61,118 bases of DNA from Candidatus Roseilinea mizusawaensis (GTDB lineage: Bacteria > Chloroflexota > Anaerolineae > J036 > Brachytrichaceae). A program made the translations under genes and the position numbers. Below the pieces are notes generated by a model that searched no databases, was not told where the DNA came from, and saw only the letters and a program-made list of their open reading frames with translations. The stretch is from NCBI GenBank assembly GCA_016841965.1, contig JAEANN010000041.1:1-61118 (forward strand), given 5' to 3'. Shown here piece after piece: positions 1-61,118 of this stretch (positions within the stretch are counted from its first letter, which is position 1; each line of letters opens with the position of its first letter).

Positions 1-93
1 CGGGAACGCCGCCTGCGTCTGGGCGTAGATGATCCGCGCCACTTTCACATGCCGACTCTCACGCAGCTGTCTACCTTTGGTTTTGGCATTCAT
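1..93 (-). CDS. 5' end of an unidentified gene, cut by the window edge
   Basis: The reading frame opens at an ATG (91-93) just after an in-frame stop at 103-105 and runs off the left edge with 31 codons. The start reads MNAKTKGRQL and continues with a basic, then aliphatic stretch (KVARIIYAQT). The composition looks coding, but the fragment is too short for a family. A TAAT-rich stretch lies immediately upstream; no clear Shine-Dalgarno is present. It could be a chance frame. Confidence 0.35.
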   Translation of the reverse strand, partial: MNAKTKGRQLRESRHVKVARIIYAQTQAAFP

Positions 94-356
94 CGCTTCG
101 CATTATCCGAGGTTTTCAACTGAGCAACAGGGGTTCGTTGATTTGCCCGATGCCCTGGCGCGCAAATACCCCAACGCCAACCGCAGTCCGCTCGACGAAG
201 TCTGAATCTTGAGATGAAGAAAGCTGCGGGATCAGCATTTCGCTCCCCCCGTCCAGATGCAGCGGGCCAAGCGGGCTGCCGGGCAAGCTGCATCTATCCA
301 AACTTGACCCACCCGGCACCCTCCTAGGCTACAGACACAGGCGCGCTCGCGCGCCA
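94..356. other. intergenic region, divergent between the cut gene and the XPB-like gene
   Basis: No convincing gene. A plus-strand frame from an ATG at 29 to a stop at 203-205 ends in a coding-looking tail (LPDALARKYPNANRSPLDEV) and might be a decayed gene, but there is no support beyond composition. A 6-bp GC hairpin (GGCGCG-CTCG-CGCGCC) lies just upstream of the XPB promoter. Confidence 0.3.
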
Positions 357-386
357 TTGACTGTAGCCCCCAACCTATGTTCTAAT
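357..386 (+). promoter_or_regulatory. predicted sigma-A promoter of the XPB-like operon
   Basis: A TTGACT -35 box (357-362) and a TCTAAT -10 box (381-386) are separated by 18 nt. The ATG follows 11 nt after the -10 box, so the transcript would have a leader of only a few bases; no Shine-Dalgarno is visible. This fits the short-leader pattern seen at several other first genes in the window. Confidence 0.55.
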
Positions 387-397
387 ACCCATTTCGT

Positions 398-2335
398 ATG
401 ACGACTTACCGGCCCGAAAATCCGCTGATCGTGCAGAGCGACAAGAGCGTGCTGCTGGAAGTGGACAACCCGCTGTACGCCGAGGCGCGCGATGCCCTGG
501 CCCGCTTCGCCGAGCTGGAAAAAAGCCCAGAATACGTGCACACCTATCGCATCGGCTCGTTGTCGCTGTGGAACGCCGCAGCAGCCGGCCTAACCGCCGA
601 CGCCATCCTGGCCGACCTAGAGCGATTCTCCAAGTACCCGCTGCCGGACAATGTCCGGGTAGAGATTCGGGATGCGATTGGGCGGTATGGGCGAATCAAG
701 ATCGTCGCCGAAGAAGGATTCTGGGCCGGCGGGCCAAATGGCGCCGGCCGGCTGCTGGTCGTCACCGATGACCTGCGGCTGGCCGAAGAGATCAGCCGGC
801 ACAAGCTGTTTGCGCCGCTCATCCAGGCCCGGCTGAACCCACTCACTTTTCAGATCGACCCAGCACAGCGCGGGCATGTCAAGCGCGTGCTGGTGCAGAT
901 CGGTTTTCCGGCCGAAGACCTGGCCGGCTATGTCGAGGGCGCCGCGCTGAATTTCGAGCTGCGCGAGCTGGGCGCGTTGACCGGCGCGCCGTTTGCGCTG
1001 CGCACCTATCAAGTGGACGCCGCCGAAGTGTACTGGGCCGGGGGCAGCGCCGCCGGCGGCAGCGGCGTAGTGGTGCTCCCCTGCGGGGCCGGCAAGACGC
1101 TGGTCGGCATCGCCGCCATGCACCGCACCCAGTGCGCCACCCTCATTCTGACCCCCAACACCGTGGCCGTGCGGCAGTGGATCCGCGAGTTGTTGGACAA
1201 GACCACCCTCACCGAAGACCAGATCGGAGAGTACACCGGCCTGAAAAAGCAAATCCGCCCCGTCACCGTCACCACTTACCAGGTGCTCACTTACCGCCCC
1301 CGACGCCCAAAGACACACAACGAACGATCCACCCCAAATGACGCATCGTCACTCAGCACTCAGCACTCACCACTCAGCACTCACCACTCACCACTCACCA
1401 CTCAGCACTCACCACTCACCACTCAGCACTCACCACTCAGCACTCACCACTCACCACTCCTCACCGACTATCCCCACATGGCATTGTTCAACTCACTGGA
1501 CTGGGGGCTGATCGTGTATGACGAAGTGCACCTGTTGCCGGCGCCGGTGTTCCGCATCACCGCCGAGATCCAGGCCCGCCGCCGCCTCGGTCTGACGGCC
1601 ACCCTCGTGCGCGAGGACGGGCGTGAAGACGAAGTGTTCTCGCTGGTCGGCCCCAAGAAGTACGATGTGCCGTGGAAGGACCTGGAACGGCAGGGCTGGA
1701 TTGCCACCGCCGAATGCCACGAGATTCGCATCCCGCTGGAAGAGGAAGACAAGCTCGAATACGCCGTGACCAATCTCGACAACAAGTATCGCTTCGCCGC
1801 CACCAATCGGCGCAAACAGCGCGTCCTCTCGATGCTGATGTCCAAACATCGCGAGGACTCGGTGCTCATCATCGGTCAGTTCCTCGACCAGCTCGAAGAG
1901 ATTGCCCGGCGCATCGACGCGCCTCTGATCAGCGGCGAAACGCCTGTGCGTCAACGCGAGAAACTGTACGCGCAGTTCCGCGATGGCGAGATCAACAAGC
2001 TGGTGCTGTCGAAGGTGGGCAACTTCTCTATCGACCTGCCGGATGCCAATGTGCTGATCCAAGTCAGCGGCATGTTCGGCTCGCGGCAGGAAGAGGCGCA
2101 GCGCCTGGGCCGGGTGTTGCGGCCCAAGCAGAATGGCCTGCTAGCGCATTTCTATACGCTCGTGACGCGCGACACACTGGATCAGGAGTTTGCCGCCAAA
2201 CGCCAGTTGTTCCTGACCGAGCAGGGGTACCACTACGATATTTTTTACGAGGACGAGGTCGAAGCGTTCCGGCCGGCTGTCATTGCCGCCAACGCCGCCC
2301 CCGTCCGGCGCAAGTCTGGCGCGTTCAACGGATAA
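398..2335 (+). CDS. XPB/Rad25-like DEAD/DEAH-box DNA helicase
   Basis: This is a 645-residue superfamily 2 helicase of the XPB type, the 3'-5' DNA helicase/translocase known from nucleotide excision repair in eukaryotes and archaea and found scattered in bacteria. It has an N-terminal damage-recognition-like region (about 1-190) and Walker A with K233 (CGAGKT). Motif II is DEVH at D375-H378, followed by LTATLVRED, which contains the RED motif typical of XPB. A C-terminal helicase domain ends with the motif VI sequence QRLGRVLRP. Between motif Ia and motif II sits an odd Ser/Thr/His/Pro-rich insert (about residues 318-353) encoded by 15 heptanucleotide repeats. The stop is followed 3 nt later by the next gene, so the three genes form one operon. 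The ATG lacks a Shine-Dalgarno but sits just after a promoter. Confidence 0.93.
   Translation: MTTYRPENPLIVQSDKSVLLEVDNPLYAEARDALARFAELEKSPEYVHTYRIGSLSLWNAAAAGLTADAILADLERFSKYPLPDNVRVEIRDAIGRYGRIKIVAEEGFWAGGPNGAGRLLVVTDDLRLAEEISRHKLFAPLIQARLNPLTFQIDPAQRGHVKRVLVQIGFPAEDLAGYVEGAALNFELRELGALTGAPFALRTYQVDAAEVYWAGGSAAGGSGVVVLPCGAGKTLVGIAAMHRTQCATLILTPNTVAVRQWIRELLDKTTLTEDQIGEYTGLKKQIRPVTVTTYQVLTYRPRRPKTHNERSTPNDASSLSTQHSPLSTHHSPLTTQHSPLTTQHSPLSTHHSPLLTDYPHMALFNSLDWGLIVYDEVHLLPAPVFRITAEIQARRRLGLTATLVREDGREDEVFSLVGPKKYDVPWKDLERQGWIATAECHEIRIPLEEEDKLEYAVTNLDNKYRFAATNRRKQRVLSMLMSKHREDSVLIIGQFLDQLEEIARRIDAPLISGETPVRQREKLYAQFRDGEINKLVLSKVGNFSIDLPDANVLIQVSGMFGSRQEEAQRLGRVLRPKQNGLLAHFYTLVTRDTLDQEFAAKRQLFLTEQGYHYDIFYEDEVEAFRPAVIAANAAPVRRKSGAFNG
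1350..1454 (+). repeat. 15 x 7-nt tandem array (CACTCAG/CACTCAC) inside the helicase gene
   Basis: Fifteen uninterrupted heptamers of CACTCAG or CACTCAC make 105 nt, which is 35 codons, so the reading frame is kept. The protein repeat is 7 residues long (for example HSPLTTQ). It lies in the loop between helicase motifs Ia and II. The same kind of heptamer array occurs between genes (15070-15118). Confidence 0.95.
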
Positions 2336-2338
2336 AGC

Positions 2339-4489
2339 ATGAGCAGCGTCGTGAGTGAGAGGTCTTCTGTGCGCCCCGGGGCACAGCCCGCCAATGCTGG
2401 GGCCGGCTATTGGCCGCGCGCCACGCCATTCCGCGCCCAGTTACCGCCTCTGGCCGAAACACTCGAAGCCGAGTTCAACATCGCGCAGATGCGCGCGCTG
2501 GCTCGGCTGTGGGACATCCAACTCAAAGGATCGTCGCGCAACGGGTTTGTCGCACAGGTGGCCGAGGCGCTTGCCGCACGCGTTGCGCAGATGCGCACCA
2601 ACCCCGAGGCGCTGTTGGAAGGACTCCCGCCCGATCAGGCCGAGCTGGCGCGCCGGCTGCTGACTGCGCGCGACCACGAACTGCCCCTACCCCGCACGCT
2701 GGCCGCCAGCCTGTGGAGCAGACAGGTCGCAGATTCGCCTGACCGATCTCTGACCGAAGCGCTCGATGCGCTTCGGCGACGCGCCCTGATTTTCCCCACC
2801 CATCGTTACACGGGCTACCGCGATGTGTATTACCAGTGGTTGCCGCTGACGGCCAGCGGCGGCAATGTGCCCGTCATCTCTTGGCCCGTGCAGCGCAGCG
2901 CATCGCCCGACCGCACACGTCCGGCCGGCCACACCGGCGCCGCGCGCTTCCTCGACGCATTTGATCTGGTGCTCCAAGCAATGATATCCACAGGCGTGAG
3001 TATTCGACCGCCGCTGGCCGGGCACGCACAAGCCGGCCAAATATCATGGCTGAGGCGCTGGGAACATGACCCGCAGGAAGCGCAACGCCTGCTCAACTCG
3101 CGCCCCGGCTGGGTGCCGAATCCAAACAGCGGCATCAGCGTACCGGCAACCTCGTGGCTTTCGCCTGAAGCTGCCATCACCCTGGAAAATCAGACCGGCC
3201 TGCCGGCTGCCGAATGCGAATTCCTGTTCACCATTGCCGCCGGCCTGCAATTGATCGAAGCGCCCGACTTCAGCGCAGAGACTGCCAACGACGACACTCG
3301 TCCTTCCCAAGCCGGCAGATATGTCCGGGCGCGCATGTCTGCGGTCGAAGCATGGTATGCGCTGTCGAATGAGCAACGCTTCCTGCGCGCCTGGACCGCC
3401 TGGCAGGAGACAGTTCCCGACGCCATCGAAGTGATCCTTGCAGCGCACAGCAAGTCTGCCTTGCACACACCCACAAGCAGCGCAGCCCACTCAGACCTCC
3501 CCAAGCAGCCACTGTTCAAAGTGATGCGGGCGATCGGCGCACGCGAGATGGGGCCGCTCGATCTCGGCGCAGAGTGGTGCGCCCTGCGTCGCTATCTTTT
3601 CCGCATCTTGCGCGGGTTGCCGCGCCAACAGTGGGTGGACTGGCCAACCCTGCGCCGCGCGCTGTTCGACTTTCACCCAGACTGCGCCTGGACGTTCATG
3701 ACGCCCGAACACTGGTGGTTCGCCAACCCAGACGGGTTAACCCGCCTACAACATAGATGGTATGACGATTGGGTGCACAGCATCGGCGCAGTGCTCGAAG
3801 CTGCATTGCGCGGCCCCTTGTATTGGTTGGGCCTGGTAGAGATAGAGGAAAAGCCGGCCAACGCCACATCAGAGGCAGACAAGGCCGGCATCGCTCTGGC
3901 TGCCTTTCGCGTCACAGATATGGTTGACTGGGTGATACAGGCGCAAATCGTGGTGAGCACATCATCAGAGGGGCCGGCCGCACACACAGTGCCCACGCTG
4001 CCGGCCACAGCCACGCCGCGCCCGCGCGCCGTCGCACCCGTGACCTGGCTCGACTCGGCCACCTGGCGCTTGCCCCCTGCGCCCAATCGGGCCGAGTTCA
4101 TCGCGTTCGCGCGCAAAATCGGCGAGCCAACGGACACACCCTTCACGTATCGCCTGACGCCGGCGAGCATCCAATCCGCATTGCGCGAGGGCATCACAAC
4201 GGAGGAGGTAGCCGCTCAATTCGAGCGCTTCGGCGCGCCCGCGCCCGAAGCGGCCCTTAGGCAGTATCGGGCTATTGCCGAACGCTATGGTCGCGTGCGG
4301 CTCTACGAGTCGTTGACAGTGCTGCAATTGTCCGACGACTATGCCCTGCCCGAACTATTGGCCAACACGTCACTGGCGCAAGCCATCGTCTATCAGATCT
4401 CGCCGCGCGCCGTGGTCATACGTGCAGACATGTTGGATGAACTGGTGCGTGAGTTCGTCGAGCGCGGATATACCCCTGCTGTGACATGA
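2339..4489 (+). CDS. helicase-associated (XPB/Ssl2-like) domain protein, first paralogue
   Basis: The 716-residue protein has no ATPase motif. Its C-terminal 120 residues (from PFTYRLTPASIQSALREG through QFERFG to the end) match the pattern of the helicase-associated domain next to bacterial XPB helicases (Helicase_C_3 family, as I recognise it). That pattern is RLTP-S-x-x-A-x-x-x-G followed by an E-x-x-x-x-L/F-x-x-x repeat and a final beta-rich section. The rest is alpha-helical, Trp/Arg-rich and of unknown function. It starts 3 nt after the XPB stop and overlaps the next gene by ATGA (4486-4489), so translation is probably coupled. It is likely a partner or loading factor of the XPB-like helicase; this is inferred from position and domain only. 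Confidence 0.8.
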   Translation: MSSVVSERSSVRPGAQPANAGAGYWPRATPFRAQLPPLAETLEAEFNIAQMRALARLWDIQLKGSSRNGFVAQVAEALAARVAQMRTNPEALLEGLPPDQAELARRLLTARDHELPLPRTLAASLWSRQVADSPDRSLTEALDALRRRALIFPTHRYTGYRDVYYQWLPLTASGGNVPVISWPVQRSASPDRTRPAGHTGAARFLDAFDLVLQAMISTGVSIRPPLAGHAQAGQISWLRRWEHDPQEAQRLLNSRPGWVPNPNSGISVPATSWLSPEAAITLENQTGLPAAECEFLFTIAAGLQLIEAPDFSAETANDDTRPSQAGRYVRARMSAVEAWYALSNEQRFLRAWTAWQETVPDAIEVILAAHSKSALHTPTSSAAHSDLPKQPLFKVMRAIGAREMGPLDLGAEWCALRRYLFRILRGLPRQQWVDWPTLRRALFDFHPDCAWTFMTPEHWWFANPDGLTRLQHRWYDDWVHSIGAVLEAALRGPLYWLGLVEIEEKPANATSEADKAGIALAAFRVTDMVDWVIQAQIVVSTSSEGPAAHTVPTLPATATPRPRAVAPVTWLDSATWRLPPAPNRAEFIAFARKIGEPTDTPFTYRLTPASIQSALREGITTEEVAAQFERFGAPAPEAALRQYRAIAERYGRVRLYESLTVLQLSDDYALPELLANTSLAQAIVYQISPRAVVIRADMLDELVREFVERGYTPAVT

Positions 4490-6477
4490 GCACGACCAAC
4501 CCTACCTCCGAGCACAACACCCTGCAACGCAGGGGATCATCCGAAGAAACGGCGCCCGGCTTGCGCCCCGCTCCAGAACAGCCGGCGCGCGTCACGCTGG
4601 CATCGGCGTCCGACTTCCAGCGCGACTTGAGCCGCTACTGGCGATATGTGCGCAGCAAAGGTGAAATTGGGCTAACAACGCGCGGCTGGATCTACAAGAC
4701 AGCGTTCAAGGGGTTGCTCGCAGCGCTTAACGAAGCGCCCGATGGACCAGACACCGAATCGGAACATCCACGCCTGTTCTTCATGCGACGCTTGCTGGTT
4801 GCGCTGCGCGAGATAGACAACCGGCCCGGCGCGCTTGCAGCTCAGCCCGATGGGCGCTTCTTCCACATGCCATTGCCAGAGCGCATCAAACTGTGTTTCG
4901 AGACATGGCGCGACGCTATGGAAACTGTAGACATGATCGGGGCCGAGCGGACAGGCGCCCCCAGCCCACCCCAACAAGCCGGCGCAGGCTGGGGCAGGCT
5001 GCCCGGCATATTGCCCGGCATCTTGCCCGGCATCTTGCCCGGCATCTTGCCTTCGACAGTCAGGACACGCACAGCGGTGTTGCGCGCTCTGGTGCGCGCC
5101 GAGAAATTAAACACCCTGGAACACCCGCAGGGGACGAGCGGCGCACCTGCTGCGCAATGGCGATCGGTTACATTGCTGCTAGATGCGGTGGCGCGCTCAG
5201 AGCTGGCCGGCCATCTCAGCGCGCCGAAGCAACACACCATCCGCGCGAACCAGATCCCCCAGCCGGATCGCGCTGAGGCATTGTTCATGCTGGCCGGGCC
5301 GTTGCACTGGCTGGGCCTAGTCGATCTGGGCTATGACGATCCGGCTGCCGGCGCCAAGACGCCTGCCAGCCGGCTGCCTGCGTCCTACCGACTAACTGAC
5401 ACCGGACTGTGGCTGCTCGGTCTGGCCCACGAGCCAGATTTTGTCGAAAGCGGTGGGCGGGTGCTGGTGCAACCCAATTTCACCATCCTGGCTATGGAAC
5501 CAATCAGCGATCGCGTGCTGATGGATCTCGACCAGTTTGCAGAGCTTGAGGGGGGCGACCGCGCCACCACCTATCAGTTGACCCGGCAATCGGTCTATCG
5601 CGGACAGCGGGCCGGCTGGGATGTTGCGCGCATCGTGTCTTTCCTGGAAGCGCATCAGGGCGCGCCGCTGCCTCCTAATATCCAGCGCACCCTGAACGAA
5701 TGGCAAGCCCTGCATCACCGCATCGTGTTCCGTCGCAAGGCGCGCGTGGCACAGTTTGCAGATGACGCAGCACGAGACGCCGTCACCAAACTGCTGACCG
5801 ATGCCGGAATAAAACTGGTCACCCTGGGGCCGGCATATACACTGCTGGAATCAGACACGCCGACAACGGCACTCATTGCTACACTGCAGGACGCAGGATG
5901 GATGCCGGACATCAGGCTATCTGGCCGGCATTCGGCCGAACGCGCCAATGCAGACGCTCTTGGCTCTGCCGGCGACGACACCGAGGGATGCCTGCGGCTC
6001 ATCCCATCTCACCAGACCAGATCAGAGGAAGCTGCCGGCAGCTTCGATGTCGTGTTCAAACAGCCGACGCCCAGCCTGTTTGCCCTCGGCCAACTGGCGC
6101 CATTGGCCGGCCCCCTTGTACCGGGACAGCCCTTGCAGATCACGGCTGCCGGTGTGCGCAACGCGCTATCCAACGGCATGACCCTCGATCAGATTCTGGC
6201 CACGCTGGCGCATCTGCACGATGGCCCCTTACCATGGCCGGTGGAGCAAAATATCCGGGAGTGGGCACGTTTCTTTGGCCACGCCAGCGCAAGCATGGTG
6301 TGCTTGTTCGAGTTCAGCAATCAAGAAGTATTGAACAACCTGCTTGATGACGACACGACCGGCCGCTATCTCAGGCCAATCGAGGGCAGCTTGCAGCCGG
6401 CGGCGATTGTAGATGCCGCTCACGCCAGCATGGTGCGCGAGCTGCTGGCCGAGCGGGGCATCAAGATCACGACGTGA
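4486..6477 (+). CDS. helicase-associated (XPB/Ssl2-like) domain protein, second paralogue
   Basis: The 663-residue protein has a clear helicase-associated segment in its centre. It contains a VQPNFTILAM strand, DLDQFAELE, then TTYQLTRQSVYRGQRAGW and FLEAHQGAPLPPNIQRTLNEW, which is the order expected for the Helicase_C_3/XPB-associated domain. A second, weaker copy lies near the C-terminus (from FDVVFKQPTPSLFALGQLAP to the LPWPVEQNIREWARFFG-like segment). An early linker contains four GILP repeats encoded by a 12-nt tandem array. The ATGA overlap with the preceding gene points to translational coupling. No catalytic motif was seen. Together with the preceding two genes it forms a three-gene unit probably acting in DNA repair or transcription-coupled processes (inference). 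Confidence 0.82.
   Translation: MSTTNPTSEHNTLQRRGSSEETAPGLRPAPEQPARVTLASASDFQRDLSRYWRYVRSKGEIGLTTRGWIYKTAFKGLLAALNEAPDGPDTESEHPRLFFMRRLLVALREIDNRPGALAAQPDGRFFHMPLPERIKLCFETWRDAMETVDMIGAERTGAPSPPQQAGAGWGRLPGILPGILPGILPGILPSTVRTRTAVLRALVRAEKLNTLEHPQGTSGAPAAQWRSVTLLLDAVARSELAGHLSAPKQHTIRANQIPQPDRAEALFMLAGPLHWLGLVDLGYDDPAAGAKTPASRLPASYRLTDTGLWLLGLAHEPDFVESGGRVLVQPNFTILAMEPISDRVLMDLDQFAELEGGDRATTYQLTRQSVYRGQRAGWDVARIVSFLEAHQGAPLPPNIQRTLNEWQALHHRIVFRRKARVAQFADDAARDAVTKLLTDAGIKLVTLGPAYTLLESDTPTTALIATLQDAGWMPDIRLSGRHSAERANADALGSAGDDTEGCLRLIPSHQTRSEEAAGSFDVVFKQPTPSLFALGQLAPLAGPLVPGQPLQITAAGVRNALSNGMTLDQILATLAHLHDGPLPWPVEQNIREWARFFGHASASMVCLFEFSNQEVLNNLLDDDTTGRYLRPIEGSLQPAAIVDAAHASMVRELLAERGIKITT
5005..5052 (+). 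repeat. 4 x 12-nt tandem repeat encoding GILP units
   Basis: Four copies of GGCATCTTGCCC (first and last with one change) are in frame and encode four GILP tetrapeptides in the second helicase-associated protein. Copy number is a multiple of codons by construction, so it can change without frameshift. Confidence 0.95.
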
Positions 6478-6513
6478 AGCGCCCGCCATGCGCCGCCTCA
6501 CCGGCCGAGCGGC

Positions 6514-8160
6514 TCACGGCTGAGGCGCGGCGGTTGGCTGGGCCGGCGCAGACGGCACTGCCGGCGCGTTAGTCTGGTAATAACACGGATTGAAATCCGG
6601 CCCCACGATGATGCGATAGCGCGGCCCATCTGGGGTAGGTTGCTCGGAAATGGCGTCGTCCTTGATGTTGAACGTGCGCTGGAGCAGCGGCAAGGCGCTG
6701 CCTTTCTTCGTCGTCGTAAAGTCAATGATCTGCGTCTTGTTCACGCGCTCATCGACATTCCTGACTTCGACGATGCGGAATCCCAGATCGCCCAGTCGGT
6801 CGGCGGCCACAATGCCGAAGTTTGGGTCGCTGGTGGCGTTCCAGACTTCGATCGGGATGCCTTCGTTCGGGCGCTGATTCAGCGCCACACGCAGAATCTG
6901 CTGGATGTAAGGCTGCATCGTCTCACGATCAGGGATAAGCGTGGAGCCGACGTTTGGCAGGGTCGCGCCGCGCAAGCCGCCGCCGTCGATGAACCGGCTA
7001 CGGATAATGGCATCCTCGAATCGCGGCGCCAGAGTGGCCAGATACAGCATGTTCTCCAGCGTCAGATCGGTCTTCACCTGCTGCTGGAACTGCGCGTACA
7101 GCTCGGGCACTTTGGTGATCATGTCGAGCTGCTTGAGCTTGTTGAACATAGCGCGAATCAGGCGCTGCTCGCGTCGGCCACGGTCGATATCGCCGCCCGG
7201 CACGCCGTAGCGGGCGCGCACATAGGCCAGCGCCTCCAGGCCGTCCAACGTGTAGATGCCGGGGCGGGGGATGTTGATCGTCTGCAAGGGCACCGCTGTG
7301 CCCGGCTCCCACACCTCGCCGGTAAACGTGTCGGTGTAGGGAGCGGTCACGGTCATCGGCGAAGCCGGATCGGCCATGTAGTAGGGGTCTTTCGGGAACT
7401 GGTGGAATAAAGGGCAGGTCGCCACGATCTGCACGCCGCCCAGCGTGTTGACTGCCTGCACCACAGCCGAGAAATTCACCATGGCGTAGTAGTCCACATT
7501 GATCCCGAAGTTGTACTTGATCGTCTGCTTGAACAAGTCGGGCCCGCCGCGCGCAAACGCCGTGTTGACCTTGTGCGAGCGCCAACCCGGGATGTACACC
7601 AGCGTGTCGCGCGGGATGGACAACAGCGTGACAGCCGGCACATCGGGGTTGATGCTGGCAATGATGATCACATCAGTGTTGGCAAAACCCAGATTCGGGC
7701 GAGTGTCCACACCGAGCAGAGCAATGTTGATCGTGCCTTCGGGGAGCACCACCGGATCGACTGGCGGCGGCACGGCAGTGTCGGAGAAGGTCTCGGTCGC
7801 CGAGAGGCCGGTGGTGGCATCTTCGCCTACGGCCGGGACCGCAACGGGCTGTCCCGCAACTGCAACCGGCTCGGGCAAGGGCGTCGGCGTGTCGGCGGGT
7901 GTTTCAGCCGGCGCAACCTCTGCAATGGGCACGGCTGTGGCCGTAGGCTGGGCCGGCGTTGCCGGCTGGGCATGCGGCGGCACGACAATATCCACCACGA
8001 TGGGCGTATTGGTGGCCGAGGGCACGATCGGCGCAACGCGAATGGCGGCCGGCGAGGTCGCGGGCGTAGCGACGCAGGCAACCGAAACGGTTAGCGCCAA
8101 TAACGAGCAAAAGCAGATAGCCGTTCGACTGCAGTACGACAAGCATCTGCGCCGGTGCAT
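6514..8160 (-). CDS. LytR-CpsA-Psr (LCP) family cell-wall glycopolymer ligase with LytR_C domain
   Basis: LCP enzymes attach glycopolymers from lipid carriers to peptidoglycan outside the membrane. The N-terminus has Arg-rich residues, a hydrophobic stretch and an Ala-Cys that may be a weak lipobox (SVAC), followed by a Pro/Thr/Ala-rich linker of about 110 residues. The LCP core starts at INIALLGVDTRP and contains the conserved SIPRDTLVYIPG with the catalytic Arg/Asp and the VDYYAMVNF segment. A LytR_C domain follows (from IPIEVWNAT to FTTTKKG). I chose the ATG at 8160 because it puts the signal sequence at the N-terminus and has a GGGGG stretch upstream. A GTG at 8220, overlapping the stop of the neighbouring gene, would add 20 residues. 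The gene lies downstream of the CHAD gene on the same strand. Confidence 0.9.
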   Translation of the reverse strand: MHRRRCLSYCSRTAICFCSLLALTVSVACVATPATSPAAIRVAPIVPSATNTPIVVDIVVPPHAQPATPAQPTATAVPIAEVAPAETPADTPTPLPEPVAVAGQPVAVPAVGEDATTGLSATETFSDTAVPPPVDPVVLPEGTINIALLGVDTRPNLGFANTDVIIIASINPDVPAVTLLSIPRDTLVYIPGWRSHKVNTAFARGGPDLFKQTIKYNFGINVDYYAMVNFSAVVQAVNTLGGVQIVATCPLFHQFPKDPYYMADPASPMTVTAPYTDTFTGEVWEPGTAVPLQTINIPRPGIYTLDGLEALAYVRARYGVPGGDIDRGRREQRLIRAMFNKLKQLDMITKVPELYAQFQQQVKTDLTLENMLYLATLAPRFEDAIIRSRFIDGGGLRGATLPNVGSTLIPDRETMQPYIQQILRVALNQRPNEGIPIEVWNATSDPNFGIVAADRLGDLGFRIVEVRNVDERVNKTQIIDFTTTKKGSALPLLQRTFNIKDDAISEQPTPDGPRYRIIVGPDFNPCYYQTNAPAVPSAPAQPTAAPQP

Positions 8161-8219
8161 ACCAACCAATTTAACCCCCTTACATGACTGACGACAGATG
8201 ACAGCGTATTGCCCACGCA

Positions 8220-9740
8220 CTATATCACCAACAGCGGCTCCAACGACGCACGCCAGGCCGGCAGTTGCGCGTCGATGGCCCGCTGTTGCGCTTCGGCGAA
8301 AGCAACCACGCCGCGCAGAGTGGCCGGATCGAGATCATGCGCTTGTGAAAAGCGCGCTTCTGGGAAGCGCACTTCCAGAAAACGCAACGCAGCGCCGGCT
8401 GCGGTATGCGCGTCGTTGACAAGGCCGTAAGCATCCTGGGCGGCAACGCAGGCTGTCAGTACCCTTTCCACGCGCTCCGGCGGCAGCACCTCGCGCAGCG
8501 CGTCGGTGAGGTAGCGCAAGCGCTTGATGGCAATCCGCAGGCGGTGCAGATCTTCGACCGCCGGCAGGTCGGGCAGCATGTCGAAGGCTTTGACATACGC
8601 CAGGTGCTCGGCCTGAAGCATGTCGATGGCGTGGCGCAACAGGTAGGGCTTGCCGAGTTTGGCCGGCCGGTCATGGCGATCGGTCTGCACAAAAGCCAGC
8701 ATGGCCTGGAACCACGCTGCGTGGGCAGGGCCGGCCAGATACTCGGCGACCTGCGCGCGGAACGCCTCGCGCTCGGCCTGCCATGTGGCCATGAGCGCCT
8801 GGACGCCAGAGAGCGCCTCAGCGCCGGCCTCGAAGTGCTGCGCGTAGTCCTCCAGCGCAGCCACAAGCACATCGCGCTCGCGCAGCGGGCGCAGAGCATC
8901 GGCCAGGCGCAGCAGCCCTTTGGTCAAGGGGCGCAGGCTCTTGGGGCGGTAATAGTCGCCGAAGGCGCGCAACGTGCTGCGCATCCGGCGTGTCGTCACG
9001 CGCAGCCGGTGAATCAGGCGCGGCGAAACGCCAACGCCCTGGCCGGGCAGCCATTCGTCCGGGTCGATGCGGTCGAGGTGATAGCGCAGGATGCGCCGGC
9101 CGGCCACGGCCAGCGTGTCGTCGGGTGAAAGGCCGGGGCGGGTCATGCGCCCGCTCACACGCAGAGGCCGGAACAGCGCGCGCCACAGGTCAGATTTCTT
9201 TTCGGCGCGGGCGGCGTCTTCGTGGCTGTGCGGGCCTTTCACGCGCAGGTGGATGGGAGTTTCGGCGTCCGACGCCTGCTCCAGGTCCACAGAGACGACG
9301 CGTGTGGACTGGGTCTGCGAGTAGTCCAGCCCGTCGGCGATGCGCACCAGCGCGCTGAGCACGAGCGTTTCGCGCTGCTGGGCGGGGTTCAGCGCCTGGA
9401 ACAGAGGCTCCATCTCCGGGCGAACCGTCTTGCGATGGAAGGCGGCGACGCAGGCCAGCGTCAGGCGCTCGGCCTGGGTGAAGCCGGCCAGTTGCGCAGC
9501 GGCGATGATGTCGCGGCCGGCAGTGTGATGGTTGGCCGGATCGATGGCAAGTGCCACGTTGTGCAACAATGCGCCGGCCTCGGCCAGTTCGCGCGCGCGC
9601 GGCGCAAGCTGATGGAGCGGGTGCAGGGCGTCGAACAGCGCCGTGGTCAGTCGCGCGACGTGGCCGGCGTGCGCCAGATCGACGTGATAACGCTCGCAGA
9701 GAGAGGTGATGCTTTGCATGGCCGGGCGCGCGGAGGGCAT
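8220..9740 (-). CDS. Ppx/GppA-type HD domain fused to a CHAD domain
   Basis: Residues 1 to about 170 resemble the C-terminal HD-like helical domain of exopolyphosphatase/GppA proteins (HAGHVARLTTALFDALHPLH, ALLHNVAL, NHHTAGRDII, LSALVRIADGLDYSQ). The actin-like phosphatase domain is absent. Residues about 200-506 form a CHAD domain, an alpha-helical fold with conserved His and basic residues that binds polyphosphate in characterised members (PRLIHRLRVTTRRMRSTLRAF, LRPLRERDVLVAAL, HRLRIAIKRLRYLTDAL). The HD signature is HN instead of HD in the first motif, so hydrolysis is doubtful. A TATCAT -10 box lies 10 nt before the ATG. The likely role is polyphosphate binding or sensing (inference). A second ATG at 9719 is possible. 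Confidence 0.85.
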   Translation of the reverse strand: MPSARPAMQSITSLCERYHVDLAHAGHVARLTTALFDALHPLHQLAPRARELAEAGALLHNVALAIDPANHHTAGRDIIAAAQLAGFTQAERLTLACVAAFHRKTVRPEMEPLFQALNPAQQRETLVLSALVRIADGLDYSQTQSTRVVSVDLEQASDAETPIHLRVKGPHSHEDAARAEKKSDLWRALFRPLRVSGRMTRPGLSPDDTLAVAGRRILRYHLDRIDPDEWLPGQGVGVSPRLIHRLRVTTRRMRSTLRAFGDYYRPKSLRPLTKGLLRLADALRPLRERDVLVAALEDYAQHFEAGAEALSGVQALMATWQAEREAFRAQVAEYLAGPAHAAWFQAMLAFVQTDRHDRPAKLGKPYLLRHAIDMLQAEHLAYVKAFDMLPDLPAVEDLHRLRIAIKRLRYLTDALREVLPPERVERVLTACVAAQDAYGLVNDAHTAAGAALRFLEVRFPEARFSQAHDLDPATLRGVVAFAEAQQRAIDAQLPAWRASLEPLLVI

Positions 9741-9750
9741 CCGCGGGGCA

Positions 9751-9756
9751 ATGATA
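9751..9756 (-). promoter_or_regulatory. -10 box (TATCAT) of the CHAD gene, short-leader type
   Basis: TATCAT on the minus strand ends 10 nt before the ATG at 9740 and no Shine-Dalgarno is present. The remaining 150 nt up to the CAP gene stop hold nothing else recognisable. Confidence 0.4.
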
Positions 9757-9902
9757 CCGCGCCTTGCCGGGAAGGGATTGCCAGCCTGTGTTTCCCTGCA
9801 AGAGCCAAACAGACGTCAGTGAAGTGGCGCGGCACAGAATCCGTACCCTATCATGCCCCTGGCCTGCTCTGAAATGCGCACAGTTACCATGCAGGGCGCT
9901 TA

Positions 9903-10931
9903 TTATGGGCTGGTTCTGAACGACCAGGTGTAGCCGAAGGGCGCGCCGTTGTACGTGCCCGATATGGACACCACATAGGTCGTGTTGCGAGCCAGCGCAG
10001 CGCTGGGCGTGACCTTCACGCCTTTGTGGCCGGCGTCCAGACTGGTGGTCGCGGTATGCGCCACCGCCACGCCATCGGCAGTTCTCAGGCTGGCGCCGGT
10101 CAGCGTGGGCGCAGGGCCCCAGTAGCGCCAGAAGATCGTGATGGCATAGTTGGTCGGCGGCACGTCAGTCTGACCAGAGGCCGGGTAACGCACCGGCCAG
10201 TTGGGATAGGACATATCGGCGGTCGAATTGAAGTGCGACAGCACGTCCAGGCCGGCGGCTGCGCGATTGTTAGCCGCGGTGTAGAAGCCGAATCCGAACA
10301 CCGGCGTAGTCGGATACAGCAACCACAACCGGTGCCCCACCGATCCCATCCAGCCCTCGATGGCGTGATAAGGCTGCCAGTAGGGTTGATAGAACGCGCC
10401 ACCCATCCATGCGTTGCCGTTGCCGGCGCACACTTGCCCCTGCGGCGTGTACCAGGGATTGGCCGGGTCTTCCTGATGGGTCAGCACATTGTTCTCGGCC
10501 ATGTATCGACCATGTAGCCAACAATTGTTGTTCAGTGTGCCATCTAGGCTGACAGCCGGCGCGCCGGCCAGGGCACGAAAATAGTTGATGTAGGCCTGAA
10601 CGTTGTTTTTGTCGGGCGGGGGTGAGGGCAGGACGGCTGGCGGCCGGCGCACTATGGGCAGAAACGCTCGCGGCGACACAGCCGCGACCGTTGCCGGGGC
10701 TGCTGACACGCCGGGCAATGAATCGGATGAGACGTGATCCGATGATGAGGACGCATCGGGAACAGGGGCAGGCAGATAGACCGGCTGGGGGAATGACTCG
10801 GTTGATGACTCGGTTGATGGTTCGGGCTGCTGCGCCTGAGCCGAGCGAGCGCAACAGACAGCAGCCACAACAGCCAGAGTTGCCATCAGGCCAACCAACC
10901 GGCCGCGTTTCCAGTACACGTGTATGTTCAT
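9903..10931 (-). CDS. secreted CAP (SCP/PR1) domain protein with C-terminal Ig-like domain
   Basis: The protein is 342 residues long from the chosen ATG at 10931, which has a strong GGAGGT 5 nt upstream and opens a clean signal peptide (MNIHVYWKRG, a hydrophobic stretch, then ARSAQAQQ). A Pro/Ser-rich linker containing RAFLPIVRR follows, and then the CAP domain. Its motifs are INYFRALAGAPAV, the helix with LHGRYMAENN-x-LTHQE and the GWMGSVGHRLWLL segment equivalent to the CAP signature His. The last 90 residues look like a Big/Ig-like beta domain (TDVPPTNYAITIFW, ending YTWSFRTS). Bacterial CAP proteins are extracellular and of mostly unknown function. A longer frame upstream to 11045 overlaps the hydrogenase stop and is unlikely. 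Confidence 0.88.
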   Translation of the reverse strand: MNIHVYWKRGRLVGLMATLAVVAAVCCARSAQAQQPEPSTESSTESFPQPVYLPAPVPDASSSSDHVSSDSLPGVSAAPATVAAVSPRAFLPIVRRPPAVLPSPPPDKNNVQAYINYFRALAGAPAVSLDGTLNNNCWLHGRYMAENNVLTHQEDPANPWYTPQGQVCAGNGNAWMGGAFYQPYWQPYHAIEGWMGSVGHRLWLLYPTTPVFGFGFYTAANNRAAAGLDVLSHFNSTADMSYPNWPVRYPASGQTDVPPTNYAITIFWRYWGPAPTLTGASLRTADGVAVAHTATTSLDAGHKGVKVTPSAALARNTTYVVSISGTYNGAPFGYTWSFRTSP

Positions 10932-10946
10932 TTGCACCTCCAGACA

Positions 10947-10966
10947 CGCCTGCCTGTGGGCAGGCG
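10947..10966 (-). promoter_or_regulatory. perfect 8-bp hairpin in the leader of the CAP gene
   Basis: CGCCTGCC and GGCAGGCG flank a 4-nt loop, ending a few nt upstream of the GGAGGT of the CAP gene. There is no U-tract on the minus strand, so it is more likely a leader structure than a terminator. Confidence 0.4.
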
Positions 10967-10970
10967 ACAT

Positions 10971-11014
10971 CGTGAAAACAGAAGAGAGCGCGTCCCTGCG
11001 AACGCCCCCTCTTC
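10971..11014 (-). terminator. probable terminator of the hydrogenase operon
   Basis: Downstream of the large-subunit stop, GAAGAG...CTCTTC with an inner GCGT/ACGC pairing forms a hairpin on the minus strand, followed by TGTTTTCA. The T-run is short, so strength is uncertain. Confidence 0.55.
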
Positions 11015-11041
11015 CATTGCGATTTATGTCTGTGGACGGTT

Positions 11042-12472
11042 TCAACCGTCTCGGCGCAGCGTTTCTACCACATTTCCATCTGACCCGACGATGTCGATGA
11101 TCATCGGCATCTGGCCCAGCGCGTGCGTCGAGCAGGACAGGCAGGGGTCATAGGCGCGCACGGCGGCTTCCACACGGTTGAGCAGTCCCTCGCGCACTTT
11201 CTGGCCGCTGATGTAGGTCTTGGCCACACTGTCGACGGCCGTGCTCATGGCATAGTTGTTGTGGCCGGTGGAGACGATCAGGTTGACGCGCTCGATCTGA
11301 CCGTTTTCCTTCACCCAGTAATGGTGGAACAGCGTGCCGCGCGGGGCTTCGATCACCCCCACCGCTTCAGGGTGGAAGTCTTTCTTGGTGTTCTGAATCT
11401 CATTGCTCAGGATGTCGGGATCGTCGAGGAGCACTTGCACCCTTTCGATAGCAAAAAGCGTCTCGATCAGGCGGGCATAGTGATAGTATAGCGTGTTCTC
11501 GACCGGCTTGCCGCCATTCAGGCTGCGGAAGCGCTTCCATTCCTGGTTCGCCAACGGGGTGTCGATGCGATCAGCCACATTCAGCCGGCCCAGCGGGCCG
11601 ACGCGATACACGCCCTTCGGCCAGCCCATCTTCTTGTAGAACGGGAACTTGAGATAGGACCAGTCCTCGACGTGCTCCTGAATGTAGTCGAGATAGCGGG
11701 GGGCAGGGAACTGCTCCAGCAAATCGCCCTTCTGGTCGATCAGGCGACAATCGCCCTGATAAAGCTCCAGGCTGCCGCGCGGGGTGACCAGGCCAAAGTA
11801 GCCGGTAGGAAAGACGGCGAACTTGTCGATGTCTTCTTTGTTCTTCGCAGCCCAATCTTTGATGATGGCGATGCCAAGTTTGGTAGTTTCCAGGGCTTCA
11901 TTCCAGCCGGCCAGGATTTCGTCACGCTCGGCCGGCTTCAAGGCCTTGTTGACCCCACCCGGAATCGCAAAGTTGGGGTGAATCTTGCGGCCGCCTAGGG
12001 TGTGGATGATCTCCTGGCCGTACTTGCGCAAGCGCACCGCCTTTACGGCCAGGTCAGGATTGGCCTGGATCAAGCCAACCACATTGCGCGTAGCCGGGTC
12101 AGCGTCGAAGCCCAGCAACAGGTCTGGGCCGGCCAGCTCGAAGAAGTGCATACCATGGCTCTGGATAATCTGCCCCATGTGCATCAACTCACGCAGCAGG
12201 CTGGCCGGACGCGGCGGCTCAGCGCCGACAATCTGGTCGCACGCCTTAGCCGATGCCAAATGATGGCTGACCGGACAGATGCCACAGATACGCGGCGTGA
12301 TGCTCGGCATTTCGAAGTACATGCGGCCTTCGCAGAACTTCTCGAAGCCGCGGAATTCATTGATATGCAGGTACGCCCGCTCGACATCGCCGGCCTCGTT
12401 CAAGTGAATGGTGACCTTGGCGTGCCCTTCAATTCGCGTGACCGGTTCGATCGTGATCTTTTGCGCGCTCAT
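11042..12472 (-). CDS. hoxH: [NiFe] hydrogenase large subunit (group 3, HoxH/HydL-like)
   Basis: The 476-residue large subunit carries the NiFe(CN)2CO site. The L1 motif is RICGIC (C63, C66) followed by PVSHH, and the L2 motif is DPCLSCSTH (C444, C447, H450). A 26-residue tail follows H450 and should be removed by a HyaD/HoxW-type endopeptidase after nickel insertion. The N-terminus has the usual [15 protein letters not shown]. The length and the small partner place it in cytoplasmic group 3 (NAD-linked) enzymes rather than membrane-bound group 1. I chose the ATG at 12472 (GGGAGAAG just upstream); a longer frame to 12535 would add residues encoded by intergenic repeat. It is the last gene of the operon. 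No hyp maturation or endopeptidase gene is in the window. Confidence 0.95.
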
Positions 12473-12482
12473 CTCTTCTCCC

Positions 12483-12558
12483 GATTCAAGATTTGGGGTT
12501 TCAGGTTTTGGATGTACGCGGCCGACACTCCGCACTCCAAAATCAAAAATCCAAAATC
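12483..12558. repeat. palindromic intergenic repeat (ATTTTGG/CCAAAAT type)
   Basis: One arm (GATTCAAGATTTGGGGTTTCAGGTTTTGG, read as short words) is mirrored by the other (CCAAAATCAAAAATCCAAAATC). The words recur with about 7-nt spacing. It fills the gap between small- and large-subunit genes. Confidence 0.75.
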
Positions 12559-12559
12559 A

Positions 12560-13102
12560 CTAGTGCCAGTGCAGCAATTCGCCCTTCAGTTCTGGCATAC
12601 GACCCTGCGCCAGTTCACTCAAAACATGGAAAATCACATCGGCCTCTGGCGGGCAGCCGGGGACATTGACATCGACTTTGACTACCTCGCCCACCGCTTT
12701 TACAGTCATGGGCCTGGCCAGTTCTGGATCAGACGGCACCTTGCTGCCCGGCTCGGTGCTCTCGGTATCGACATAGGCGCGCTTCAGCGCATCTTCCAGC
12801 TTGAAGAAGTTGCGCATGGCAACCACGCCGCCAAACACAGCACAGTCGCCCAAGGCCACGAGGATCTTGGCGCGCTTGCGCATCGTGTGGGCCACTTCCT
12901 CGTTATAGGTGTTGTTCACTGCGCCGGTCAGAATGCCAACATCCACGCCGCTTTCATCCGGCACTTTCAAATCCGTGATTGGCGTCGAGCGCAGATCGAC
13001 AAGATCGACCAGTTGCAAAATACGCTCGTCGATGTCGAGCATCGACATCTCACAGCCGGCGCATCCTGCCAGCCAGTCATCACACACTTTTGGCTTTGCC
13101 AT
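12560..13102 (-). CDS. hoxY: [NiFe] hydrogenase small subunit (HoxY/HydS-like)
   Basis: The 180-residue protein has the four ligands of the proximal [4Fe-4S] cluster: C14 and C17 (LAGCAGCEMS), C87 (GDCAVFGG) and C150 (VPGCPP). The short length, with no medial or distal cluster domain and no Tat signal, is typical of soluble group 3 enzymes. In the complex it should pass electrons from the NiFe site to the NuoG-like Fe-S subunit encoded just upstream. The ATG at 13102 was chosen because residues align from MAKPKVCDDW; the longer frame to 13159 runs into repeat sequence. A GAGG-like site precedes the start. Confidence 0.94.
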   Translation of the reverse strand: MAKPKVCDDWLAGCAGCEMSMLDIDERILQLVDLVDLRSTPITDLKVPDESGVDVGILTGAVNNTYNEEVAHTMRKRAKILVALGDCAVFGGVVAMRNFFKLEDALKRAYVDTESTEPGSKVPSDPELARPMTVKAVGEVVKVDVNVPGCPPEADVIFHVLSELAQGRMPELKGELLHWH

Positions 13103-13111
13103 ACCATCCTC

Positions 13112-13186
13112 TCTTCCATTTTCGATTCGGCATTTTGGATTTGGGATTGCAGATGCCAATCCAAAATCCGAAATCTAAAATTCCTC
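13112..13186. repeat. palindromic intergenic repeat (ATTTTGGATTT type)
   Basis: GATTCGGCATTTTGGATTTGGGATTG-like words are mirrored by CAATCCAAAATCCGAAATC, giving a long imperfect hairpin. It overlaps the 3' end of the NuoG-like gene, whose last codons therefore lie in repeat. Confidence 0.75.
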
Positions 13187-15046
13187 CTGCCAATCGGCAG
13201 TCAGCTCATAGCCCATTTGCTGCGCCAGCGTCTGCAAGACTTTGACGCTCGACCAGACTTCGTCGGGGGGCGTCAGTCCGCGCCGCGCTTGCTGCACCTT
13301 GCCCTCGACATTGACAAAGTGCCCCTCCTGCTCGGCCCAGGTCTCGACCGGGAACACGACATCGGCTGCTGCCGTGACTTGCGAGGCATAGGCAGCCTGC
13401 ACAATCACAAACGGTGCGCCCTGTATGTGTTGCACGAGCTTCTGATCTGGCTTGTCATCGCCCAGTGACAAGAACACAGCCTGCTTGCCTTTTGGCTCGA
13501 ACACGCCATCCAACTTATAGGCTGCGGCTGCGCGGGTGTTGGCTTTGCCATAGATGCTGACGATCTTTGCGCCGGTGGCGTCGGCCAGTTCAGACAGCGC
13601 GCCGGACAGATGCATCAGAGGGCCGGCCACAACCACAACTTTTTTGGCCGCCGAGACAATGGACGCGGCGCCGGCAATGACATCGGCTGCCACGCCGCTG
13701 TCCCGGCTGAATGCGTCGCCGGTCTGACCTTTGATCGCTGCCAGGATGCCTGCAACGACGGCCCGCTCGGCGCCTTCCTTCGGCGTCATGGCGTAGTCGG
13801 CCAGCAGCTTCAGCTTATTTTCGCCGGCGTCCACGACGATCAAGCGCGTTCCCTTCGGCAGGGAGCGCTTGACCAAGAAGCCGGCCACTTGATGGTCGGC
13901 AACCAGGTCGGCGCCAACCACCACAACACAGTCAGCATCTTTCAGATCGGCGAGCGTGCCGACGAACTCCGGCCGGGTCGAGCGAAGCGGCGCCGGCGTT
14001 GGCTCGTCGATGGTGGCCAGTTGCGCGCTGCCCAGTTTGGCGCCGAACAACTCGCTGACTGCGCACAAGGCTTCGGCGGTCAGGCGTGGCGAAGCCACTA
14101 CTGACACCCCGGCGCCATTCTTGCCGGCCAGCGGCTGCAACTTCGACGCCGCCACAGCAATAGCCTCTTCCCAGGTCGCGGCTTTCAGAGCGCCATCCTT
14201 CTTCACCAGCGGCGTCAAGATGCGCTCGCCGGGATCATCAAGCGGCCTGAAGCGGCCCACTTCGCACAGCAAGCCGGCGTTTACCGGTGCGTCCCAGTCC
14301 CCTTCGATACGCAACAGGTTGTTATCGCGGGTGACCATGACGATGCCGCAGCCCACGCTGCAGCCGGCGCAGACAGACTTGACTTTCTGGCTGTCTTTCT
14401 CGCGGCCCCGATAGGCGCTGGCTCGATCGATCAGCGCGCCGGTCGGGCAGACCTGGATGCACGTGCCACAGGAGATGCAAGTGCTCTCGCCTAGGGGCAC
14501 GCCGAGGTCAGCAATGACCATGGTGCGCGCGCCGCGCTCTTCGACGCCGAGGGTGAAATTGCCCACCAATTCGCCGCACGCCCGGATGCATCGCCGGCAC
14601 AGGATGCAACGATTGTTGTCAAGCATGAAATCCTTGTGCGACGCATCCACCGGATAGGGCTGCCAGTTCGGTTGCAGCGGCCAGTGCGTCATACCCTCTG
14701 CATAAGCCGAGTTTTGCAGCTCGCAATCGCCGCCGCTCACCGGGCAGTACATGCAAAAGTGATTACGTTCGCTGAAGATGAGCGTAAGCACAAACTTGCG
14801 CGCCTCGCGCACCTGCGGCGTGTTGGTCCACACCACCATCTTGTCGCTGACCGGCAGCGTGCAAGACGGTTGAAGCGTGCGAGCGCCTTCCACTTCTACC
14901 AAGCACAAGCGACAGCCGCCGTAGGGCGTCAGCTCCTTGTGATCGCACAATTTAGGAATCGCAATCCCGGCTGCTTCCGCTGCGCGCATCACAGTGGTTC
15001 CTTCAGGCACGCTGATCTCTTGTCCATCAATTTTGAGATTGACCAT
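13175..15046 (-). CDS. NuoG/HydA-like multi-Fe-S electron-transfer subunit with molybdopterin-oxidoreductase-like domain
   Basis: The 623-residue protein starts with a plant-type [2Fe-2S] domain (C34, C45, C48, C62). A His-Cys [4Fe-4S] segment follows (H96, C98, C101, C108), then two [4Fe-4S] ferredoxin motifs (CILCRRCIRAC and CISCGTCIQVCP). A fourth [4Fe-4S] site of the MopB type (CAGCSVGC with a later C in LLCEVG) leads into a truncated molybdopterin-oxidoreductase fold. The [FeFe] HydA of bifurcating enzymes has the same front half but an H-cluster domain behind; no H-cluster motif is present here. This matches the A subunit of [NiFe] HydABCSL-type bifurcating hydrogenases, as I recall from Acetomicrobium. 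Start: ATG with AGAGGA upstream. Confidence 0.9.
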   Translation of the reverse strand: MVNLKIDGQEISVPEGTTVMRAAEAAGIAIPKLCDHKELTPYGGCRLCLVEVEGARTLQPSCTLPVSDKMVVWTNTPQVREARKFVLTLIFSERNHFCMYCPVSGGDCELQNSAYAEGMTHWPLQPNWQPYPVDASHKDFMLDNNRCILCRRCIRACGELVGNFTLGVEERGARTMVIADLGVPLGESTCISCGTCIQVCPTGALIDRASAYRGREKDSQKVKSVCAGCSVGCGIVMVTRDNNLLRIEGDWDAPVNAGLLCEVGRFRPLDDPGERILTPLVKKDGALKAATWEEAIAVAASKLQPLAGKNGAGVSVVASPRLTAEALCAVSELFGAKLGSAQLATIDEPTPAPLRSTRPEFVGTLADLKDADCVVVVGADLVADHQVAGFLVKRSLPKGTRLIVVDAGENKLKLLADYAMTPKEGAERAVVAGILAAIKGQTGDAFSRDSGVAADVIAGAASIVSAAKKVVVVAGPLMHLSGALSELADATGAKIVSIYGKANTRAAAAYKLDGVFEPKGKQAVFLSLGDDKPDQKLVQHIQGAPFVIVQAAYASQVTAAADVVFPVETWAEQEGHFVNVEGKVQQARRGLTPPDEVWSSVKVLQTLAQQMGYELTADWQEEF

Positions 15047-15069
15047 ATTGGAATCCTCTTGTCAGTCGT

Positions 15070-15118
15070 CACTCTGCACTCTGCACTCTGCACCCTGCAC
15101 TCTGCACCCTGCACTCTC
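15070..15118. repeat. 7 x 7-nt tandem array (CACTCTG/CACCCTG)
   Basis: Seven contiguous heptamers lie between the NuoG-like and NuoF-like genes. Unit and period match the array inside the XPB gene, with G and T changes. Confidence 0.95.
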
Positions 15119-15135
15119 AATGCCATGATCCGCCC

Positions 15136-16776
15136 TCAGCGGCGACTGGCAATGCCCGACATGGCGCACGCGCCAGCAGGGCAAACCTTGAGCTTGATAT
15201 GCGCCTCGACTTCAGCGCGGAAATACTTCAGCATGTCGCGAATCGGCACAGCAGCCGTCTGGCCCAAGCCGCAGTTCGAGAATTGGTTCAGGCCATTGGC
15301 GAGCGTGTCCAGATCGTTCAGGTCGCTCAACTTGCCAACACCTTGCGAAATGTGATCCAGAATCTGGTAGGCCCGGTCGGTGCCGATGCGGCAGGGGCCA
15401 CAGCGCCCACAGCTCTCGCTCTTGAAGAAGTTCATCAGCACTTTGGCCAGATCGACTACGCAGGTGTCCTCGTTGCAGATGAGCAACGCACCCGAACCAA
15501 GCGACACGCCGGCTTTGGCATACGAGTCGAAGTCCATCGGCGTGTCCTGCAACACCGCGGGGATAATCGAGCCGCTGGAGCCGCCGGTCTGGGCCAGCTT
15601 GAAGGCGCGCCCATCGCGCATGCCTTTGGCGTAGATGGAGATGACTTCGCGCAATGTGATGCCCATCGGCACTTCGATCAAGCCGGTCATGTTGACATTG
15701 CCCAGGATGGTGTAGACCTTCGTGCCGGCGCTGTTGGGTGTGCCGAACTGCTTGAACCAGGCCGCGCCATTGCGAATGATCGGCGGCAAGTTCGCCAGCG
15801 TTTCGACGTTGTTGACCAGCGTGGGCTTGCCCCACAACCCGACCTGGGTCGGATAAGGAGGTCGCGGGCGCGGCTCGCCGCGCTTGCCTTCGATTGACTC
15901 AATCAGCGCCGTCTCTTCGCCGCACACATACGCGCCGGCGCCAGAGTGTATGTGCAGCTTAAAGTTGAAGCCGCTGCCGAAAATATCTTGGCCCAGAAAG
16001 CCCATTTCCTCGGCCTGAGCAATCGCCTTCTTCAAGCGCGTCTGGGCCAGCACATATTCGCCGCGCACATAGACAAATCCCTCGTCAGCGCCCACCGCGT
16101 AGCCTGCCAGAAGCATGGCCTCGATGATGCTGTGCGGGTCGCCCTCCAGGATGAGGCGATCCTTGAAGGTGCCCGGCTCGCTCTCATCGGCATTGCAAAT
16201 GACGTACTTTTTGGCCTTGTTCTCGCGGGCCACCATTCGCATCTTGGTGCCGGTGGGGAAGCCGGCCCCGCCGCGCCCGCGCAGGCCAGAGCGTGCGATT
16301 TCCTCAATCACGTCGGCCGGCTTCATCTCGGTCAGCGCCTTGCCCAGGGCGAGGTAGCCGTCGTGGGCGATGTAATCCTCGATGTCGTCGGGGTCGATAA
16401 TGCCGGCGCGCTCCAGCACGATGCGCTGTTCAGCAGGCAGCGTGCCTTTGCGCGCAGACAGCCAGGCGATGCGCCCGGTCATTTCGCGCGCCGGCGCCAT
16501 CAGGCCGGGAGCCACACGCCCCTTGTAGAGATGTTCCTCGACCAGCGTCCTGGCATCGTCGGGCTTGACCGGCCCATAGACCACCGCCTCCGGATAGACC
16601 ATGACCATCGGAACGGCGTCGTGCCGGCCAATATCGGCCACCATGGTGACCGACACCTCATCTTGCAGCCCGAAGGCTTTCACTTCGTCCTGGATGCGGC
16701 GATAGACCTCCTGCGCGCCACGCGCCAGACTGTCGGGATCGTTCGAGACCAAAACCAGAGCGCGTACTGCCTTCAC
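15136..16776 (-). CDS. NuoF-like NADH-binding flavoprotein, paralogue lacking N-terminal [2Fe-2S] cysteines
   Basis: From a GTG at 16776 (AAGGAGG 5 nt upstream, inside the preceding stop) the protein has 546 residues. The FMN/NAD(H) domain shows GLRGRGGAGFPTG, CNADESEPGTFKDR and CGEETALIESIEGKRGEPR. The C-terminal [4Fe-4S] site is ESCGRCGPCR with a later SNCGLG. The thioredoxin-like N-domain is present, but the positions that carry cluster cysteines in the second NuoF here (11, 16, 52) are Ser, Ser and His. There is no C-terminal ferredoxin domain; only a short tail (CPAGAC). It may bind a second flavin/NAD site in the complex, or be a structural paralogue. The longer frame reaching 17001 overlaps the NuoE gene and is spurious. 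Confidence 0.9.
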   Translation of the reverse strand: MKAVRALVLVSNDPDSLARGAQEVYRRIQDEVKAFGLQDEVSVTMVADIGRHDAVPMVMVYPEAVVYGPVKPDDARTLVEEHLYKGRVAPGLMAPAREMTGRIAWLSARKGTLPAEQRIVLERAGIIDPDDIEDYIAHDGYLALGKALTEMKPADVIEEIARSGLRGRGGAGFPTGTKMRMVARENKAKKYVICNADESEPGTFKDRLILEGDPHSIIEAMLLAGYAVGADEGFVYVRGEYVLAQTRLKKAIAQAEEMGFLGQDIFGSGFNFKLHIHSGAGAYVCGEETALIESIEGKRGEPRPRPPYPTQVGLWGKPTLVNNVETLANLPPIIRNGAAWFKQFGTPNSAGTKVYTILGNVNMTGLIEVPMGITLREVISIYAKGMRDGRAFKLAQTGGSSGSIIPAVLQDTPMDFDSYAKAGVSLGSGALLICNEDTCVVDLAKVLMNFFKSESCGRCGPCRIGTDRAYQILDHISQGVGKLSDLNDLDTLANGLNQFSNCGLGQTAAVPIRDMLKYFRAEVEAHIKLKVCPAGACAMSGIASRR

Positions 16777-16787
16777 GGTGGCCTCCT

Positions 16788-17339
16788 TCACTGGTACTTG
16801 GCCAGTATTTCCGTCACCTGCGCCGGCGTCACATTGCCGTAGATATCTGCGTCGACGACCAGCACCGGCCCCACGGCGCAAATGCCGATGCAACTTGTCG
16901 TCTGCAAGGTCCATTTGCCGTCGGAGCTGGTCTCGCCGGGGCCAAGTTTGAGCGCCTCCTGTAGCGCCGTCCAAACCTGGCGCCCACCTACAACGTGGCA
17001 CGGCGCGCTTTCGCAGAACTGAATAATATGTCGGCCGCGCGGCTTTGTGGACAGCATTTGGTAAAAACTGGCCACCGAGAACAACTGGCTGACGGGCATG
17101 CGCAGTTGCCGGCCGACTTCGACGAACGCTTCTGGCGGCAAATAACCTAACGTCTGATTGACCTCGCTGAGAATGGGGATCAACGCCTCGCGCATCTCAA
17201 CCGGATCTGCGGCTGCGCCGCCCCGCCGGGTGATGGCAGACTGCACTGCTGCACGCACCTCCTCCTCGCTCAAAGGGGGACGGGGCAGATAAACCCCGCC
17301 GGGTTCAATCCCTTCGACTGCGGTCGTCTCCACAGACAT
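16788..17339 (-). CDS. nuoE: NuoE-like [2Fe-2S] subunit, first copy
   Basis: The 183-residue protein has the NuoE fold: an N-terminal helical part (IPILSEVNQTLGYLPPEAFVEVGRQL) and a thioredoxin-like domain. The four [2Fe-2S] ligands lie in FCESAPCHVVG and TTSCIGICAVGP. It pairs with the NuoF-like protein encoded just downstream (GTG start 11 nt after this stop), the usual NuoE-NuoF arrangement. A perfect GGGAGGT lies 5 nt before the ATG. In bifurcating hydrogenases this subunit (HydC) transfers electrons near the flavin; which NuoF it partners is inferred from gene order only. Confidence 0.93.
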   Translation of the reverse strand: MSVETTAVEGIEPGGVYLPRPPLSEEEVRAAVQSAITRRGGAAADPVEMREALIPILSEVNQTLGYLPPEAFVEVGRQLRMPVSQLFSVASFYQMLSTKPRGRHIIQFCESAPCHVVGGRQVWTALQEALKLGPGETSSDGKWTLQTTSCIGICAVGPVLVVDADIYGNVTPAQVTEILAKYQ

Positions 17340-17371
17340 CGATGACCTCCCTATCGCTCACCACAAAGTCA

Positions 17372-17413
17372 CGAAGGCCACAAAGAATCGTTTGAATTTC
17401 TTTGTGTCCTTCG
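17372..17413. repeat. 16-bp near-perfect hairpin repeat
   Basis: CGAAGGCCACAAAGAA (17372-17387) is mirrored by TTCTTTGTGTCCTTCG (17398-17413) with one mismatch and a 10-nt loop. It lies between the second NuoF gene (upstream in transcription) and the first NuoE gene. It could damp transcription between the two halves of the operon. The same words (cacgaagg, cacaaag) recur at 50835-50990. Confidence 0.8.
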
Positions 17414-17430
17414 GCTCTTCGTGGTTCAAA

Positions 17431-19209
17431 TCACCGGATGACGATGGCGTTGAAGTTGCACACCTGTTCGCAGATGCCACAGCGGATGCAGACATTCGGG
17501 TCGATCACATGCTTTTGACGGCGCTGGCCGGTAATGGCGTTGACCGGGCAATTGCGCGCGCACACAGTGCAACCGGTGCAGGCATCCACAATCTCATATC
17601 GAATCAGCCCCTTGCACACTTTAGCCGGGCAGCGCTTCTCGTAGATGTGGGCCTCATACTCATGGCGGAAGTGCTTCAGCGTGCTCTCCACCGGGTTGGG
17701 CGCGCCCTGACCCAGGCCACACAGGCTGGTGATCTTGATCCATTTGCACAGATCTTCGAGCATTTCGATGTCGCCGTGTCGTCCTTCGCCGGCACAGATG
17801 CGCTGCAAAATTTCGAGCATGCGCCGGGTTCCCACACGGCAGGGGGTGCACTTTCCGCAGCTTTCGTCCTGGGTAAACTCCATGAAGAAGCGAGCAATGT
17901 CCACCATGCAGGTGTCTTCGTCCATGACGACGAAACCGCCCGACCCCATAATCGTGCCGGCTTCGGCCAGCGACTCGTAGTCAATTGGCCGGTCAATATA
18001 TGCTTCGGGCAGACAACCGCCCATCGGCCCGCCGATCTGCACTGCCTTCAGCTTTTTACCGTCCTTGATACCCTGGGCCACATCGTAGATGACCTCACGC
18101 AGATTGATGCCCAAGGGGACTTCGATCAGGCCGGTACGGTTGACGTCGCCGGCCAGGGCGAATGTCTTGGTACCCTTGCTCTTCTCCGTGCCCATGCTGG
18201 CGAACCACTGGGCGCCCTTGAGAATGATCTGCGGCACATTAGCGTAGGTCTCGACATTGTTAATATTGCTGGGCTTCCCCCACAGGCCACTTACTGCCGG
18301 GAAGGGCGGGCGCGGGCGCGGCTCGCCGCGCTTGCCTTCGATGGAGGCCATCAGGGCTGTCTCTTCGCCGCACACAAAGGCGCCGGCGCCCACGCGCACT
18401 TCGATGTCAAAAGAGAAGCCACTGCCCAGGATGTTCTCACCCAGCAAGCCGTAGGCGCGCGCCTGGTCGATGGCGATGCGCAAGGTGCGCACAGCAACCG
18501 GGTACTCGGCGCGACAATAAATGTAGCCTCGGCTGGCGCCGACAGCATAGCCGCCAATAATCATGCCTTCCAGCACTGCATGCGGGTCGCCTTCCAGCAC
18601 GCGCCGGTTCATAAACGCACCAGGGTCGCCTTCGTCAGCATTGCAGATCATGTATTTCGGTGTGGCTCTGGATGCGCGCGCAAACTGCCACTTGCGGCCG
18701 GTTGGGAAGCCGGCCCCACCCCGTCCGCGCAACCCCGAAGCCAGTATCTCTTCGATCACTTGCTCTGGCGTCATGCCGCCCAGCACCTTCTCCAGGGCTG
18801 CGTAGCCGTCCTCGGCGATGTAGTCGTCGATGTTTTCGGGGTCGATCTTGCCGCAATTGCGCAAAACGACACGCACTTCCTTTGAGGTAGGCGCGCCCAG
18901 CTCCTCGTCGGTGTTCGTCTTCGGTGGCGCAAGGAACTTCTTGACAACGCGCCCCTTCAGAAAGTGCTCCTCGACCAGATACGGCACGTCGTCCACAGAT
19001 ACACCGACGTAATGCACGCCCTCTGGATAGACCATCAATTCTGGCCCGACGGTGCACCCACCGATCCGCGATGTTTCCAGGACTTGAATTTCGTCGATGA
19101 GACCCTGGGCGACAAGCTCGTCGTTCAGCGCATCCAACACGTCGTGCGCCCCTTTCGACAAGCACTCGGGGTCGACACAAACCAGAACATGACTGCGAAA
19201 GTACTTCAT
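17431..19209 (-). CDS. nuoF: NuoF/HydB-like NADH-binding flavoprotein with [2Fe-2S] N-domain and C-terminal 2x[4Fe-4S] ferredoxin
   Basis: The 592-residue protein is the classical HydB/HndC type. The N-terminal thioredoxin-like domain has C11, C16 and C52 (the usual fourth ligand is not evident). The FMN/NADH core shows GLRGRGGAGFPTGRKW, CNADEGDPGAFMNRR and CGEETALMASIEGKRGEPR. The [4Fe-4S] site is ESCGKCTPCR plus SLCGLG. The C-terminal ferredoxin domain has CTGCTVCARNCP and CIRCGICEQVC. In bifurcating hydrogenases this subunit carries the FMN that couples NADH and ferredoxin to the hydrogenase. The ATG start has no clear Shine-Dalgarno because the upstream sequence is repeat. It is preceded by the HndB-like gene. 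Confidence 0.95.
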   Translation of the reverse strand: MKYFRSHVLVCVDPECLSKGAHDVLDALNDELVAQGLIDEIQVLETSRIGGCTVGPELMVYPEGVHYVGVSVDDVPYLVEEHFLKGRVVKKFLAPPKTNTDEELGAPTSKEVRVVLRNCGKIDPENIDDYIAEDGYAALEKVLGGMTPEQVIEEILASGLRGRGGAGFPTGRKWQFARASRATPKYMICNADEGDPGAFMNRRVLEGDPHAVLEGMIIGGYAVGASRGYIYCRAEYPVAVRTLRIAIDQARAYGLLGENILGSGFSFDIEVRVGAGAFVCGEETALMASIEGKRGEPRPRPPFPAVSGLWGKPSNINNVETYANVPQIILKGAQWFASMGTEKSKGTKTFALAGDVNRTGLIEVPLGINLREVIYDVAQGIKDGKKLKAVQIGGPMGGCLPEAYIDRPIDYESLAEAGTIMGSGGFVVMDEDTCMVDIARFFMEFTQDESCGKCTPCRVGTRRMLEILQRICAGEGRHGDIEMLEDLCKWIKITSLCGLGQGAPNPVESTLKHFRHEYEAHIYEKRCPAKVCKGLIRYEIVDACTGCTVCARNCPVNAITGQRRQKHVIDPNVCIRCGICEQVCNFNAIVIR

Positions 19210-19212
19210 GGC

Positions 19213-19281
19213 AATTTACGATTTTGGATTTCTGATTTCAGATTTTGGATTTAGTGCAAATCCAAAACCGAAAATCCAAGA
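19213..19281. repeat. palindromic intergenic repeat (ATTTTGGATTT type)
   Basis: GATTTTGGATTT words on one side pair with AAATCCAAAACC on the other; words repeat at about 7-nt spacing. The element fills the gap between the HndB-like and NuoF genes. Confidence 0.75.
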
Positions 19282-19287
19282 ATCCTT

Positions 19288-19659
19288 TTAGGCGCTCTGA
19301 ATAACGTACTCGGACACGACCTTGCCGCCCATAACATGATCTTTCATAATGCGCCGGGCGCGCTCTGGATTGACCTTGCCGTAGGTGACCTTGGGATGAC
19401 CGCCGGCCTCGACCATGACAATCGGCTCCAGCTCGCACATACCAATGCATCCGGTCTGCTTGACGACCACGCCGGCCAGGTTGTTGGCCTCGATTTCGTC
19501 GAGCACAGCGCGCATGGTCTCGCGAGCGCCGGCGGCAATGCCACAGGTACCCATGGCCACGGTAATCTGGACATCGCCGCTGGTCATCTTGGCATTGCGT
19601 TTCTGAATGGCTTCCTCGCGCAGCTTCTTCAGCTCTTCGAGTGATTTGACTGCTGGCAT
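19288..19659 (-). CDS. HndB-like thioredoxin-fold [2Fe-2S] protein
   Basis: The 123-residue protein begins with a charged helix (LEELKKLREEAIQKR) and then the family signature MGTCGIAAGARET (C39) and KQTGCIGMCELEP (C71, C75). Proteins of this type sit beside NuoE and NuoF in NADP- or NAD-linked [FeFe] hydrogenases (HndABCD) and in electron-bifurcating complexes, where they are small electron carriers. AGGAGGTG lies upstream of the ATG with good spacing. Function in this [NiFe] complex is by analogy. Confidence 0.9.
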   Translation of the reverse strand: MPAVKSLEELKKLREEAIQKRNAKMTSGDVQITVAMGTCGIAAGARETMRAVLDEIEANNLAGVVVKQTGCIGMCELEPIVMVEAGGHPKVTYGKVNPERARRIMKDHVMGGKVVSEYVIQSA

Positions 19660-19754
19660 TTCAACACCTCCTGATTTTGGATTCTCAATGGCCGGCTCTA
19701 TCAGAAAAGACCCTCAATCGCAAATCCAGCATCCTGGATCTAAAACCTAGCATC

Positions 19755-20351
19755 TCAACCACCCTGCAGGGCACCCTGATGGGCACCCTGATGGGCACCC
19801 TGATGGGCACCCTGTTGACATTCAGCAACGCCTCGTTGGAGCGACTCACGTATGAATGTCAGCACTGTCGGTTCGGTCAAGGGCACATCGCCAAGCGCCT
19901 GTTTGATCGGCTCGCTGTCAAACTCGAAGCGACATTCGCCCACACGGTAGTGCAGCACCCAGCGCACGTCAGGCCACCCCACCACCAGCGTGTATAACGT
20001 GCCGGCCAGATCGCCCAATGGCATACGATCGATATGGCTGCGCTGAAACTCGGCTTGCAGACACGTTCCGCGCCCAACCGTCGAGTGGACGTGCAAGGAT
20101 CCATTGCAGCTTTCTGCAGCCGCCTTCAGCAGTGGAATGCCCAGCCCGACTTTGCGGGTGGTGCGTGAGGTCACGAATGGATCTGTCACCCGCGCCAGCA
20201 TGTCCTCATCCATGCCCCGCCCATCATCCTGAACCCACAGACGCAGCCGGTCATGCTGCAAGTCTTCCTCGACACCGATCTCAACGTGCCGAGCCTGGGC
20301 CGACACGCTGTTTTCGGCAATATCAAGCAGGTGGAGGGCAAGCTCGCGCAT
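19755..20351 (-). CDS. GHKL ATPase-domain protein (anti-sigma/kinase-like) of the hydrogenase operon
   Basis: The 198-residue protein has the ATP-binding boxes of histidine-kinase-like ATPases: N box HLLDIAENSVSAQA, G1 DDGRGMDED, G2 GLGIPLLKAA and the late GRGT. There is no dimerisation/phospho-acceptor domain. Homologous small ATPases sit in [FeFe] hydrogenase operons of Clostridia and Thermotogae, where their role is unknown but likely regulatory. The C-terminus ends in GAHQ repeats from a 12-nt array. The ATG at 20351 was chosen since the longer frame to 20435 adds residues translated from intergenic repeat. Confidence 0.83.
   Translation of the reverse strand: MRELALHLLDIAENSVSAQARHVEIGVEEDLQHDRLRLWVQDDGRGMDEDMLARVTDPFVTSRTTRKVGLGIPLLKAAAESCNGSLHVHSTVGRGTCLQAEFQRSHIDRMPLGDLAGTLYTLVVGWPDVRWVLHYRVGECRFEFDSEPIKQALGDVPLTEPTVLTFIRESLQRGVAECQQGAHQGAHQGAHQGALQGG
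19769..19816 (-). repeat. 4 x 12-nt tandem repeat at the 3' end of the ATPase gene
   Basis: Four copies of GGGCACCCTGAT (last one ending TT) on the plus strand encode GAHQ-type units on the minus strand just before the stop codon. Confidence 0.95.
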
Positions 20352-20424
20352 CACATTTTTGGATTTGGGATTTTGGATTTTGGATTGGGCGTCTTCTTCA
20401 CTCCCAAATCGAAAATCCAAAATC
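20352..20424. repeat. long palindromic intergenic repeat (GGATTTTGGATTTTGG type)
   Basis: GGATTTTGGATTTTGGATTGGG is mirrored, in short words, by CCCAAATC, GAAAATCC and AAAATCC across a short spacer. It separates the NuoE-like gene from the ATPase gene and would put a strong hairpin in the mRNA. Confidence 0.8.
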
Positions 20425-20431
20425 CGCAATT

Positions 20432-20938
20432 TCATTGCTGGGCTTTCTTCAGAATCTGCGGCAGTTTGTTCGGGCGCACTCGGCCATGCAATTCTTCGTC
20501 GATCACGATCACGGGCGCTTGGCTACAGGCACCGACACAGCGACACACCTCCAACGTAGCCATACCGTCAGCGGTGGTCTTGCCGATGTCACAATTCATC
20601 ACCTGTTTGGCTTTCTCGATCAACTGAGGCATACCGCCGACGTAACAGGCCGTGCCCATGCAAAACTTCACGGTATGCTTTCCGCGCGGCATCGTGGTGA
20701 AGAACGAATAGAACGACACCACGCCATGTACTTGCTGCAGCGGCACGTGCATCTGTTGCGCCACATAAGCTTGCATAGCCGGCGACACAAATCCGATCTG
20801 AGCCTGCAGTTCGTTTAGCACAACCATGACGGCGCCGGGCAGATTTTTGTTCTCGGCCAGAATACGGTCAATCTTGGCCTTTTGCTCGGGCACAGCAACA
20901 GGATCATTCTTTGGGATATCGTGAAGTGTTTGGGCCAT
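20432..20938 (-). CDS. nuoE: NuoE/HydC-like [2Fe-2S] subunit, second copy
   Basis: From the ATG at 20938 the protein has 168 residues. It contains an N-terminal helical region (DRILAENKNLPGAVMVVLNEL), the VHGVVSFYSFF segment and the ligands in FCMGTACYVGG and CRCVGACSQAP. It is more divergent from the first copy than duplicates usually are, and precedes the HndB-like and complete NuoF genes, so it is the probable partner of the HydB-like protein. Longer frames to 21088 exist, but the NuoE fold starts near residue 10 of this version. The Shine-Dalgarno is weak. Confidence 0.92.
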   Translation of the reverse strand: MAQTLHDIPKNDPVAVPEQKAKIDRILAENKNLPGAVMVVLNELQAQIGFVSPAMQAYVAQQMHVPLQQVHGVVSFYSFFTTMPRGKHTVKFCMGTACYVGGMPQLIEKAKQVMNCDIGKTTADGMATLEVCRCVGACSQAPVIVIDEELHGRVRPNKLPQILKKAQQ

Positions 20939-21132
20939 TGTCCGCTCACATTCGACTGTTTGCAGGAGCATCAACGCTGGTTCCAACGCTGCGTCAGTCC
21001 GGTGAGAATCTTGACAATAAGTGTAGCTCCGCGTGAGAAAAAGCCATCTGTCAAATGTCACTGCTCTAAGCGGCCACTTGTCAGACACGAAGCAGGAAGT
21101 AGCACATCAGCCGGCCTGCCGGCGTGCACGCT

Positions 21133-21903
21133 TTATGCGCCGGTTGTCACGCGCTCAACACGGGTCGACCGCAATCGGAAGGATCTTCCATCGCGACCCT
21201 GCAGGGCCAGCTTGATCTCGGCCACAGTCGGCGATTCGAGACGAAACAAGTTCTTGCCCAGATACTCATCCAGCCGGTGCACGTCGCCGTTCTGAATGAG
21301 GGGAAACTTTTGAAGCTGTGGATATTTCAGCCGCGCCTGTTCCGGCGTGATGTGGCGCGAGATCTCCAGCGCATCGAATGCAATCCCTTCGGGGATCAGC
21401 CCAAGGTTCTGAATCAGGCTGTAGGCTTTGCGGTCGATATGGGCCGGGATGGCAATCCCGCCCAGTTGATGCACTGCTTCGACAGCGTCGCCCAGCCCGA
21501 TATTGGCCGAAGCCAGCAACAGGCGCGTCTCACGTCTCACGAAGTCGCCGGTCTCATCCACGACGAACTGGTCGCCAAAATGCTCGGCGTCGTTCTCCAA
21601 AGCCGGCATGCGCAAATCCACTTGGGACTGCCAGGTGCGCACTTGGTCGAGCGTATCGAACAGACACAGCAAGTGAACCTCTTCGATGGTCTGCAATTCC
21701 ATGCCCAGCAACACCGTCAGCGCAGTGCCGGCGGCTGCGCGCATGACGGCCTCTGCGTTGGCGCTGGTATTGTGATCGGTGATGGCGATCAGGTTGATGC
21801 CCTGATCCAGCGCCGTCTGCACAATCAGGGGCGGGATCATTTCGACCTCAGCGCACGGCGAGAGGCAGGTATGGACGTGCAGCTCGGCGATGTAAGATTT
21901 CAT
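21133..21903 (-). CDS. PHP-domain metal-dependent phosphoesterase of the hydrogenase operon
   Basis: The 256-residue protein begins MKSYIAELHVHTCLSPCAEVEM, the first PHP metal motif (HVHT). It continues with AITDHNTSANAEAV (second motif, DHN), GIAIPAHIDRK and a C-terminal NGDVHRLDEYLGK. PHP proteins hydrolyse phosphate esters with a trinuclear metal site. PHP genes accompany DRTGG and small ATPase genes in hydrogenase operons of anaerobes; their substrate there is unknown. I placed the start at the ATG at 21903 since upstream codons are repeat DNA. Confidence 0.88.
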   Translation of the reverse strand: MKSYIAELHVHTCLSPCAEVEMIPPLIVQTALDQGINLIAITDHNTSANAEAVMRAAAGTALTVLLGMELQTIEEVHLLCLFDTLDQVRTWQSQVDLRMPALENDAEHFGDQFVVDETGDFVRRETRLLLASANIGLGDAVEAVHQLGGIAIPAHIDRKAYSLIQNLGLIPEGIAFDALEISRHITPEQARLKYPQLQKFPLIQNGDVHRLDEYLGKNLFRLESPTVAEIKLALQGRDGRSFRLRSTRVERVTTGA

Positions 21904-21904
21904 C

Positions 21905-22014
21905 AGATTGCAGATGACAGAACACAGAACACAGATCACAGGTCACAGGTCACAGATGATGTCTCGCCGTCAGACCTCATCTGTGTTCTGCCATCTGTAT
22001 TCCGTGTTCTGCGC
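21905..22014. repeat. palindromic intergenic repeat (ACAGAAC/ACAGATC heptamers)
   Basis: Heptamers such as ACAGAAC and ACAGGTC are repeated directly and then mirrored (ATCTGTGTTCTG, CCGTGTTCTG). It is a different sequence family from the CCAAAATC repeats but has the same 7-nt phase and palindromic layout. No gene is present in the gap. Confidence 0.8.
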
Positions 22015-22359
22015 TCACTCGGTTCTCAGACCCATCTCCCACAGCCGGCCCACCACCAGGAATGTGGGCTTTTGTGTGGACAACAGCACAACGCCTTCCT
22101 CGTTAGCTTTGGCAATCGTCGATGAATCGGGCATGGCGCCTTCGGTAATGATGACAGCGCTCAGATCGAGCAGGGCAGCCACAGCAACGATATTGGCGTG
22201 CGCCTGTAGCGTGACCCAGACAGCCTTGCGCCTGGCCCCGGCCATGACGCAACTAAGCAGATCGGAGGCGTAGCCAGCAGCCGGCGTAATGGTGCTGAAG
22301 TCCGTCTTCTGGGTCAGCACGGCCAGGTCGAGTTGCTGGATGATGTCCTGTAGAGTCAT
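22015..22359 (-). CDS. DRTGG-domain protein, first copy
   Basis: The 114-residue protein has the DRTGG/HPr-kinase-N-like fold with an N-terminal MTLQDIIQQLDLAVLT, a Gly-rich central part (AAGYASDLLSCVMAGARRKAVWVTLQ) and a C-terminal LLSTQKPTFLVVGRLWEMGL. Such stand-alone domains are typical of hydrogenase operons and are suspected regulatory modules. AAGGAG lies upstream of the ATG. It is about 20% the size of full serine kinases and has no kinase motif. Confidence 0.85.
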   Translation of the reverse strand: MTLQDIIQQLDLAVLTQKTDFSTITPAAGYASDLLSCVMAGARRKAVWVTLQAHANIVAVAALLDLSAVIITEGAMPDSSTIAKANEEGVVLLSTQKPTFLVVGRLWEMGLRTE

Positions 22360-22383
22360 GTGGCTGTCTCCTTGATTCTGTGG

Positions 22384-23406
22384 TCATTGTGACATGCCGC
22401 CGTTTTTGCCGGCGCGGTCTGCGAGTGCATTGGTATCGCCGAGTTGCTCCTCGGGCTTCAAGAAGATGCGCATCTCCAGCCGCGTTCCCCGCCCGAGGGT
22501 CGAATCCAGGTACATGTCGTCCACACAACGCTGGATGTTCTTTAGCCCCATGCCGGCCCCAAATCCCAGTTCACGGACAGAATCGGGCGCTGTGGAGTAG
22601 CCGGGAGTCATAGCCAGATCGATGTCTTCGATGCCCGGGCCGTCGTCGATTGTCTCCATCACAATTTGGTGCGGCTCGATCTCGACCCGAATGACGCCGC
22701 CGTGGGTTGTATGGATGATGAGATTCATCTCGGCTTCGTAGATGGCAATGCCACAGCGCCGGGCAAGCTGGGGCGAAGCGCCCAGGCGCACCAGTGCCCG
22801 TTTGATATGGCTGGAGGCATTGCCGCCATGCGCAAAGTCGCCCTGCTGGATTTTGTAGCGCAGCGTCAGGCTGGTGCGATCAGAGACAATGTCTTCGAAG
22901 AGATGACGGGCGCGGTACTTGCGCACTTCTTCTTCTTGATAGTCGGTTTCAAGCGCGCGCAGCACGCCGCGTGTGATATCGCCTTTAGTGATAATGCCGA
23001 CCAGCGTGCCGGCCTGATCGACGACCGGTAGCCGGCCCACTTTGGTTTTTGCGAACAACTTCAGCGCCTCGATCACGGGGCTGCCGGCTTCGAGCGTTGT
23101 CACCTGCGTGGTCATATATTCGCTGACCGCGGCGGGGGTGTTGTTCTCTTGTAAGGCGCGAATCAAGTCTGCGATGCTGACAATGCCTACCAATTGGCCG
23201 TTCACCATCACCGGCGCGCCGGAAACTTTGAAGTCACGAAACAAGGCTAACACGTCGGACATGCGCATGTCGGGTGTGACAGTCCTGGCCGGGCTGGTCA
23301 TCACCTCGCCGACTTTGAGTTCATAGGCCAGCTCTTCAACACGGGTGATGATGCCGGCGGCGCCATCGGTGATGACGCGTTCGGCGCGAATGGAGTCTGT
23401 GTTCAT
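22384..23406 (-). CDS. CBS-pair protein with C-terminal anti-sigma-type ATPase domain
   Basis: The 340-residue protein starts at the ATG at 23406, which overlaps the stop of the upstream DRTGG gene (ATGA). Two CBS motifs form one Bateman pair: VGEVMTSPARTVTPDM-x-MSDVLALF and VSEYMTTQVTTLEAGSPVIEALKLF, with VGIVSIADLI and VGIITKGDI closing them. It ends in a GHKL ATPase (IYEAEMNLIIHT, DDGPGIED, GFGAGMGLKNI, GRGT). CBS pairs bind adenylates and the ATPase resembles anti-sigma kinases, so it may sense adenylate or NAD-linked energy state and act on a regulator. No sigma or anti-anti-sigma partner is in the operon. Confidence 0.88.
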   Translation of the reverse strand: MNTDSIRAERVITDGAAGIITRVEELAYELKVGEVMTSPARTVTPDMRMSDVLALFRDFKVSGAPVMVNGQLVGIVSIADLIRALQENNTPAAVSEYMTTQVTTLEAGSPVIEALKLFAKTKVGRLPVVDQAGTLVGIITKGDITRGVLRALETDYQEEEVRKYRARHLFEDIVSDRTSLTLRYKIQQGDFAHGGNASSHIKRALVRLGASPQLARRCGIAIYEAEMNLIIHTTHGGVIRVEIEPHQIVMETIDDGPGIEDIDLAMTPGYSTAPDSVRELGFGAGMGLKNIQRCVDDMYLDSTLGRGTRLEMRIFLKPEEQLGDTNALADRAGKNGGMSQ

Positions 23407-23759
23407 GCCGGGGTTTCCAGACTGCGCAGGCCGGCCCGATGCAACCGACCGCACAGCTCGAACATGCCGTGCGCGCTGGTGATGAGCGGGATGCGCTCTT
23501 GGTTAGCCAGCGCAATGGCGTCGAGCGAGGGACGCTTGCCGCGCACAAAGATGATGGCGGCCACATCGGCCATTTGCGCGGTGCGCACAACCTGGGCGCT
23601 GCACAGGCCGGTGAGCAACAGCGCGCCAGGCCCGATGTAAGCCAGCACATCGCTCATCAAGTCGGCGCCACAGCCGCCCTTGACCTGGCGACGTATGTCA
23701 AAGCCGCTGGTGAGCACTTCGCCTTCAACCAGATCAATCACTGTTTGGAGTTCCATCAT
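23403..23759 (-). CDS. DRTGG-domain protein, second copy and first gene of the hydrogenase operon
   Basis: The 118-residue protein (MELQTVIDLVEGEVLT at the N-terminus, AYIGPGALLLTGL, RIPLITSAHGMFELCGRLHRAGL) has the same fold as the other DRTGG copy but low identity by eye. It is translationally coupled to the CBS-ATPase gene by ATGA. A GAGG lies 9 nt before the ATG at 23759; a second ATG immediately follows. Being first in the operon suggests it is a regulatory subunit made together with the enzyme. Confidence 0.83.
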   Translation of the reverse strand: MMELQTVIDLVEGEVLTSGFDIRRQVKGGCGADLMSDVLAYIGPGALLLTGLCSAQVVRTAQMADVAAIIFVRGKRPSLDAIALANQERIPLITSAHGMFELCGRLHRAGLRSLETPA

Positions 23760-23802
23760 GTCGGGCAACCTCGCCGGCGCATCCAGTATATATCGGGGGC
23801 GG

Positions 23803-23808
23803 TAGAAT
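23803..23808 (+). promoter_or_regulatory. possible -10 box (TAGAAT) of the DinG gene in the divergent region
   Basis: The 64-nt gap between the hydrogenase operon and the DinG gene must hold both promoters. TAGAAT lies 15 nt before the DinG ATG; no convincing -35 was seen. For the hydrogenase direction only a TATATA stretch (23787-23793) stands out. Confidence 0.3.
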
Positions 23809-23823
23809 CACGCTTGAACAATC

Positions 23824-26712
23824 ATGCGCACTCTCGTCTCGCTCGATATCGAAACCACTGGCCTCGACCCTGAACGCGACGCGATCATCGAAATTGGCGT
23901 TGTCCGTTTTCGCGGTGATGACGTGTTGGACGAATGGAGCAGCATCATCAATCCCCGCCGGCCAATTCCCCAGAAGATCGTTGATCTCACTGGCATCACT
24001 CAAGAGATGATTGACCGTGGGGGCCTGTCTTTGTGGGAAGGTCTGCGACACGCTCAGCGGATCGTCGGCAACGCACCCATCGTCGGGCACAACATCGCGT
24101 TCGATCTCAGTTTTTTGCGCAAGCAAAACCAGTTCGTTAGCAATCCGTCCATCGACACATTTGAGCTGGCCGGCATTCTCGTCCCGCACGCCGGGCGCTA
24201 CTCACTGGGCGCGCTGGCAGCCGAGCTAGGGATCCGGCTGCCGGCCACCCATCGCGCCTTGGACGACGCGCGCGTGGCCCATCAACTATACGTGAAGGTG
24301 TTTGAGCGAGCCACCACCCTGCCGACGGATGTGCTTGAGGAGATCGTCGGGCATGCCGAGCGTAGCGGCTGGTCATTGGCCACGTTCTGGCGCGACGCGC
24401 TGGAACAGCAGGCGCGCGGCGTGTTCACCACCACCATCGGCGCGCAACTGAAGCGCGCCAAATCCGGCCAAACTGTGCTGGCCCGCAAAGCAGCCCTAAA
24501 ATCCCAACTGGCCGCCAAGCCTCTCGAACCACGCGAGGATATCCGCCCGCTGGACGTCGAGCAGGTCGCCGGCACGCTGGCCGACGGCGGCGCATTCGCC
24601 CGGCATTTCGTCGGCTACGAGCTGCGTCCCCAGCAGATCGAAATGCTGAAGATGGTGACAAGCGCCTTCAACCAATCCGGCCACGCCATGATCGAAGCCG
24701 GCACCGGCACCGGCAAGTCGGTCGCCTACCTCATCCCGGCCATGTTGTGGGCCATTCAAAATGGTGAGCGCGTCGTCGTCAGCACCAACACCATCAACCT
24801 GCAAGAGCAACTTTTTGAAAAGGATGTGCCGACCGTCGTACACGCGCTGGGCATCGAGGGGCGCGCAGCCGTGATGAAGGGGCGCGGACGCTATCTGTGT
24901 CCGCTCCGGCTGAATGAGTTGCGCAGGAACGGCCCCAAGACGCTGGACGAGGCGCGCCTGCTGACCAAGATCCTCATCTGGCTGCCGAACACTCTCACCG
25001 GCGACGCCGACGAGCTGTTCATGCCGGCCCCCGGCGAGCGCGCCGTCTTCAACGCCCTCTCGGCGCAGAACCCGGCCTGCAACTTTAGTACGTGCAGCGC
25101 GACCGATTGCTACTTTCATCAGGCCCGCCGGCTGGCCCAAAGCGCGCACGTGGTCATCGTCAACCACGCCCTGTTGCTGGCCGACATCGCCGTCGAAAAC
25201 CGCGCCCTGCCAGAGTACCATTACCTGATCGTCGACGAAGCCCACCACCTGGAGATGGCCGCCACCGACTCGCTGTCCTACAGCATCGACCACTCGGAGA
25301 TGATGCGCCAGTTGGAAGAGCTGCACAAGCCGGGCAGCCGCCGCCCAACCGGCTTGCTGGCCGATATCGCCACGCGCGCCAAGCAGTCCCTGCCGGTCGA
25401 TCAAGGCGGCATGCTGATCAATCTGACAGACGTGACCGAACAAGCTGTCGAGCGGGTGGCCAACCGGATCGACATTTTCTTCGAGGAGTTTGTCGCGTTC
25501 CTGAACGATCAGGACGCCGACGATGCGTCGGACTATGCGCAACGCACGCGCATCACCCGCGCACTGCGGAACAGCCCGGGCTGGTCGCGGCTGGACATCG
25601 CTTGCGATAACCTGCGCCGCGAACTCAACGCACTTATCCGAGGGCTGGACAGTATCTTTCGCGCACTGAATGATTTGAGCAACGCCGGCATCGACGATCT
25701 GGACATCCTGCTGGCGCGCATCAACGGCGCCATGCGCTTCTTGACCGAAGCCGGCGAAAACCTGACCGGTATGATCAACAAGCCTAACGACCAGATGATC
25801 TACTGGACCGAGCTAGAGCCAGATCGTTCCAATGGCGCAACAGGGCGCGGGCGGACTTACACCCCGCGCCTGACTCTGCACGCTGCGCCGCTGAATGTCG
25901 GCCCTTTGATGCGCAAACATCTGTGGGAAGCCAAGAAGTCGGTGATTCTCACCTCGGCCACACTGCGCACCGCAACCCCGGCAACCCGCAATCAACCGAG
26001 CTTTGACTATGTGCAACAGCGGCTGGATGCCGGCGACGTGACCACGCTGGCCGTCGGCTCGCCGTTCGACTATGCCGCATCGACGCTGATGTATCTGGTC
26101 ACCGACATCCCAGAACCCAATCAGGCCGGCTACCAGCCAATGGTCGAGCGCGCGCTGATCGAACTGTTTCGCGCGTCACAGGGTCGGGGGCTGGCGTTGT
26201 TCACCAGCTATTCACAACTGCGCACCACATCGCGCGCCATCAGCGCCAGGCTGCTCGAGGACGGCATCATGGTATATGAACAGGGCGATGGGACTTCGCG
26301 CCGCGTCATGCTAGAGCAATTCCGCGCTGCGGACAAGGCCGTCTTGCTTGGCACGCGCAGCTTCTGGGAAGGGGTGGACATCCAGGGCGACAAATTGAGC
26401 GCGGTCGCCATCTGCAAACTGCCTTTCGATGTGCCCAGCGACCCCATCTTCGCTGCGCGCAGCGAGACCTTCGACGACGCCTTCAACGAGTACTCGGTGC
26501 CCGAGACAGTGCTGCGCTTCCGGCAGGGATTTGGCCGGCTTATTCGCTCGAAGCATGACCGTGGCGTGATCGTGATGTTGGACAAACGGCTGATAAGCAA
26601 AAGCTACGGCCAATCCTTTCTGAACAGCCTGCCCAGTCCCACGACGCTGCGCGGCCCGCTCAGCGGACTCAGCAAAGCTGTCAAAGACTGGCTGCAACAA
26701 AGTATTAGATAA
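23824..26712 (+). CDS. dinG: DinG-family ATP-dependent DNA helicase with N-terminal DnaQ-like exonuclease
   Basis: The 962-residue protein has an N-terminal DEDDh 3'-5' exonuclease domain ([32 protein letters not shown]). The XPD/DinG-type helicase follows: Walker A GTGTGKS with K298, the DEAHH motif II, and [11 protein letters not shown] and [10 protein letters not shown] near the end. Four cysteines (C359, C419, C424, C429) between motifs I and II have the spacing of the DinG/XPD [4Fe-4S] cluster. The exonuclease-helicase fusion is the Gram-positive type of DinG. It acts on damaged or structured DNA. It is transcribed divergently from the hydrogenase operon, with no functional link apparent. 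Confidence 0.95.
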
Positions 26713-26732
26713 TTAAGCGTCCTTCGGATATA

Positions 26733-26753
26733 GCCGATATGATCCATATCGGC
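26733..26753. repeat. perfect 9-bp palindrome with 3-nt loop
   Basis: GCCGATATG-ATC-CATATCGGC lies 21 nt after the DinG stop and upstream of glgC. No T-run follows, so it is a weak terminator at best; an operator is equally possible. Confidence 0.5.
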
Positions 26754-26801
26754 CTTCGGAAATCCAAGACCTGAAATCCAAGACCATAGCAGAGGTTACT
26801 C

Positions 26802-28064
26802 ATGCGAACACTCGCCATGATTCTGGCCGGCGGCCGTGGCAGTCGTCTGAGCGTGTTGTCTGACAAACGCGCAAAACCCGCCGTTCCGTTTGCAGGGAAA
26901 TACCGCATCATTGACTTCCCCCTGTCTAACTGCGTCAACAGCGGCATCACCACCGTGGGTGTTCTCACACAGTACCGGCCGCGGTCACTCATGGACCATA
27001 TCCGCAACGGCGCGCCATGGGATCTCGACCGGCTCAATGGCGGCGTGTATATTCTCTCGCCTTATCAAGGCCGCAAAGACTCGGACTGGTACGCCAACAC
27101 TGCCGATGCCATTTATCAAAATCTCGATTTCATTCACAACCACAAGCCCGACTACGTGCTGATTTTGGCCGGCGACCATGTCTACAAAATGGATTACAGC
27201 ATCCTGGTCAACTTTCACCAGGACAAGCAGGCCGATGTCACCATTGCGACCTTACAGGTTGACCCCGACGAAGCCGGCCGATTCGGCATCCTGCAAACCA
27301 GCAGCGATCTGCGCGTCACGAATTTTGAGGAAAAGCCCAATCAGCCCAAAGGTACGCTGGCCTCAATGGGCATCTACGTGTTCAACCGCGACGCCCTCGA
27401 GCGCGCGCTTCGCGAAGACGCCCAAGACGAGAAATCTTCACACGACTTCGGCCACAACATCATTCCCAGGATGATCGACAACAATTACCGGGTGTTCGCC
27501 TTCCCCTACGGCGGCTATTGGGTAGATGTGGGAACCATTCAGGCATACTGGGAGGCGCATGTCGATCTGCTCGCCGACAATCCAACCCTCGACCTGCTTG
27601 ACCGGGAATGGGTCATCCACACGCGCAGCGAAGAGCGTCCGCCTGTCAACATCCGCACCGGCGCCACCGTCAATCACAGCCTGATCACCGACGGCTGCGT
27701 GATCGAAGGCTCGGTTGAATACTCGGTGCTCTCACCGGGCGTGCGGGTGCATCGCGGGGCGGTGGTGCGCTATTCAATCATCATGACCGACGCCGTGATC
27801 GAGCCGGGGGCCGTGGTAGACCACAGCATTGTGGACAAACGCGTGGTGGTCGGGCGGGGCGCCCATATCGGTTTTGGCACCGACTTCACCGAGAACGCCG
27901 AGTCCAAAATCAGCACCGGTATCAGCGTCGTCGGCAAAAACACGCTCATTCCGCCGAACCTTAAAGTCGGGCGGAATGTCGTCATCGGCAGCGACCTGAA
28001 TGACGACCATTTCAGCGGCGAGACAATTCACAGCGGCCAAAACGTCGGCCTGCAGATGAATTAA
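26802..28064 (+). CDS. glgC: glucose-1-phosphate adenylyltransferase
   Basis: The 420-residue enzyme makes ADP-glucose from glucose-1-phosphate and ATP for glycogen synthesis. The nucleotidyltransferase signature is [27 protein letters not shown]-like (split: LAGGRGSRL, then [11 protein letters not shown]). It continues with [16 protein letters not shown], the GDHVYKMDY metal/catalytic Asp, the FEEKP glucose-phosphate site and a C-terminal left-handed beta-helix of hexapeptide repeats from about residue 290. Length and domain order are complete. AGAGG lies upstream of the ATG. The next gene follows after 5 nt. Confidence 0.97.
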
Positions 28065-28069
28065 GACCC

Positions 28070-28492
28070 ATGGCGCAATATCCCCGCCTGAACCACTTGG
28101 CCATCGCCGTAACAGACCTTGATGCGGCCCTGACGTTTTACCGCGACGCGCTCGGCCTTCACGTCGAGCGCGTCGAGCATGTCGAACGCGAAGCAGTGAC
28201 AGTGGCCTTTCTGCCGCTGGGCAACGGCGAAAGTGAGATCGAGATCTTGCAACCAACCCGCGACGACACCGGCGTCGCCAAATGGTTGGCCAAACGCGGC
28301 CCTGGTATGCATCACCTGTGCATCCAGGTATCCGACATTGAAACCACGCTGGCCCGCCTAGCTGCCCATGGCGCCGAACTAATCACCCCTCAAGCAGTTC
28401 AAAGGCCGGATGGCACCCGCTACGCGTTTATCCATCCCAGAAGCGCATTCGGCGTCCTGGTAGAGTTGTACGAACTTCCACCCAGTCTGTAA
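28070..28492 (+). CDS. mce: methylmalonyl-CoA epimerase
   Basis: The 140-residue protein is a VOC-fold enzyme converting (S)- and (R)-methylmalonyl-CoA. Signature residues are NHLAIAVTDLDAALTFYRDALG, a metal His near the start, the second-half GPGMHHLCIQVSDIETTLARL with the metal His, and VLVELYEL with the catalytic/metal Glu at the end. It starts 5 nt after glgC and is probably co-transcribed, although the pathways (propionate metabolism and glycogen) are unrelated. No mutase is in the window. Confidence 0.92.
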   Translation: MAQYPRLNHLAIAVTDLDAALTFYRDALGLHVERVEHVEREAVTVAFLPLGNGESEIEILQPTRDDTGVAKWLAKRGPGMHHLCIQVSDIETTLARLAAHGAELITPQAVQRPDGTRYAFIHPRSAFGVLVELYELPPSL

Positions 28493-28521
28493 CATCCACT
28501 ACACCACAGACAGGACGCCCC

Positions 28522-28821
28522 ATGAGCACACCCGGCAGCATCGCACTGATCTTGTTGATCGTTCAGGCGTTGATCTGCGCCCTTGTGCCGCTGGCAATTG
28601 CCGGCGGCCTGGTCTTCGCCATGCACAAACTGCGCAAAGGCGCAGAACGGCTGATGCCCAAAGCGCAAGCCTTCACGGCACACATCGCTGCCGGCACGCG
28701 CACAGTTTGTGACAAGATAGCCGACCCGCTCATGCGTGCTCATGCCGCAGCCAGTAAGGCCCAAACTGTGGCTGCATCGGCCCAAGCGCGCGTGCAGAAT
28801 TTCATGTCGGGCCGGCGCTAA
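28522..28821 (+). CDS. small single-pass membrane protein, unknown function
   Basis: The 99-residue protein has one strong hydrophobic segment (about 7-34, IALILLIVQALICALVPLAIAGGLVFAM). A basic/amphipathic helical remainder follows with Ala-rich heptads (AHAAASKAQTVAASAQARVQNF), suggesting a coiled or membrane-surface helix. No family is recognised. It follows the epimerase gene by 29 nt on the same strand. Confidence 0.7.
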   Translation: MSTPGSIALILLIVQALICALVPLAIAGGLVFAMHKLRKGAERLMPKAQAFTAHIAAGTRTVCDKIADPLMRAHAAASKAQTVAASAQARVQNFMSGRR

Positions 28822-28831
28822 CAGATTTGAG

Positions 28832-28859
28832 GTGCAGCGCATAGTTTGACGCGCTGTAC
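28832..28859. terminator. hairpin between convergent genes, possible bidirectional terminator
   Basis: GTGCAGCGC pairs with GCGCTGTAC (9 bp, one G-T) around a 10-nt loop, exactly between two convergent stops. There is no T-run on either side, so termination is inferred from position. Confidence 0.45.
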
Positions 28860-28860
28860 A

Positions 28861-29106
28861 TCACCGGCACAGCCGGCGGCGTTGCGCGACCACCACAATC
28901 AACAACAGACCGGCCAGGCAAACCATGAAGTAGGCTGCCGACCACCAGGCCCACCTGGGCGCTTGTCTGTGCACCGCTTCACGCAGCAATGCCGCTTTGG
29001 CTTCATTCACGAACTGTGGACGCGGTGACACCGGCGAGCCGACCACTGCGCGAATGCGGCGCTCCAGCCAGTCAATATCCTCGGATGTTAGTTTTGCGTG
29101 CGTCAT
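28861..29106 (-). CDS. small membrane protein coupled to the ECF sigma factor
   Basis: The 81-residue protein has a charged N-terminal cytoplasmic half (MTHAKLTSEDIDWLERRIRA, later FVNEAKAALLREAVHRQ) and one membrane segment (SAAYFMVCLAGLLLIVVVAQ) near the C-terminus. The ATG overlaps the sigma-factor stop (ATGA), so the two are translationally coupled. The position is that of an anti-sigma factor, but no zinc-binding HxxxCxxC motif is present and the protein is smaller than usual; it could be a minimal or atypical anti-sigma (inference). Confidence 0.75.
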   Translation of the reverse strand: MTHAKLTSEDIDWLERRIRAVVGSPVSPRPQFVNEAKAALLREAVHRQAPRWAWWSAAYFMVCLAGLLLIVVVAQRRRLCR

Positions 29107-29759
29107 GAAATCCTGTCCAACACTTCTCGCAGTTGTGCCAGCGTGCGGTGGTACAGCGACTTCACAGCCCCCTCGCTGCGATTCATGATCTGTCCGATCT
29201 CCGCGTTTTGCATCTGTTCCACAAACTTCAAGACCACTAATTGCTGGCGATCTTCGGGCAGCAGCCGGATTGCCCGTATCAGACGGTCGCGCTGCCAGTC
29301 CACGTCGATCTTCGAGTCGGCATCGTCGTGATGGACGTCATGCAGTTCCATCTGTGCATCGTCCAGGGGCACCGAGGGGTGCCGACGGTTGTCGCGGTGG
29401 AAATTGGCCACCACGTTGTGTGCAATGCGATACAGCCACGCCGAGAACGGCACCCCCCGGTCATGGTAGTTGTGGACGTGCTTGAGGGCGCGCATGAACA
29501 CCCGGGCTGTCAAATCCTCTGCGTCCTCAATGTTGCCCACGCGGTAATAGACATAGCGGTAGATTGCGCCCACATACCGCTCGTACAGCACGCCAAACGC
29601 CTCTGGATTTTGGCGGGCCTGGCGGGCCAATGACACATCGTCTTGGTTTGCCAAGTGCGCCGTCGCGTCAGACTCTGGTATCGGGGCAGCCTGCGCATCG
29701 CCATCAACTGCCGATACCTCCAGCGCTGGTTGCTCGAATCTGCGCTCTGTCTGGCTCAT
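29103..29759 (-). CDS. ECF-type RNA polymerase sigma factor
   Basis: The 218-residue protein has a variable acidic N-terminus of about 45 residues. Region 2 follows (AFGVLYERYVGAIYRYVYYRVGNIEDAEDLTARVFMRAL, in parts, with GVPFSAWLYRIAHNVVANF), then region 4 (LIRAIRLLPEDRQQLVVLKFVEQMQNAEIGQIMNRSEGAVKSL-type helix-turn-helix). The ATG at 29759 is preceded in frame by a TTG that could also initiate. The downstream membrane protein overlaps by 4 nt. Target promoters are unknown. Confidence 0.93.
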   Translation of the reverse strand: MSQTERRFEQPALEVSAVDGDAQAAPIPESDATAHLANQDDVSLARQARQNPEAFGVLYERYVGAIYRYVYYRVGNIEDAEDLTARVFMRALKHVHNYHDRGVPFSAWLYRIAHNVVANFHRDNRRHPSVPLDDAQMELHDVHHDDADSKIDVDWQRDRLIRAIRLLPEDRQQLVVLKFVEQMQNAEIGQIMNRSEGAVKSLYHRTLAQLREVLDRIS

Positions 29760-29907
29760 TGTCAAAACACGCTTGTCGCGCGTCAGTTGCGCGATCGAAT
29801 CTGCTCAAACTGCTCTCTTGCGCGACGGGGATCGCACTGCAAAAATGAGGCGCTAGCGCGCGGGAGTTCGGTTGCCGAGTCGAATCCTCGCCTGAATGTG
29901 TGGCGAT

Positions 29908-29913
29908 TATAAT
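29908..29913 (+). promoter_or_regulatory. -10 box (TATAAT) directly upstream of the GT2 gene
   Basis: A perfect TATAAT ends 10 nt before the ATG at 29924, leaving room for a leader of only 3-4 nt. No Shine-Dalgarno is visible. The rest of the 140-nt divergent gap toward the sigma factor has no recognisable element. Confidence 0.5.
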
Positions 29914-29923
29914 GGCGCGCGCT

Positions 29924-30934
29924 ATGAGCAGATCGCCCCAACGCGCCCCGCACGATGTTGTCTACGCGCATGTGGATGGTCGCCTGGGTTGCCGGCCAGC
30001 TTTTGTCTCCGTGATTATCCCGACTTGGAATGGCGCGCGCCATTTGCCGGTTTGCCTGGAGGCGCTGCGGCGTCAGACACTGCCGGCCTGGGAAGTCATC
30101 GTGGTCGATAACGCATCAACAGATGAAACCCACGCCCTGGTCGCGCGTGATTTCCCAGAAGTGCGTCTGATCGCGCTGCCGGTAAACAAACGGTTCGCCG
30201 GCGCCTGCAACGCCGGCATCCGCGCTTCGCGCGGCGAGTTCGTGGCGCTGTTGAACAACGACACAGAAGCCGACCCGCGCTGGCTGGAGCATGTGGTCGC
30301 GACATTCGACGCCCACCCCGACGCCGGCTTCGTTGCCAGCAAGCTGCGCCTGTTCGACCAGCGCGACCGGCTGCATTCCGCCGGCGACTGTTACAGCCGG
30401 CGCGGCGTGCCCGGCAACCGGGGCGTGTGGCAGGTGGACGATGGCCGGTTCGACACCGAATACGTATTCGGCGCCTGCGGCGCGGCGTCGGTCTATCGGC
30501 GCGCCATGCTCGACCAGATCGGCCTGCTCGACGAGGCATTCGAATTTTCGTGTGAAGACGTGGATCTGTCGTGGCGCGCGCAACTGGCCGGCTACAAGTG
30601 CGCCTTCGCGCATGACGCCATCGTTTACCACAAGGTCAGCGCAACCGGCGGCGGCGTTGTGAACAGCTATTACGACGGGCGCAATTTCATCTGGCTGTTG
30701 GCCAAAGACGTGCCGAGCGATATCTTGCGGCCCAATTTCAGCAAAGTCATTGCCGAGCAGTGGCGGATCACCCGCGATGCGCTGCGCGCCTGGCGTGGAC
30801 AGGCAGCACGCAATCGGCTGAAGGGCCAACTGGCCGGCATCCTCGGCATCCCGCGCATGTTAAGCCGGCGGCGCGCTGTGCAGCGCACGCGCATCATCGA
30901 CCACGCAGAACTGGCCGGGCTGCTCGACGAGTAA
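29924..30934 (+). CDS. family 2 glycosyltransferase
   Basis: The 336-residue protein has the GT-A fold start FVSVIIPTWNGARHLPVCLEAL, the nucleotide-site VVDNASTDET, LLNNDTEADPRWL (DxD-like metal site) and the acceptor-side FEFSCEDVDLSWRAQLAG. It resembles rhamnosyltransferase-type GT2 enzymes of polysaccharide synthesis. No membrane segment is evident. Two earlier starts (GTG 29900, ATG 29912) lie in or before the -10 box, so I prefer the ATG at 29924. Confidence 0.9.
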   Translation: MSRSPQRAPHDVVYAHVDGRLGCRPAFVSVIIPTWNGARHLPVCLEALRRQTLPAWEVIVVDNASTDETHALVARDFPEVRLIALPVNKRFAGACNAGIRASRGEFVALLNNDTEADPRWLEHVVATFDAHPDAGFVASKLRLFDQRDRLHSAGDCYSRRGVPGNRGVWQVDDGRFDTEYVFGACGAASVYRRAMLDQIGLLDEAFEFSCEDVDLSWRAQLAGYKCAFAHDAIVYHKVSATGGGVVNSYYDGRNFIWLLAKDVPSDILRPNFSKVIAEQWRITRDALRAWRGQAARNRLKGQLAGILGIPRMLSRRRAVQRTRIIDHAELAGLLDE

Positions 30935-30955
30935 AACGCAGCGCAGCTCATCCCC

Positions 30956-30961
30956 TATAAT
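30956..30961 (+). promoter_or_regulatory. -10 box (TATAAT) 7 nt before the start codon (leaderless type)
   Basis: TATAAT ends at 30961 and the ATG is at 30969, so transcription should begin at or within one base of the start codon. No Shine-Dalgarno and no good -35 were seen. Confidence 0.55.
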
Positions 30962-30968
30962 CTCCGTC

Positions 30969-33881
30969 ATGCGCGCGACAAGTGTTCTGGCTCGCATGGG
31001 CTTATGCGTGATTGCGGCGCTGCTGGCCACATTGGCCCAGCCGGCCGTCTACGCCGCGCGTCCGGGGCCCCAAAGCCGGCCCCATCTACCCAAGTTCCCC
31101 TTCAAGAAGCCGCCCAGGATTCAGAATGCACGGGTCGTGCTCAACGACATGCCGAACAGCATCATCCCCGGCTTCAGCAATGCCTGGGCCTGCCCTTGCG
31201 ACACAGATGGCTGCTGGCCGGGCTGCTTTACTGTGGCATCCGCGTCGCTGCTGCAATATTGGGCGCACAAAGGCTACCCAAATCTGTGGGATGGCGACGA
31301 GAACCGCTTGCTGCAACGCCTGCGCGACGTGTTCCCCAACCTGCTGTGCATGAGCAACGGCAACGACAACGGCAAACCCGGCGACACCGGCTACGATGCC
31401 TGGGATGTCAGCGCGGGTCTGCGCCAGTTTGTGACCGGGCAGAATTACCTGTTCACCATCACACCCATCGCCGAACCCACCTTCGAGCAAATTGTGGAGG
31501 AGATCGACGCGGGCAGGCCGGTCATCGGCGCATTCAGTCAGTCCCCCTGGGGCAGCCACGCCGGCACCATCATCGGCTATGACACCACCGGCGGACGACA
31601 GATCATGATCGTGCGCCCGCATCTGTGGCAAAAAGCCGACACCGAGCTGCAATGGGGAGTCGGCTACGACGGATTCGCTATCATCACGGTCGTGCCCGGC
31701 GGCGAGGGATACGCAGCCAGCGCGCTGCCGGCAGCGCCACAGGTCACTTACGAAGTCCTTGTCAATGACACCGACCCCGGCTTCTCTGCCGAAGGCTTGT
31801 GGCAAGAGCACCTGGGATCTGGTTACGGCGGCGAAGCACACGCCACCCGCACCACCGATCCGACCAACCTGGGACCAGACAATGACACTGCCTGGGCGCG
31901 CTGGTCGCCCCAATTGCCCTTCGACGGATTGTGGGAAGTCATGGCTTGGATGCCGGCCACACCCCATACCAACACAGATCAGTCCCCCGATCAGACCCCC
32001 AATGACACAGCGCACATCGCCACCTACCGCATCACCCACGCGGAGGGAATGAACCTGGTGCGCCGATCTCAACGCAACGCTGTAGAAGGCTGGATGCCGC
32101 TCGGCATATTCCCATTTGCGCGCGGCGGGGCCGGCAGCGTCTATCTGGGCAACCTCAGCGGTGACGACGAGCCGCGCACGCTGTGGGCCGACGCCGTCCG
32201 TTTTGTGTGGCGCGCCCCGCTTATTGTGCAGGGCGAGGAAGACGGCGCATCGCTCTACCTGATTCAAGATGGACAACGCCGGCGCATCCCAGACGCTGAC
32301 ACCTTCTCCGCTTTACGCCTCAGCCGCAGCCACATTCGCAAGTTGCCTGAACTGCCGCTGGCACAGTATCCCGAAGGCGATGCGCTCCCCAGCATCTTCG
32401 GCAACTGGATCGGCCAGTACTTCAACAACACTGTGCTGGCCCCGCCGATGTCCACGGTGCGATGGGATCCATCGCTCAACTTCCGCTGGAACGGCGCCGC
32501 ACCGGCAGCCAACATGAGCGGCATTGGATTCTCGGCGCGCTGGACCCGCGTGCTGGCGCTATCCGAAGGCGTCTATCCCTTTATCATCGACGCCGTGGGC
32601 GGCGTGCGGATGTGGGTGAACGGGCGACTGGAGATCAACGCCTGGGATTCGCCCAACATTCTGGTGCGCCATCAGCGCGAGCTGTCCTTGACCACCGGCT
32701 TGCATCGCGTGGAGATCGAGTATGTGAACCGGGATGGATGGGCGCGCCTGACCCTCGCTAATTTGCCGCCGAATGCGCCGATCGTCGATGACAATCCAGA
32801 AGTGCAATGGACGGCTGCCCCCACCGTCACCCTGCGCTGGCGTGATGGTGGCGACGCGGATTCGAGTGGCAAACCGCGTCGCTTCTTTGCATCCATCTGG
32901 AAAGACGGCATGGCCTGGAGCGCCAGCAGCGGCTGGATTAGCGATACAGAATGGATTGCACCCCTGGCCGGCGATGGCCGCTACCTGTGGCGTGTGAGCG
33001 CCAGCGACGGCACAGCCACCAGCGACTGGTCTCCAGCGCGTGTGATTGTGGTCGATACCACCCCGCCGTGGGCACAGATGCTGTCTGCCGAGCCACGCCC
33101 CGAGGCGACATCCCTCACGCCGCCGACCGAGACAGCCACATCGCTCCCATCCCCAACACCGTTGCCGCCCGACCCCACACCGACGCCGTCCACCCCGGAT
33201 ATCGACGCCGGCGCGACGGACGAGAGCCAAATCACAATAACCAGCGATCTCAGCGTAACCACACCCATATCAGCAGCGGATGAGATCATCGGCATCGAGA
33301 CAACCGTCCTTGCCACAGACACGATCAGCGACACAGCCCAGCCGGCGGATGTGCTCGCGCCCACTGCGCAGGAAAAAGAGGCAGAGACTATGGCCACCGC
33401 GATGCCCAGGCCGCTAACCGGCCTGCGTTTAACCTGGTGGGCTACGGACACATTAAGCGGTGTAGCCAGCTTCGATGTGCAAGCGCGCGAGTTGATCCGC
33501 GCATCGACAATCTATTCCCCCGTCGTGTCCGAGGGGGAAGTCACCCGCATCGCCTACGAGCTGGTCCTGTCCGGCTCCGTCGAGATCACCCGGCCCATGG
33601 TCATCACCGAGCGGGTCGCCTACACGACGACCGTGCCGATCGCGGTTTATACGCCGCTGACCGAGACGCAGTGGATCATCATCGCCGCCGGCATCGTTAA
33701 CACCGAGACCATCTTCCTGGGCACGCCGGGCAGCACCTACGAGTTCCGCGTGCGCGCCGTGGATCGCATGGGCAACACCCAAGCGTGGCATGATGGCTAC
33801 TCGATCCAGGCGCAGATCGATCCGCGGCCGCCGCTCTTCACCAGCTACATTCCCATCATCATGCGCGACACCGCCCCGTAA
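30969..33881 (+). CDS. large secreted protein: C39-like cysteine-peptidase domain, golvesin-type and PA14 domains
   Basis: The 970-residue protein has a signal peptide (about 1-31, hydrophobic stretch ending in Ala-x-Ala). Residues about 50-250 look like a papain/C39-type fold with a candidate nucleophile in GCFTVASASLLQYW and a His in GSHAGTIIGYD. A domain resembling the golvesin/xanthan-lyase-associated beta-sandwich follows (VNDTDPGFSAEGLW to LWADAVRFVW). A PA14-like domain is next (WIGQYFNNTVLAPP, VYPFIIDAVGGVRMWVNG). The remainder comprises a fibronectin-like region, a Pro/Thr linker and a beta-rich C-terminus ending YIPIIMRDTAP. The product is likely exported and involved in glycan or protein degradation or adhesion. 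Peptidase activity is unproven. Confidence 0.8.
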   Translation: MRATSVLARMGLCVIAALLATLAQPAVYAARPGPQSRPHLPKFPFKKPPRIQNARVVLNDMPNSIIPGFSNAWACPCDTDGCWPGCFTVASASLLQYWAHKGYPNLWDGDENRLLQRLRDVFPNLLCMSNGNDNGKPGDTGYDAWDVSAGLRQFVTGQNYLFTITPIAEPTFEQIVEEIDAGRPVIGAFSQSPWGSHAGTIIGYDTTGGRQIMIVRPHLWQKADTELQWGVGYDGFAIITVVPGGEGYAASALPAAPQVTYEVLVNDTDPGFSAEGLWQEHLGSGYGGEAHATRTTDPTNLGPDNDTAWARWSPQLPFDGLWEVMAWMPATPHTNTDQSPDQTPNDTAHIATYRITHAEGMNLVRRSQRNAVEGWMPLGIFPFARGGAGSVYLGNLSGDDEPRTLWADAVRFVWRAPLIVQGEEDGASLYLIQDGQRRRIPDADTFSALRLSRSHIRKLPELPLAQYPEGDALPSIFGNWIGQYFNNTVLAPPMSTVRWDPSLNFRWNGAAPAANMSGIGFSARWTRVLALSEGVYPFIIDAVGGVRMWVNGRLEINAWDSPNILVRHQRELSLTTGLHRVEIEYVNRDGWARLTLANLPPNAPIVDDNPEVQWTAAPTVTLRWRDGGDADSSGKPRRFFASIWKDGMAWSASSGWISDTEWIAPLAGDGRYLWRVSASDGTATSDWSPARVIVVDTTPPWAQMLSAEPRPEATSLTPPTETATSLPSPTPLPPDPTPTPSTPDIDAGATDESQITITSDLSVTTPISAADEIIGIETTVLATDTISDTAQPADVLAPTAQEKEAETMATAMPRPLTGLRLTWWATDTLSGVASFDVQARELIRASTIYSPVVSEGEVTRIAYELVLSGSVEITRPMVITERVAYTTTVPIAVYTPLTETQWIIIAAGIVNTETIFLGTPGSTYEFRVRAVDRMGNTQAWHDGYSIQAQIDPRPPLFTSYIPIIMRDTAP

Positions 33882-33989
33882 GGGGGCTATTGTTCGCGCA
33901 CCGGCCCGTCGGTTCGTTTTGCTGCGCCGGCGCAAAGCGGCGGCACTTTGCACCAACTCGCTCGTATCACGTATCAGGAGACAGACACA

Positions 33990-34396
33990 ATGGAAGAGCA
34001 GAACACAAACAAACTATCCAATGAGGGCGCCGTAACGCCTTCACAGCCAGCCCCCGCGCCTGTGTCAGAGCCGGCTTACATGCCCCCCCACCGGTGCCGA
34101 GCTACGCGACAATGCCGCCACAGACGAACGCCTGGGCCATCGTCAGCCTGGTGTCCAGCATCCTGAGCTGGGTCGGGCTGTTCGGGCTGGGTGGCATCGT
34201 GGGGGTGATTGCGGGCGTGGTTGCCCGCAACCAGATCAGAGAAAACCCAGCCACGCAAACCGGCAATGGGCTGGCGCTGGCCGGCATCATCCTGGGTGCA
34301 GTCAACATCGTGCTTACGTGCATCGGCCTGCTGTGCATCTTCGGAGTCTTGTTCGGCACTTTCACAATTCCCTTCTGGGACTTGAACAGCCGCTAG
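33990..34396 (+). pseudogene. DUF4190-like membrane protein gene split by a frameshift at a C7 run
   Basis: The start is an ATG at 33990 with AGGAG 8 nt upstream. Codons read MEEQNTNKLSNEG and a Pro/Ala-rich linker until YMPP, where seven Cs occur (34083-34089). In the next frame the protein goes on as PPVPSYATMPPQTN and two membrane segments (IVSLVSSILSWVGLFGLGG and LGAVNIVLTCIGLLCIFG), as in DUF4190-type proteins. One additional C would restore a 135-136-residue protein. It is either a true frameshift, slippage-dependent expression, or a sequencing/assembly error in the homopolymer; the sequence alone cannot tell. In the downstream frame a GTG at 34094 could also start a shorter protein. 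Confidence 0.8.
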
Positions 34397-34425
34397 TTCT
34401 GCTGGGCCGGCAGCAGTACCATCTC

Positions 34426-34459
34426 AGGGGATTGCGCCGCGTGATGCAATCCCCTCTTT
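34426..34459. terminator. bidirectional terminator between convergent genes
   Basis: AGGGGATTGC (34426-34435) and GCAATCCCCT (34446-34455) form a perfect 10-bp stem with a 10-nt loop, followed by CTTTG on the plus strand. It lies between the frameshifted gene and the aminotransferase stop. Confidence 0.8.
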
Positions 34460-34462
34460 GTG

Positions 34463-35776
34463 TTAGGCAGTCGCCTGATCCAGCGCCGCGGCAAAAATGT
34501 TGAGCGCTTCGTCAATCTGCTGCTCCGAGACGACCAACGGCGGGATCCAGCGGATGACATTGCCATATGTGCCGCAGGTGAGCAGCAGCAGATTGTGGTC
34601 GGCGCAGAGTCGCGTCAGCCGGTCGGTCAACGCCTTGTCCGGCGCACCGGTCGCATCGACCAGCTCGACGCCGATCATGCTCCCCAAGCCGCGCACATCG
34701 CCCAACACCGGGAACTGTTGCTGAAGTTCGCGCAACCCACGCATCAACTGCGCGCCGCGGGCGGCGCTATTCTCGACCAGGTTTTCTTCGCGCAACACGC
34801 GAATGGTTTCGACTGCCGCTGCCGCCGAGACGACGTTTGGCCCATACGTGCCGCCGTGCGCGCCGGCAGTCCACTTTGACATGATGTCGCGCCGGGCAGC
34901 CACACAACTCAGCGGCATCCCCGAAGCAATGCCTTTCGCCATGGCGACGATGTCGGGCACGATGCCGAAGTGCTCGAGCGCGAAGAACTTGCCGGTGCGC
35001 CCGAAGCCGGTCTGAATTTCGTCGAACACCAGCAGGATGCCGTGTTCGTCGCAGATGCGGCGCAGCGCCTGGATGAAGCTGCGCGGCGGAACCACGTAGC
35101 CGCCCTCGCCCAGCACCGGCTCGATGACCATGGCAGCCGTTTCCTGCGGCGCGGTCTGGGTCTTCAGCAAGTACTGCACCTGGTCGATGGCGTAGCCACA
35201 GCAGGCATCGCCCTCCGGCTGGCTTGCGCTCAGGCGGGCGCGTTCGGCCGGCGACAGCGTGCGGCGGGCAACCGGGCAGTGATAGCAGTAGGCGTAGGGC
35301 GCGACGAACACGCCGGCCGGCAGGGGCTGATACCTGAGACGATAACTGTTCTTGCTGGTCGTCATGGCCATCGTCATGTACGTCCGGCCATGAAATGAAC
35401 CTTCGAACACGATCACATTCGTGCGGCCAGTTGCCTGGCGGGCCAGCTTGACCGCAGCCTCGACCGCCTCGGCGCCGCTGTTGGCAAAGAAGTAGGTGTC
35501 GAGGGCCGGCGGCAGAATCTGGCGCAGTTCGTCGGTCAGTTGAAGCACCGGCTGTGGCGTCACGACACCGATCTGGCCGTGAATGAGCTTTGCTGCCTGC
35601 TCCTGAATAGCGCGCACCACACGCGGGTGCGCATGACCGGTATTGGAAACGGCGATGCCACAGGTAAAATCAAGATAGCGCCGGCCCTGTGTGTCGATCA
35701 GGTAAGGCCCTTCGCCGCGCTCGACGGGAATGTCGAACGCACGCGCCCACACGGTCGAGAGATGCTCTTTTGACAT
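34463..35776 (-). CDS. class III PLP-dependent aminotransferase (4-aminobutyrate/ornithine type)
   Basis: The 437-residue enzyme has the family order GQIGVVTPQPVLQLTDEL, FFANSGAEAVEAAVKLARQATGR, FEGSFHGRTYMTMAMT, VIEPVLGEGGYVVPP, LVFDEIQTGFGRTGKFFALEH and the PLP lysine in AMAKGIASGMPLS. It most resembles GABA transaminases and related acetylornithine/diamine enzymes; the substrate cannot be set from sequence. The extra Cys-rich stretch YAYCYHCPV with CCGY is unusual for GabT and typical of a subgroup in Gram-positives and Chloroflexi (my recollection). The next gene upstream in transcription is a phosphoribosyltransferase, 26 nt away. Confidence 0.92.
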   Translation of the reverse strand: MSKEHLSTVWARAFDIPVERGEGPYLIDTQGRRYLDFTCGIAVSNTGHAHPRVVRAIQEQAAKLIHGQIGVVTPQPVLQLTDELRQILPPALDTYFFANSGAEAVEAAVKLARQATGRTNVIVFEGSFHGRTYMTMAMTTSKNSYRLRYQPLPAGVFVAPYAYCYHCPVARRTLSPAERARLSASQPEGDACCGYAIDQVQYLLKTQTAPQETAAMVIEPVLGEGGYVVPPRSFIQALRRICDEHGILLVFDEIQTGFGRTGKFFALEHFGIVPDIVAMAKGIASGMPLSCVAARRDIMSKWTAGAHGGTYGPNVVSAAAAVETIRVLREENLVENSAARGAQLMRGLRELQQQFPVLGDVRGLGSMIGVELVDATGAPDKALTDRLTRLCADHNLLLLTCGTYGNVIRWIPPLVVSEQQIDEALNIFAAALDQATA

Positions 35777-35802
35777 GCGCTATGCAATCCGAGCGCGTCG
35801 CG

Positions 35803-36342
35803 CTAACTCGTGAAAATGGGCAGGTGGCCGAGTGCAATGACGTTCTGCCATTTGGCGCGATCGCCTTCCGTGAGAATCGCCATGTCGGCCACCACATTGG
35901 CGCCGGCCTTCTGCAAGATCAGCCGCATGCCTTGCAACGTGCTACCGGTGCTGATCACGTCATCGACCACCACCACGTTCTTGCCCTTGATGGCATCGCG
36001 ATCTTTCTCGTCGAGATACAGCGTCTGCGGCTTGCCGGTAGTGATGGACAACGTTTCGGCCGACAGGGCATCGCCCATATACGGCTTGTAGGACTTGCGC
36101 AGCACCACATAGGGCAGACCCGACACAACCGACAAGGCATAGGCCAGCGGAATGCTCTTGGCCTCGGCTGTCACCAGGTACTGCGCCCCCGGCGGAATGC
36201 GGCCGCAGAGCGCCCGCGCAGCAGCCTCGGTCAGCTCGGTGTCGCCAAGAATATTGAGCACCGCGATGCGCACGCCGGGCGCGACTTGCATCAAACGTAG
36301 ATACCGGCGCACGCCGGCAATGTCAATTTCGTAGGTATCCAT
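35803..36342 (-). CDS. phosphoribosyltransferase, adenine phosphoribosyltransferase-like
   Basis: The 179-residue protein has the type I PRTase fold. The PRPP-binding motif is VVVVDDVISTGSTLQGM. The N-terminal part has YLVTAEAKSIPLAYALS, equivalent to the substrate/flexible region of Apt-type enzymes. It ends in HLPIF, reminiscent of the Apt/XPRT end. It could be adenine or xanthine phosphoribosyltransferase; neither is certain. It precedes the aminotransferase gene and follows the MAT gene on the same strand. Confidence 0.85.
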   Translation of the reverse strand: MDTYEIDIAGVRRYLRLMQVAPGVRIAVLNILGDTELTEAAARALCGRIPPGAQYLVTAEAKSIPLAYALSVVSGLPYVVLRKSYKPYMGDALSAETLSITTGKPQTLYLDEKDRDAIKGKNVVVVDDVISTGSTLQGMRLILQKAGANVVADMAILTEGDRAKWQNVIALGHLPIFTS

Positions 36343-36344
36343 GG

Positions 36345-36421
36345 CAATCGTCAGATGCCAGTAGCCAGTAGTCAGATGTCAGCAGCCAGGTTCTGACTAC
36401 TGTCTACCGACTACTCTCGTA
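36345..36421. repeat. palindromic intergenic repeat (CAGTAGTC/GACTACTG type)
   Basis: Words CAGTAGCCAGTAGTCAGATGTCAG recur and are mirrored as TCTGACTACTG and CGACTACTC, with about 7-nt phase. It separates the MAT and phosphoribosyltransferase genes; a related sequence occurs at 59568-59645. Confidence 0.75.
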
Positions 36422-36423
36422 TC

Positions 36424-37614
36424 CTAGAAAAGCGTGATTTCACCGGCGCGAATCTTGGCCCGCACGTCAGCGATGTTGGCGAGATGCTCATCGATCACAG
36501 CAGTGACGGCAGCGCGGGTTTCCTCAGACAGCACACCCGACTTCGTGCGCACCTGGGCGTTGCACACCAGTGGTTGATCGATCGGGTGGCCGATCTGGGA
36601 CAGGATTTGCATCGTCACTTCCTTCACCTCCGGCACGCGATTGATAATGGCCCGGCACGTGTCGAGCGCCAGTGCGTTATACACCTTGCCAACGTGGCTG
36701 ACCGGGTTCTTGCCGCAGGGGGCCTCAAGCGAGGTAGAGCGCATGGGCGTGATCAGGCCGCTGGCGCGGTTGCCGCGCCCAACTTCGCCGTCGTCGCCCA
36801 TCTCGGCCGAAGTGCCGGTAACCGTCAGATAGTAATCGCCACGCTTGGCCTGGTCGGCAGTGTTGACCATCACTTTGACATTGCGGTCGGGGGTGATTTT
36901 CTCTGCGAAAATCTGGATCGCTTCTTGCGCAGCACGCTTGGCTTCTTCGTAATCGGCTGCGTCCGCAATACGGCTGGCAATGAACGGAAGCGCGACGGTG
37001 AGGGTAATGTCATTGCCGATGCGACAGCCCATCACTTTGACATCTTCGCCCACAGGAAATTTGTCACGCAGTGTGCTGGTAATGTAATTGCAGGTCTGAT
37101 AGACGGCCTCTTCCAACCCACTGCGCGGCCAATGGCTGACGCCAAACGAGGTGTCGTTGGCTGTCACCTGTACTACCTGACTGATGAGTTCGGAGGAGCC
37201 ACGTCCGGCAAAACAGTCGATGACCATGTGCTTATCGGGGTCGAGATACTTCATCGTCCTGCGCACATAGTCCTTAGCCGCCTGGATAGCGATGGTATCC
37301 ATGGGAACCTTGGTGCCGTTGTACTCTGGCGTGCCGCGCCCGGCAATTTGAATGCGAATGGGCTTGATGACATCGCCGCCGCCAAAGCGGGGGGACGATT
37401 CGCCGGCCACTAACTGCACTTTGTCAAAGTTGTGATGCAACGGGCCGCCCAGATTGGTCTCACACCAGTGGGTATAAGCTTGCGAGATCGCTTCGGCGAT
37501 GCCGTCACACAGGCTGTCTGGATGGCCGATGCCTTTGCGCTCGACGATCTCGACAGGCTGATCCTCGATATACGCGCCGGTTGCTTCACTGACCACAATA
37601 TTGCGTTTTGTCAT
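36424..37614 (-). CDS. mat: S-adenosylmethionine synthetase, archaeal type
   Basis: The 396-residue enzyme makes SAM from methionine and ATP. It belongs to the archaeal MAT family, not the bacterial MetK family: the start is RNIVVSEATGAYIEDQPVEIVERKGIGHPDS (in parts). The core has GGGDVIKPIRIQIAGRGTPEY, SFGVSHWPRSGLEEAVY, GCRIGNDITLTVALPF, SAEMGDDGEVGRGNRASGLI and EAPCGKNPVSHVGK. Bacterial MetK has DGHGRFGRE-type motifs that are absent here. It is preceded by a SAM-I riboswitch and terminator, so expression falls when SAM is plentiful. Start: ATG with CTAGGAGAG upstream at about 10 nt. Confidence 0.95.
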   Translation of the reverse strand: MTKRNIVVSEATGAYIEDQPVEIVERKGIGHPDSLCDGIAEAISQAYTHWCETNLGGPLHHNFDKVQLVAGESSPRFGGGDVIKPIRIQIAGRGTPEYNGTKVPMDTIAIQAAKDYVRRTMKYLDPDKHMVIDCFAGRGSSELISQVVQVTANDTSFGVSHWPRSGLEEAVYQTCNYITSTLRDKFPVGEDVKVMGCRIGNDITLTVALPFIASRIADAADYEEAKRAAQEAIQIFAEKITPDRNVKVMVNTADQAKRGDYYLTVTGTSAEMGDDGEVGRGNRASGLITPMRSTSLEAPCGKNPVSHVGKVYNALALDTCRAIINRVPEVKEVTMQILSQIGHPIDQPLVCNAQVRTKSGVLSEETRAAVTAVIDEHLANIADVRAKIRAGEITLF

Positions 37615-37693
37615 GTAAACTTTTTCTCTCCTAGTTCATATCAAATTGATTTTCAGACGCTCGGCGACTGAAGCTGCCGGCGCTGTCGAATCA

Positions 37694-37730
37694 CAAAAAA
37701 ACGCGCCTCTTCTGGATTCAAGAGGCGCGT
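37694..37730 (-). terminator. riboswitch-controlled intrinsic terminator upstream of mat
   Basis: On the minus strand ACGCGCCTCTT and AAGAGGCGCGT form an 11-bp stem with an 8-nt loop followed by a run of at least 6 Us. The CCTCTT of this stem can instead pair with AAGAGG at the 3' edge of the riboswitch P1 helix (around 37755-37760), giving a SAM-off antiterminator. Confidence 0.9.
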
Positions 37731-37755
37731 TGCAGTGTCGTTCATCTGAACGTTC

Positions 37756-37889
37756 CTCTTATCTTCCAGAAAGGTTTATTCTGCCGGAATTGGCACCAGA
37801 CACAGTCCAGGCGGTTGAACCCAACCACGCGCGTTGCGCCGGTTGCCGCAGCTTCTTCGGGCCGGTCCCTCTGCTGCTCTGGATAAGAG
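37756..37889 (-). promoter_or_regulatory. SAM-I (S-box) riboswitch
   Basis: The minus-strand leader reads CTCTTATCCAGAG, GCAGAGGGACCGGCCCGAAGAAG, CTGCGGCAACC, then GGTGCCAATTCCGGCAGAA and a closing GATAAGAG. The ends pair (CTCTTATC with GATAAGAG, P1). The sequence holds all core S-box segments: AGAG...GAGGGA, GGCCC-GAAG-CC-GGCAACC and GGTGCCAATTCC. Position upstream of a SAM synthetase gene and a terminator fits transcriptional attenuation by SAM. Confidence 0.95.
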
Positions 37890-37897
37890 TGCCCGAA

Positions 37898-37903
37898 ACT
37901 ATA
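37898..37903 (-). promoter_or_regulatory. -10 box (TATAGT) for the riboswitch transcript
   Basis: TATAGT on the minus strand ends 8 nt before the start of riboswitch P1, the expected transcription start. The -35 position reads TTCTGA at 17-nt spacing, which is weak. Confidence 0.55.
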
Positions 37904-37950
37904 TCACAGATGCGGGGGCGTCAGAAGTCAGAGCGCAGGACATGGGACTA

Positions 37951-38192
37951 GCCACCCGACAGATGTGACAACAGCAACTGATTGTCTGTGTGCCACTTAC
38001 CGGCTCGTCGCATCATCGCGGCGCGAGAGCAGCGTGGGAATCGAGCACGAGAGCGCATTCTAGGCGCTCGCCGGCCTCGTCGGCGAGGCCGGTGACCAGA
38101 CGTAGTGGAAATCTGTCAGGTGGCTGGAATACCGAACACAGAGGACAGATACGCATCATCTGCTAGCTGTCATCTGTCGTCCGCGACGGTGT
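37951..38192. other. 240-nt intergenic region with two adjacent hairpins
   Basis: Divergent gap between mat and the chelatase gene. It holds GAGCGC-ATTCTAG-GCGCTC (38051-38069) followed by CCGGCCTCG-TCGG-CGAGGCCGG (38071-38092). Neither has a T-run. The rest contains ACAGATG/CATCTGTC words of the intergenic heptamer type (38136-38182). No tRNA or protein gene was recognised. Confidence 0.5.
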
Positions 38193-38198
38193 TATCAT
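38193..38198 (+). promoter_or_regulatory. -10 box (TATCAT) 7 nt before the chelatase start codon (leaderless type)
   Basis: TATCAT ends at 38198 and the ATG is at 38206, the same 7-nt gap as at 30969. There is no Shine-Dalgarno. Confidence 0.5.
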
Positions 38199-38205
38199 CC
38201 CAGCG

Positions 38206-39318
38206 ATGACAACGATTTTTCCCTTCACTGCAATCGTGGGCCAGGATCGTATGCGACGCGCCCTGATTCTCAACGCCATCTATCCACAGATCGGCGGGGT
38301 GTTGATTCGCGGCGAGCGCGGCACCGCCAAGAGCACGGCCGCCCGCGCACTGGCTGCCATCCTGCCTGAGATCGAGGTGATCGAGGGCGATCCGTTCTCG
38401 TGCGATCCGAACAACCCAGCCACGTTCACCGACGATCTGCGCGCACGCATGGCCGCAGGCGAAAATTTCAAGACGCTGCGCCGCAAGACGGCCTTCGTCA
38501 ACCTGCCGGTCAGCGCTACAGAGGATCGCGTCGTCGGCACCCTGGACATCGAGAAAGCGATTCAAAAAGGCGAGCGACGCTTCGAGCCAGGCGTGCTGGC
38601 AGCCGCCAACCGGGGCGTGTTGTATGTGGACGAGGTCAACCTGCTCGACGACCACGTGGTCGATCTGCTGCTGGACGTGGCAGCCATGGGCGTGAATGTG
38701 GTCGAGCGTGAGGGCATTAGCTTCTCGCATCCAGCTCGCTTCGTTCTGATCGGTTCGATGAACCCAGAAGAAGGCGATCTGCGGCCGCAGTTGCTAGACC
38801 GCTTTGCGCTGTGCGTGGATATTCAGGGCATTCGCGACCCACAGCAGCGGATGCAGATTCTGGAACGCAATCTGGCTTTTGAGGCTGACCCGGCCGGCTT
38901 CGTCAAAGCCTGGCAACCCTACGAGCAGGCGCTGACCCAGGAAATTGCCGAGGCGCGTGAGCGATTGCCGCATGTGCGTCACACGCAGCGCGACTTGGCA
39001 ACCATCACCAATTTGGTGGCCGGCCTGGGCATAGACGGACACCGCGCCGACATCGTGATCCTGAAGACTGCACGCGCCCAAGCCGCGTTCATGGGGCGCG
39101 AGAACATCACCGATCAAGACATTCTGCTGGCCGCCGAACTGGCGCTGCCCCACCGGCTGAAGCGCCAGCCGTTCCAGGACACCGAGCAGGCTATGGCTGC
39201 CCTGGGCGAAAAGCTCCAGCAGATCGAGCAACAGATCTCGCAGGGTGCGCAGCAGGAAGCCCAGGCCCAACAAGGCAAACAGGACAACAGCAGCGCAAAA
39301 AAAGTGAAGAGGGGCTAA
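38206..39318 (+). CDS. magnesium/cobalt-chelatase-type AAA+ ATPase (ChlI/BchI-like), short product of a chlD-like gene
   Basis: The zero-frame product has 370 residues. It begins FTAIVGQDRMRRALILNA and has Walker A GERGTAKST, the family insert DPFSCDPNNP, LYVDEVNLLDDHVVDLLLD (Walker B), SMNPEEGDLRPQLLDRFAL (sensor 1 and Arg finger) and a helical C-domain. It ends in a Gln-rich, Lys-ending tail (QQGKQDNSSAKKVKRG). In the -1 frame the sequence continues without stop into a VWA domain, so this gene likely makes two products: an I-type subunit by normal termination and a D-type (AAA+ plus VWA, 691 residues) by frameshifting. No large subunit (ChlH/CobN) is in the window, so the metal and tetrapyrrole are unknown. 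Confidence 0.93.
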   Translation: MTTIFPFTAIVGQDRMRRALILNAIYPQIGGVLIRGERGTAKSTAARALAAILPEIEVIEGDPFSCDPNNPATFTDDLRARMAAGENFKTLRRKTAFVNLPVSATEDRVVGTLDIEKAIQKGERRFEPGVLAAANRGVLYVDEVNLLDDHVVDLLLDVAAMGVNVVEREGISFSHPARFVLIGSMNPEEGDLRPQLLDRFALCVDIQGIRDPQQRMQILERNLAFEADPAGFVKAWQPYEQALTQEIAEARERLPHVRHTQRDLATITNLVAGLGIDGHRADIVILKTARAQAAFMGRENITDQDILLAAELALPHRLKRQPFQDTEQAMAALGEKLQQIEQQISQGAQQEAQAQQGKQDNSSAKKVKRG

Positions 39319-39349
39319 GCGAGAACGCAGACGCGTCGTTTAGTCCCTC
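39297..39349 (+). promoter_or_regulatory. probable -1 programmed ribosomal frameshift signal
   Basis: The slippery heptamer A-AAA-AAA (39297-39303) is in the correct phase for the zero frame (GCA AAA AAA). A 5-nt spacer follows, then a 14-bp stem (39309-39322 with 39336-39349, two G-U pairs) closed by a 13-nt loop. The zero-frame stop (39316-39318) lies inside the stem. Slippage by -1 at 39303 joins the ATPase frame to the VWA frame. Confidence 0.82.
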
Positions 39350-40280
39350 GCAGCCGGCCATTCAACAGGTTCCATCCTCCCCACAAAGCGCGCAGGATTT
39401 TCGCGGCGGAAACGTCGTGTCGGTGGGGGATATGTTTCGCGTGCGCAAGCTAGCTACGCCGCTCGACCGCGTCACGCGCAGCAGCGCCGGCCGGCGCAGC
39501 ACCAGCCGCACCGAGCGCAAGCGCGGGCGCTACATCACTGCGCGACCCATGCAAGGCCGGCGTGTAGACGACCTGGCGTTTGACGCCACCCTGCGCGCCG
39601 CAGCCATCCACCAGCGCGAGCGGCAATCCCAGAACCCAAAATCCAAAATCCAAAATCCAAAATTCGTTGTTCGGCGCCAGGATTTCTTCCGCAAGGTGCG
39701 CGTGCGACGCATGGCCAACCTGGTGCTGTTCGTAGTCGACGCCTCGTGGAGCATGGCCGTGGCCGAGCGCATGGCCGCCACCAAGGGCGCCATCATGTCG
39801 CTGCTGACCGACGCCTATCAACGGCGCGACCGTGTGGGACTGATCGTGTTCCAGAAGAGCACGGCGACGCTTGTGCTGCCGCCCACATCATCGGTGGAGC
39901 TGGCCCAAAAAGCGCTGATCAACATTCCCGTGGGCGGCAAAACGCCGTTGGCAGCCGGCCTGTCGCTGGCCTATCACGTGGTGATGCGCGAGAAAAGCCT
40001 GCACCCGGAAGTAGTGCCTTTGCTCATCATCCTCACCGACGGCGCCGGCAACGTCAGCCTGGGACATCTCCCGCCACAGATCGAAGCCTACAAAATCGCC
40101 AACCGCATCCGCGACGAGGACATCCGGTCGGTGGTGATCAACATGGAGCACGTGGCGTTTGACCAGGGACTGGCGCGCAAGTTGGCCGAGAACCTGGACG
40201 GCGCGTGCCTGTCGTTGCATGACCTGCACGCCGAGACGCTGTACGCAGCAGTCAAGCAAGAGCTGTCGAGCAGCTCATGA
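39303..40280 (+). CDS. VWA domain of a ChlD/BchD-like chelatase subunit, read by -1 frameshift from the ATPase gene
   Basis: The frame is open from before 39303 to the stop at 40278-40280 (325 codons after the shift). It starts with an acidic, Pro/Gln-rich linker (SEEGLSENADASFSPSQPAI), typical of the hinge of D subunits. A basic region and the VWA domain follow, with the MIDAS motif DASWS, then GLIVFQ, PVGGKTPLAAGL and LIILTDGAGN. Independent initiation is possible at GTG 39417 or ATG 39432, but no Shine-Dalgarno precedes either. Residues 419-429 of the fused protein are encoded by an intergenic-type CCAAAATC repeat that has been translated (NPKSKIQNPKF). Confidence 0.85.
   Translation, partial: SEEGLSENADASFSPSQPAIQQVPSSPQSAQDFRGGNVVSVGDMFRVRKLATPLDRVTRSSAGRRSTSRTERKRGRYITARPMQGRRVDDLAFDATLRAAAIHQRERQSQNPKSKIQNPKFVVRRQDFFRKVRVRRMANLVLFVVDASWSMAVAERMAATKGAIMSLLTDAYQRRDRVGLIVFQKSTATLVLPPTSSVELAQKALINIPVGGKTPLAAGLSLAYHVVMREKSLHPEVVPLLIILTDGAGNVSLGHLPPQIEAYKIANRIRDEDIRSVVINMEHVAFDQGLARKLAENLDGACLSLHDLHAETLYAAVKQELSSSS
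39628..39664 (+). repeat. intergenic-type CCAAAATC repeat inside the VWA reading frame
   Basis: AACCCAAAATCCAAAATCC and following words, 7-8 nt apart, encode NPKSKIQNPKF between the linker and the VWA domain. The same word family fills intergenic gaps at 12483, 13112, 19213, 20352 and 60916. Confidence 0.85.
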
Positions 40281-40335
40281 AAATCCATCGACAATCCATG
40301 AGAATCTGACAATTGCTCAGCAAGGGTTATTTTGT

Positions 40336-40608
40336 ATGGCACAGGGTCAATCGACCATCAAGTTTTACGGCGCAATGTGGTGCGGCGACACCCGCCGCGC
40401 CCGCAAGTGGTTCGACGACAAGCAGATTCCCTACGAGTGGATTGACGTGGACCAGGATAAAGCAGCCGAAGCCCTCATCAAGCAAATCAACAATGGCTAT
40501 CGCAGCATTCCGACGATCGTATTCGCAGATGGATCGCACCTGACCGAGCCAAGCCTGGCCCGGCTTGAAAGCCACGCCCGCGCGCTGGGGCTGATCCCGC
40601 CGGAGTAA
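40336..40608 (+). CDS. glutaredoxin-like protein
   Basis: The 90-residue protein has a thioredoxin fold: TIKFYGAMWCGDTRRARKWFDD, then YEWIDVDQD, the cis-Pro segment SIPTIVFADGSHLTEPS and a C-terminal helix. The active site is WCGDT with a single Cys, like monothiol glutaredoxins or mycoredoxin-like proteins rather than CxxC enzymes. AAGGG lies about 10 nt before the ATG at 40336. The frame is open upstream to 40159, but that part overlaps the VWA gene. Confidence 0.87.
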   Translation: MAQGQSTIKFYGAMWCGDTRRARKWFDDKQIPYEWIDVDQDKAAEALIKQINNGYRSIPTIVFADGSHLTEPSLARLESHARALGLIPPE

Positions 40609-40666
40609 TCGCTCATCGCGGGCTATGCCGCGCACAGCCGGCCCGATTTCAAGAGGCAGGACAGGA

Positions 40667-41407
40667 ATGAGTGACTACAACTTCTTTTCAGATGTTGAGC
40701 CTGAGACCCAGCCCAAACCACCACGACGCGGCGCTCCAACCGGCTGCTATGTCTTTCTCGGCCTGGCGCTGGCGGCGCTGATTGCTGTCGCCCTCATCAT
40801 CGCCGCCGCCGTGCGCGAAGCGGCGCAAGCCGGCGAGCGCATCGTCAGCGAGGTCAACCCATTCAACGTCATCGCCACTGAACTGGCGCCGAAAACGCCC
40901 ACGGTGGTGGTGCGCCCGCCGGCCATCAACCAGGTCAAAGCAGTGGCCGACCTGACGACCAGCTCGGTGCTGATGTCCACCATCGTCGAGGCAGAACAGG
41001 CGCGCGTGGGCAACATCATCTATGAACGGCTGGTGCTGTTGGCGTGCGGGCGCGTGAAGGCCGGCATTGATCTGTCCAAATTGAAAGACGAGGACATCCA
41101 GACCAGCGAAGACGGCCTGACGGTGACGATCAAGCTGCCCAAACCGCAGATTTTCGACGCCTATCTGATCGACGACTCGACCCAGCCCTGCACAACGCGT
41201 GTGTACGATCGCACCAATTTGATTCTGCTGCCGGCAGCCAAAGACCTGGAAAGCCAGGCGCGCGAGCAAGCGGTCAACGCCATCCGCGACACGGCGATTC
41301 AGAGCGGCGTGCTGGAAGAAGCCGATCGCAACGCGCGCGCTGTCGTCGAGCGCATCTTGTTGATGGCCGGCTATCAAAAGGTCAGGTTCGCCGACGAAGC
41401 AGAATAG
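40667..41407 (+). CDS. DUF4230-like single-pass membrane protein
   Basis: The 246-residue protein has a cytoplasmic, Pro-rich N-terminus, one membrane segment (about 28-52, CYVFLGLALAALIAVALIIAAAV) and an external domain. That domain contains STIVEAEQARVGN, LLACGRVKAGIDLSKLKDEDIQTSEDG-x-TVTIKLPKPQIFDAYL, as in DUF4230 proteins, and a C-terminal amphipathic helix region. Function is unknown in the family. The ATG at 40667 has AAGAGG and GGA stretches upstream. Confidence 0.82.
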   Translation: MSDYNFFSDVEPETQPKPPRRGAPTGCYVFLGLALAALIAVALIIAAAVREAAQAGERIVSEVNPFNVIATELAPKTPTVVVRPPAINQVKAVADLTTSSVLMSTIVEAEQARVGNIIYERLVLLACGRVKAGIDLSKLKDEDIQTSEDGLTVTIKLPKPQIFDAYLIDDSTQPCTTRVYDRTNLILLPAAKDLESQAREQAVNAIRDTAIQSGVLEEADRNARAVVERILLMAGYQKVRFADEAE

Positions 41408-41416
41408 CCGCGCAGC

Positions 41417-42790
41417 TCAAAACAGCGCGGCGTCCATGCCCGGCAGCACCACGCGCCACAGCAAATAGAGGTTGAAGCCGGCCAGCCCCACCAGAAAGGC
41501 CGCCCACAACCATTGCTGAAGGCGCGGCCAGCGCGACACGGCAAACATCCACCCCAGCGCGACTGCTGTCGCAAAGGGAATCAGACCGGCATACAGATAG
41601 CGTCCCTGATGCTGCACGAACTGGAAGTTGTACCAGATGAAGCCGGCCAGCGTCCCCAACCCGAGCAACGCATACAGGCTGAGCGTCTGGCGTTGCGCCG
41701 CTGTGAGCGCCGGCCGGCCGGCCGGGATCAGCGTGGTCCGCATCCACCACGCCGCGAACAACAGCATCGACAGGCCGGTGAAGCCGAGCAACAGCGCGTA
41801 CATCCAGCCGTTCATCACCACAGTCATCCAACCGAACTGTCCCCAAAACGATTGAAAAGTGGTCTGCGCCATGCGCAACAGATAGTTGGCCGGCCCGAAC
41901 TGCACGAGCCACTCGCGCGTGGTCGGCTGGCCGACGACCACTTCGTTGTGGCGCTGGAGGCCGAGGAAGTCCAGCCCGCCGTAGACCTGCATCGAGCGCA
42001 ACCACCACGGGAGGCCGATCAGCACAGCAATCGCAATCACCACACCCAGCGTGAGCGCAACTGTCTTCAACGGCTGCTGGCGCCAGGTTGCGCCCAGCAG
42101 GGCTGCCAGCGCGATGGGCAATGTCAGGTAAGCCGTCGCCTTGGTGAGAAAACTCAAGCCCACCACAAGACCCAATCCAACCAGCAGGCGCGGCGACAGG
42201 CGGGATTCTGCTTGCGATGATCGCGCCTCGAGCAGCAGCCGCGTGCACAACAACACTGTCAGCGCAATCAGCGCCTCGGCCAGAGCGTCGTTGTTCAGGC
42301 CGGCCATCATGTGGACATGCTGCGGGATGAGCGCAACCACGGCGCACACAAGCGGTGCAATCGCCGGCTGCGTCGGAAACAACGTCAGCAGCGCCGCATA
42401 GGCAAACACAATTGTCAACGCGCCGATCAGCAATGACAACAGGCGCAAGGGCAACAGCGCGCCATCGAACAGTGTGAACACCGGCGCAGCCAGCGCGTAA
42501 AACAACGGCGGCTGATGATCTTCGTACTGCAGCGCATCAAGTGGCGCATTGGGGCGCACCTTGGGCGGTTGAACTTTCTCCAACACAAACGCCTGGTTGT
42601 AGTCGCCCATCTCGATGACGGGAAACGCGCCGACCTGGGCAAGCTGGCGGATGTAGTTATAGTGGGCCGGCTCGTCGGGGGTCTGCCAGGCCGGCACGCG
42701 CCATGCATACAGCGCGCCAATGGCAACGTACACAATCACGACGGCAAGCAAGGGCCAGTGTCTGCGTATTGGGCGATTGTCAAGCTCCAT
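41417..42790 (-). CDS. polytopic GT-C type glycosyltransferase (ArnT/DUF2142-like)
   Basis: The 457-residue protein has about 11-12 hydrophobic segments. The first extracellular loop holds WQTPDEPAHYNYIRQLA, with the acidic DE-x-x-H pair expected for lipid-sugar-using GT-C enzymes. A second loop has YEDHQPPLFYAL. It is probably a mannosyl- or other glycosyltransferase of the cell envelope. It faces a convergent DUF4230 gene 9 nt away and a divergent methyltransferase gene. A TAGAAT box ends 9 nt before the ATG. Confidence 0.85.
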   Translation of the reverse strand: MELDNRPIRRHWPLLAVVIVYVAIGALYAWRVPAWQTPDEPAHYNYIRQLAQVGAFPVIEMGDYNQAFVLEKVQPPKVRPNAPLDALQYEDHQPPLFYALAAPVFTLFDGALLPLRLLSLLIGALTIVFAYAALLTLFPTQPAIAPLVCAVVALIPQHVHMMAGLNNDALAEALIALTVLLCTRLLLEARSSQAESRLSPRLLVGLGLVVGLSFLTKATAYLTLPIALAALLGATWRQQPLKTVALTLGVVIAIAVLIGLPWWLRSMQVYGGLDFLGLQRHNEVVVGQPTTREWLVQFGPANYLLRMAQTTFQSFWGQFGWMTVVMNGWMYALLLGFTGLSMLLFAAWWMRTTLIPAGRPALTAAQRQTLSLYALLGLGTLAGFIWYNFQFVQHQGRYLYAGLIPFATAVALGWMFAVSRWPRLQQWLWAAFLVGLAGFNLYLLWRVVLPGMDAALF

Positions 42791-42799
42791 GTGGGGGCC

Positions 42800-42826
42800 A
42801 TTCTAGCCTCGGAATCCGAAGATAAT
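42800..42826. promoter_or_regulatory. divergent -10 boxes for the GT-C and methyltransferase genes
   Basis: On the minus strand TAGAAT (42800-42805) is 9 nt before the GT-C ATG. On the plus strand GATAAT (42821-42826) is 12 nt before the methyltransferase ATG. The gap is only 48 nt, so the promoters are back to back. No Shine-Dalgarno is present on either side. Confidence 0.4.
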
Positions 42827-42838
42827 CTCAGACGACAC

Positions 42839-43516
42839 ATGAAGAATCGAGCGACAACTACCGGCGCGTGGGGCCGGCTGGTGCGATTTGGCTTTCAGCA
42901 GTTGTACACCCGCCTGGCCTGGGCCTACGACGCCATCGCCGCCGGCGTGTCATTTGGCGAGTGGCAGGCGTGGGGACGCTGCGCCATCCCGTTTCTGCGC
43001 GGCCGGCGCATCCTGGAACTGGCGCATGGGCCGGGGCACTTGCACCTGGCGTTGCGCGCGCAGGGGCTGGCTGTGACCAGCATCGACCTCTCGGCGCAGA
43101 TGGGCGACCTGGCGCGCCGGCGTATAGAAGCTTTTCTGCGCCGGCAGCCAGAACAAGCTGCTCGCGGCCTGCGGCTGGCGCGGGCCGACGCGCGCCGACT
43201 GCCTTTCCGCGACGCAGCCTTCGAGTCGGTCGTCAGCACATTTCCTACCGACTTCATTTTCACACCCGCCGCGCTAAGCGAAGCGCGGCGCGTGCTTGCG
43301 TCGGGGGGTGTGTTGGTGATTGTGCCGGCCGCCGCGTTTCACGGCAACGGCGCGCCAGAGCGCGTGATCGATGGGTTGTATCGCGTCACCGGACAACGCC
43401 GGGGTGAAGCCATGCCGGTTGCGCCACGCTTTGCTGAGGCCGGCTTTTCATTTCGCGCGGAGCGCGTGGACACCCGCCGCGCGCAGGTGACCGTGTGGGT
43501 GTGTCAGGCCGTGTAG
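42839..43516 (+). CDS. class I SAM-dependent methyltransferase
   Basis: The 225-residue protein has an N-terminal helical cap and motif I ILELAHGPGHLHLAL, an unusual HGPGH where GxGxG is typical. Motif II has SIDLSAQMGDLARRR and motif III ARADARRLPFRDAAFESVVSTFP, with the later SEARRVLASGGVLVIVP (motif IV-V). It belongs to the UbiE/COQ5-like type 11 group. The substrate is unknown. The ATG at 42839 is preferred over longer frames because it follows the divergent promoter. Confidence 0.88.
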   Translation: MKNRATTTGAWGRLVRFGFQQLYTRLAWAYDAIAAGVSFGEWQAWGRCAIPFLRGRRILELAHGPGHLHLALRAQGLAVTSIDLSAQMGDLARRRIEAFLRRQPEQAARGLRLARADARRLPFRDAAFESVVSTFPTDFIFTPAALSEARRVLASGGVLVIVPAAAFHGNGAPERVIDGLYRVTGQRRGEAMPVAPRFAEAGFSFRAERVDTRRAQVTVWVCQAV

Positions 43517-43569
43517 CAGCGGGGCCGACAGGGCGATCGTTGCTCGTCATGCCATACCCACGCAAACAG

Positions 43570-43597
43570 AACGGGCGCGCCGCGAAGCGCGCCCGTT
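43570..43597. terminator. bidirectional terminator-like hairpin
   Basis: AACGGGCGCGC and GCGCGCCCGTT form a perfect 11-bp stem around 6 nt between the convergent methyltransferase and macroglobulin genes. It is followed by TCGTTG on the plus strand and, for the minus strand, by a CTGTTTGCG tail. Confidence 0.75.
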
Positions 43598-43652
43598 TCG
43601 TTGACATTGGGCCGGCGATGCAACGGTAGCAGAATGTGCAAGACTGCCCAGA

Positions 43653-46600
43653 TCAACGCGTGATTGTCAACAGCCGGCCTGCGCTGCGGCCAAACACCTC
43701 TGGGAAGTACTGTTGATTGGCGAACGCCGGAATCACATTGAACGCGCCGGCGCTGGTGACGCGCATGGTGTAGCTGTATTCGTAGCTGCCTTTGCTCAAG
43801 AAGTCGGCAAACAGCACGACGCGGTCATCGCGCAATTCAGAGCGCGAGTACCAGTACCACCACCACCAGAACCAGGGTCGATTGTCACTGCGCAAGAGCG
43901 TAGGGCCTTGCGCGAGTTGGCTGGTCGTCGCCAGGCCGGTGTCGATCACTTCGGCGCCGGCCGGCAGCATGTCGGTCAGTTGCACGTAGTACAGGTTGTT
44001 CGGTGCAATGAGCGTCAGTTCAACCCGAATCACGTCACCCACTTTGGCCGAGGTCACATCGGGGCACTTGGGGCCATCCGCGCAACTCGCCAGCGTGTAA
44101 CGGCGCAAGACCTGAATGCCGCGATCGACCGCCGGCAACGTCGGCACGGGCAGATACGCCTTCAGATGGGCTGTGTAGTACAGCCGGCCCTGTCCCTCGC
44201 CGCGTCCAACCGTCAGGCGGTTGCCCGTGTCGCGCAGCAAGTCGGCGATCGGCACGGTGACGCGCGTCGTCTCGGTGATCGTCGCAGCCGAGGCGCGCCC
44301 TTGCGCCACGATCTGATTGTTGAGTTGGGCGGCAAATTCGTAATCGCCCTTCAGCTCGCCGGTTGTGCGCATCCAGTCGGTCAACGCGATGAGCGACCAG
44401 GCGTTCTCCTGCGTGGTGCGCCACGCGCCATCCACGCGCGACGCCATCAGCCAGCGCACCACGTTGGGCGCCAGCGCATTGTTGGGATCGAACTGTGCCA
44501 ACGCACTCAGCACAATGGCCGTGCTGCGTGTGTCGGTGTTCATGGCCCACCAATCGACAAATTGCTCTTCCCAGTGTGCGCCGGTGGCGCTCTGGATGGC
44601 CTTGCCGTTCAAGTCGGCGAAGATGGTCTTCAGGCGCTGGTCCTGAGCGTTCTGCCGGCCAATCGTCAGCGCCAGCAAGGCCTGCGCATAGATGCCCAGC
44701 TTGTCACGATCGGCATATAGCGCGTTCACACGCGCAGTGTTATAACGGCCGCCTTCGCCCAGCACGTAGAGCAGGAACGCCTGACGATTGAACTCATCGT
44801 AATGGCGCAGGCGGTTCGTCTCGACCAGATTGTCTTGCAGATAGATCAAGCCGCGCTCGAGCGTATCTTGCCGAACGTCAAAGCCGGCGTCGCGGGCGCG
44901 GATCAGGCCAAATACCACATACGATGTGACATAGGGGCTGCTCGTTTCGCGCTGCCACCACGACCAGCCGCCATCCCCGTTTTGCAGGGCATACAGCTTG
45001 TCCAGCGCCTCGCGCACCAGTGTGTCGAGCTTGGCCTTCAAGTCCGCGTTCTGGATGCCCAGGTCGACCAGCGCGCGATAGCTGAGCACGTTCGGCAGGA
45101 AGCGCGACACGATGGCATCGGCGCTGTCGTAGTCGTAGTTCTCGAGATAATCCAGGCCGGCCTGCATGGCTGCCGCCAGCGAGGGGTCGAGTCTCACGGT
45201 CAACTCGCCCTGCGTGGTGTCGAGGGCGGGGGGCAGCGCGATGATTTCGGTGCGACTGCCGGCCTGCGCCAGTTCGCCGGCGGTGCCCACCACCTCCGGC
45301 GCGCTGTAACGGTTGATCTTCAACCCACCGCCGGGGGCCGTGCTCAAGCGGGGCCGGCTGGCGTCGCTGTACTGATCGTTCTGCACGCTGAACACCAGAT
45401 CGGCCTGCGGCGCATCGCCGGCCAGCGCGCGCCAATAAACTGTGACCTCGCCCTGCGCCGGGATTGTGACCGATTGACCCGCTGGCGTGGTCAGCGAGAT
45501 GCCGGCCGCCGCCAGCGCGACATCCGCCGTCTGCGGCGTGTCGGTGTTGTTGTTGATCACCGCGCCCAGTTCGATCTCGTCGCCGACGGTGAGGAAGCGC
45601 GGCGTGACAGGCCGGATCAGCAGGGGCTTGGTCGCCACCACATCGGTTGTGCCTTCGCCGACGCGCGTTTGCAGGTCGATTCCCACCGCGCGCAGCACCC
45701 ACGTAGTGAGATTGTCGGGCAATGTGATGCGCAGCGTGGCCCGGCCTGCGGCATCGGTTGTGACCGCAGGCGCCCAGAAGCCGGTGTCGGCGAAATTCTG
45801 GCGAATGGCCGGCCCGGACGCCTGCTGCGCGCCGAGCTGATCGGCTTCTGCTGCCTTTTCGACTGCCGCTGTTGCCATGGGCGCAGGCGCCATCGCCGCC
45901 GGCATCGCTTCGGCTTGATCACCGCCACGATCGCCGCCAATGCCAAATCCCATGCGCAACACCTGATCGATCTGCTGCTCGGTCATGCGATTGGCCGACA
46001 CAATCAACCCGGAGGCCGTCTGGACGCTCAAGCCGCGCGGGCCGTAGAAGGCTTCCACAATCGCGTTCGGCTGGCGCGGCATCAGATTGAGAATGCCCTT
46101 GTCCACCAAATCGAGCGAGAACTGCCCCATCACCGGCCGGCCGGCGCTGTCCAACACCTGCAGGGTGTACGTCACTTCCTCGCCCGGTTGAACCAGCCGG
46201 CGATCGGGCGTGAGCGTGACGGAGAACGTTTGCTGCGTCGTCTCGACGCGCAGATTGAGATAGCCCACCTTGAAATCGGCGTTTGTGTTGCTATCGGCCA
46301 TCCCCTTGAACAACACGACCGAGACGTACACATTCGGCGCGTATTGAGCCGGCATGGGCAACTCGTACACCTGGCTGCTGCCGGCCACGCGAATGACCTC
46401 ATGCTTCAGGATGTGGCCGCGCTCCACCGTGACGAGCGCGTAGTGTTCGCCCTCGAACGGCGAGGGGATCAGGATGCGCGCTGTGTCGCCGGGGGCGTAG
46501 GCGTTGCGATCCGCAATCAGGTTGACGCGGTCGTTGTTCTCGCGCAACCAAGACACAGACTCACTGCCGGTCACCCACACAAACCGGCTGGACTGAGCAA

Positions 46601-49600
46601 CGCGGCCGGCCGCATCCACGCCGCGCGCCACGATGCGATACGCGCCGGCCTCCGGCGCCGCCAACGTCACCTGCGCTTCGCCGCGCGCGTTCACCACGGC
46701 CTGCGTGCGGGTAATCAGCGTGTCGATGGTCTCGGAACTCCAGCGGCCTGTTGCTTCATCATAGCTGTTCTTCCACTCGCGGCGGTATAACAGCGCCTCG
46801 AACGATGTGTTGGGCAGCGCTTCACCCTGCCAGTTCACCGCCACAAAATCGGCCGTGATCGGCTCGGTGGCCCGCACCACGTACTGCGACAGCGCAATGC
46901 CCAGATAGAAGCTGGCCGGATGCGCGACCACACTGCTGCGCCCGGCGATGACTTGATTGTCCGCGCCGGTGACATTCGCCTCGATGCTGAGCGAGACCGG
47001 GCCGCTGATCAACTGGCCGGCAGAGTCGCGCAGCTCGGTAGTGATGGGCAGTGAGAGGATCAGCTCGCCACGCTCGTCTGTTTGGCCTGCGCCGCTAAAC
47101 ACCGTCGCCGGGGGCGGACGGTTGGCGCGCCAATACCAACACTCATAGCAAATCCATGGGTTGTCGTAATCGCTGAAGGTGTATTGGTCGAGCTGGGGCG
47201 GGTCGAAGGTGAAACTGCTGGCCGTGACATTCCACTGCACAGGCCGGCCGCGCAACGCCCCACCGGACAAATACTTCGCTGCAACCGTGGCGGTCAAGGT
47301 GGTGTTGCGCACAATCTCACCGGCTGCCGGTTGAACGGTGACTTCGTACTCCGGCGGGCGATAGTTCGACACGGTGAAGTTGGCATAGCCGACGCCGGCG
47401 CCGTCCACTTCTGCCATGAGGGTGTACACGCCCAGCGATGCGCCCTCTGCCAGATCGAGCGTGATATCGAATGCGCCGTACTCGTCCAGCCGGTGCAACT
47501 GGTCATAGACGGACTGGCCGGTCGAGTCGGTCACGCGCACGCGCACCTGAGCGCCGGCAGGCAAAACGGTGTAGGTCACATCGTCTTCATAGCGCGCTAC
47601 GCCGCGCGCGTAGACCTGCTGGCCGGGCCGGTAAATGGCGCGATCGGTGTAGAGGTGCGCGCGCACCGGCCTGGCGCCGGCGCCCGAGTACGACACCGAC
47701 TGGCCCCAGGCCACGCCGAAGTCGTAGCTGTTCACGCCGCTCGACCATGCGCTCGACGCCGCTGCGAAGCGTTGATCTGCCACCACAAACACGTCGCCGT
47801 AATAGGTGTCGGCCAGCGACTCTGTCTTGATCATCGCCGCGCCGTCGGGGCCGGTGACGCCGCTGCCCACATCGATCACCTCCCACCTCTGGCCGTAGCG
47901 CGTGCGATACACGCGCAGGGGCAGGTCGGCCACCGGCCGGCCGGTCTTCATGTCGGTCGCCCACGCCAGCACACCGGCCGGCTCGGACTTCATCACCAGA
48001 TTCAACTCAGAGACGACCAGCACCACCCGTTGTCGTTGGTACGTGTTGGGCACATCGGGCGACGAGATTTCAACGAGATAGGCTCCCGGCGCCAGCGCGC
48101 CGCCGCCTTCAGCCAGATCGATCGCCGTGTAGGCGAAGCGGTTCGGCTGGCCGGTCACTTGCTGTTGCCACACGCGCTGACGGGAAGACTGAATGACGCC
48201 GCCTTCCCGACTGTTGGCGAGCAGAAAGCGCCCGTCGCCGGTGTCGAGCTTCTGCAATGTCAGATCGATCCGGCTCACATTGACGGATGTTGCCAACAGG
48301 CGCGCCGGCTGGTAGGCATTCAGGGTTGCCACATCGCCGGGCAATGCCACATACAGCATTGGCTCTATGTCGCCGGTGCGAAACGCCACGCGCAGGGATT
48401 CGCGGGTCAGGTTGCCATAGGGATCGGCAATACCCGGTTCGATCTCCACCACATAGTCGGTAGCCGGCTGCGCCCCGAAATAGATCACGAATGAGTTGTC
48501 CCACTCGCTGTAGTAGGTATAGACGCGAGATGGCGAAATGGCCGGCGTGAAGCGCACATGCGCCATCACCGTGTCTGGGTCGATGGGCGCGTTGAAATAG
48601 AGGATGAACGGTGCGAAGGGCAGAGCGGTCTCGCCATTAGCGGGGCTGGTCTTCACCACGCGCGGCAACGGCACCGTGCCAAAAGTGGAGCGCCACGCTT
48701 CGCCAGAGGATGGCCCGCCGCTAGCGCTCCTCACGCCGGGCGCAATCCGCACCGTGTAGGTCGCATCGAAGGCGAGTCGCTCCGCCGGCGTGAACACCAG
48801 CGTTTCGTCCAGCACCGTTATCACACCGGGCACGCGCCCCCCGCGCGGATCGGTCAGACTGAAGGCCGCTTGCGCCGAAACAGGATCAATGTTCTGGTTA
48901 TAGCGCACCGTCACGGCAGTATCCACCGGCGCAAGACGAGCGCTTTGCGAATCGGGCGTTACGAAAAGGACTTTTGGAGCGGAGGTGCTGAAGGTCCAGG
49001 TATATTGCGCTGCCAGCGGGTTGCCCTCGGCGTCTGTCAGATCGCCGGCGACGGTGGCGGTGAAGCGCGTGCCGCCCGGTAGGGGGCGCGCAGGCCGAAA
49101 CACCAGCACCGAGGTGTTCAGCCATTCCTGTTTGCCTTCCAAAGGCGGATCGAAGCGCAGAGGTTGGGGGAAGCCGGCCTGCTGCTGGAGCGTCGTCAAC
49201 GGCACAACGGGCCGGTTGAAGATGACCGTCACGATCGTGTCGGGTTGAACATCGGCTGCGCCGTCAGCAGGGATGGTCTGGCCCACCTCCAGATTGCCTT
49301 GCGTCTCGAAGCGGAACACATAGGGCTGGCGCAACGGGGCGCCATCCTCGGCACGGGCGTCCTGCGTCAGCGCCACATCGAAGACCGCGCCGCGCGGCAG
49401 GTCCGAGGCCGGCTGAAAGGTGAGCGTGCGCGCGTCGGCCCACGCGAAGGCGCCGGGGACAGCCGGCTGCATCCGCCACGCCCTTTCGACTGAGGCGCGG
49501 TCCATCGCCCGGTCAAACACCACTTGGATCGCGCCGCGCACCGCCAGCCGTTCGCCCGGCTCTGGCGTGCGCTGCACCACCACCGGCGAGACAACATCGT

Positions 49601-49784
49601 CCGGCACCGGCTGATAGCCAATCATCGGGCGCGGGGGCAACGCAGTCGCAGTCGGCACAGGCAAGGGAGTGGGCGTAGGCTGTGGCTCCGGCGTGGCCGG
49701 CGTGCAGGCGGCGCTCAGAATCAACGCTGCGACCATCGGCGCAATCACAACGGCGCGGATGGTTCGGATATGGCGACAATTCAT
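43653..49784 (-). CDS. bacterial alpha-2-macroglobulin-like lipoprotein lacking the thioester
   Basis: The 2043-residue protein starts at ATG 49784 (GAGGAGG 5 nt upstream) with a lipoprotein signal and lipobox ILSAAC, followed by a Pro/Thr linker. Several Ig-like (Big_5) domains, MG domains, a bait-like region and the alpha-2-macroglobulin core follow (GFWAPAVTTDAAGRATLRITLPDNLTTW). In the thioester domain the segment is LENYDYDSADAIVSRFLP, where GCxEQ would be expected in YPYGCxEQT, so neither the Cys nor the Gln of the thioester exists. The toroid and receptor-like end are present (AWSLIALTDWM, LLTIT). It may be a structural or protease-trapping protein without covalent capture. No PBP1c gene is next to it. 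Confidence 0.92.
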   Translation of the reverse strand: MNCRHIRTIRAVVIAPMVAALILSAACTPATPEPQPTPTPLPVPTATALPPRPMIGYQPVPDDVVSPVVVQRTPEPGERLAVRGAIQVVFDRAMDRASVERAWRMQPAVPGAFAWADARTLTFQPASDLPRGAVFDVALTQDARAEDGAPLRQPYVFRFETQGNLEVGQTIPADGAADVQPDTIVTVIFNRPVVPLTTLQQQAGFPQPLRFDPPLEGKQEWLNTSVLVFRPARPLPGGTRFTATVAGDLTDAEGNPLAAQYTWTFSTSAPKVLFVTPDSQSARLAPVDTAVTVRYNQNIDPVSAQAAFSLTDPRGGRVPGVITVLDETLVFTPAERLAFDATYTVRIAPGVRSASGGPSSGEAWRSTFGTVPLPRVVKTSPANGETALPFAPFILYFNAPIDPDTVMAHVRFTPAISPSRVYTYYSEWDNSFVIYFGAQPATDYVVEIEPGIADPYGNLTRESLRVAFRTGDIEPMLYVALPGDVATLNAYQPARLLATSVNVSRIDLTLQKLDTGDGRFLLANSREGGVIQSSRQRVWQQQVTGQPNRFAYTAIDLAEGGGALAPGAYLVEISSPDVPNTYQRQRVVLVVSELNLVMKSEPAGVLAWATDMKTGRPVADLPLRVYRTRYGQRWEVIDVGSGVTGPDGAAMIKTESLADTYYGDVFVVADQRFAAASSAWSSGVNSYDFGVAWGQSVSYSGAGARPVRAHLYTDRAIYRPGQQVYARGVARYEDDVTYTVLPAGAQVRVRVTDSTGQSVYDQLHRLDEYGAFDITLDLAEGASLGVYTLMAEVDGAGVGYANFTVSNYRPPEYEVTVQPAAGEIVRNTTLTATVAAKYLSGGALRGRPVQWNVTASSFTFDPPQLDQYTFSDYDNPWICYECWYWRANRPPPATVFSGAGQTDERGELILSLPITTELRDSAGQLISGPVSLSIEANVTGADNQVIAGRSSVVAHPASFYLGIALSQYVVRATEPITADFVAVNWQGEALPNTSFEALLYRREWKNSYDEATGRWSSETIDTLITRTQAVVNARGEAQVTLAAPEAGAYRIVARGVDAAGRVAQSSRFVWVTGSESVSWLRENNDRVNLIADRNAYAPGDTARILIPSPFEGEHYALVTVERGHILKHEVIRVAGSSQVYELPMPAQYAPNVYVSVVLFKGMADSNTNADFKVGYLNLRVETTQQTFSVTLTPDRRLVQPGEEVTYTLQVLDSAGRPVMGQFSLDLVDKGILNLMPRQPNAIVEAFYGPRGLSVQTASGLIVSANRMTEQQIDQVLRMGFGIGGDRGGDQAEAMPAAMAPAPMATAAVEKAAEADQLGAQQASGPAIRQNFADTGFWAPAVTTDAAGRATLRITLPDNLTTWVLRAVGIDLQTRVGEGTTDVVATKPLLIRPVTPRFLTVGDEIELGAVINNNTDTPQTADVALAAAGISLTTPAGQSVTIPAQGEVTVYWRALAGDAPQADLVFSVQNDQYSDASRPRLSTAPGGGLKINRYSAPEVVGTAGELAQAGSRTEIIALPPALDTTQGELTVRLDPSLAAAMQAGLDYLENYDYDSADAIVSRFLPNVLSYRALVDLGIQNADLKAKLDTLVREALDKLYALQNGDGGWSWWQRETSSPYVTSYVVFGLIRARDAGFDVRQDTLERGLIYLQDNLVETNRLRHYDEFNRQAFLLYVLGEGGRYNTARVNALYADRDKLGIYAQALLALTIGRQNAQDQRLKTIFADLNGKAIQSATGAHWEEQFVDWWAMNTDTRSTAIVLSALAQFDPNNALAPNVVRWLMASRVDGAWRTTQENAWSLIALTDWMRTTGELKGDYEFAAQLNNQIVAQGRASAATITETTRVTVPIADLLRDTGNRLTVGRGEGQGRLYYTAHLKAYLPVPTLPAVDRGIQVLRRYTLASCADGPKCPDVTSAKVGDVIRVELTLIAPNNLYYVQLTDMLPAGAEVIDTGLATTSQLAQGPTLLRSDNRPWFWWWWYWYSRSELRDDRVVLFADFLSKGSYEYSYTMRVTSAGAFNVIPAFANQQYFPEVFGRSAGRLLTITR

Positions 49785-50058
49785 AGTTTCCTCCTCGTCA
49801 TGGATCAGTCCACAGACGCCCGGCGACCGACTTTCGTTCCGCAGCCGGACAAAGGGGCAATCTACATCCAGAATTATCCGAGAAGCGGGTTCAGTCACCA
49901 CGCACAGGCACAACTATCCGCAGAAGGCAAATCGCCCGACGACTGATCCCCGTTGTCCGGTCAAACCTGACGCCGGCGCAGCGCGTGAGTGTGGCGGCGC
50001 TCGCCGGCCCCCCGGTACAGCGTGTTGCCCTGCGATGAGCGCACATGCCGTTGCCGGT
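49785..50058. other. 274-nt region upstream of the macroglobulin gene
   Basis: No gene recognised. It has the GAGGAGG site of the macroglobulin gene and a GC-rich stretch. Frames crossing it are shadows of the neighbouring genes. Confidence 0.3.
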
Positions 50059-50751
50059 CTATTTCAACAGCGCCTTGATGCGCGCAAAGATCAGATCGTA
50101 CATTTCGGGCGTCACAAGCTTGGTGGACGTGTTGCGCTGCGAGGGGTGATAGCAGCCGGCCAGGATGTACGGGCCGGCGGCGCAAGTCACGCCGTGTCCA
50201 AAGACGGGCCTTGGCCTAAACGGGATATGGCCGGCGTCTGCCAGCACGTGCGCCGCCGTGTCGAAGCCGATCTTGCCCAGCGCCAGGATGACTTGCACGC
50301 GCGTCAGCACTCTCAACTCGCGCAGAAGAAAAGTGCGGCAGCGCGCAAGCTCTTCGGGAAGCGGCTTGTTGGCAGGAGGCGCGCAGCGCGCCGATGCGGA
50401 GATATAGACATCTGTCAGGTGCAAGCCGTCGTCGTGTGCAATGGACGTGGGCTGATTGGCAAACCCGGCGCGATACAGGCCGGCATACAGAAAGTCTCCC
50501 GATCGGTCGCCGGTGAACATGCGGCCGGTGCGATTGCCGCCATGCGCCGCCGGCGCCAGTCCCACAATCAAGAGGCGCGCCTGTGGGTCGCCAAAACTCG
50601 GCACCGGCCTGCCCCAATAGCCCTCACTGCGAAAGGCTGCCCGCTTGACGCGCGCCACATCACGCCGGTAAGCCACCAGGCGTGGGCAACGCTCACACAC
50701 AATCACCTCTTGCTGAATACGGCCGAGTTCGATTTCTGTGTCAGTCGTCAC
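50059..50751 (-). CDS. uracil-DNA glycosylase, family 5 (UdgB-like)
   Basis: The product is 230 residues from a GTG at 50751. It has an Fe-S cysteine pair near the start (VCERCPRL), the family-defining GLAPAAHGGNRTGRMFTGD, SARCAPPANKPLPEELARC with two more cysteines (one [4Fe-4S] cluster), and GCYHPSQRNTSTKLVTP at the C-terminal end, the conserved HPS motif. It removes uracil and other deaminated bases from DNA. An alternative ATG at 50802 lies inside a 13-nt tandem repeat and is doubtful. It is downstream of the ABC ATPase on the same strand after a repeat-filled gap. Confidence 0.9.
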   Translation of the reverse strand: MTTDTEIELGRIQQEVIVCERCPRLVAYRRDVARVKRAAFRSEGYWGRPVPSFGDPQARLLIVGLAPAAHGGNRTGRMFTGDRSGDFLYAGLYRAGFANQPTSIAHDDGLHLTDVYISASARCAPPANKPLPEELARCRTFLLRELRVLTRVQVILALGKIGFDTAAHVLADAGHIPFRPRPVFGHGVTCAAGPYILAGCYHPSQRNTSTKLVTPEMYDLIFARIKALLK

Positions 50752-50777
50752 AGCGCTGAGTGTACAACTTGCTCCTT

Positions 50778-50816
50778 GTGTGCGCGCATCGTGTGCGCGC
50801 ATCGTGTGCGCGCATC
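50778..50816 (-). repeat. 3 x 13-nt tandem repeat (GTGTGCGCGCATC)
   Basis: Three perfect copies lie immediately upstream of the UDG gene. The unit is not a multiple of three, so it is unlikely to be coding despite the open frame. Confidence 0.9.
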
Positions 50817-50834
50817 CTTCGTGATTCCGTTCTT

Positions 50835-50995
50835 AAGAATGCAACCACAAAGAACCGAAGAGCACGAAGGTGGCCTTGTTCAACGCTTCGTGGCTCGATG
50901 CTTGGAAAGTGAACGAGTAAGAAACCAGGATCACGAGGTGAATCCCACACCGTTTGTCTTCGTGTGCTTCGTTTCGTCGTGATGAGATAGTGAGG
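50835..50995. repeat. imperfect palindromic repeat (CACAAAG, CACGAAGG words) reaching into the ABC gene
   Basis: ACCACAAAGAACCGAAGAGCACGAAGG at one side and words such as TCTTCGTGTGCTTCG and TTTCGTCGTGATGAG at the other form an imperfect palindrome. The right arm encodes the last residues of the ABC ATPase (HHDETKHTKTN). The words are the same as in the hairpin at 17372-17413. Confidence 0.65.
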
Positions 50996-52604
50996 AGGCG
51001 CGCAGACCGGCCAGCGCATCGGCAACGGTGATCCAGCCGGTGCCGGGAAATGCCTGCGCAATCTGAGGGGTAAACACAGGGTCGCCGACCAGCACCCCGG
51101 CGGGCAAGCCGTCGGCCACAATGCGGCCTTTGTCCAGCGCCACCACGCGGTCGGCGCAGCCGGCGATGAACTCGATATCGTGCGACACCACCAGCACGGC
51201 GCAGCCATCACGTCGCCAATCTTCCAGAAGGCCGGCCAGCGCGCGCTTGGCCGCATAGTCCAACCCGCGCGTCGGCTCATCGAGCAAGAGCAACAATGGC
51301 CGTGTGACCGTGACCGCGCCGATGGCGACACGCTGCCGTTCACCAACGCTGAGGTCGCGTGGAAACGCGCCGGCTAGGCCGGCCAGCCGCAGTCGTCCCA
51401 GCCACCTTTCAACGTCGCCGGCATTCAGAACGGGCAACCCATGATTGCGGCGGGTGATGTTCAGTTCGTCGGCCACCGTGTCGGCATACAACAATGCATT
51501 CGGATTTTGTGGCAGGTAGGCCACCCGGCGGCTAATGGCCGAAGTATCCCAGTCGAGGACAGATTGGCGGGCGATGCGCACATCGCCGGCTGCCGGCTTC
51601 AGCAGTCCCATGATCGTCCTAAGCAGGGTGCTCTTGCCCTGCCCGTTGCGCCCAATCAGCGCGACGATCTCGCCTTCGCGCAGCGTCAGGTCAATATCGT
51701 GCAGCACCGGTTGATCGCCATAGCCGGCCTGGACGCCGCACAGGCGCAACACCTCTGCGCCTGGCGTTGGTGGACCTGGCCGGCACGCGGATGGCGCAAC
51801 CGCGCGCATGTGCGCGGCGAGAGCCTGCGCTGCGGCCGCCGGCGTGAGGGGGAGCGGTGTTACCCCAACAGCCCGTGCAAGCTGCACAATCGGCGGCGCA
51901 ATGGCTGCCGTTGTCAACACCGCCTGTGGACTGCCGGCAGATGCCGTGCCGTTTGCCACAGACACAATCCTGTTGACATAGGGCAAGACGCGCTCCAGCC
52001 GGTGCTCGACCAGGACAATTGCCAAGCCGGCTGTGTTCAAATCCTTCAGCAGGTCCAGCACTTCGGCGGCTGTGGCCGGATCGAGTTGCGAGGTCGGCTC
52101 ATCCAGCACCAGGGTCGAGGGGCGCAACACAAGGGCTGAGGCGATGGCAACACGCTGTTGCTCGCCGCCGGACAGAGTATGCAGCGCGCGTCGGCGCAAG
52201 TCGGTAATGCCGAGTGCATCAAGTGTCTGGGTCACACGTCGCCGCATCTCGTCACGCGGCAGAGCAACATTCTCCAGCGCGAAAGCGACTTCATCCTCTA
52301 CCGTGTCCAGCACAAACTGTGATTCGGGATCTTGAAACACCATCCCCACATGCAGGGCCATGCCCGACGGCCCTACCTCAACAGGATCAAGTCCAGCCAC
52401 CCGCAACCGGCCTGCAATTCGGCCCCCGGTGAAGTGCGGCACCAGACCGTTAATGGCCCGCGCCAGCGTCGATTTGCCGGCGCCCGATTCACCGATCAGC
52501 AGCGTGAACTCGGACGGGTCGAGCGAGAGGGTGACATGCGACAGCGTTGGACGGTCGGCGGCAGGATAGCTATAGCCCCAGCCTAGATACTCGATATTGG
52601 CCAC
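50931..52604 (-). CDS. tandem ECF/CbiO-type ABC transporter ATPase (EcfA1-EcfA2 fusion-like)
   Basis: The 557-residue protein has two complete ATPase domains. The first shows GESGAGKSTLARAINGLVPHF, FQDPESQFVLDTVEDEVAF, TLSGGEQQRVAIA and LDEPTSQLDP. The second shows LIGRNGQGKSTLLRTIMGLL, YLPQNPNALLYADTVADEL, LSVGERQRVAIG and LDEPTRGLDYAAKR. The FQDPE-Q-F and YLPQNP sequences mark energy-coupling-factor importers for vitamins or metals. No EcfT or substrate component is in the window. The start is GTG with AGAGGT upstream. The C-terminal end is repeat-derived. It diverges from the FtsK-like gene across the SOS boxes, which might control both directions. Confidence 0.9.
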   Translation of the reverse strand: MANIEYLGWGYSYPAADRPTLSHVTLSLDPSEFTLLIGESGAGKSTLARAINGLVPHFTGGRIAGRLRVAGLDPVEVGPSGMALHVGMVFQDPESQFVLDTVEDEVAFALENVALPRDEMRRRVTQTLDALGITDLRRRALHTLSGGEQQRVAIASALVLRPSTLVLDEPTSQLDPATAAEVLDLLKDLNTAGLAIVLVEHRLERVLPYVNRIVSVANGTASAGSPQAVLTTAAIAPPIVQLARAVGVTPLPLTPAAAAQALAAHMRAVAPSACRPGPPTPGAEVLRLCGVQAGYGDQPVLHDIDLTLREGEIVALIGRNGQGKSTLLRTIMGLLKPAAGDVRIARQSVLDWDTSAISRRVAYLPQNPNALLYADTVADELNITRRNHGLPVLNAGDVERWLGRLRLAGLAGAFPRDLSVGERQRVAIGAVTVTRPLLLLLDEPTRGLDYAAKRALAGLLEDWRRDGCAVLVVSHDIEFIAGCADRVVALDKGRIVADGLPAGVLVGDPVFTPQIAQAFPGTGWITVADALAGLRASSLSHHDETKHTKTNGVGFTS

Positions 52605-52614
52605 GGATGACCTC

Positions 52615-52643
52615 TTGACAGGCAGAACAAATGTTCGTAAACT
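52615..52643 (+). promoter_or_regulatory. promoter P1 with SOS box in the spacer
   Basis: A perfect -35 TTGACA (52615-52620), 17-nt spacer and -10 TAAACT (52638-52643). The spacer contains GAACAAATGTTC (52625-52636), which matches the GAAC-N4-GTTC LexA operator of Gram-positive and actinobacterial type, so a bound repressor would block polymerase. Confidence 0.75.
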
Positions 52644-52671
52644 TGCGCGAGTAGAACAAAGGTTCTATAAG
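52643..52671 (+). promoter_or_regulatory. promoter P2 with a second SOS box in the spacer
   Basis: TTGCGC (52643-52648), 17-nt spacer and TATAAG (52666-52671), with GAACAAAGGTTC (52654-52665) in the spacer. It has nearly the same architecture as P1, 28-29 nt downstream, as if duplicated. Both boxes lie 90-130 nt before the FtsK-like ATG. Confidence 0.7.
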
Positions 52672-52757
52672 TGCGCGCCACGCACCTGGCATCGGGGTGC
52701 GCTTGCGCCTCCAGTCGCTGTTTCAGAGTGTACCAGTGGGTTCGAGAGACAGGCACC

Positions 52758-53726
52758 ATGTACAGGAAACTTAATCTGACTGCCGAACGCATCGAAGCTG
52801 TGCTGCGAGAGCGCAACGCCGCAGCCAGTGTTGTGGGCGGGCGCGTGCTGCCCGGCTTTGTGGAGATGCTATTACGCCCCGAAGGCGGCACAAAAGTCAG
52901 CCAGGTCAAGGCGCTGCAGGCCGACATTGCGCTGGCCGTTGGGAACAGCAACATCCGCATTGCGCAGAGCGGCAGCCATCTTGCCATTCAGATCGGACGT
53001 GAATCGCGCCAGCCGGTGCGGCTTGCCGCGCTGATCAGTCAGCTCGACAAGCTGCCGCCCTACACCGCCGTACTCGGGTTGTCTGAAGACGGCGCGCCTC
53101 TGCTGGCCCGGCTGTCTGCACCGGATGTCAGCCATGTTTTGATCGCCGGCGCCACCGGCAGCGGCAAGACCTGTCTGGCGCAATCTGTGCTGATAAGCCT
53201 GTGTCAGGCACATCGCCCGCATGAGCTAGGCGTGATCGTGATCGATCCGAAACGCCGGGATCATGATGGATTTGGGCAAGCTATTGAACGGCATCTTCTA
53301 CTGACGCCGGCGCGCACCTCAGATGAGGCTGTACGAGCACTGGCACGGGTGATCGAGGTCATGGAGCGGCGAACGGCGCAGCCTGAACCGATGCCGCGCA
53401 TTGTGGTGTACGTAGACGAACTGGCCGACCTTTGTCAGACGGGCGGAAGCGCAGTGCTCGACCTGTTGACGCGCCTTGCGCAGCGCGGGCGCGAGTCGGG
53501 CATTCATCTGGTTGCCTGCACCCAGAAACCGTCGTCAAAGGCGGTGGGCCCACTGCTGAAAGCCAACCTGCCCTTGCGGCTGGTGGGGCGTGTCACATCG
53601 GCAGAAGATGCACGCGTCGCGACGGGAATGGCCGGCAGCGGCGCCGAGAAGTTATGCGGGGCCGGCGATTTCGTGGCTGTTTCAGGAGGTCGCACGATTC
53701 GTTTTCAGGCTGCAATGCCTCTATAA
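52758..53726 (+). CDS. FtsK/SpoIIIE-type DNA translocase ATPase without membrane domain
   Basis: The 322-residue protein has Walker A GATGSGKT with K137, Walker B VVYVDELADL with D220-E221, and RGRESGIHLVACTQKPSSKAVG, the FtsK-specific motor region. It ends in SGGRTIRFQAAMPL. It lacks the four-TM N-terminus and the gamma DNA-binding domain of FtsK, so it is a bare motor of the conjugation/plasmid or SOS-accessory type. Residues 1-120 form an unknown N-domain (IEAVLRERNAAASVVGG, then VSQVKALQADIALAVG). The start at ATG 52758 is preceded by a weak AGAGA-GG site. A longer frame to 52671 begins inside the promoter. It is the first gene of a two-gene unit under SOS boxes. Confidence 0.88.
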   Translation: MYRKLNLTAERIEAVLRERNAAASVVGGRVLPGFVEMLLRPEGGTKVSQVKALQADIALAVGNSNIRIAQSGSHLAIQIGRESRQPVRLAALISQLDKLPPYTAVLGLSEDGAPLLARLSAPDVSHVLIAGATGSGKTCLAQSVLISLCQAHRPHELGVIVIDPKRRDHDGFGQAIERHLLLTPARTSDEAVRALARVIEVMERRTAQPEPMPRIVVYVDELADLCQTGGSAVLDLLTRLAQRGRESGIHLVACTQKPSSKAVGPLLKANLPLRLVGRVTSAEDARVATGMAGSGAEKLCGAGDFVAVSGGRTIRFQAAMPL

Positions 53727-53741
53727 GGACAGGAGGTTGAC

Positions 53742-54221
53742 GTGGACCGGATTGTGAAGGCAATTGCATTCGGCATTATCTTGTGCGGTGTTGCATTCGG
53801 AGTAATCGTTGGATCGCGCATTGACCAGTCAACAATCACACTGCTGAGCGGGACATTGGTGGGCATGCTGGTGGCCACGCCATCTGTGGCGGCCATCACC
53901 TGGTTGACCATGCGCCGGCGTGAAGAGCGGCGGGCCGGCGAATGGCACTGGCGCCAGTCAGCCCCGTTGCCGCCAGAGCCGCCCCAATATTGGGTGATGC
54001 AGGGCCAACCGGCTGCGAGGGACGGACGCACCGCACACCTCTCGACCCGGCTGGGCTGGCCGACGCACTATGGCAACGCTGCCGACTTCATGCCGCGACC
54101 CAGGCGCAAGTTCTACGTGATCGGGGAGAACGGCGAGCCTCATGAAGTGGCAGACGCCGAGAATCCGGCGCTTGCGCCGGGCCGGTACGACGATCTTGAA
54201 GACTCGCCACCGGTCTTCTGA
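53742..54221 (+). CDS. two-TM membrane protein partnered with the FtsK-like ATPase
   Basis: The 159-residue product starts at a GTG 15 nt after the FtsK-like stop, with GGAGG 5 nt upstream. Two hydrophobic segments (about 5-26 and 33-54) are followed by a basic stretch (RRREERRAG) and a Pro/Tyr-rich cytoplasmic-looking tail (PPEPPQYWVMQ, then MPRPRRKFYVIGENGEPHEV). No family is recognised. It could anchor the soluble FtsK-like motor at the membrane, replacing the missing TM domain (inference). Confidence 0.78.
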   Translation: MDRIVKAIAFGIILCGVAFGVIVGSRIDQSTITLLSGTLVGMLVATPSVAAITWLTMRRREERRAGEWHWRQSAPLPPEPPQYWVMQGQPAARDGRTAHLSTRLGWPTHYGNAADFMPRPRRKFYVIGENGEPHEVADAENPALAPGRYDDLEDSPPVF

Positions 54222-54242
54222 CCGCACGGTTCGAGTTGCCGG

Positions 54243-55742
54243 CTAGATGCGTGCAGCCTGAACATCTTCTTCGACGCAAACCGACGCCGCAATGCCGGAC
54301 AGGATGACCAGCGGCACCCCGCCGCCGGGATGGGCGCTGCCGCTGGCAAAGTACAGGCCGCGTACGTCGCGGGCGCGATTGTTGGGCCGTTGAAAGGCGG
54401 CGGTGCGCGTGTTGGAGGAGAAGCCGTAGATCGCGCCGGCATTTCCGCCGTACATCGCCTGAAGATGCAACGGCGTGTATATCTTTTCGACAGGCAGAGC
54501 ATCGCCGGCGTCGAGTCCCCAGCCACGCATCACTTCTTTCAGGTGAGCGGCGTATGCGTCGCCATTGCGCGCCCAGTCATAGGCCGGGGAAAGATATGGC
54601 GCGTTGACCAGCACAAACCAGTTTTCGCAGCCGGCCGGTGCATGGTCGGGGTCGGTCTTGCTGGTGATGCACAGGTAGAGCGTGGGATCGGGCGGCGGGA
54701 TGCGTTGCTCGAAGATGGCCGCGAACTCGGCTGGATAATCATCGCTGAAGAAGATGTTGTGGTGGGCTAGGCGTGGTGTCTGGCGATTGGCGCCGAGCAG
54801 CATGACAAAACCGCTGCACGACGGTTCAAGCCGGCCGGACCGGCGTTGACCGCGTTGTGCCAGCAATGGGCTGCCCAACAGATGGCGGTACACATCGCTG
54901 ACATCGGCATTGGCAACCACAATCCGCGCGTTCAGGCAAGCGCCGTCTTCGAGCACAACGCCGGTCACTTTGCCCGAGGCGACTTCGATCGTTTGGGCGC
55001 GGCTGCGATAGCGTATCTCGACCCCCACCTCGCGCGCAAGCCGTTCCAGTGCCAGGGCAATTTGATAGACGCCGCCGCGGGGATACCACGCGCCCTGCGC
55101 CATCTCGACGTGCGCGATGACATTCAGGGTCGCGGGCGCAAGATAGGGTGAGGATCCGTTGTACGTAGCAAATCGGCTGAAAAGCTGGATCAGATGCGGA
55201 TCGCGGAAATGCGCTTGAATTGCCTGATGCATGGTGCGCAGCGCGTCGATCTTCAGCACATCGACAAGCGGCAGGTGGATAAGATCGCGCCAGCCGGGCT
55301 GACGGCTGTAGAGGAAAGGCCGGCTCACCACGCGATGCAACTCGGCGGCATAGCGCATGAATTTGCGGTAGCCGTCCACCTCGCGCGGGTTAACGCGCGC
55401 GATTTCGGCGCACATGGCCTCTTCATCTTGAAGTGCGTCGAGCACGACGCCATCGCGCCAATGGTAGCGTGTGATGGGGTGCAGGGGCGCAAGTTCCAGG
55501 TAGTCTTCGAGGCGTTGGCCCGCATCCTGGAAAAGACGCTCGATGACGGAGCGCATCGTCATCACCGAGGGGCCGGTGTCAAAACGGAAGCCCGCCGCGC
55601 GCCATTCACCCATCTTGCCGCCGGGGCGGTCAAGTTGCTCGACCACAGTGACCCGGTGACCAAGTCGAGCCAGCCGGATAGCGGCTGTCAAGCCGCCTAT
55701 GCCGGCGCCGATTACGACCGCAGGTCGCCGCATTGCGCCCAT
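54243..55742 (-). CDS. CrtI-like FAD-dependent oxidoreductase (phytoene desaturase family)
   Basis: The 499-residue protein has the FAD dinucleotide motif VVIGAGIGGLTAAIRLARLGHRVTVVEQ with GGKMGEW following, and FDTGPSVMTM, the CrtI substrate-entry region. The C-terminal signature is LYFASGSAHPGGGVPLVILSG. Length and motifs match carotenoid desaturases/ketolases (CrtI/CrtN/CrtO type) but no other carotenoid gene is nearby. A TATAAT box lies 15 nt before the ATG at 55742; a second ATG follows three codons later. Confidence 0.88.
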   Translation of the reverse strand: MGAMRRPAVVIGAGIGGLTAAIRLARLGHRVTVVEQLDRPGGKMGEWRAAGFRFDTGPSVMTMRSVIERLFQDAGQRLEDYLELAPLHPITRYHWRDGVVLDALQDEEAMCAEIARVNPREVDGYRKFMRYAAELHRVVSRPFLYSRQPGWRDLIHLPLVDVLKIDALRTMHQAIQAHFRDPHLIQLFSRFATYNGSSPYLAPATLNVIAHVEMAQGAWYPRGGVYQIALALERLAREVGVEIRYRSRAQTIEVASGKVTGVVLEDGACLNARIVVANADVSDVYRHLLGSPLLAQRGQRRSGRLEPSCSGFVMLLGANRQTPRLAHHNIFFSDDYPAEFAAIFEQRIPPPDPTLYLCITSKTDPDHAPAGCENWFVLVNAPYLSPAYDWARNGDAYAAHLKEVMRGWGLDAGDALPVEKIYTPLHLQAMYGGNAGAIYGFSSNTRTAAFQRPNNRARDVRGLYFASGSAHPGGGVPLVILSGIAASVCVEEDVQAARI

Positions 55743-55757
55743 ATTTGTGTCGGGCAG

Positions 55758-55763
55758 ATTATA
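55758..55763 (-). promoter_or_regulatory. -10 box (TATAAT) of the CrtI-like gene
   Basis: A perfect TATAAT on the minus strand sits 15 nt before the ATG. The rest of the 177-nt gap to the FemAB stop has no gene beyond an 18-codon ATG frame that is probably chance. Confidence 0.45.
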
Positions 55764-55919
55764 CGGCGCGCGAAACAATGTGCTGCCCCTCTCAGCGGCG
55801 TTCCACATGCTCTTGCCATGTGTCGCCGGCAAAGGGTTGTACGATCATTTTGCCCAGGCCGGCCTGCGGGGGCTGCGCAGAGGGGAACTGGCGGTGCGCA
55901 AAGTTGATGCAACCGGCCT

Positions 55920-56921
55920 TTAGCGCCCACTGGCAGACCGATACAGCCGCAGCGACAGACGATACAGCAAGCGCGAGGGGGCATAATCCCAGGCGCCAAG
56001 TCCCTCCACAAATTGCGCGCCGAACCCTTCTTTGAACCGATACACACCCCACATCGGATCGGATTCATCGAGTCGTTCCGGCGCCCCCCACCAGTCGTAC
56101 ACACGGCAGCCGTGGTCGCGCGCCCAGCGCATAGCGGCCCACTGCAACAGGTGGTTTGGCATATGCTCGCGGCCGTGCGAGCGCGACATCCCGTAGAAGT
56201 ACCACGCGCGATCTGCAAACGTAAAGAGAACCAGGCCGGCCAGAGCTTCTCCATCGCGCTCGGCAATGAAGCCGGTTGCGTGCATTGCGCGCCAGGCATC
56301 AGCGTAGTAGGGCTGCTCCCGGATGATAAAGCCGTCGCGTGCGCCTGTCTCGGCGTACATGCGGTACAACAGAGCTTCATCGCTCGGCTGGGCGATCCGC
56401 ACGACAACGCCGCGCCTCTCGGCCAGCCGGATGTTGTAGCGCCACTTTGGCTTCATGCGGGCCAACAGTTCATCATCGCTGCCGCGCAAGTCGGTATGGG
56501 CCGTGTTCCGGAATTGCACCTGGCTGGGAGAAAAGAACCATGCTCGGCGGCGCAGCATATCGCGCGCCTGGCTTAAGCCAAAAGCCGGCGACCACGGATC
56601 GCCGTCTAGCTTGACCCACACAGCCCGCTGCGCGCGCGCCCGATGCTCCAGCCACGCGAGCACTTTGTTGTAGCAAAGTGGGTCGGCCGCCGTGACCGGC
56701 CCTTTTGGCGCATATAACGCGCACAACGGGCCAATCTGCCGCCGCAGCACCTGGACAAGCGCACAGGGCAATCCATCGTCGCCCATCAAGGCCCAGCGTT
56801 GGGCCGACCAGCCCCACCGGCTTTTGAAGTCGCCCCATTCCCACGACTGCAGCACATGTGGGGATTCAAAGTGGCGCAGCGCGTCGTTCCAGACGGTAGA
56901 GTGGGAGATGCGTTGCCACAT
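55920..56921 (-). CDS. FemAB-type aminoacyl-tRNA-dependent peptidoglycan transferase
   Basis: The 333-residue protein has the double GNAT-like fold of FemX/FemA enzymes: SPHVLQSWEWGDFKSRWGW at the front, then LYAPKGPV, LDGDPWSP, MKPKWRYNIRLAERRGVVVRI and AGLVLFTFADRAWYFYGMSR. The second half ends WWGAPERLDESDPMWGVYRFKEGFGAQFVE. It would add amino acids from tRNA to lipid II or peptidoglycan stem peptides. A TATCAT box lies about 33 nt upstream of the ATG. The terminator of the ribosomal operon precedes it. Confidence 0.9.
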   Translation of the reverse strand: MWQRISHSTVWNDALRHFESPHVLQSWEWGDFKSRWGWSAQRWALMGDDGLPCALVQVLRRQIGPLCALYAPKGPVTAADPLCYNKVLAWLEHRARAQRAVWVKLDGDPWSPAFGLSQARDMLRRRAWFFSPSQVQFRNTAHTDLRGSDDELLARMKPKWRYNIRLAERRGVVVRIAQPSDEALLYRMYAETGARDGFIIREQPYYADAWRAMHATGFIAERDGEALAGLVLFTFADRAWYFYGMSRSHGREHMPNHLLQWAAMRWARDHGCRVYDWWGAPERLDESDPMWGVYRFKEGFGAQFVEGLGAWDYAPSRLLYRLSLRLYRSASGR

Positions 56922-56974
56922 GATGCAGGTTCAGTCGCCAGCTCTCAGGCCTGGATGATATATCGCTCCGGGCA

Positions 56975-57018
56975 CAATAAACAAGCCGCCAGGGCAAGGC
57001 AACTTGACTCCTGGCGGC
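56975..57018 (-). terminator. terminator of the ribosomal protein operon
   Basis: GCCGCCAGG and CCTGGCGGC form a 9-bp stem on the minus strand, followed by TTGTTTATTG. It lies 37 nt after the rplL stop. Confidence 0.85.
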
Positions 57019-57054
57019 CTGGAAGTGTGCACGGGACGGGTAGTCGCCGGCCAG

Positions 57055-57435
57055 CTACTTGATTGTGACTTTGGCGCCGACCTCTTCGAGTTTCTTCTTG
57101 GTCTCTTCAGCAGTCGCCTTGGCCACGCCGGTCTGCACAGTGGACTTTGGCGCCTCGACAAGATCCTTGGCTTCCTTCAAGCCCAGGTTGGTGATCGCGC
57201 GCACCACTTTAATGACCTCGATCTTCTTCGGGCCAACGTCCTCGAGAATCACATCGAACTCGGTCTTCTCTTCAACCGGCGCAGCAGCAGGGGCTGCCGC
57301 TGCCGGGCCGGCCATCATTACCGGCGCAGCGGCCGCCGTCACGCCCCACTTCGCTTCGAGCATCTTCTTCAACTCGGCTGCCTCAAGCAGGGTGAGGCTG
57401 CTCAGTTGTTCAACAATTGCGTTCAGGTCTGCCAT
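57055..57435 (-). CDS. rplL: 50S ribosomal protein L7/L12
   Basis: The 126-residue protein has the N-terminal dimerisation domain ([26 protein letters not shown]), an Ala-rich hinge ([18 protein letters not shown]) and the C-terminal GTPase-interacting domain [29 protein letters not shown] lies 7 nt before the ATG at 57435. It is the last gene of the operon. Confidence 0.97.
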
Positions 57436-57477
57436 TTTGGTTTCCTCCAAAGGTTCGGATCAGATTTCGGATCAGAT

Positions 57478-57530
57478 ATTCGTACTGGGTATTGGGTATT
57501 GGGTATTGCGTCTTGGGGATTGGCGATTGG
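57478..57530. repeat. intergenic heptamer repeat (GGGTATT) between rplJ and rplL
   Basis: GGGTATTGGGTATTGGGTATTGCGTCTTGGGGATTGGCGATTGGG consists of 7-nt units of the form TTGGGNA with drift. It is another heptamer family. Confidence 0.7.
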
Positions 57531-57539
57531 GGGCGCCGA

Positions 57540-58085
57540 TCATGCTGAAGCCGGCTCGCCGGCCGGCTGCTCTTTGTCGATCTTTGCCTGCAAGGCGTAC
57601 ATCACACTGCCTACAGCAGCGTTGAGTGCGCCGACCAGGCCGGATGCCGGCGCAGAGATCAGGCCAATGATCTGGGCGCGCAGCGTCTCGAGCGATGGCA
57701 TCGTTGCTAGTTCTTTGACGCGCTGAGCGTCCAGGGCAGCCCCAGCCAGAATGCCGCCAACCACCTTAAACCTGTCTAGCTCGTCGGCCAGTTGCTGAAT
57801 GGCCTTGGCGGCAGCCGGTGGGTCGCCGAAGCAAAAACTGACTGCTGTTGGGCCGGTCAGCCATTCGTCCGGCACAAGGTAGCCGGCCTCTTTGAACGCA
57901 CGCGCAATGAGGGTGTTCTTGGTCACGTGAAACTCTGCCTGAGCGCCGCGCACCAGACCGCGCACCTTGTTGAGCTGAGGCATGTTCAAACCACCGTACT
58001 GGGTGATGATCACAGCCTGGCTTTTGCTGAGCAACTCTCTGTAGTCGACCAGCATCTCCTCTTTCTTCTGCTTTGATATTGCCAA
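57540..58085 (-). CDS. rplJ: 50S ribosomal protein L10
   Basis: The 181-residue protein is the stalk base (MAISKQKKEEMLVDYRELLSKSQAVIITQYGG, in parts; VTKNTLIARAFKE; TGPTAVSFCFGDPPAAAKAI; ATMPSLETLRAQIIGLISAP). The start codon is TTG, with AAGGAGGTGAAATACC before it. It binds the L10 leader and four to six L12. The rplL gene follows. Confidence 0.96.
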   Translation of the reverse strand: MAISKQKKEEMLVDYRELLSKSQAVIITQYGGLNMPQLNKVRGLVRGAQAEFHVTKNTLIARAFKEAGYLVPDEWLTGPTAVSFCFGDPPAAAKAIQQLADELDRFKVVGGILAGAALDAQRVKELATMPSLETLRAQIIGLISAPASGLVGALNAAVGSVMYALQAKIDKEQPAGEPASA

Positions 58086-58169
58086 GGTATTTCACCTCCT
58101 TCTAACTAAACCAACTAAACATCTCACCTAAACATCGCAATAGTCAACGTCGTTGCGACCAGCAGCCAA

Positions 58170-58204
58170 TAAAAAGCGCCTCGACGGGTGAAGGTCGAGG
58201 CGCT
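58170..58204 (-). terminator. attenuator between the L10 leader and rplJ
   Basis: AGCGCCTCGAC and GTCGAGGCGCT form an 11-bp stem followed by TTTTTATT on the minus strand. It lies 80 nt before rplJ and likely terminates part of the transcripts. Confidence 0.85.
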
Positions 58205-58229
58205 CGAAATCAGCGCACATGGGCGGCGC

Positions 58230-58325
58230 AATTGCGTCGCGCGCTCATGACCTCACCTCGACAGGCATTCGATTAAGCCCTGCACATTCGGGGCGCCTGT
58301 GGTCACCGGCGAGTGACAACGCGGT
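58230..58325 (-). promoter_or_regulatory. ribosomal protein L10 leader (autoregulatory RNA)
   Basis: The minus-strand leader has the signature CTTAATCGAATGCCTGTCGAGGT, which resembles the conserved UUAAU...CCUGCCGAGGU core of bacterial L10 leaders, with a preceding GC-rich arm containing CAGGCGCCC. Together with the downstream terminator it should let L10(L12) complexes control rplJL. Confidence 0.75.
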
Positions 58326-58328
58326 GGG

Positions 58329-58334
58329 ATTATA
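58329..58334 (-). promoter_or_regulatory. -10 box (TATAAT) of the rplJL leader
   Basis: A perfect TATAAT on the minus strand lies 18 nt after the rplA stop and just upstream of the L10 leader. No consensus -35 was seen. Confidence 0.5.
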
Positions 58335-58351
58335 TCTCAGTTGTGAGTCTA

Positions 58352-59047
58352 TCAGGCGCCGGCGTCCACACGAATGCCAGGGCCCATCGTGGACGTCACA
58401 GTAACGCGGCGCATGTAGTTGCCCTTGGCGCCGGAAGGCTTGGCCTTCTTCACGGCGTCGAGGAACGCATTCAGATTTTCGACCAGTCTCTGGTTATCAA
58501 AGCTGACTTTGCCGATCGGGACATGCAGATTGCCCGTCTTGTCCAGGCGGAATTCGACGCGGCCGGCGCGCGCTTCTTTGATTACGCGCGGGATGTCGGA
58601 CACAGGAGCGACTGTGCCTGCTTTCGGGTTCGGCATCAGACCGCGCGGGCCAAGCACTTTGCCCAGCCGGCCTACCCGACCCATCATGTCGGGCGTGGCA
58701 ATGGCAACATCAAATTCTGTCCAGCCGTCCTGAATCTTCTTGATCCACTCGTCCGTGTCGGCCACGTAGTCTGCGCCGGCTTCCTGAGCCAGACGGGCGC
58801 CTTCGCCCTGCGCAAATACGAGAATGCGCACAGTCTTGCCCAGGCCGTTTGGCAATACAACGACGCCACGCACCTGCTGATCTGCCTGGCGCGGGTCAAC
58901 GCCCAGCCGGATATGACATTCCACAGTAGCGTCAAATTTAGCGAAGTTAGTTTCCTTCACCAGGCTAATTGCTGCGTCGATCGGATAGTTCTTGAGCCGG
59001 TCTACTTTGGCTGCAGCCGCCTTGTACTTCTTTCCGTCTTTAGACAT
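58352..59047 (-). CDS. rplA: 50S ribosomal protein L1
   Basis: The 231-residue protein has the L1 signature: [65 protein letters not shown] and [30 protein letters not shown] lies before the ATG. It lies between rplK and the L10 leader. Confidence 0.97.
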
Positions 59048-59134
59048 AGTGCTCCTTGTGGTACTGGCGAGATCAACTCTCCCACAACTCGATTTTAGAC
59101 TTTAATTCGATGCGTGCTCCACCGCAGGACATCA

Positions 59135-59560
59135 TCAGTCCACGATTTCAACGCCCATGCTACGTGCGGTGCCCATCACCTGCTGCATGGCGCCTTCGAT
59201 ATTGATCGCATTCAGGTCACGCATTTTCTGCTCGGCGATTTCGCGCACCTGGGCCTTGGTGATTTTGCCCACTTTGTTGCGATTAGGGGTGCCAGAGCCT
59301 TTTTCAATGCCGGCTGCCTTGCGGATCAACTGCGCTGTCGGCGGCGTGCGCAACACGAACGTGAACGAGTTGTCGGTATACACTGTGATCTCGGCAGGAA
59401 TGATATTGCCGACCATGTTCGCCGTTCGCGCGTTGTACTCTTTGCAGAAGGCCATGAGATTGATGCCGTGCGGGGCCAACGACGGGCCGATGGGCGGCGT
59501 CGGGCTGGCTTTGCCGGCTTCAATCTGGATGCGAACTTGTGCTTTGACTTTCTTTGCCAT
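59135..59560 (-). CDS. rplK: 50S ribosomal protein L11
   Basis: The 141-residue protein has [39 protein letters not shown] (in parts) and the C-terminal RNA-binding part [47 protein letters not shown] lies before the ATG. The region is standard. Confidence 0.97.
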
Positions 59561-59567
59561 TGTCAGA

Positions 59568-59648
59568 CCTCAGTAGTCAACCGTCAGTCGTCAGACTCCA
59601 GATAATGCGCATAGCGCAGCCGCTGACGGCTGAGACTGACGGCTTGCT
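59568..59648. repeat. palindromic intergenic repeat (CAGTAGTC/GACGGCTGA type) between nusG and rplK
   Basis: CAGTAGTCAACCGTCAGTCGTCAGACTCC and the mirror GCTGACGGCTGAGACTGACGGC show the same word family as the element at 36345-36421. Confidence 0.7.
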
Positions 59649-59653
59649 AAAAA

Positions 59654-60412
59654 TCACATTCTCTCAACCTGCAGAAAATCCAATTCGACCGGCGTCTCGC
59701 GCCCGAAGAAAGACACCAGCACGGTGACTTTAGCACGTTCGGTGTCGATCTTGTCGACCACCCCCATGAAATCGGCAAATGGACCATCGGTGATACGCAC
59801 TTTCTGGCCGGTGCGGAAGCTGACGCGCAATTTGGGCGCTTCGGCTTCCATGCGGCGCATAATCTGGTTCACTTCCTGCTCGGTTAGGGGGGTAGGTTTG
59901 TTGCCCATGCCCACAAAACGCGTCACACCCGGCGTTGCGCGAACCACATTCAGGACGCGCTCGTTAAGCTTCATCCTCACAAGAATATAGCCGGGGAAGA
60001 CTCGCTTCTCGATCGTGCGGCGTTTGCCGTCGCGGACCTCCATCTCTTCCTCGGTCGGGACGACGACCTGCAGAACCTCGTTCTGCATCCCCATGGACTC
60101 GACCCGCTGCTCCAGATTGTGCTTGACCTTGTTCTCGTAGCCGGAGTAGCAATTCACAACATACCACTGGGGAGCATCTGCGTCTTCTTCGGGTTGCGGC
60201 TGTGCAGATGCATCGCTCGCATTATTCTCAGAATCGCTTTCTAGGCTGCTTTCTGTGCCGGTCTCGCCCGCAGCGCCAATGAGTGGGCCTCTCACAGGCT
60301 CATTGCCGATATATTCAATCTTTGCATCGGCCTGGCTAACCATCTGCCCGGTTTCTTCCAGGTCAGGAGTTTCGAATTCGTTTTGCTCGGACCCCAGCCT
60401 TTTCTCGATCAC
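59654..60412 (-). CDS. nusG: transcription termination/antitermination factor NusG with acidic N-terminal extension
   Basis: The product is 252 residues from a GTG start (GCAGGAGA upstream). The first 80 residues are low-complexity, acidic and Ser/Glu-rich (LESDSENNASDASAQPQPEEDAD). The NGN domain follows (QWYVVNCYSGYENKVKHNLEQRVESMG, VFPGYILVRMKLNERVLNVVRATPGVTRFVG) and then the KOW domain (VRITDGPFADFMGVVDKIDTERAKVTVLVSFFGRETPVELDFLQV), quoted in parts. The extension is unusual in length. Confidence 0.96.
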   Translation of the reverse strand: MIEKRLGSEQNEFETPDLEETGQMVSQADAKIEYIGNEPVRGPLIGAAGETGTESSLESDSENNASDASAQPQPEEDADAPQWYVVNCYSGYENKVKHNLEQRVESMGMQNEVLQVVVPTEEEMEVRDGKRRTIEKRVFPGYILVRMKLNERVLNVVRATPGVTRFVGMGNKPTPLTEQEVNQIMRRMEAEAPKLRVSFRTGQKVRITDGPFADFMGVVDKIDTERAKVTVLVSFFGRETPVELDFLQVERM

Positions 60413-60439
60413 GACACGATCTCCTGCGCCAGCACGCTC

Positions 60440-60760
60440 CTAACGATCGCGACTGGTGAATAGAACAACCACCGAGATCGCCAACACAATCACGACAGCA
60501 ACGGCTATAGCGATCAGGCTTGGTTCTGGGCTGAGAATGCCAAAAAACATTTGCTCGAAGCCAAAGTCAAACAAGCCGAGCAGGAATGACATGGCAAATG
60601 TCACAGCCAACACGACGACCGTGAGGTTGCGCACCTGCTGCCGCGTAGGCCATTTGACTTTATTTAGCTCAGCCCAGGTATCAATCAGATACTCTCGGAC
60701 AGGCGCAAGCCACACAGACAGACGTGACGGCTTTTTCTCGGCAATTTGTTGATTTGACAT
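60440..60760 (-). CDS. secE: preprotein translocase subunit SecE
   Basis: The 106-residue protein has the SecE core WAELNKVKWPTRQQVRNLTVVVLAVTFAMSFLLGLFDFGFEQMFF (in parts) and an additional hydrophobic segment (SLIAIAVAVVIVLAISVVVLF) at the C-terminus. Minimal bacterial SecE has one membrane segment; the second is an extension. ATG at 60760; the longer frame to 60793 extends into the upstream hairpin region. Confidence 0.93.
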   Translation of the reverse strand: MSNQQIAEKKPSRLSVWLAPVREYLIDTWAELNKVKWPTRQQVRNLTVVVLAVTFAMSFLLGLFDFGFEQMFFGILSPEPSLIAIAVAVVIVLAISVVVLFTSRDR

Positions 60761-60777
60761 AGCTTCTACACCGCAAT

Positions 60778-60816
60778 AGGGGCGCAATGACACAGCACGT
60801 TGCCGATTGCGCCCCT
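60778..60816. terminator. 11-bp hairpin between tRNA-Trp and secE
   Basis: AGGGGCGCAAT and ATTGCGCCCCT pair perfectly around a 17-nt loop. There is no T-run on the minus strand, so it may be an mRNA processing or attenuation structure rather than a full terminator. Confidence 0.5.
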
Positions 60817-60833
60817 ACACTATCTTTATCAAG

Positions 60834-60906
60834 CAGGGCAGGCAGGACTCGAACCCACAACCTACCGTTTTGGAGACGGTGGCTCTACCTATTGAGCTAC
60901 TGCCCT
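60834..60906 (-). tRNA. trnW: tRNA-Trp (CCA anticodon)
   Basis: The minus strand folds as AGGGCAG acceptor with CTGCCCT, the D arm GCTC-AATAGGTA-GAGC, the anticodon arm ACCGT-CTCCAAA-ACGGT with anticodon CCA, and a TTCGAGT T-loop. A G follows the acceptor stem as discriminator; the 3' CCA is not encoded. It lies between tuf and secE, the usual bacterial position. Confidence 0.97.
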
Positions 60907-60915
60907 ACAAAAAAT

Positions 60916-60968
60916 GATTTTGGTTTCTAGATTTCAGACAGCACAACCTGAAATCACAAACCAAAATC
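60916..60968. repeat. palindromic intergenic repeat (GATTTTGGTTT type) downstream of tuf
   Basis: GATTTTGGTTT pairs with AAACCAAAATC (11 bp) and inside ATTTCAG pairs with CTGAAAT (7 bp). It is the same word family as the repeats in the hydrogenase operon. Confidence 0.8.
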
Positions 60969-60982
60969 GCATATTCCTGGGT

Positions 60983-61118
60983 TTATTCGAACACCTTGGT
61001 GATGGTGCCGGCGCCCACCGTCAGGCCGCCCTCGCGGATGGCAAAGCGCGACCCTTGCTCCAGCGCCACCGGCGTGATCAGCTTCACCCGCATGGTCACG
61101 TTGTCTCCCGGCATCACC
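60983..61118 (-). CDS. tuf: elongation factor Tu, 3' end
   Basis: The last 44 codons of EF-Tu are present: [40 protein letters not shown] and KVFE before the stop TAA. The gene continues beyond the right edge. Downstream are tRNA-Trp and secE in the common tuf-trnW-secE-nusG order. Confidence 0.97.

Follow-up and report, generated by a model that had tools for sequence, protein, structure and literature searches.

An in-frame heptamer array in the XPB helicase gene of Candidatus Roseilinea mizusawaensis and its probable link to S23-type four-helix-bundle genes

The XPB-type DNA repair helicase gene of Candidatus Roseilinea mizusawaensis carries an in-frame heptamer array that is probably a solo array belonging to a heptamer system linked with S23 genes, having entered a tolerant linker of the enzyme before this species and its nearest sister split. 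The array has the look of an intruder that the gene tolerates, not of a device made for switching it on and off. It lies in a window of 61,118 nucleotides, which is contig C44 of a 3.86 Mb genome (G000) related most closely to Chloroflexota (Thermoflexales, Candidatus Roseilinea). This genome was compared chiefly with its nearest sister species (G001) and a third species (G002); the comparisons cover one genome per species, consist of metagenome assemblies and sample the genome in stretches.

The XPB gene (398..2335, plus strand) is intact and encodes a 645 aa protein with ERCC3_RAD25_C, Helicase_C_3 and ResIII domains, which scored 829.9 bits against the equivalog NF045503 (cut-off 610; E 9e-250) and thus belongs to that family. 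The Walker A motif GAGKT (1085..1099, plus strand), the DEVH box (motif II; 1520..1531, plus strand), REDG and the motif VI residues were all kept in the alignment. TRF reported a period of 7 at 1350-1459 on the plus strand with 15.7 copies and 91% matches, and the unit list resolved this into fifteen CACTCA(C/G) heptamers at 1350-1454, comprising nine CACTCAC and six CACTCAG, followed by a partial CACTC. Shuffled sequence yielded zero period-7 runs of at least 14 nt, which places the XPB array far above chance. The original prediction had described fifteen perfect heptamers at 1350-1454, in frame in the core of an XPB-like helicase and between helicase motifs Ia and II; coordinates, frame, host gene and count were all borne out, while calling the heptamers perfect requires C and G to be treated as equal at position 7, and in the strict sense the array lies instead in the linker that runs from the TYQ motif (1274-1282) to the DEVH box. 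This variable linker (1283..1519, plus strand), recognized from the lengths in relatives and an AlphaFold2 model, spans 78 codons plus the Y codon preceding DEVH. A 12-nt in-frame repeat (GILP x4) was also observed at 5000-5051, within the gene that stands third in the XPB cluster.

Linker length from TYQ to DEVH ranged from 18 to 97 residues across 77 relatives, with a median of 35, in comparison to 78 in G000 and 61 in G001; the 35 added residues that had been predicted therefore describe the array alone and not the whole linker. In an AlphaFold2 model built from 26 sequences, residues 297-360, in the linker, were of low confidence (very low at 299-354) and devoid of secondary structure, although the moderate quality of the model (mean pLDDT 68.4) makes a disordered linker suggestive only. 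Such a loop would probably tolerate the insert with helicase function kept. None of the 77 relatives possessed the G000 insert, and a repeat in the linker was otherwise found only in G001, where an ATCGTCA heptamer array occupies the same site; G002 had none. Homologues free of the insert thus exist, a point the original prediction had proposed to check, and homologues differ instead of all sharing one insert at a constant copy number.

The reading frame is open across the array and the encoded peptide repeats accordingly (e.g. HSPLTTQ), which raises the question of whether this Ser/Thr/His/Pro-rich segment is itself useful as a disordered linker, adjusted to suit XPB activity or the binding of partners. 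Some relatives do have a long linker, and in Borg elements (PMC9879509) in-frame tandem repeats are fast-evolving and create disordered protein segments, much as the array may do here. The Borg ORF examples considered have units of 18, 21 and 36 nt, all multiples of three, whereas the 7-nt unit is in frame at only some copy numbers. The array peptide is wholly unlike between the sisters (HSPLTT-type in G000, IVNRQSS-type in G001) with no conservation, and the same peptide occurs in PurD and wherever the unit occurs, making a positive role for the insert very doubtful.

As 7 is not a multiple of three, only some unit numbers preserve the XPB frame. In agreement with the original prediction, gain or loss of one or two units shifts the frame and ends the protein 17-20 residues past the array, whereas changes of three units leave the frame open. 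Orientation is constrained as well, as the CACTCAC strand lacks stop codons in all frames while the opposite strand has them, so that only the former orientation can occupy a gene interior. A change in unit number that shifts the frame is a property of contingency loci, and heptamer slippage could in principle toggle XPB between full-length and truncated forms under selection for varying DNA repair. The sister's XPB array, with its other length and unit, would fit such slippage. The heptamer repeat of HMW1A acts in a promoter and serves a surface adhesin, neither of which is true of the XPB array. HMW1A of Haemophilus nonetheless offers a precedent, as it phase-varies by slippage of 7-nt tandem repeats (PMC8262952). 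Against this interpretation, the XPB frame is ON in both sisters, arrays are nearly all intergenic, the same kind of array is present in PurD, a gene that does not suggest itself as a target for switching, and nothing singles out XPB. The phase-variable switch put forward by the original prediction is therefore mechanically possible, yet no off-frame copy was seen and PurD has a comparable insert; we regard a contingency locus as quite unlikely, and a dedicated DNA-repair switch as possible but unsupported.

Analysis of period-7 arrays across the sampled stretches of the genome, using thresholds of 15 or 16 of 21 matches set in this analysis and controlled by shuffled sequence and by other periods, showed that the XPB array is one of many. 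In 406 kb chosen independently of arrays, 11 arrays had period 7 in comparison to none with periods 4-6 and two with period 8; this excess of dispersed, mainly intergenic arrays is characteristic of heptanucleotide long simple sequence repeats. Only three of 30 arrays in a 640-kb sample that is 87% coding were inside genes (p 2e-21), namely those in XPB, a VWA-domain gene and PurD. The alternative of a tolerated intergenic-element insertion, also raised by the original prediction, gained support, as CACTCAS arrays (S, C or G) occur at many genome sites, nearly all intergenic, and linker length is naturally variable. Intergenic examples in the window include a CACTCTG array at 15070..15114, located 23 nt from the start of a minus-strand gene and matched at the orthologous G001 site by period-7 arrays of other units, and a GTATTGG array at 57486..57508, for which the corresponding G001 site has GTATTGC units. 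The VWA-domain gene holds an in-frame (CCAAAAT)4 array (39636..39663, plus strand) whose units are nearly identical in the sister, indicating that some arrays retain their unit. In PurD (L144:9683-9793; about 39.7 kb on contig C27 of G000) a 35-aa in-frame array insert, composed of AATCCAG units followed by CACTCAS units, lies in the ATP-grasp A domain and was missing from every relative's PurD compared. PurD was sought in G001 and not found, leaving no counterpart array to set beside that of G000.

Several CACTCAC-strand arrays stop 0-6 nt upstream of start codons (L150:1480, L143:144, L156:10144, L148:9913, L142:9900, L147:10136), the genes that follow such arrays encoding PdxT, a TIM-barrel protein, an SDR, a DUF2085 protein and an RNase Z-like protein, without a Shine-Dalgarno sequence. 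The missing Shine-Dalgarno is unremarkable, because only 29% of genes show one. A bias of arrays towards start codons was considered and rejected, since several abut ATG yet there was no overall positional bias within intergenic regions. Arrays were found in 0/59 divergent in comparison to 17/221 co-directional intergenic regions (p 0.03).

Records of bacterial heptamer repeats go back to the earliest descriptions of cyanobacterial STRR, and we know of no explanation for their origin. Long simple repeats with 7-nt units (STRR) include GGGAATC in Xanthomonas and GGGGAYT in Nostoc (PMC4692102), TAACTGA in Beggiatoaceae (PMC4679880) and GATAGRA in Chloroflexus aurantiacus (PMC6749651), and it is already known that such repeats favour intergenic positions, can form inverted pairs and lie close to start codons (PMC4692102, PMC4679880, PMC6749651). 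The arrays described here share their period, their dispersed and mostly intergenic placement, often beside start codons, the occurrence of some inverted pairs, the need for a stop-free strand inside genes and lengths that differ between relatives. Unlike these repeats, the XPB array is inside a catalytic domain, whereas in-gene heptamers of Beggiatoaceae are nearly all at protein edges (PMC4679880), and a different unit occupies the same sites in the sister species. The examples of XPB and PurD indicate that heptamer repeats can run through enzyme cores.

Comparison of the sister species demonstrated that array positions outlast unit sequence. Three consecutive CACTCAS units gave 67 matches in G000, two in G001 and none in G002, with few other relatives having any, whereas ATCGTCA gave five, 72 and none, respectively. 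Each sister thus has its own dominant heptamer, and in each case this is the main unit of its XPB array. Both flanks of 18 G000 array sites were found in G001, and all 18 sites contained period-7 sequence in that genome, mostly with other units, in comparison to 3/17 in G002. Reciprocally, starting from 20 ATCGTCA arrays of G001, period-7 sequence was present at 11/20 G000 sites and 2/17 G002 sites, and controls with other periods and shuffles were near zero. Among 35 intergenic regions aligned between G000 and G001, a set enriched for G000 array sites in which neighbouring array-free regions provided an internal control, 17 had arrays in both species, 16 in neither and two in one only (Fisher 7e-8). 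A crude strand test did not find the orientation of orthologous arrays significantly conserved (10 same, 7 opposite), and some arrays drift between units with their register unchanged. This pattern is reminiscent of the constant-size variable-sequence repeats of Bacillus (PMC8161180), in which unit size is kept while sequence differs between species, but the present unit is 7 nt as opposed to 20-21 and 52 nt and orthologous sites were compared in G000 and G001.

The shared XPB site also bears on the possibility of a metagenome-assembly artefact. Several arrays are situated at contig ends, so arrays do break assemblies; the XPB array, however, is flanked by unique gene sequence with the frame intact, and an array is likewise found at this position in the independent G001 assembly, which renders an artefact hardly credible. 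Alternatively, the array may be purely the product of local slippage, in which a seed that arose by chance in a relaxed linker expanded where it stood, unrelated to four-helix-bundle (FHB) genes, and period 7 reflects slippage geometry. In many bacteria no long simple repeats are commoner than heptamers, and slippage of the polymerase has been put forward as their cause (Mrazek 2007, as cited in PMC4692102 and PMC4679880); the passage of arrays from unit to unit in one register is in keeping with this. The dominance of one unit per genome (67 to 2 and 5 to 72, as above) would not be expected from local seeds, however, and together with the very strong association of arrays with FHB genes described below it leaves a purely local origin somewhat unlikely.

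In G000, a pair of CACTC-type arrays encloses the best FHB gene of the genome, a member of the S23 / 23S-rRNA-IVP family PF05635 (L358/L142), and the arm unit of this gene is the unit of the XPB array. The best-scoring PF05635 loci of 30 genomes of the class were surveyed, chosen regardless of repeats, and 29 of these had both flanks. After strand correction, period-7 sequence was present at 23 left flanks, 21 right flanks and on both sides of 19 loci; allowing period 7 or 8, these values were 27, 24 and 22, with arms inverted at 21 loci and direct at three. Inverted arms around an S23/PF05635 ORF are thus a feature of FHB loci elsewhere and not of the XPB array. Control genes, consisting of the XPB, PurD and VWA orthologues of relatives, had period-7 flanks in 1/43 and 0/43 cases (Fisher p 1e-13 and 2e-9, calculated from FHB counts taken before strand correction, 25/30 and 18/30). 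Some S23 loci had period 8 in place of 7. Octamer ATTGAGTC arrays were observed in G001 at L061:11868-11921 and L290:425-715, one directly after XPB and one beside an S23-type gene.

The association of S23 genes with heptamer arrays was consistent across several phyla. Among plasmid PF05635 genes, mostly cyanobacterial, 8/16 had period-7 sequence on both sides and 10/16 had inverted flanks, in comparison to 0/77 and 1/77, respectively, for control genes on two of the plasmids. At other loci, no period-7 runs were found in 251 kb from genomes with 0-2 PF05635 genes as opposed to seven in 231 kb from genomes with at least three; by genome this relation was not significant alone (p 0.09), and the rank correlation between FHB count and array density across all genomes including G001 was 0.56, both from small samples. 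Where both flanks could be aligned, the gene at five G001 PF05635 sites was missing or a decayed relic in sisters, and at one G001 FHB site gene and arms were both absent in G000 and G002, where the aligned flanks are 10 and 24 nt apart. Flipping of FHB genes between inverted arms was ruled out, as the loci concerned were merely stored on the opposite strand. On plasmids of Pseudanabaena and Anabaena, S23-type genes with heptamer arms (L394, L396) had cas6 on one side and cas4 on the other.

The structure of S23 proteins is known, and to our knowledge no function has been assigned to them. The FHB loci resemble the rRNA intervening sequences of Coxiella, in which an S23p ORF is bordered by complementary sequence (PMC4990558), in having an S23/four-helix-bundle ORF between complementary sequences, but differ in lying between protein genes and in having heptamer or octamer arrays as arms. 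Flanking of S23/FHB genes also sets the present arrays apart from the 7-nt STRR, as no paper linking S23 with heptamers was found in the literature searched, which was mostly open-access. A consistent S23-heptamer link across several phyla merges two puzzles into one testable question.

These observations favour the interpretation that the paired, mostly inverted arms at S23/PF05635 FHB genes and the solo XPB array belong to the same repeat system, from which the latter appears to descend. A heptamer array would already have been in the XPB linker before G000 and G001 split, after which its unit would have changed in register and its length altered; the single in-register ATCGTCA unit at the 5' edge of the G000 array (1345..1351, plus strand), identical to the heptamer of the orthologous G001 array, may be one old unit left behind. 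Turnover of units was probably driven by slippage together with copying between arrays, and polymerase slippage at 7 nt may be the engine of array change. The XPB array would persist because changes in length are tolerated in the linker, the strand reading CACTCAS is stop-free in every frame and selection keeps only frame-preserving unit numbers. Derivation from an FHB element is indirect, as the XPB array has no FHB gene inside and no inverted partner arm at the locus, and hence differs from the rRNA intervening sequences in both respects. No inverted partner of the kind that bounds a miniature inverted-repeat transposable element (MITE) was seen at XPB either. The CACTCAS-flanked FHB gene of G000 having direct and not inverted arms, and G000 arrays far outnumbering its four FHB genes, also speak against such a derivation. 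More tentatively, S23/PF05635 genes with inverted heptamer arms could be a widespread class of small selfish elements that, when active, produce the heptamer arrays of Chloroflexota and Cyanobacteria and make them uniform; the arrays in XPB and PurD, both housekeeping enzymes, would then be their footprints.

In addition, genome G003 contained close inverted array pairs of the form AGTGCTG..CAGCACT that are capable of long hairpins, with no gene between them (L331, L332, L335, L338, L340). The same dispersed element of about 60 bp adjoined three arrays (L141:1131-1195, L146:9814-9980, L154:1140-1276). Within the window, a SAM riboswitch was found at 37756-37889 on the minus strand.
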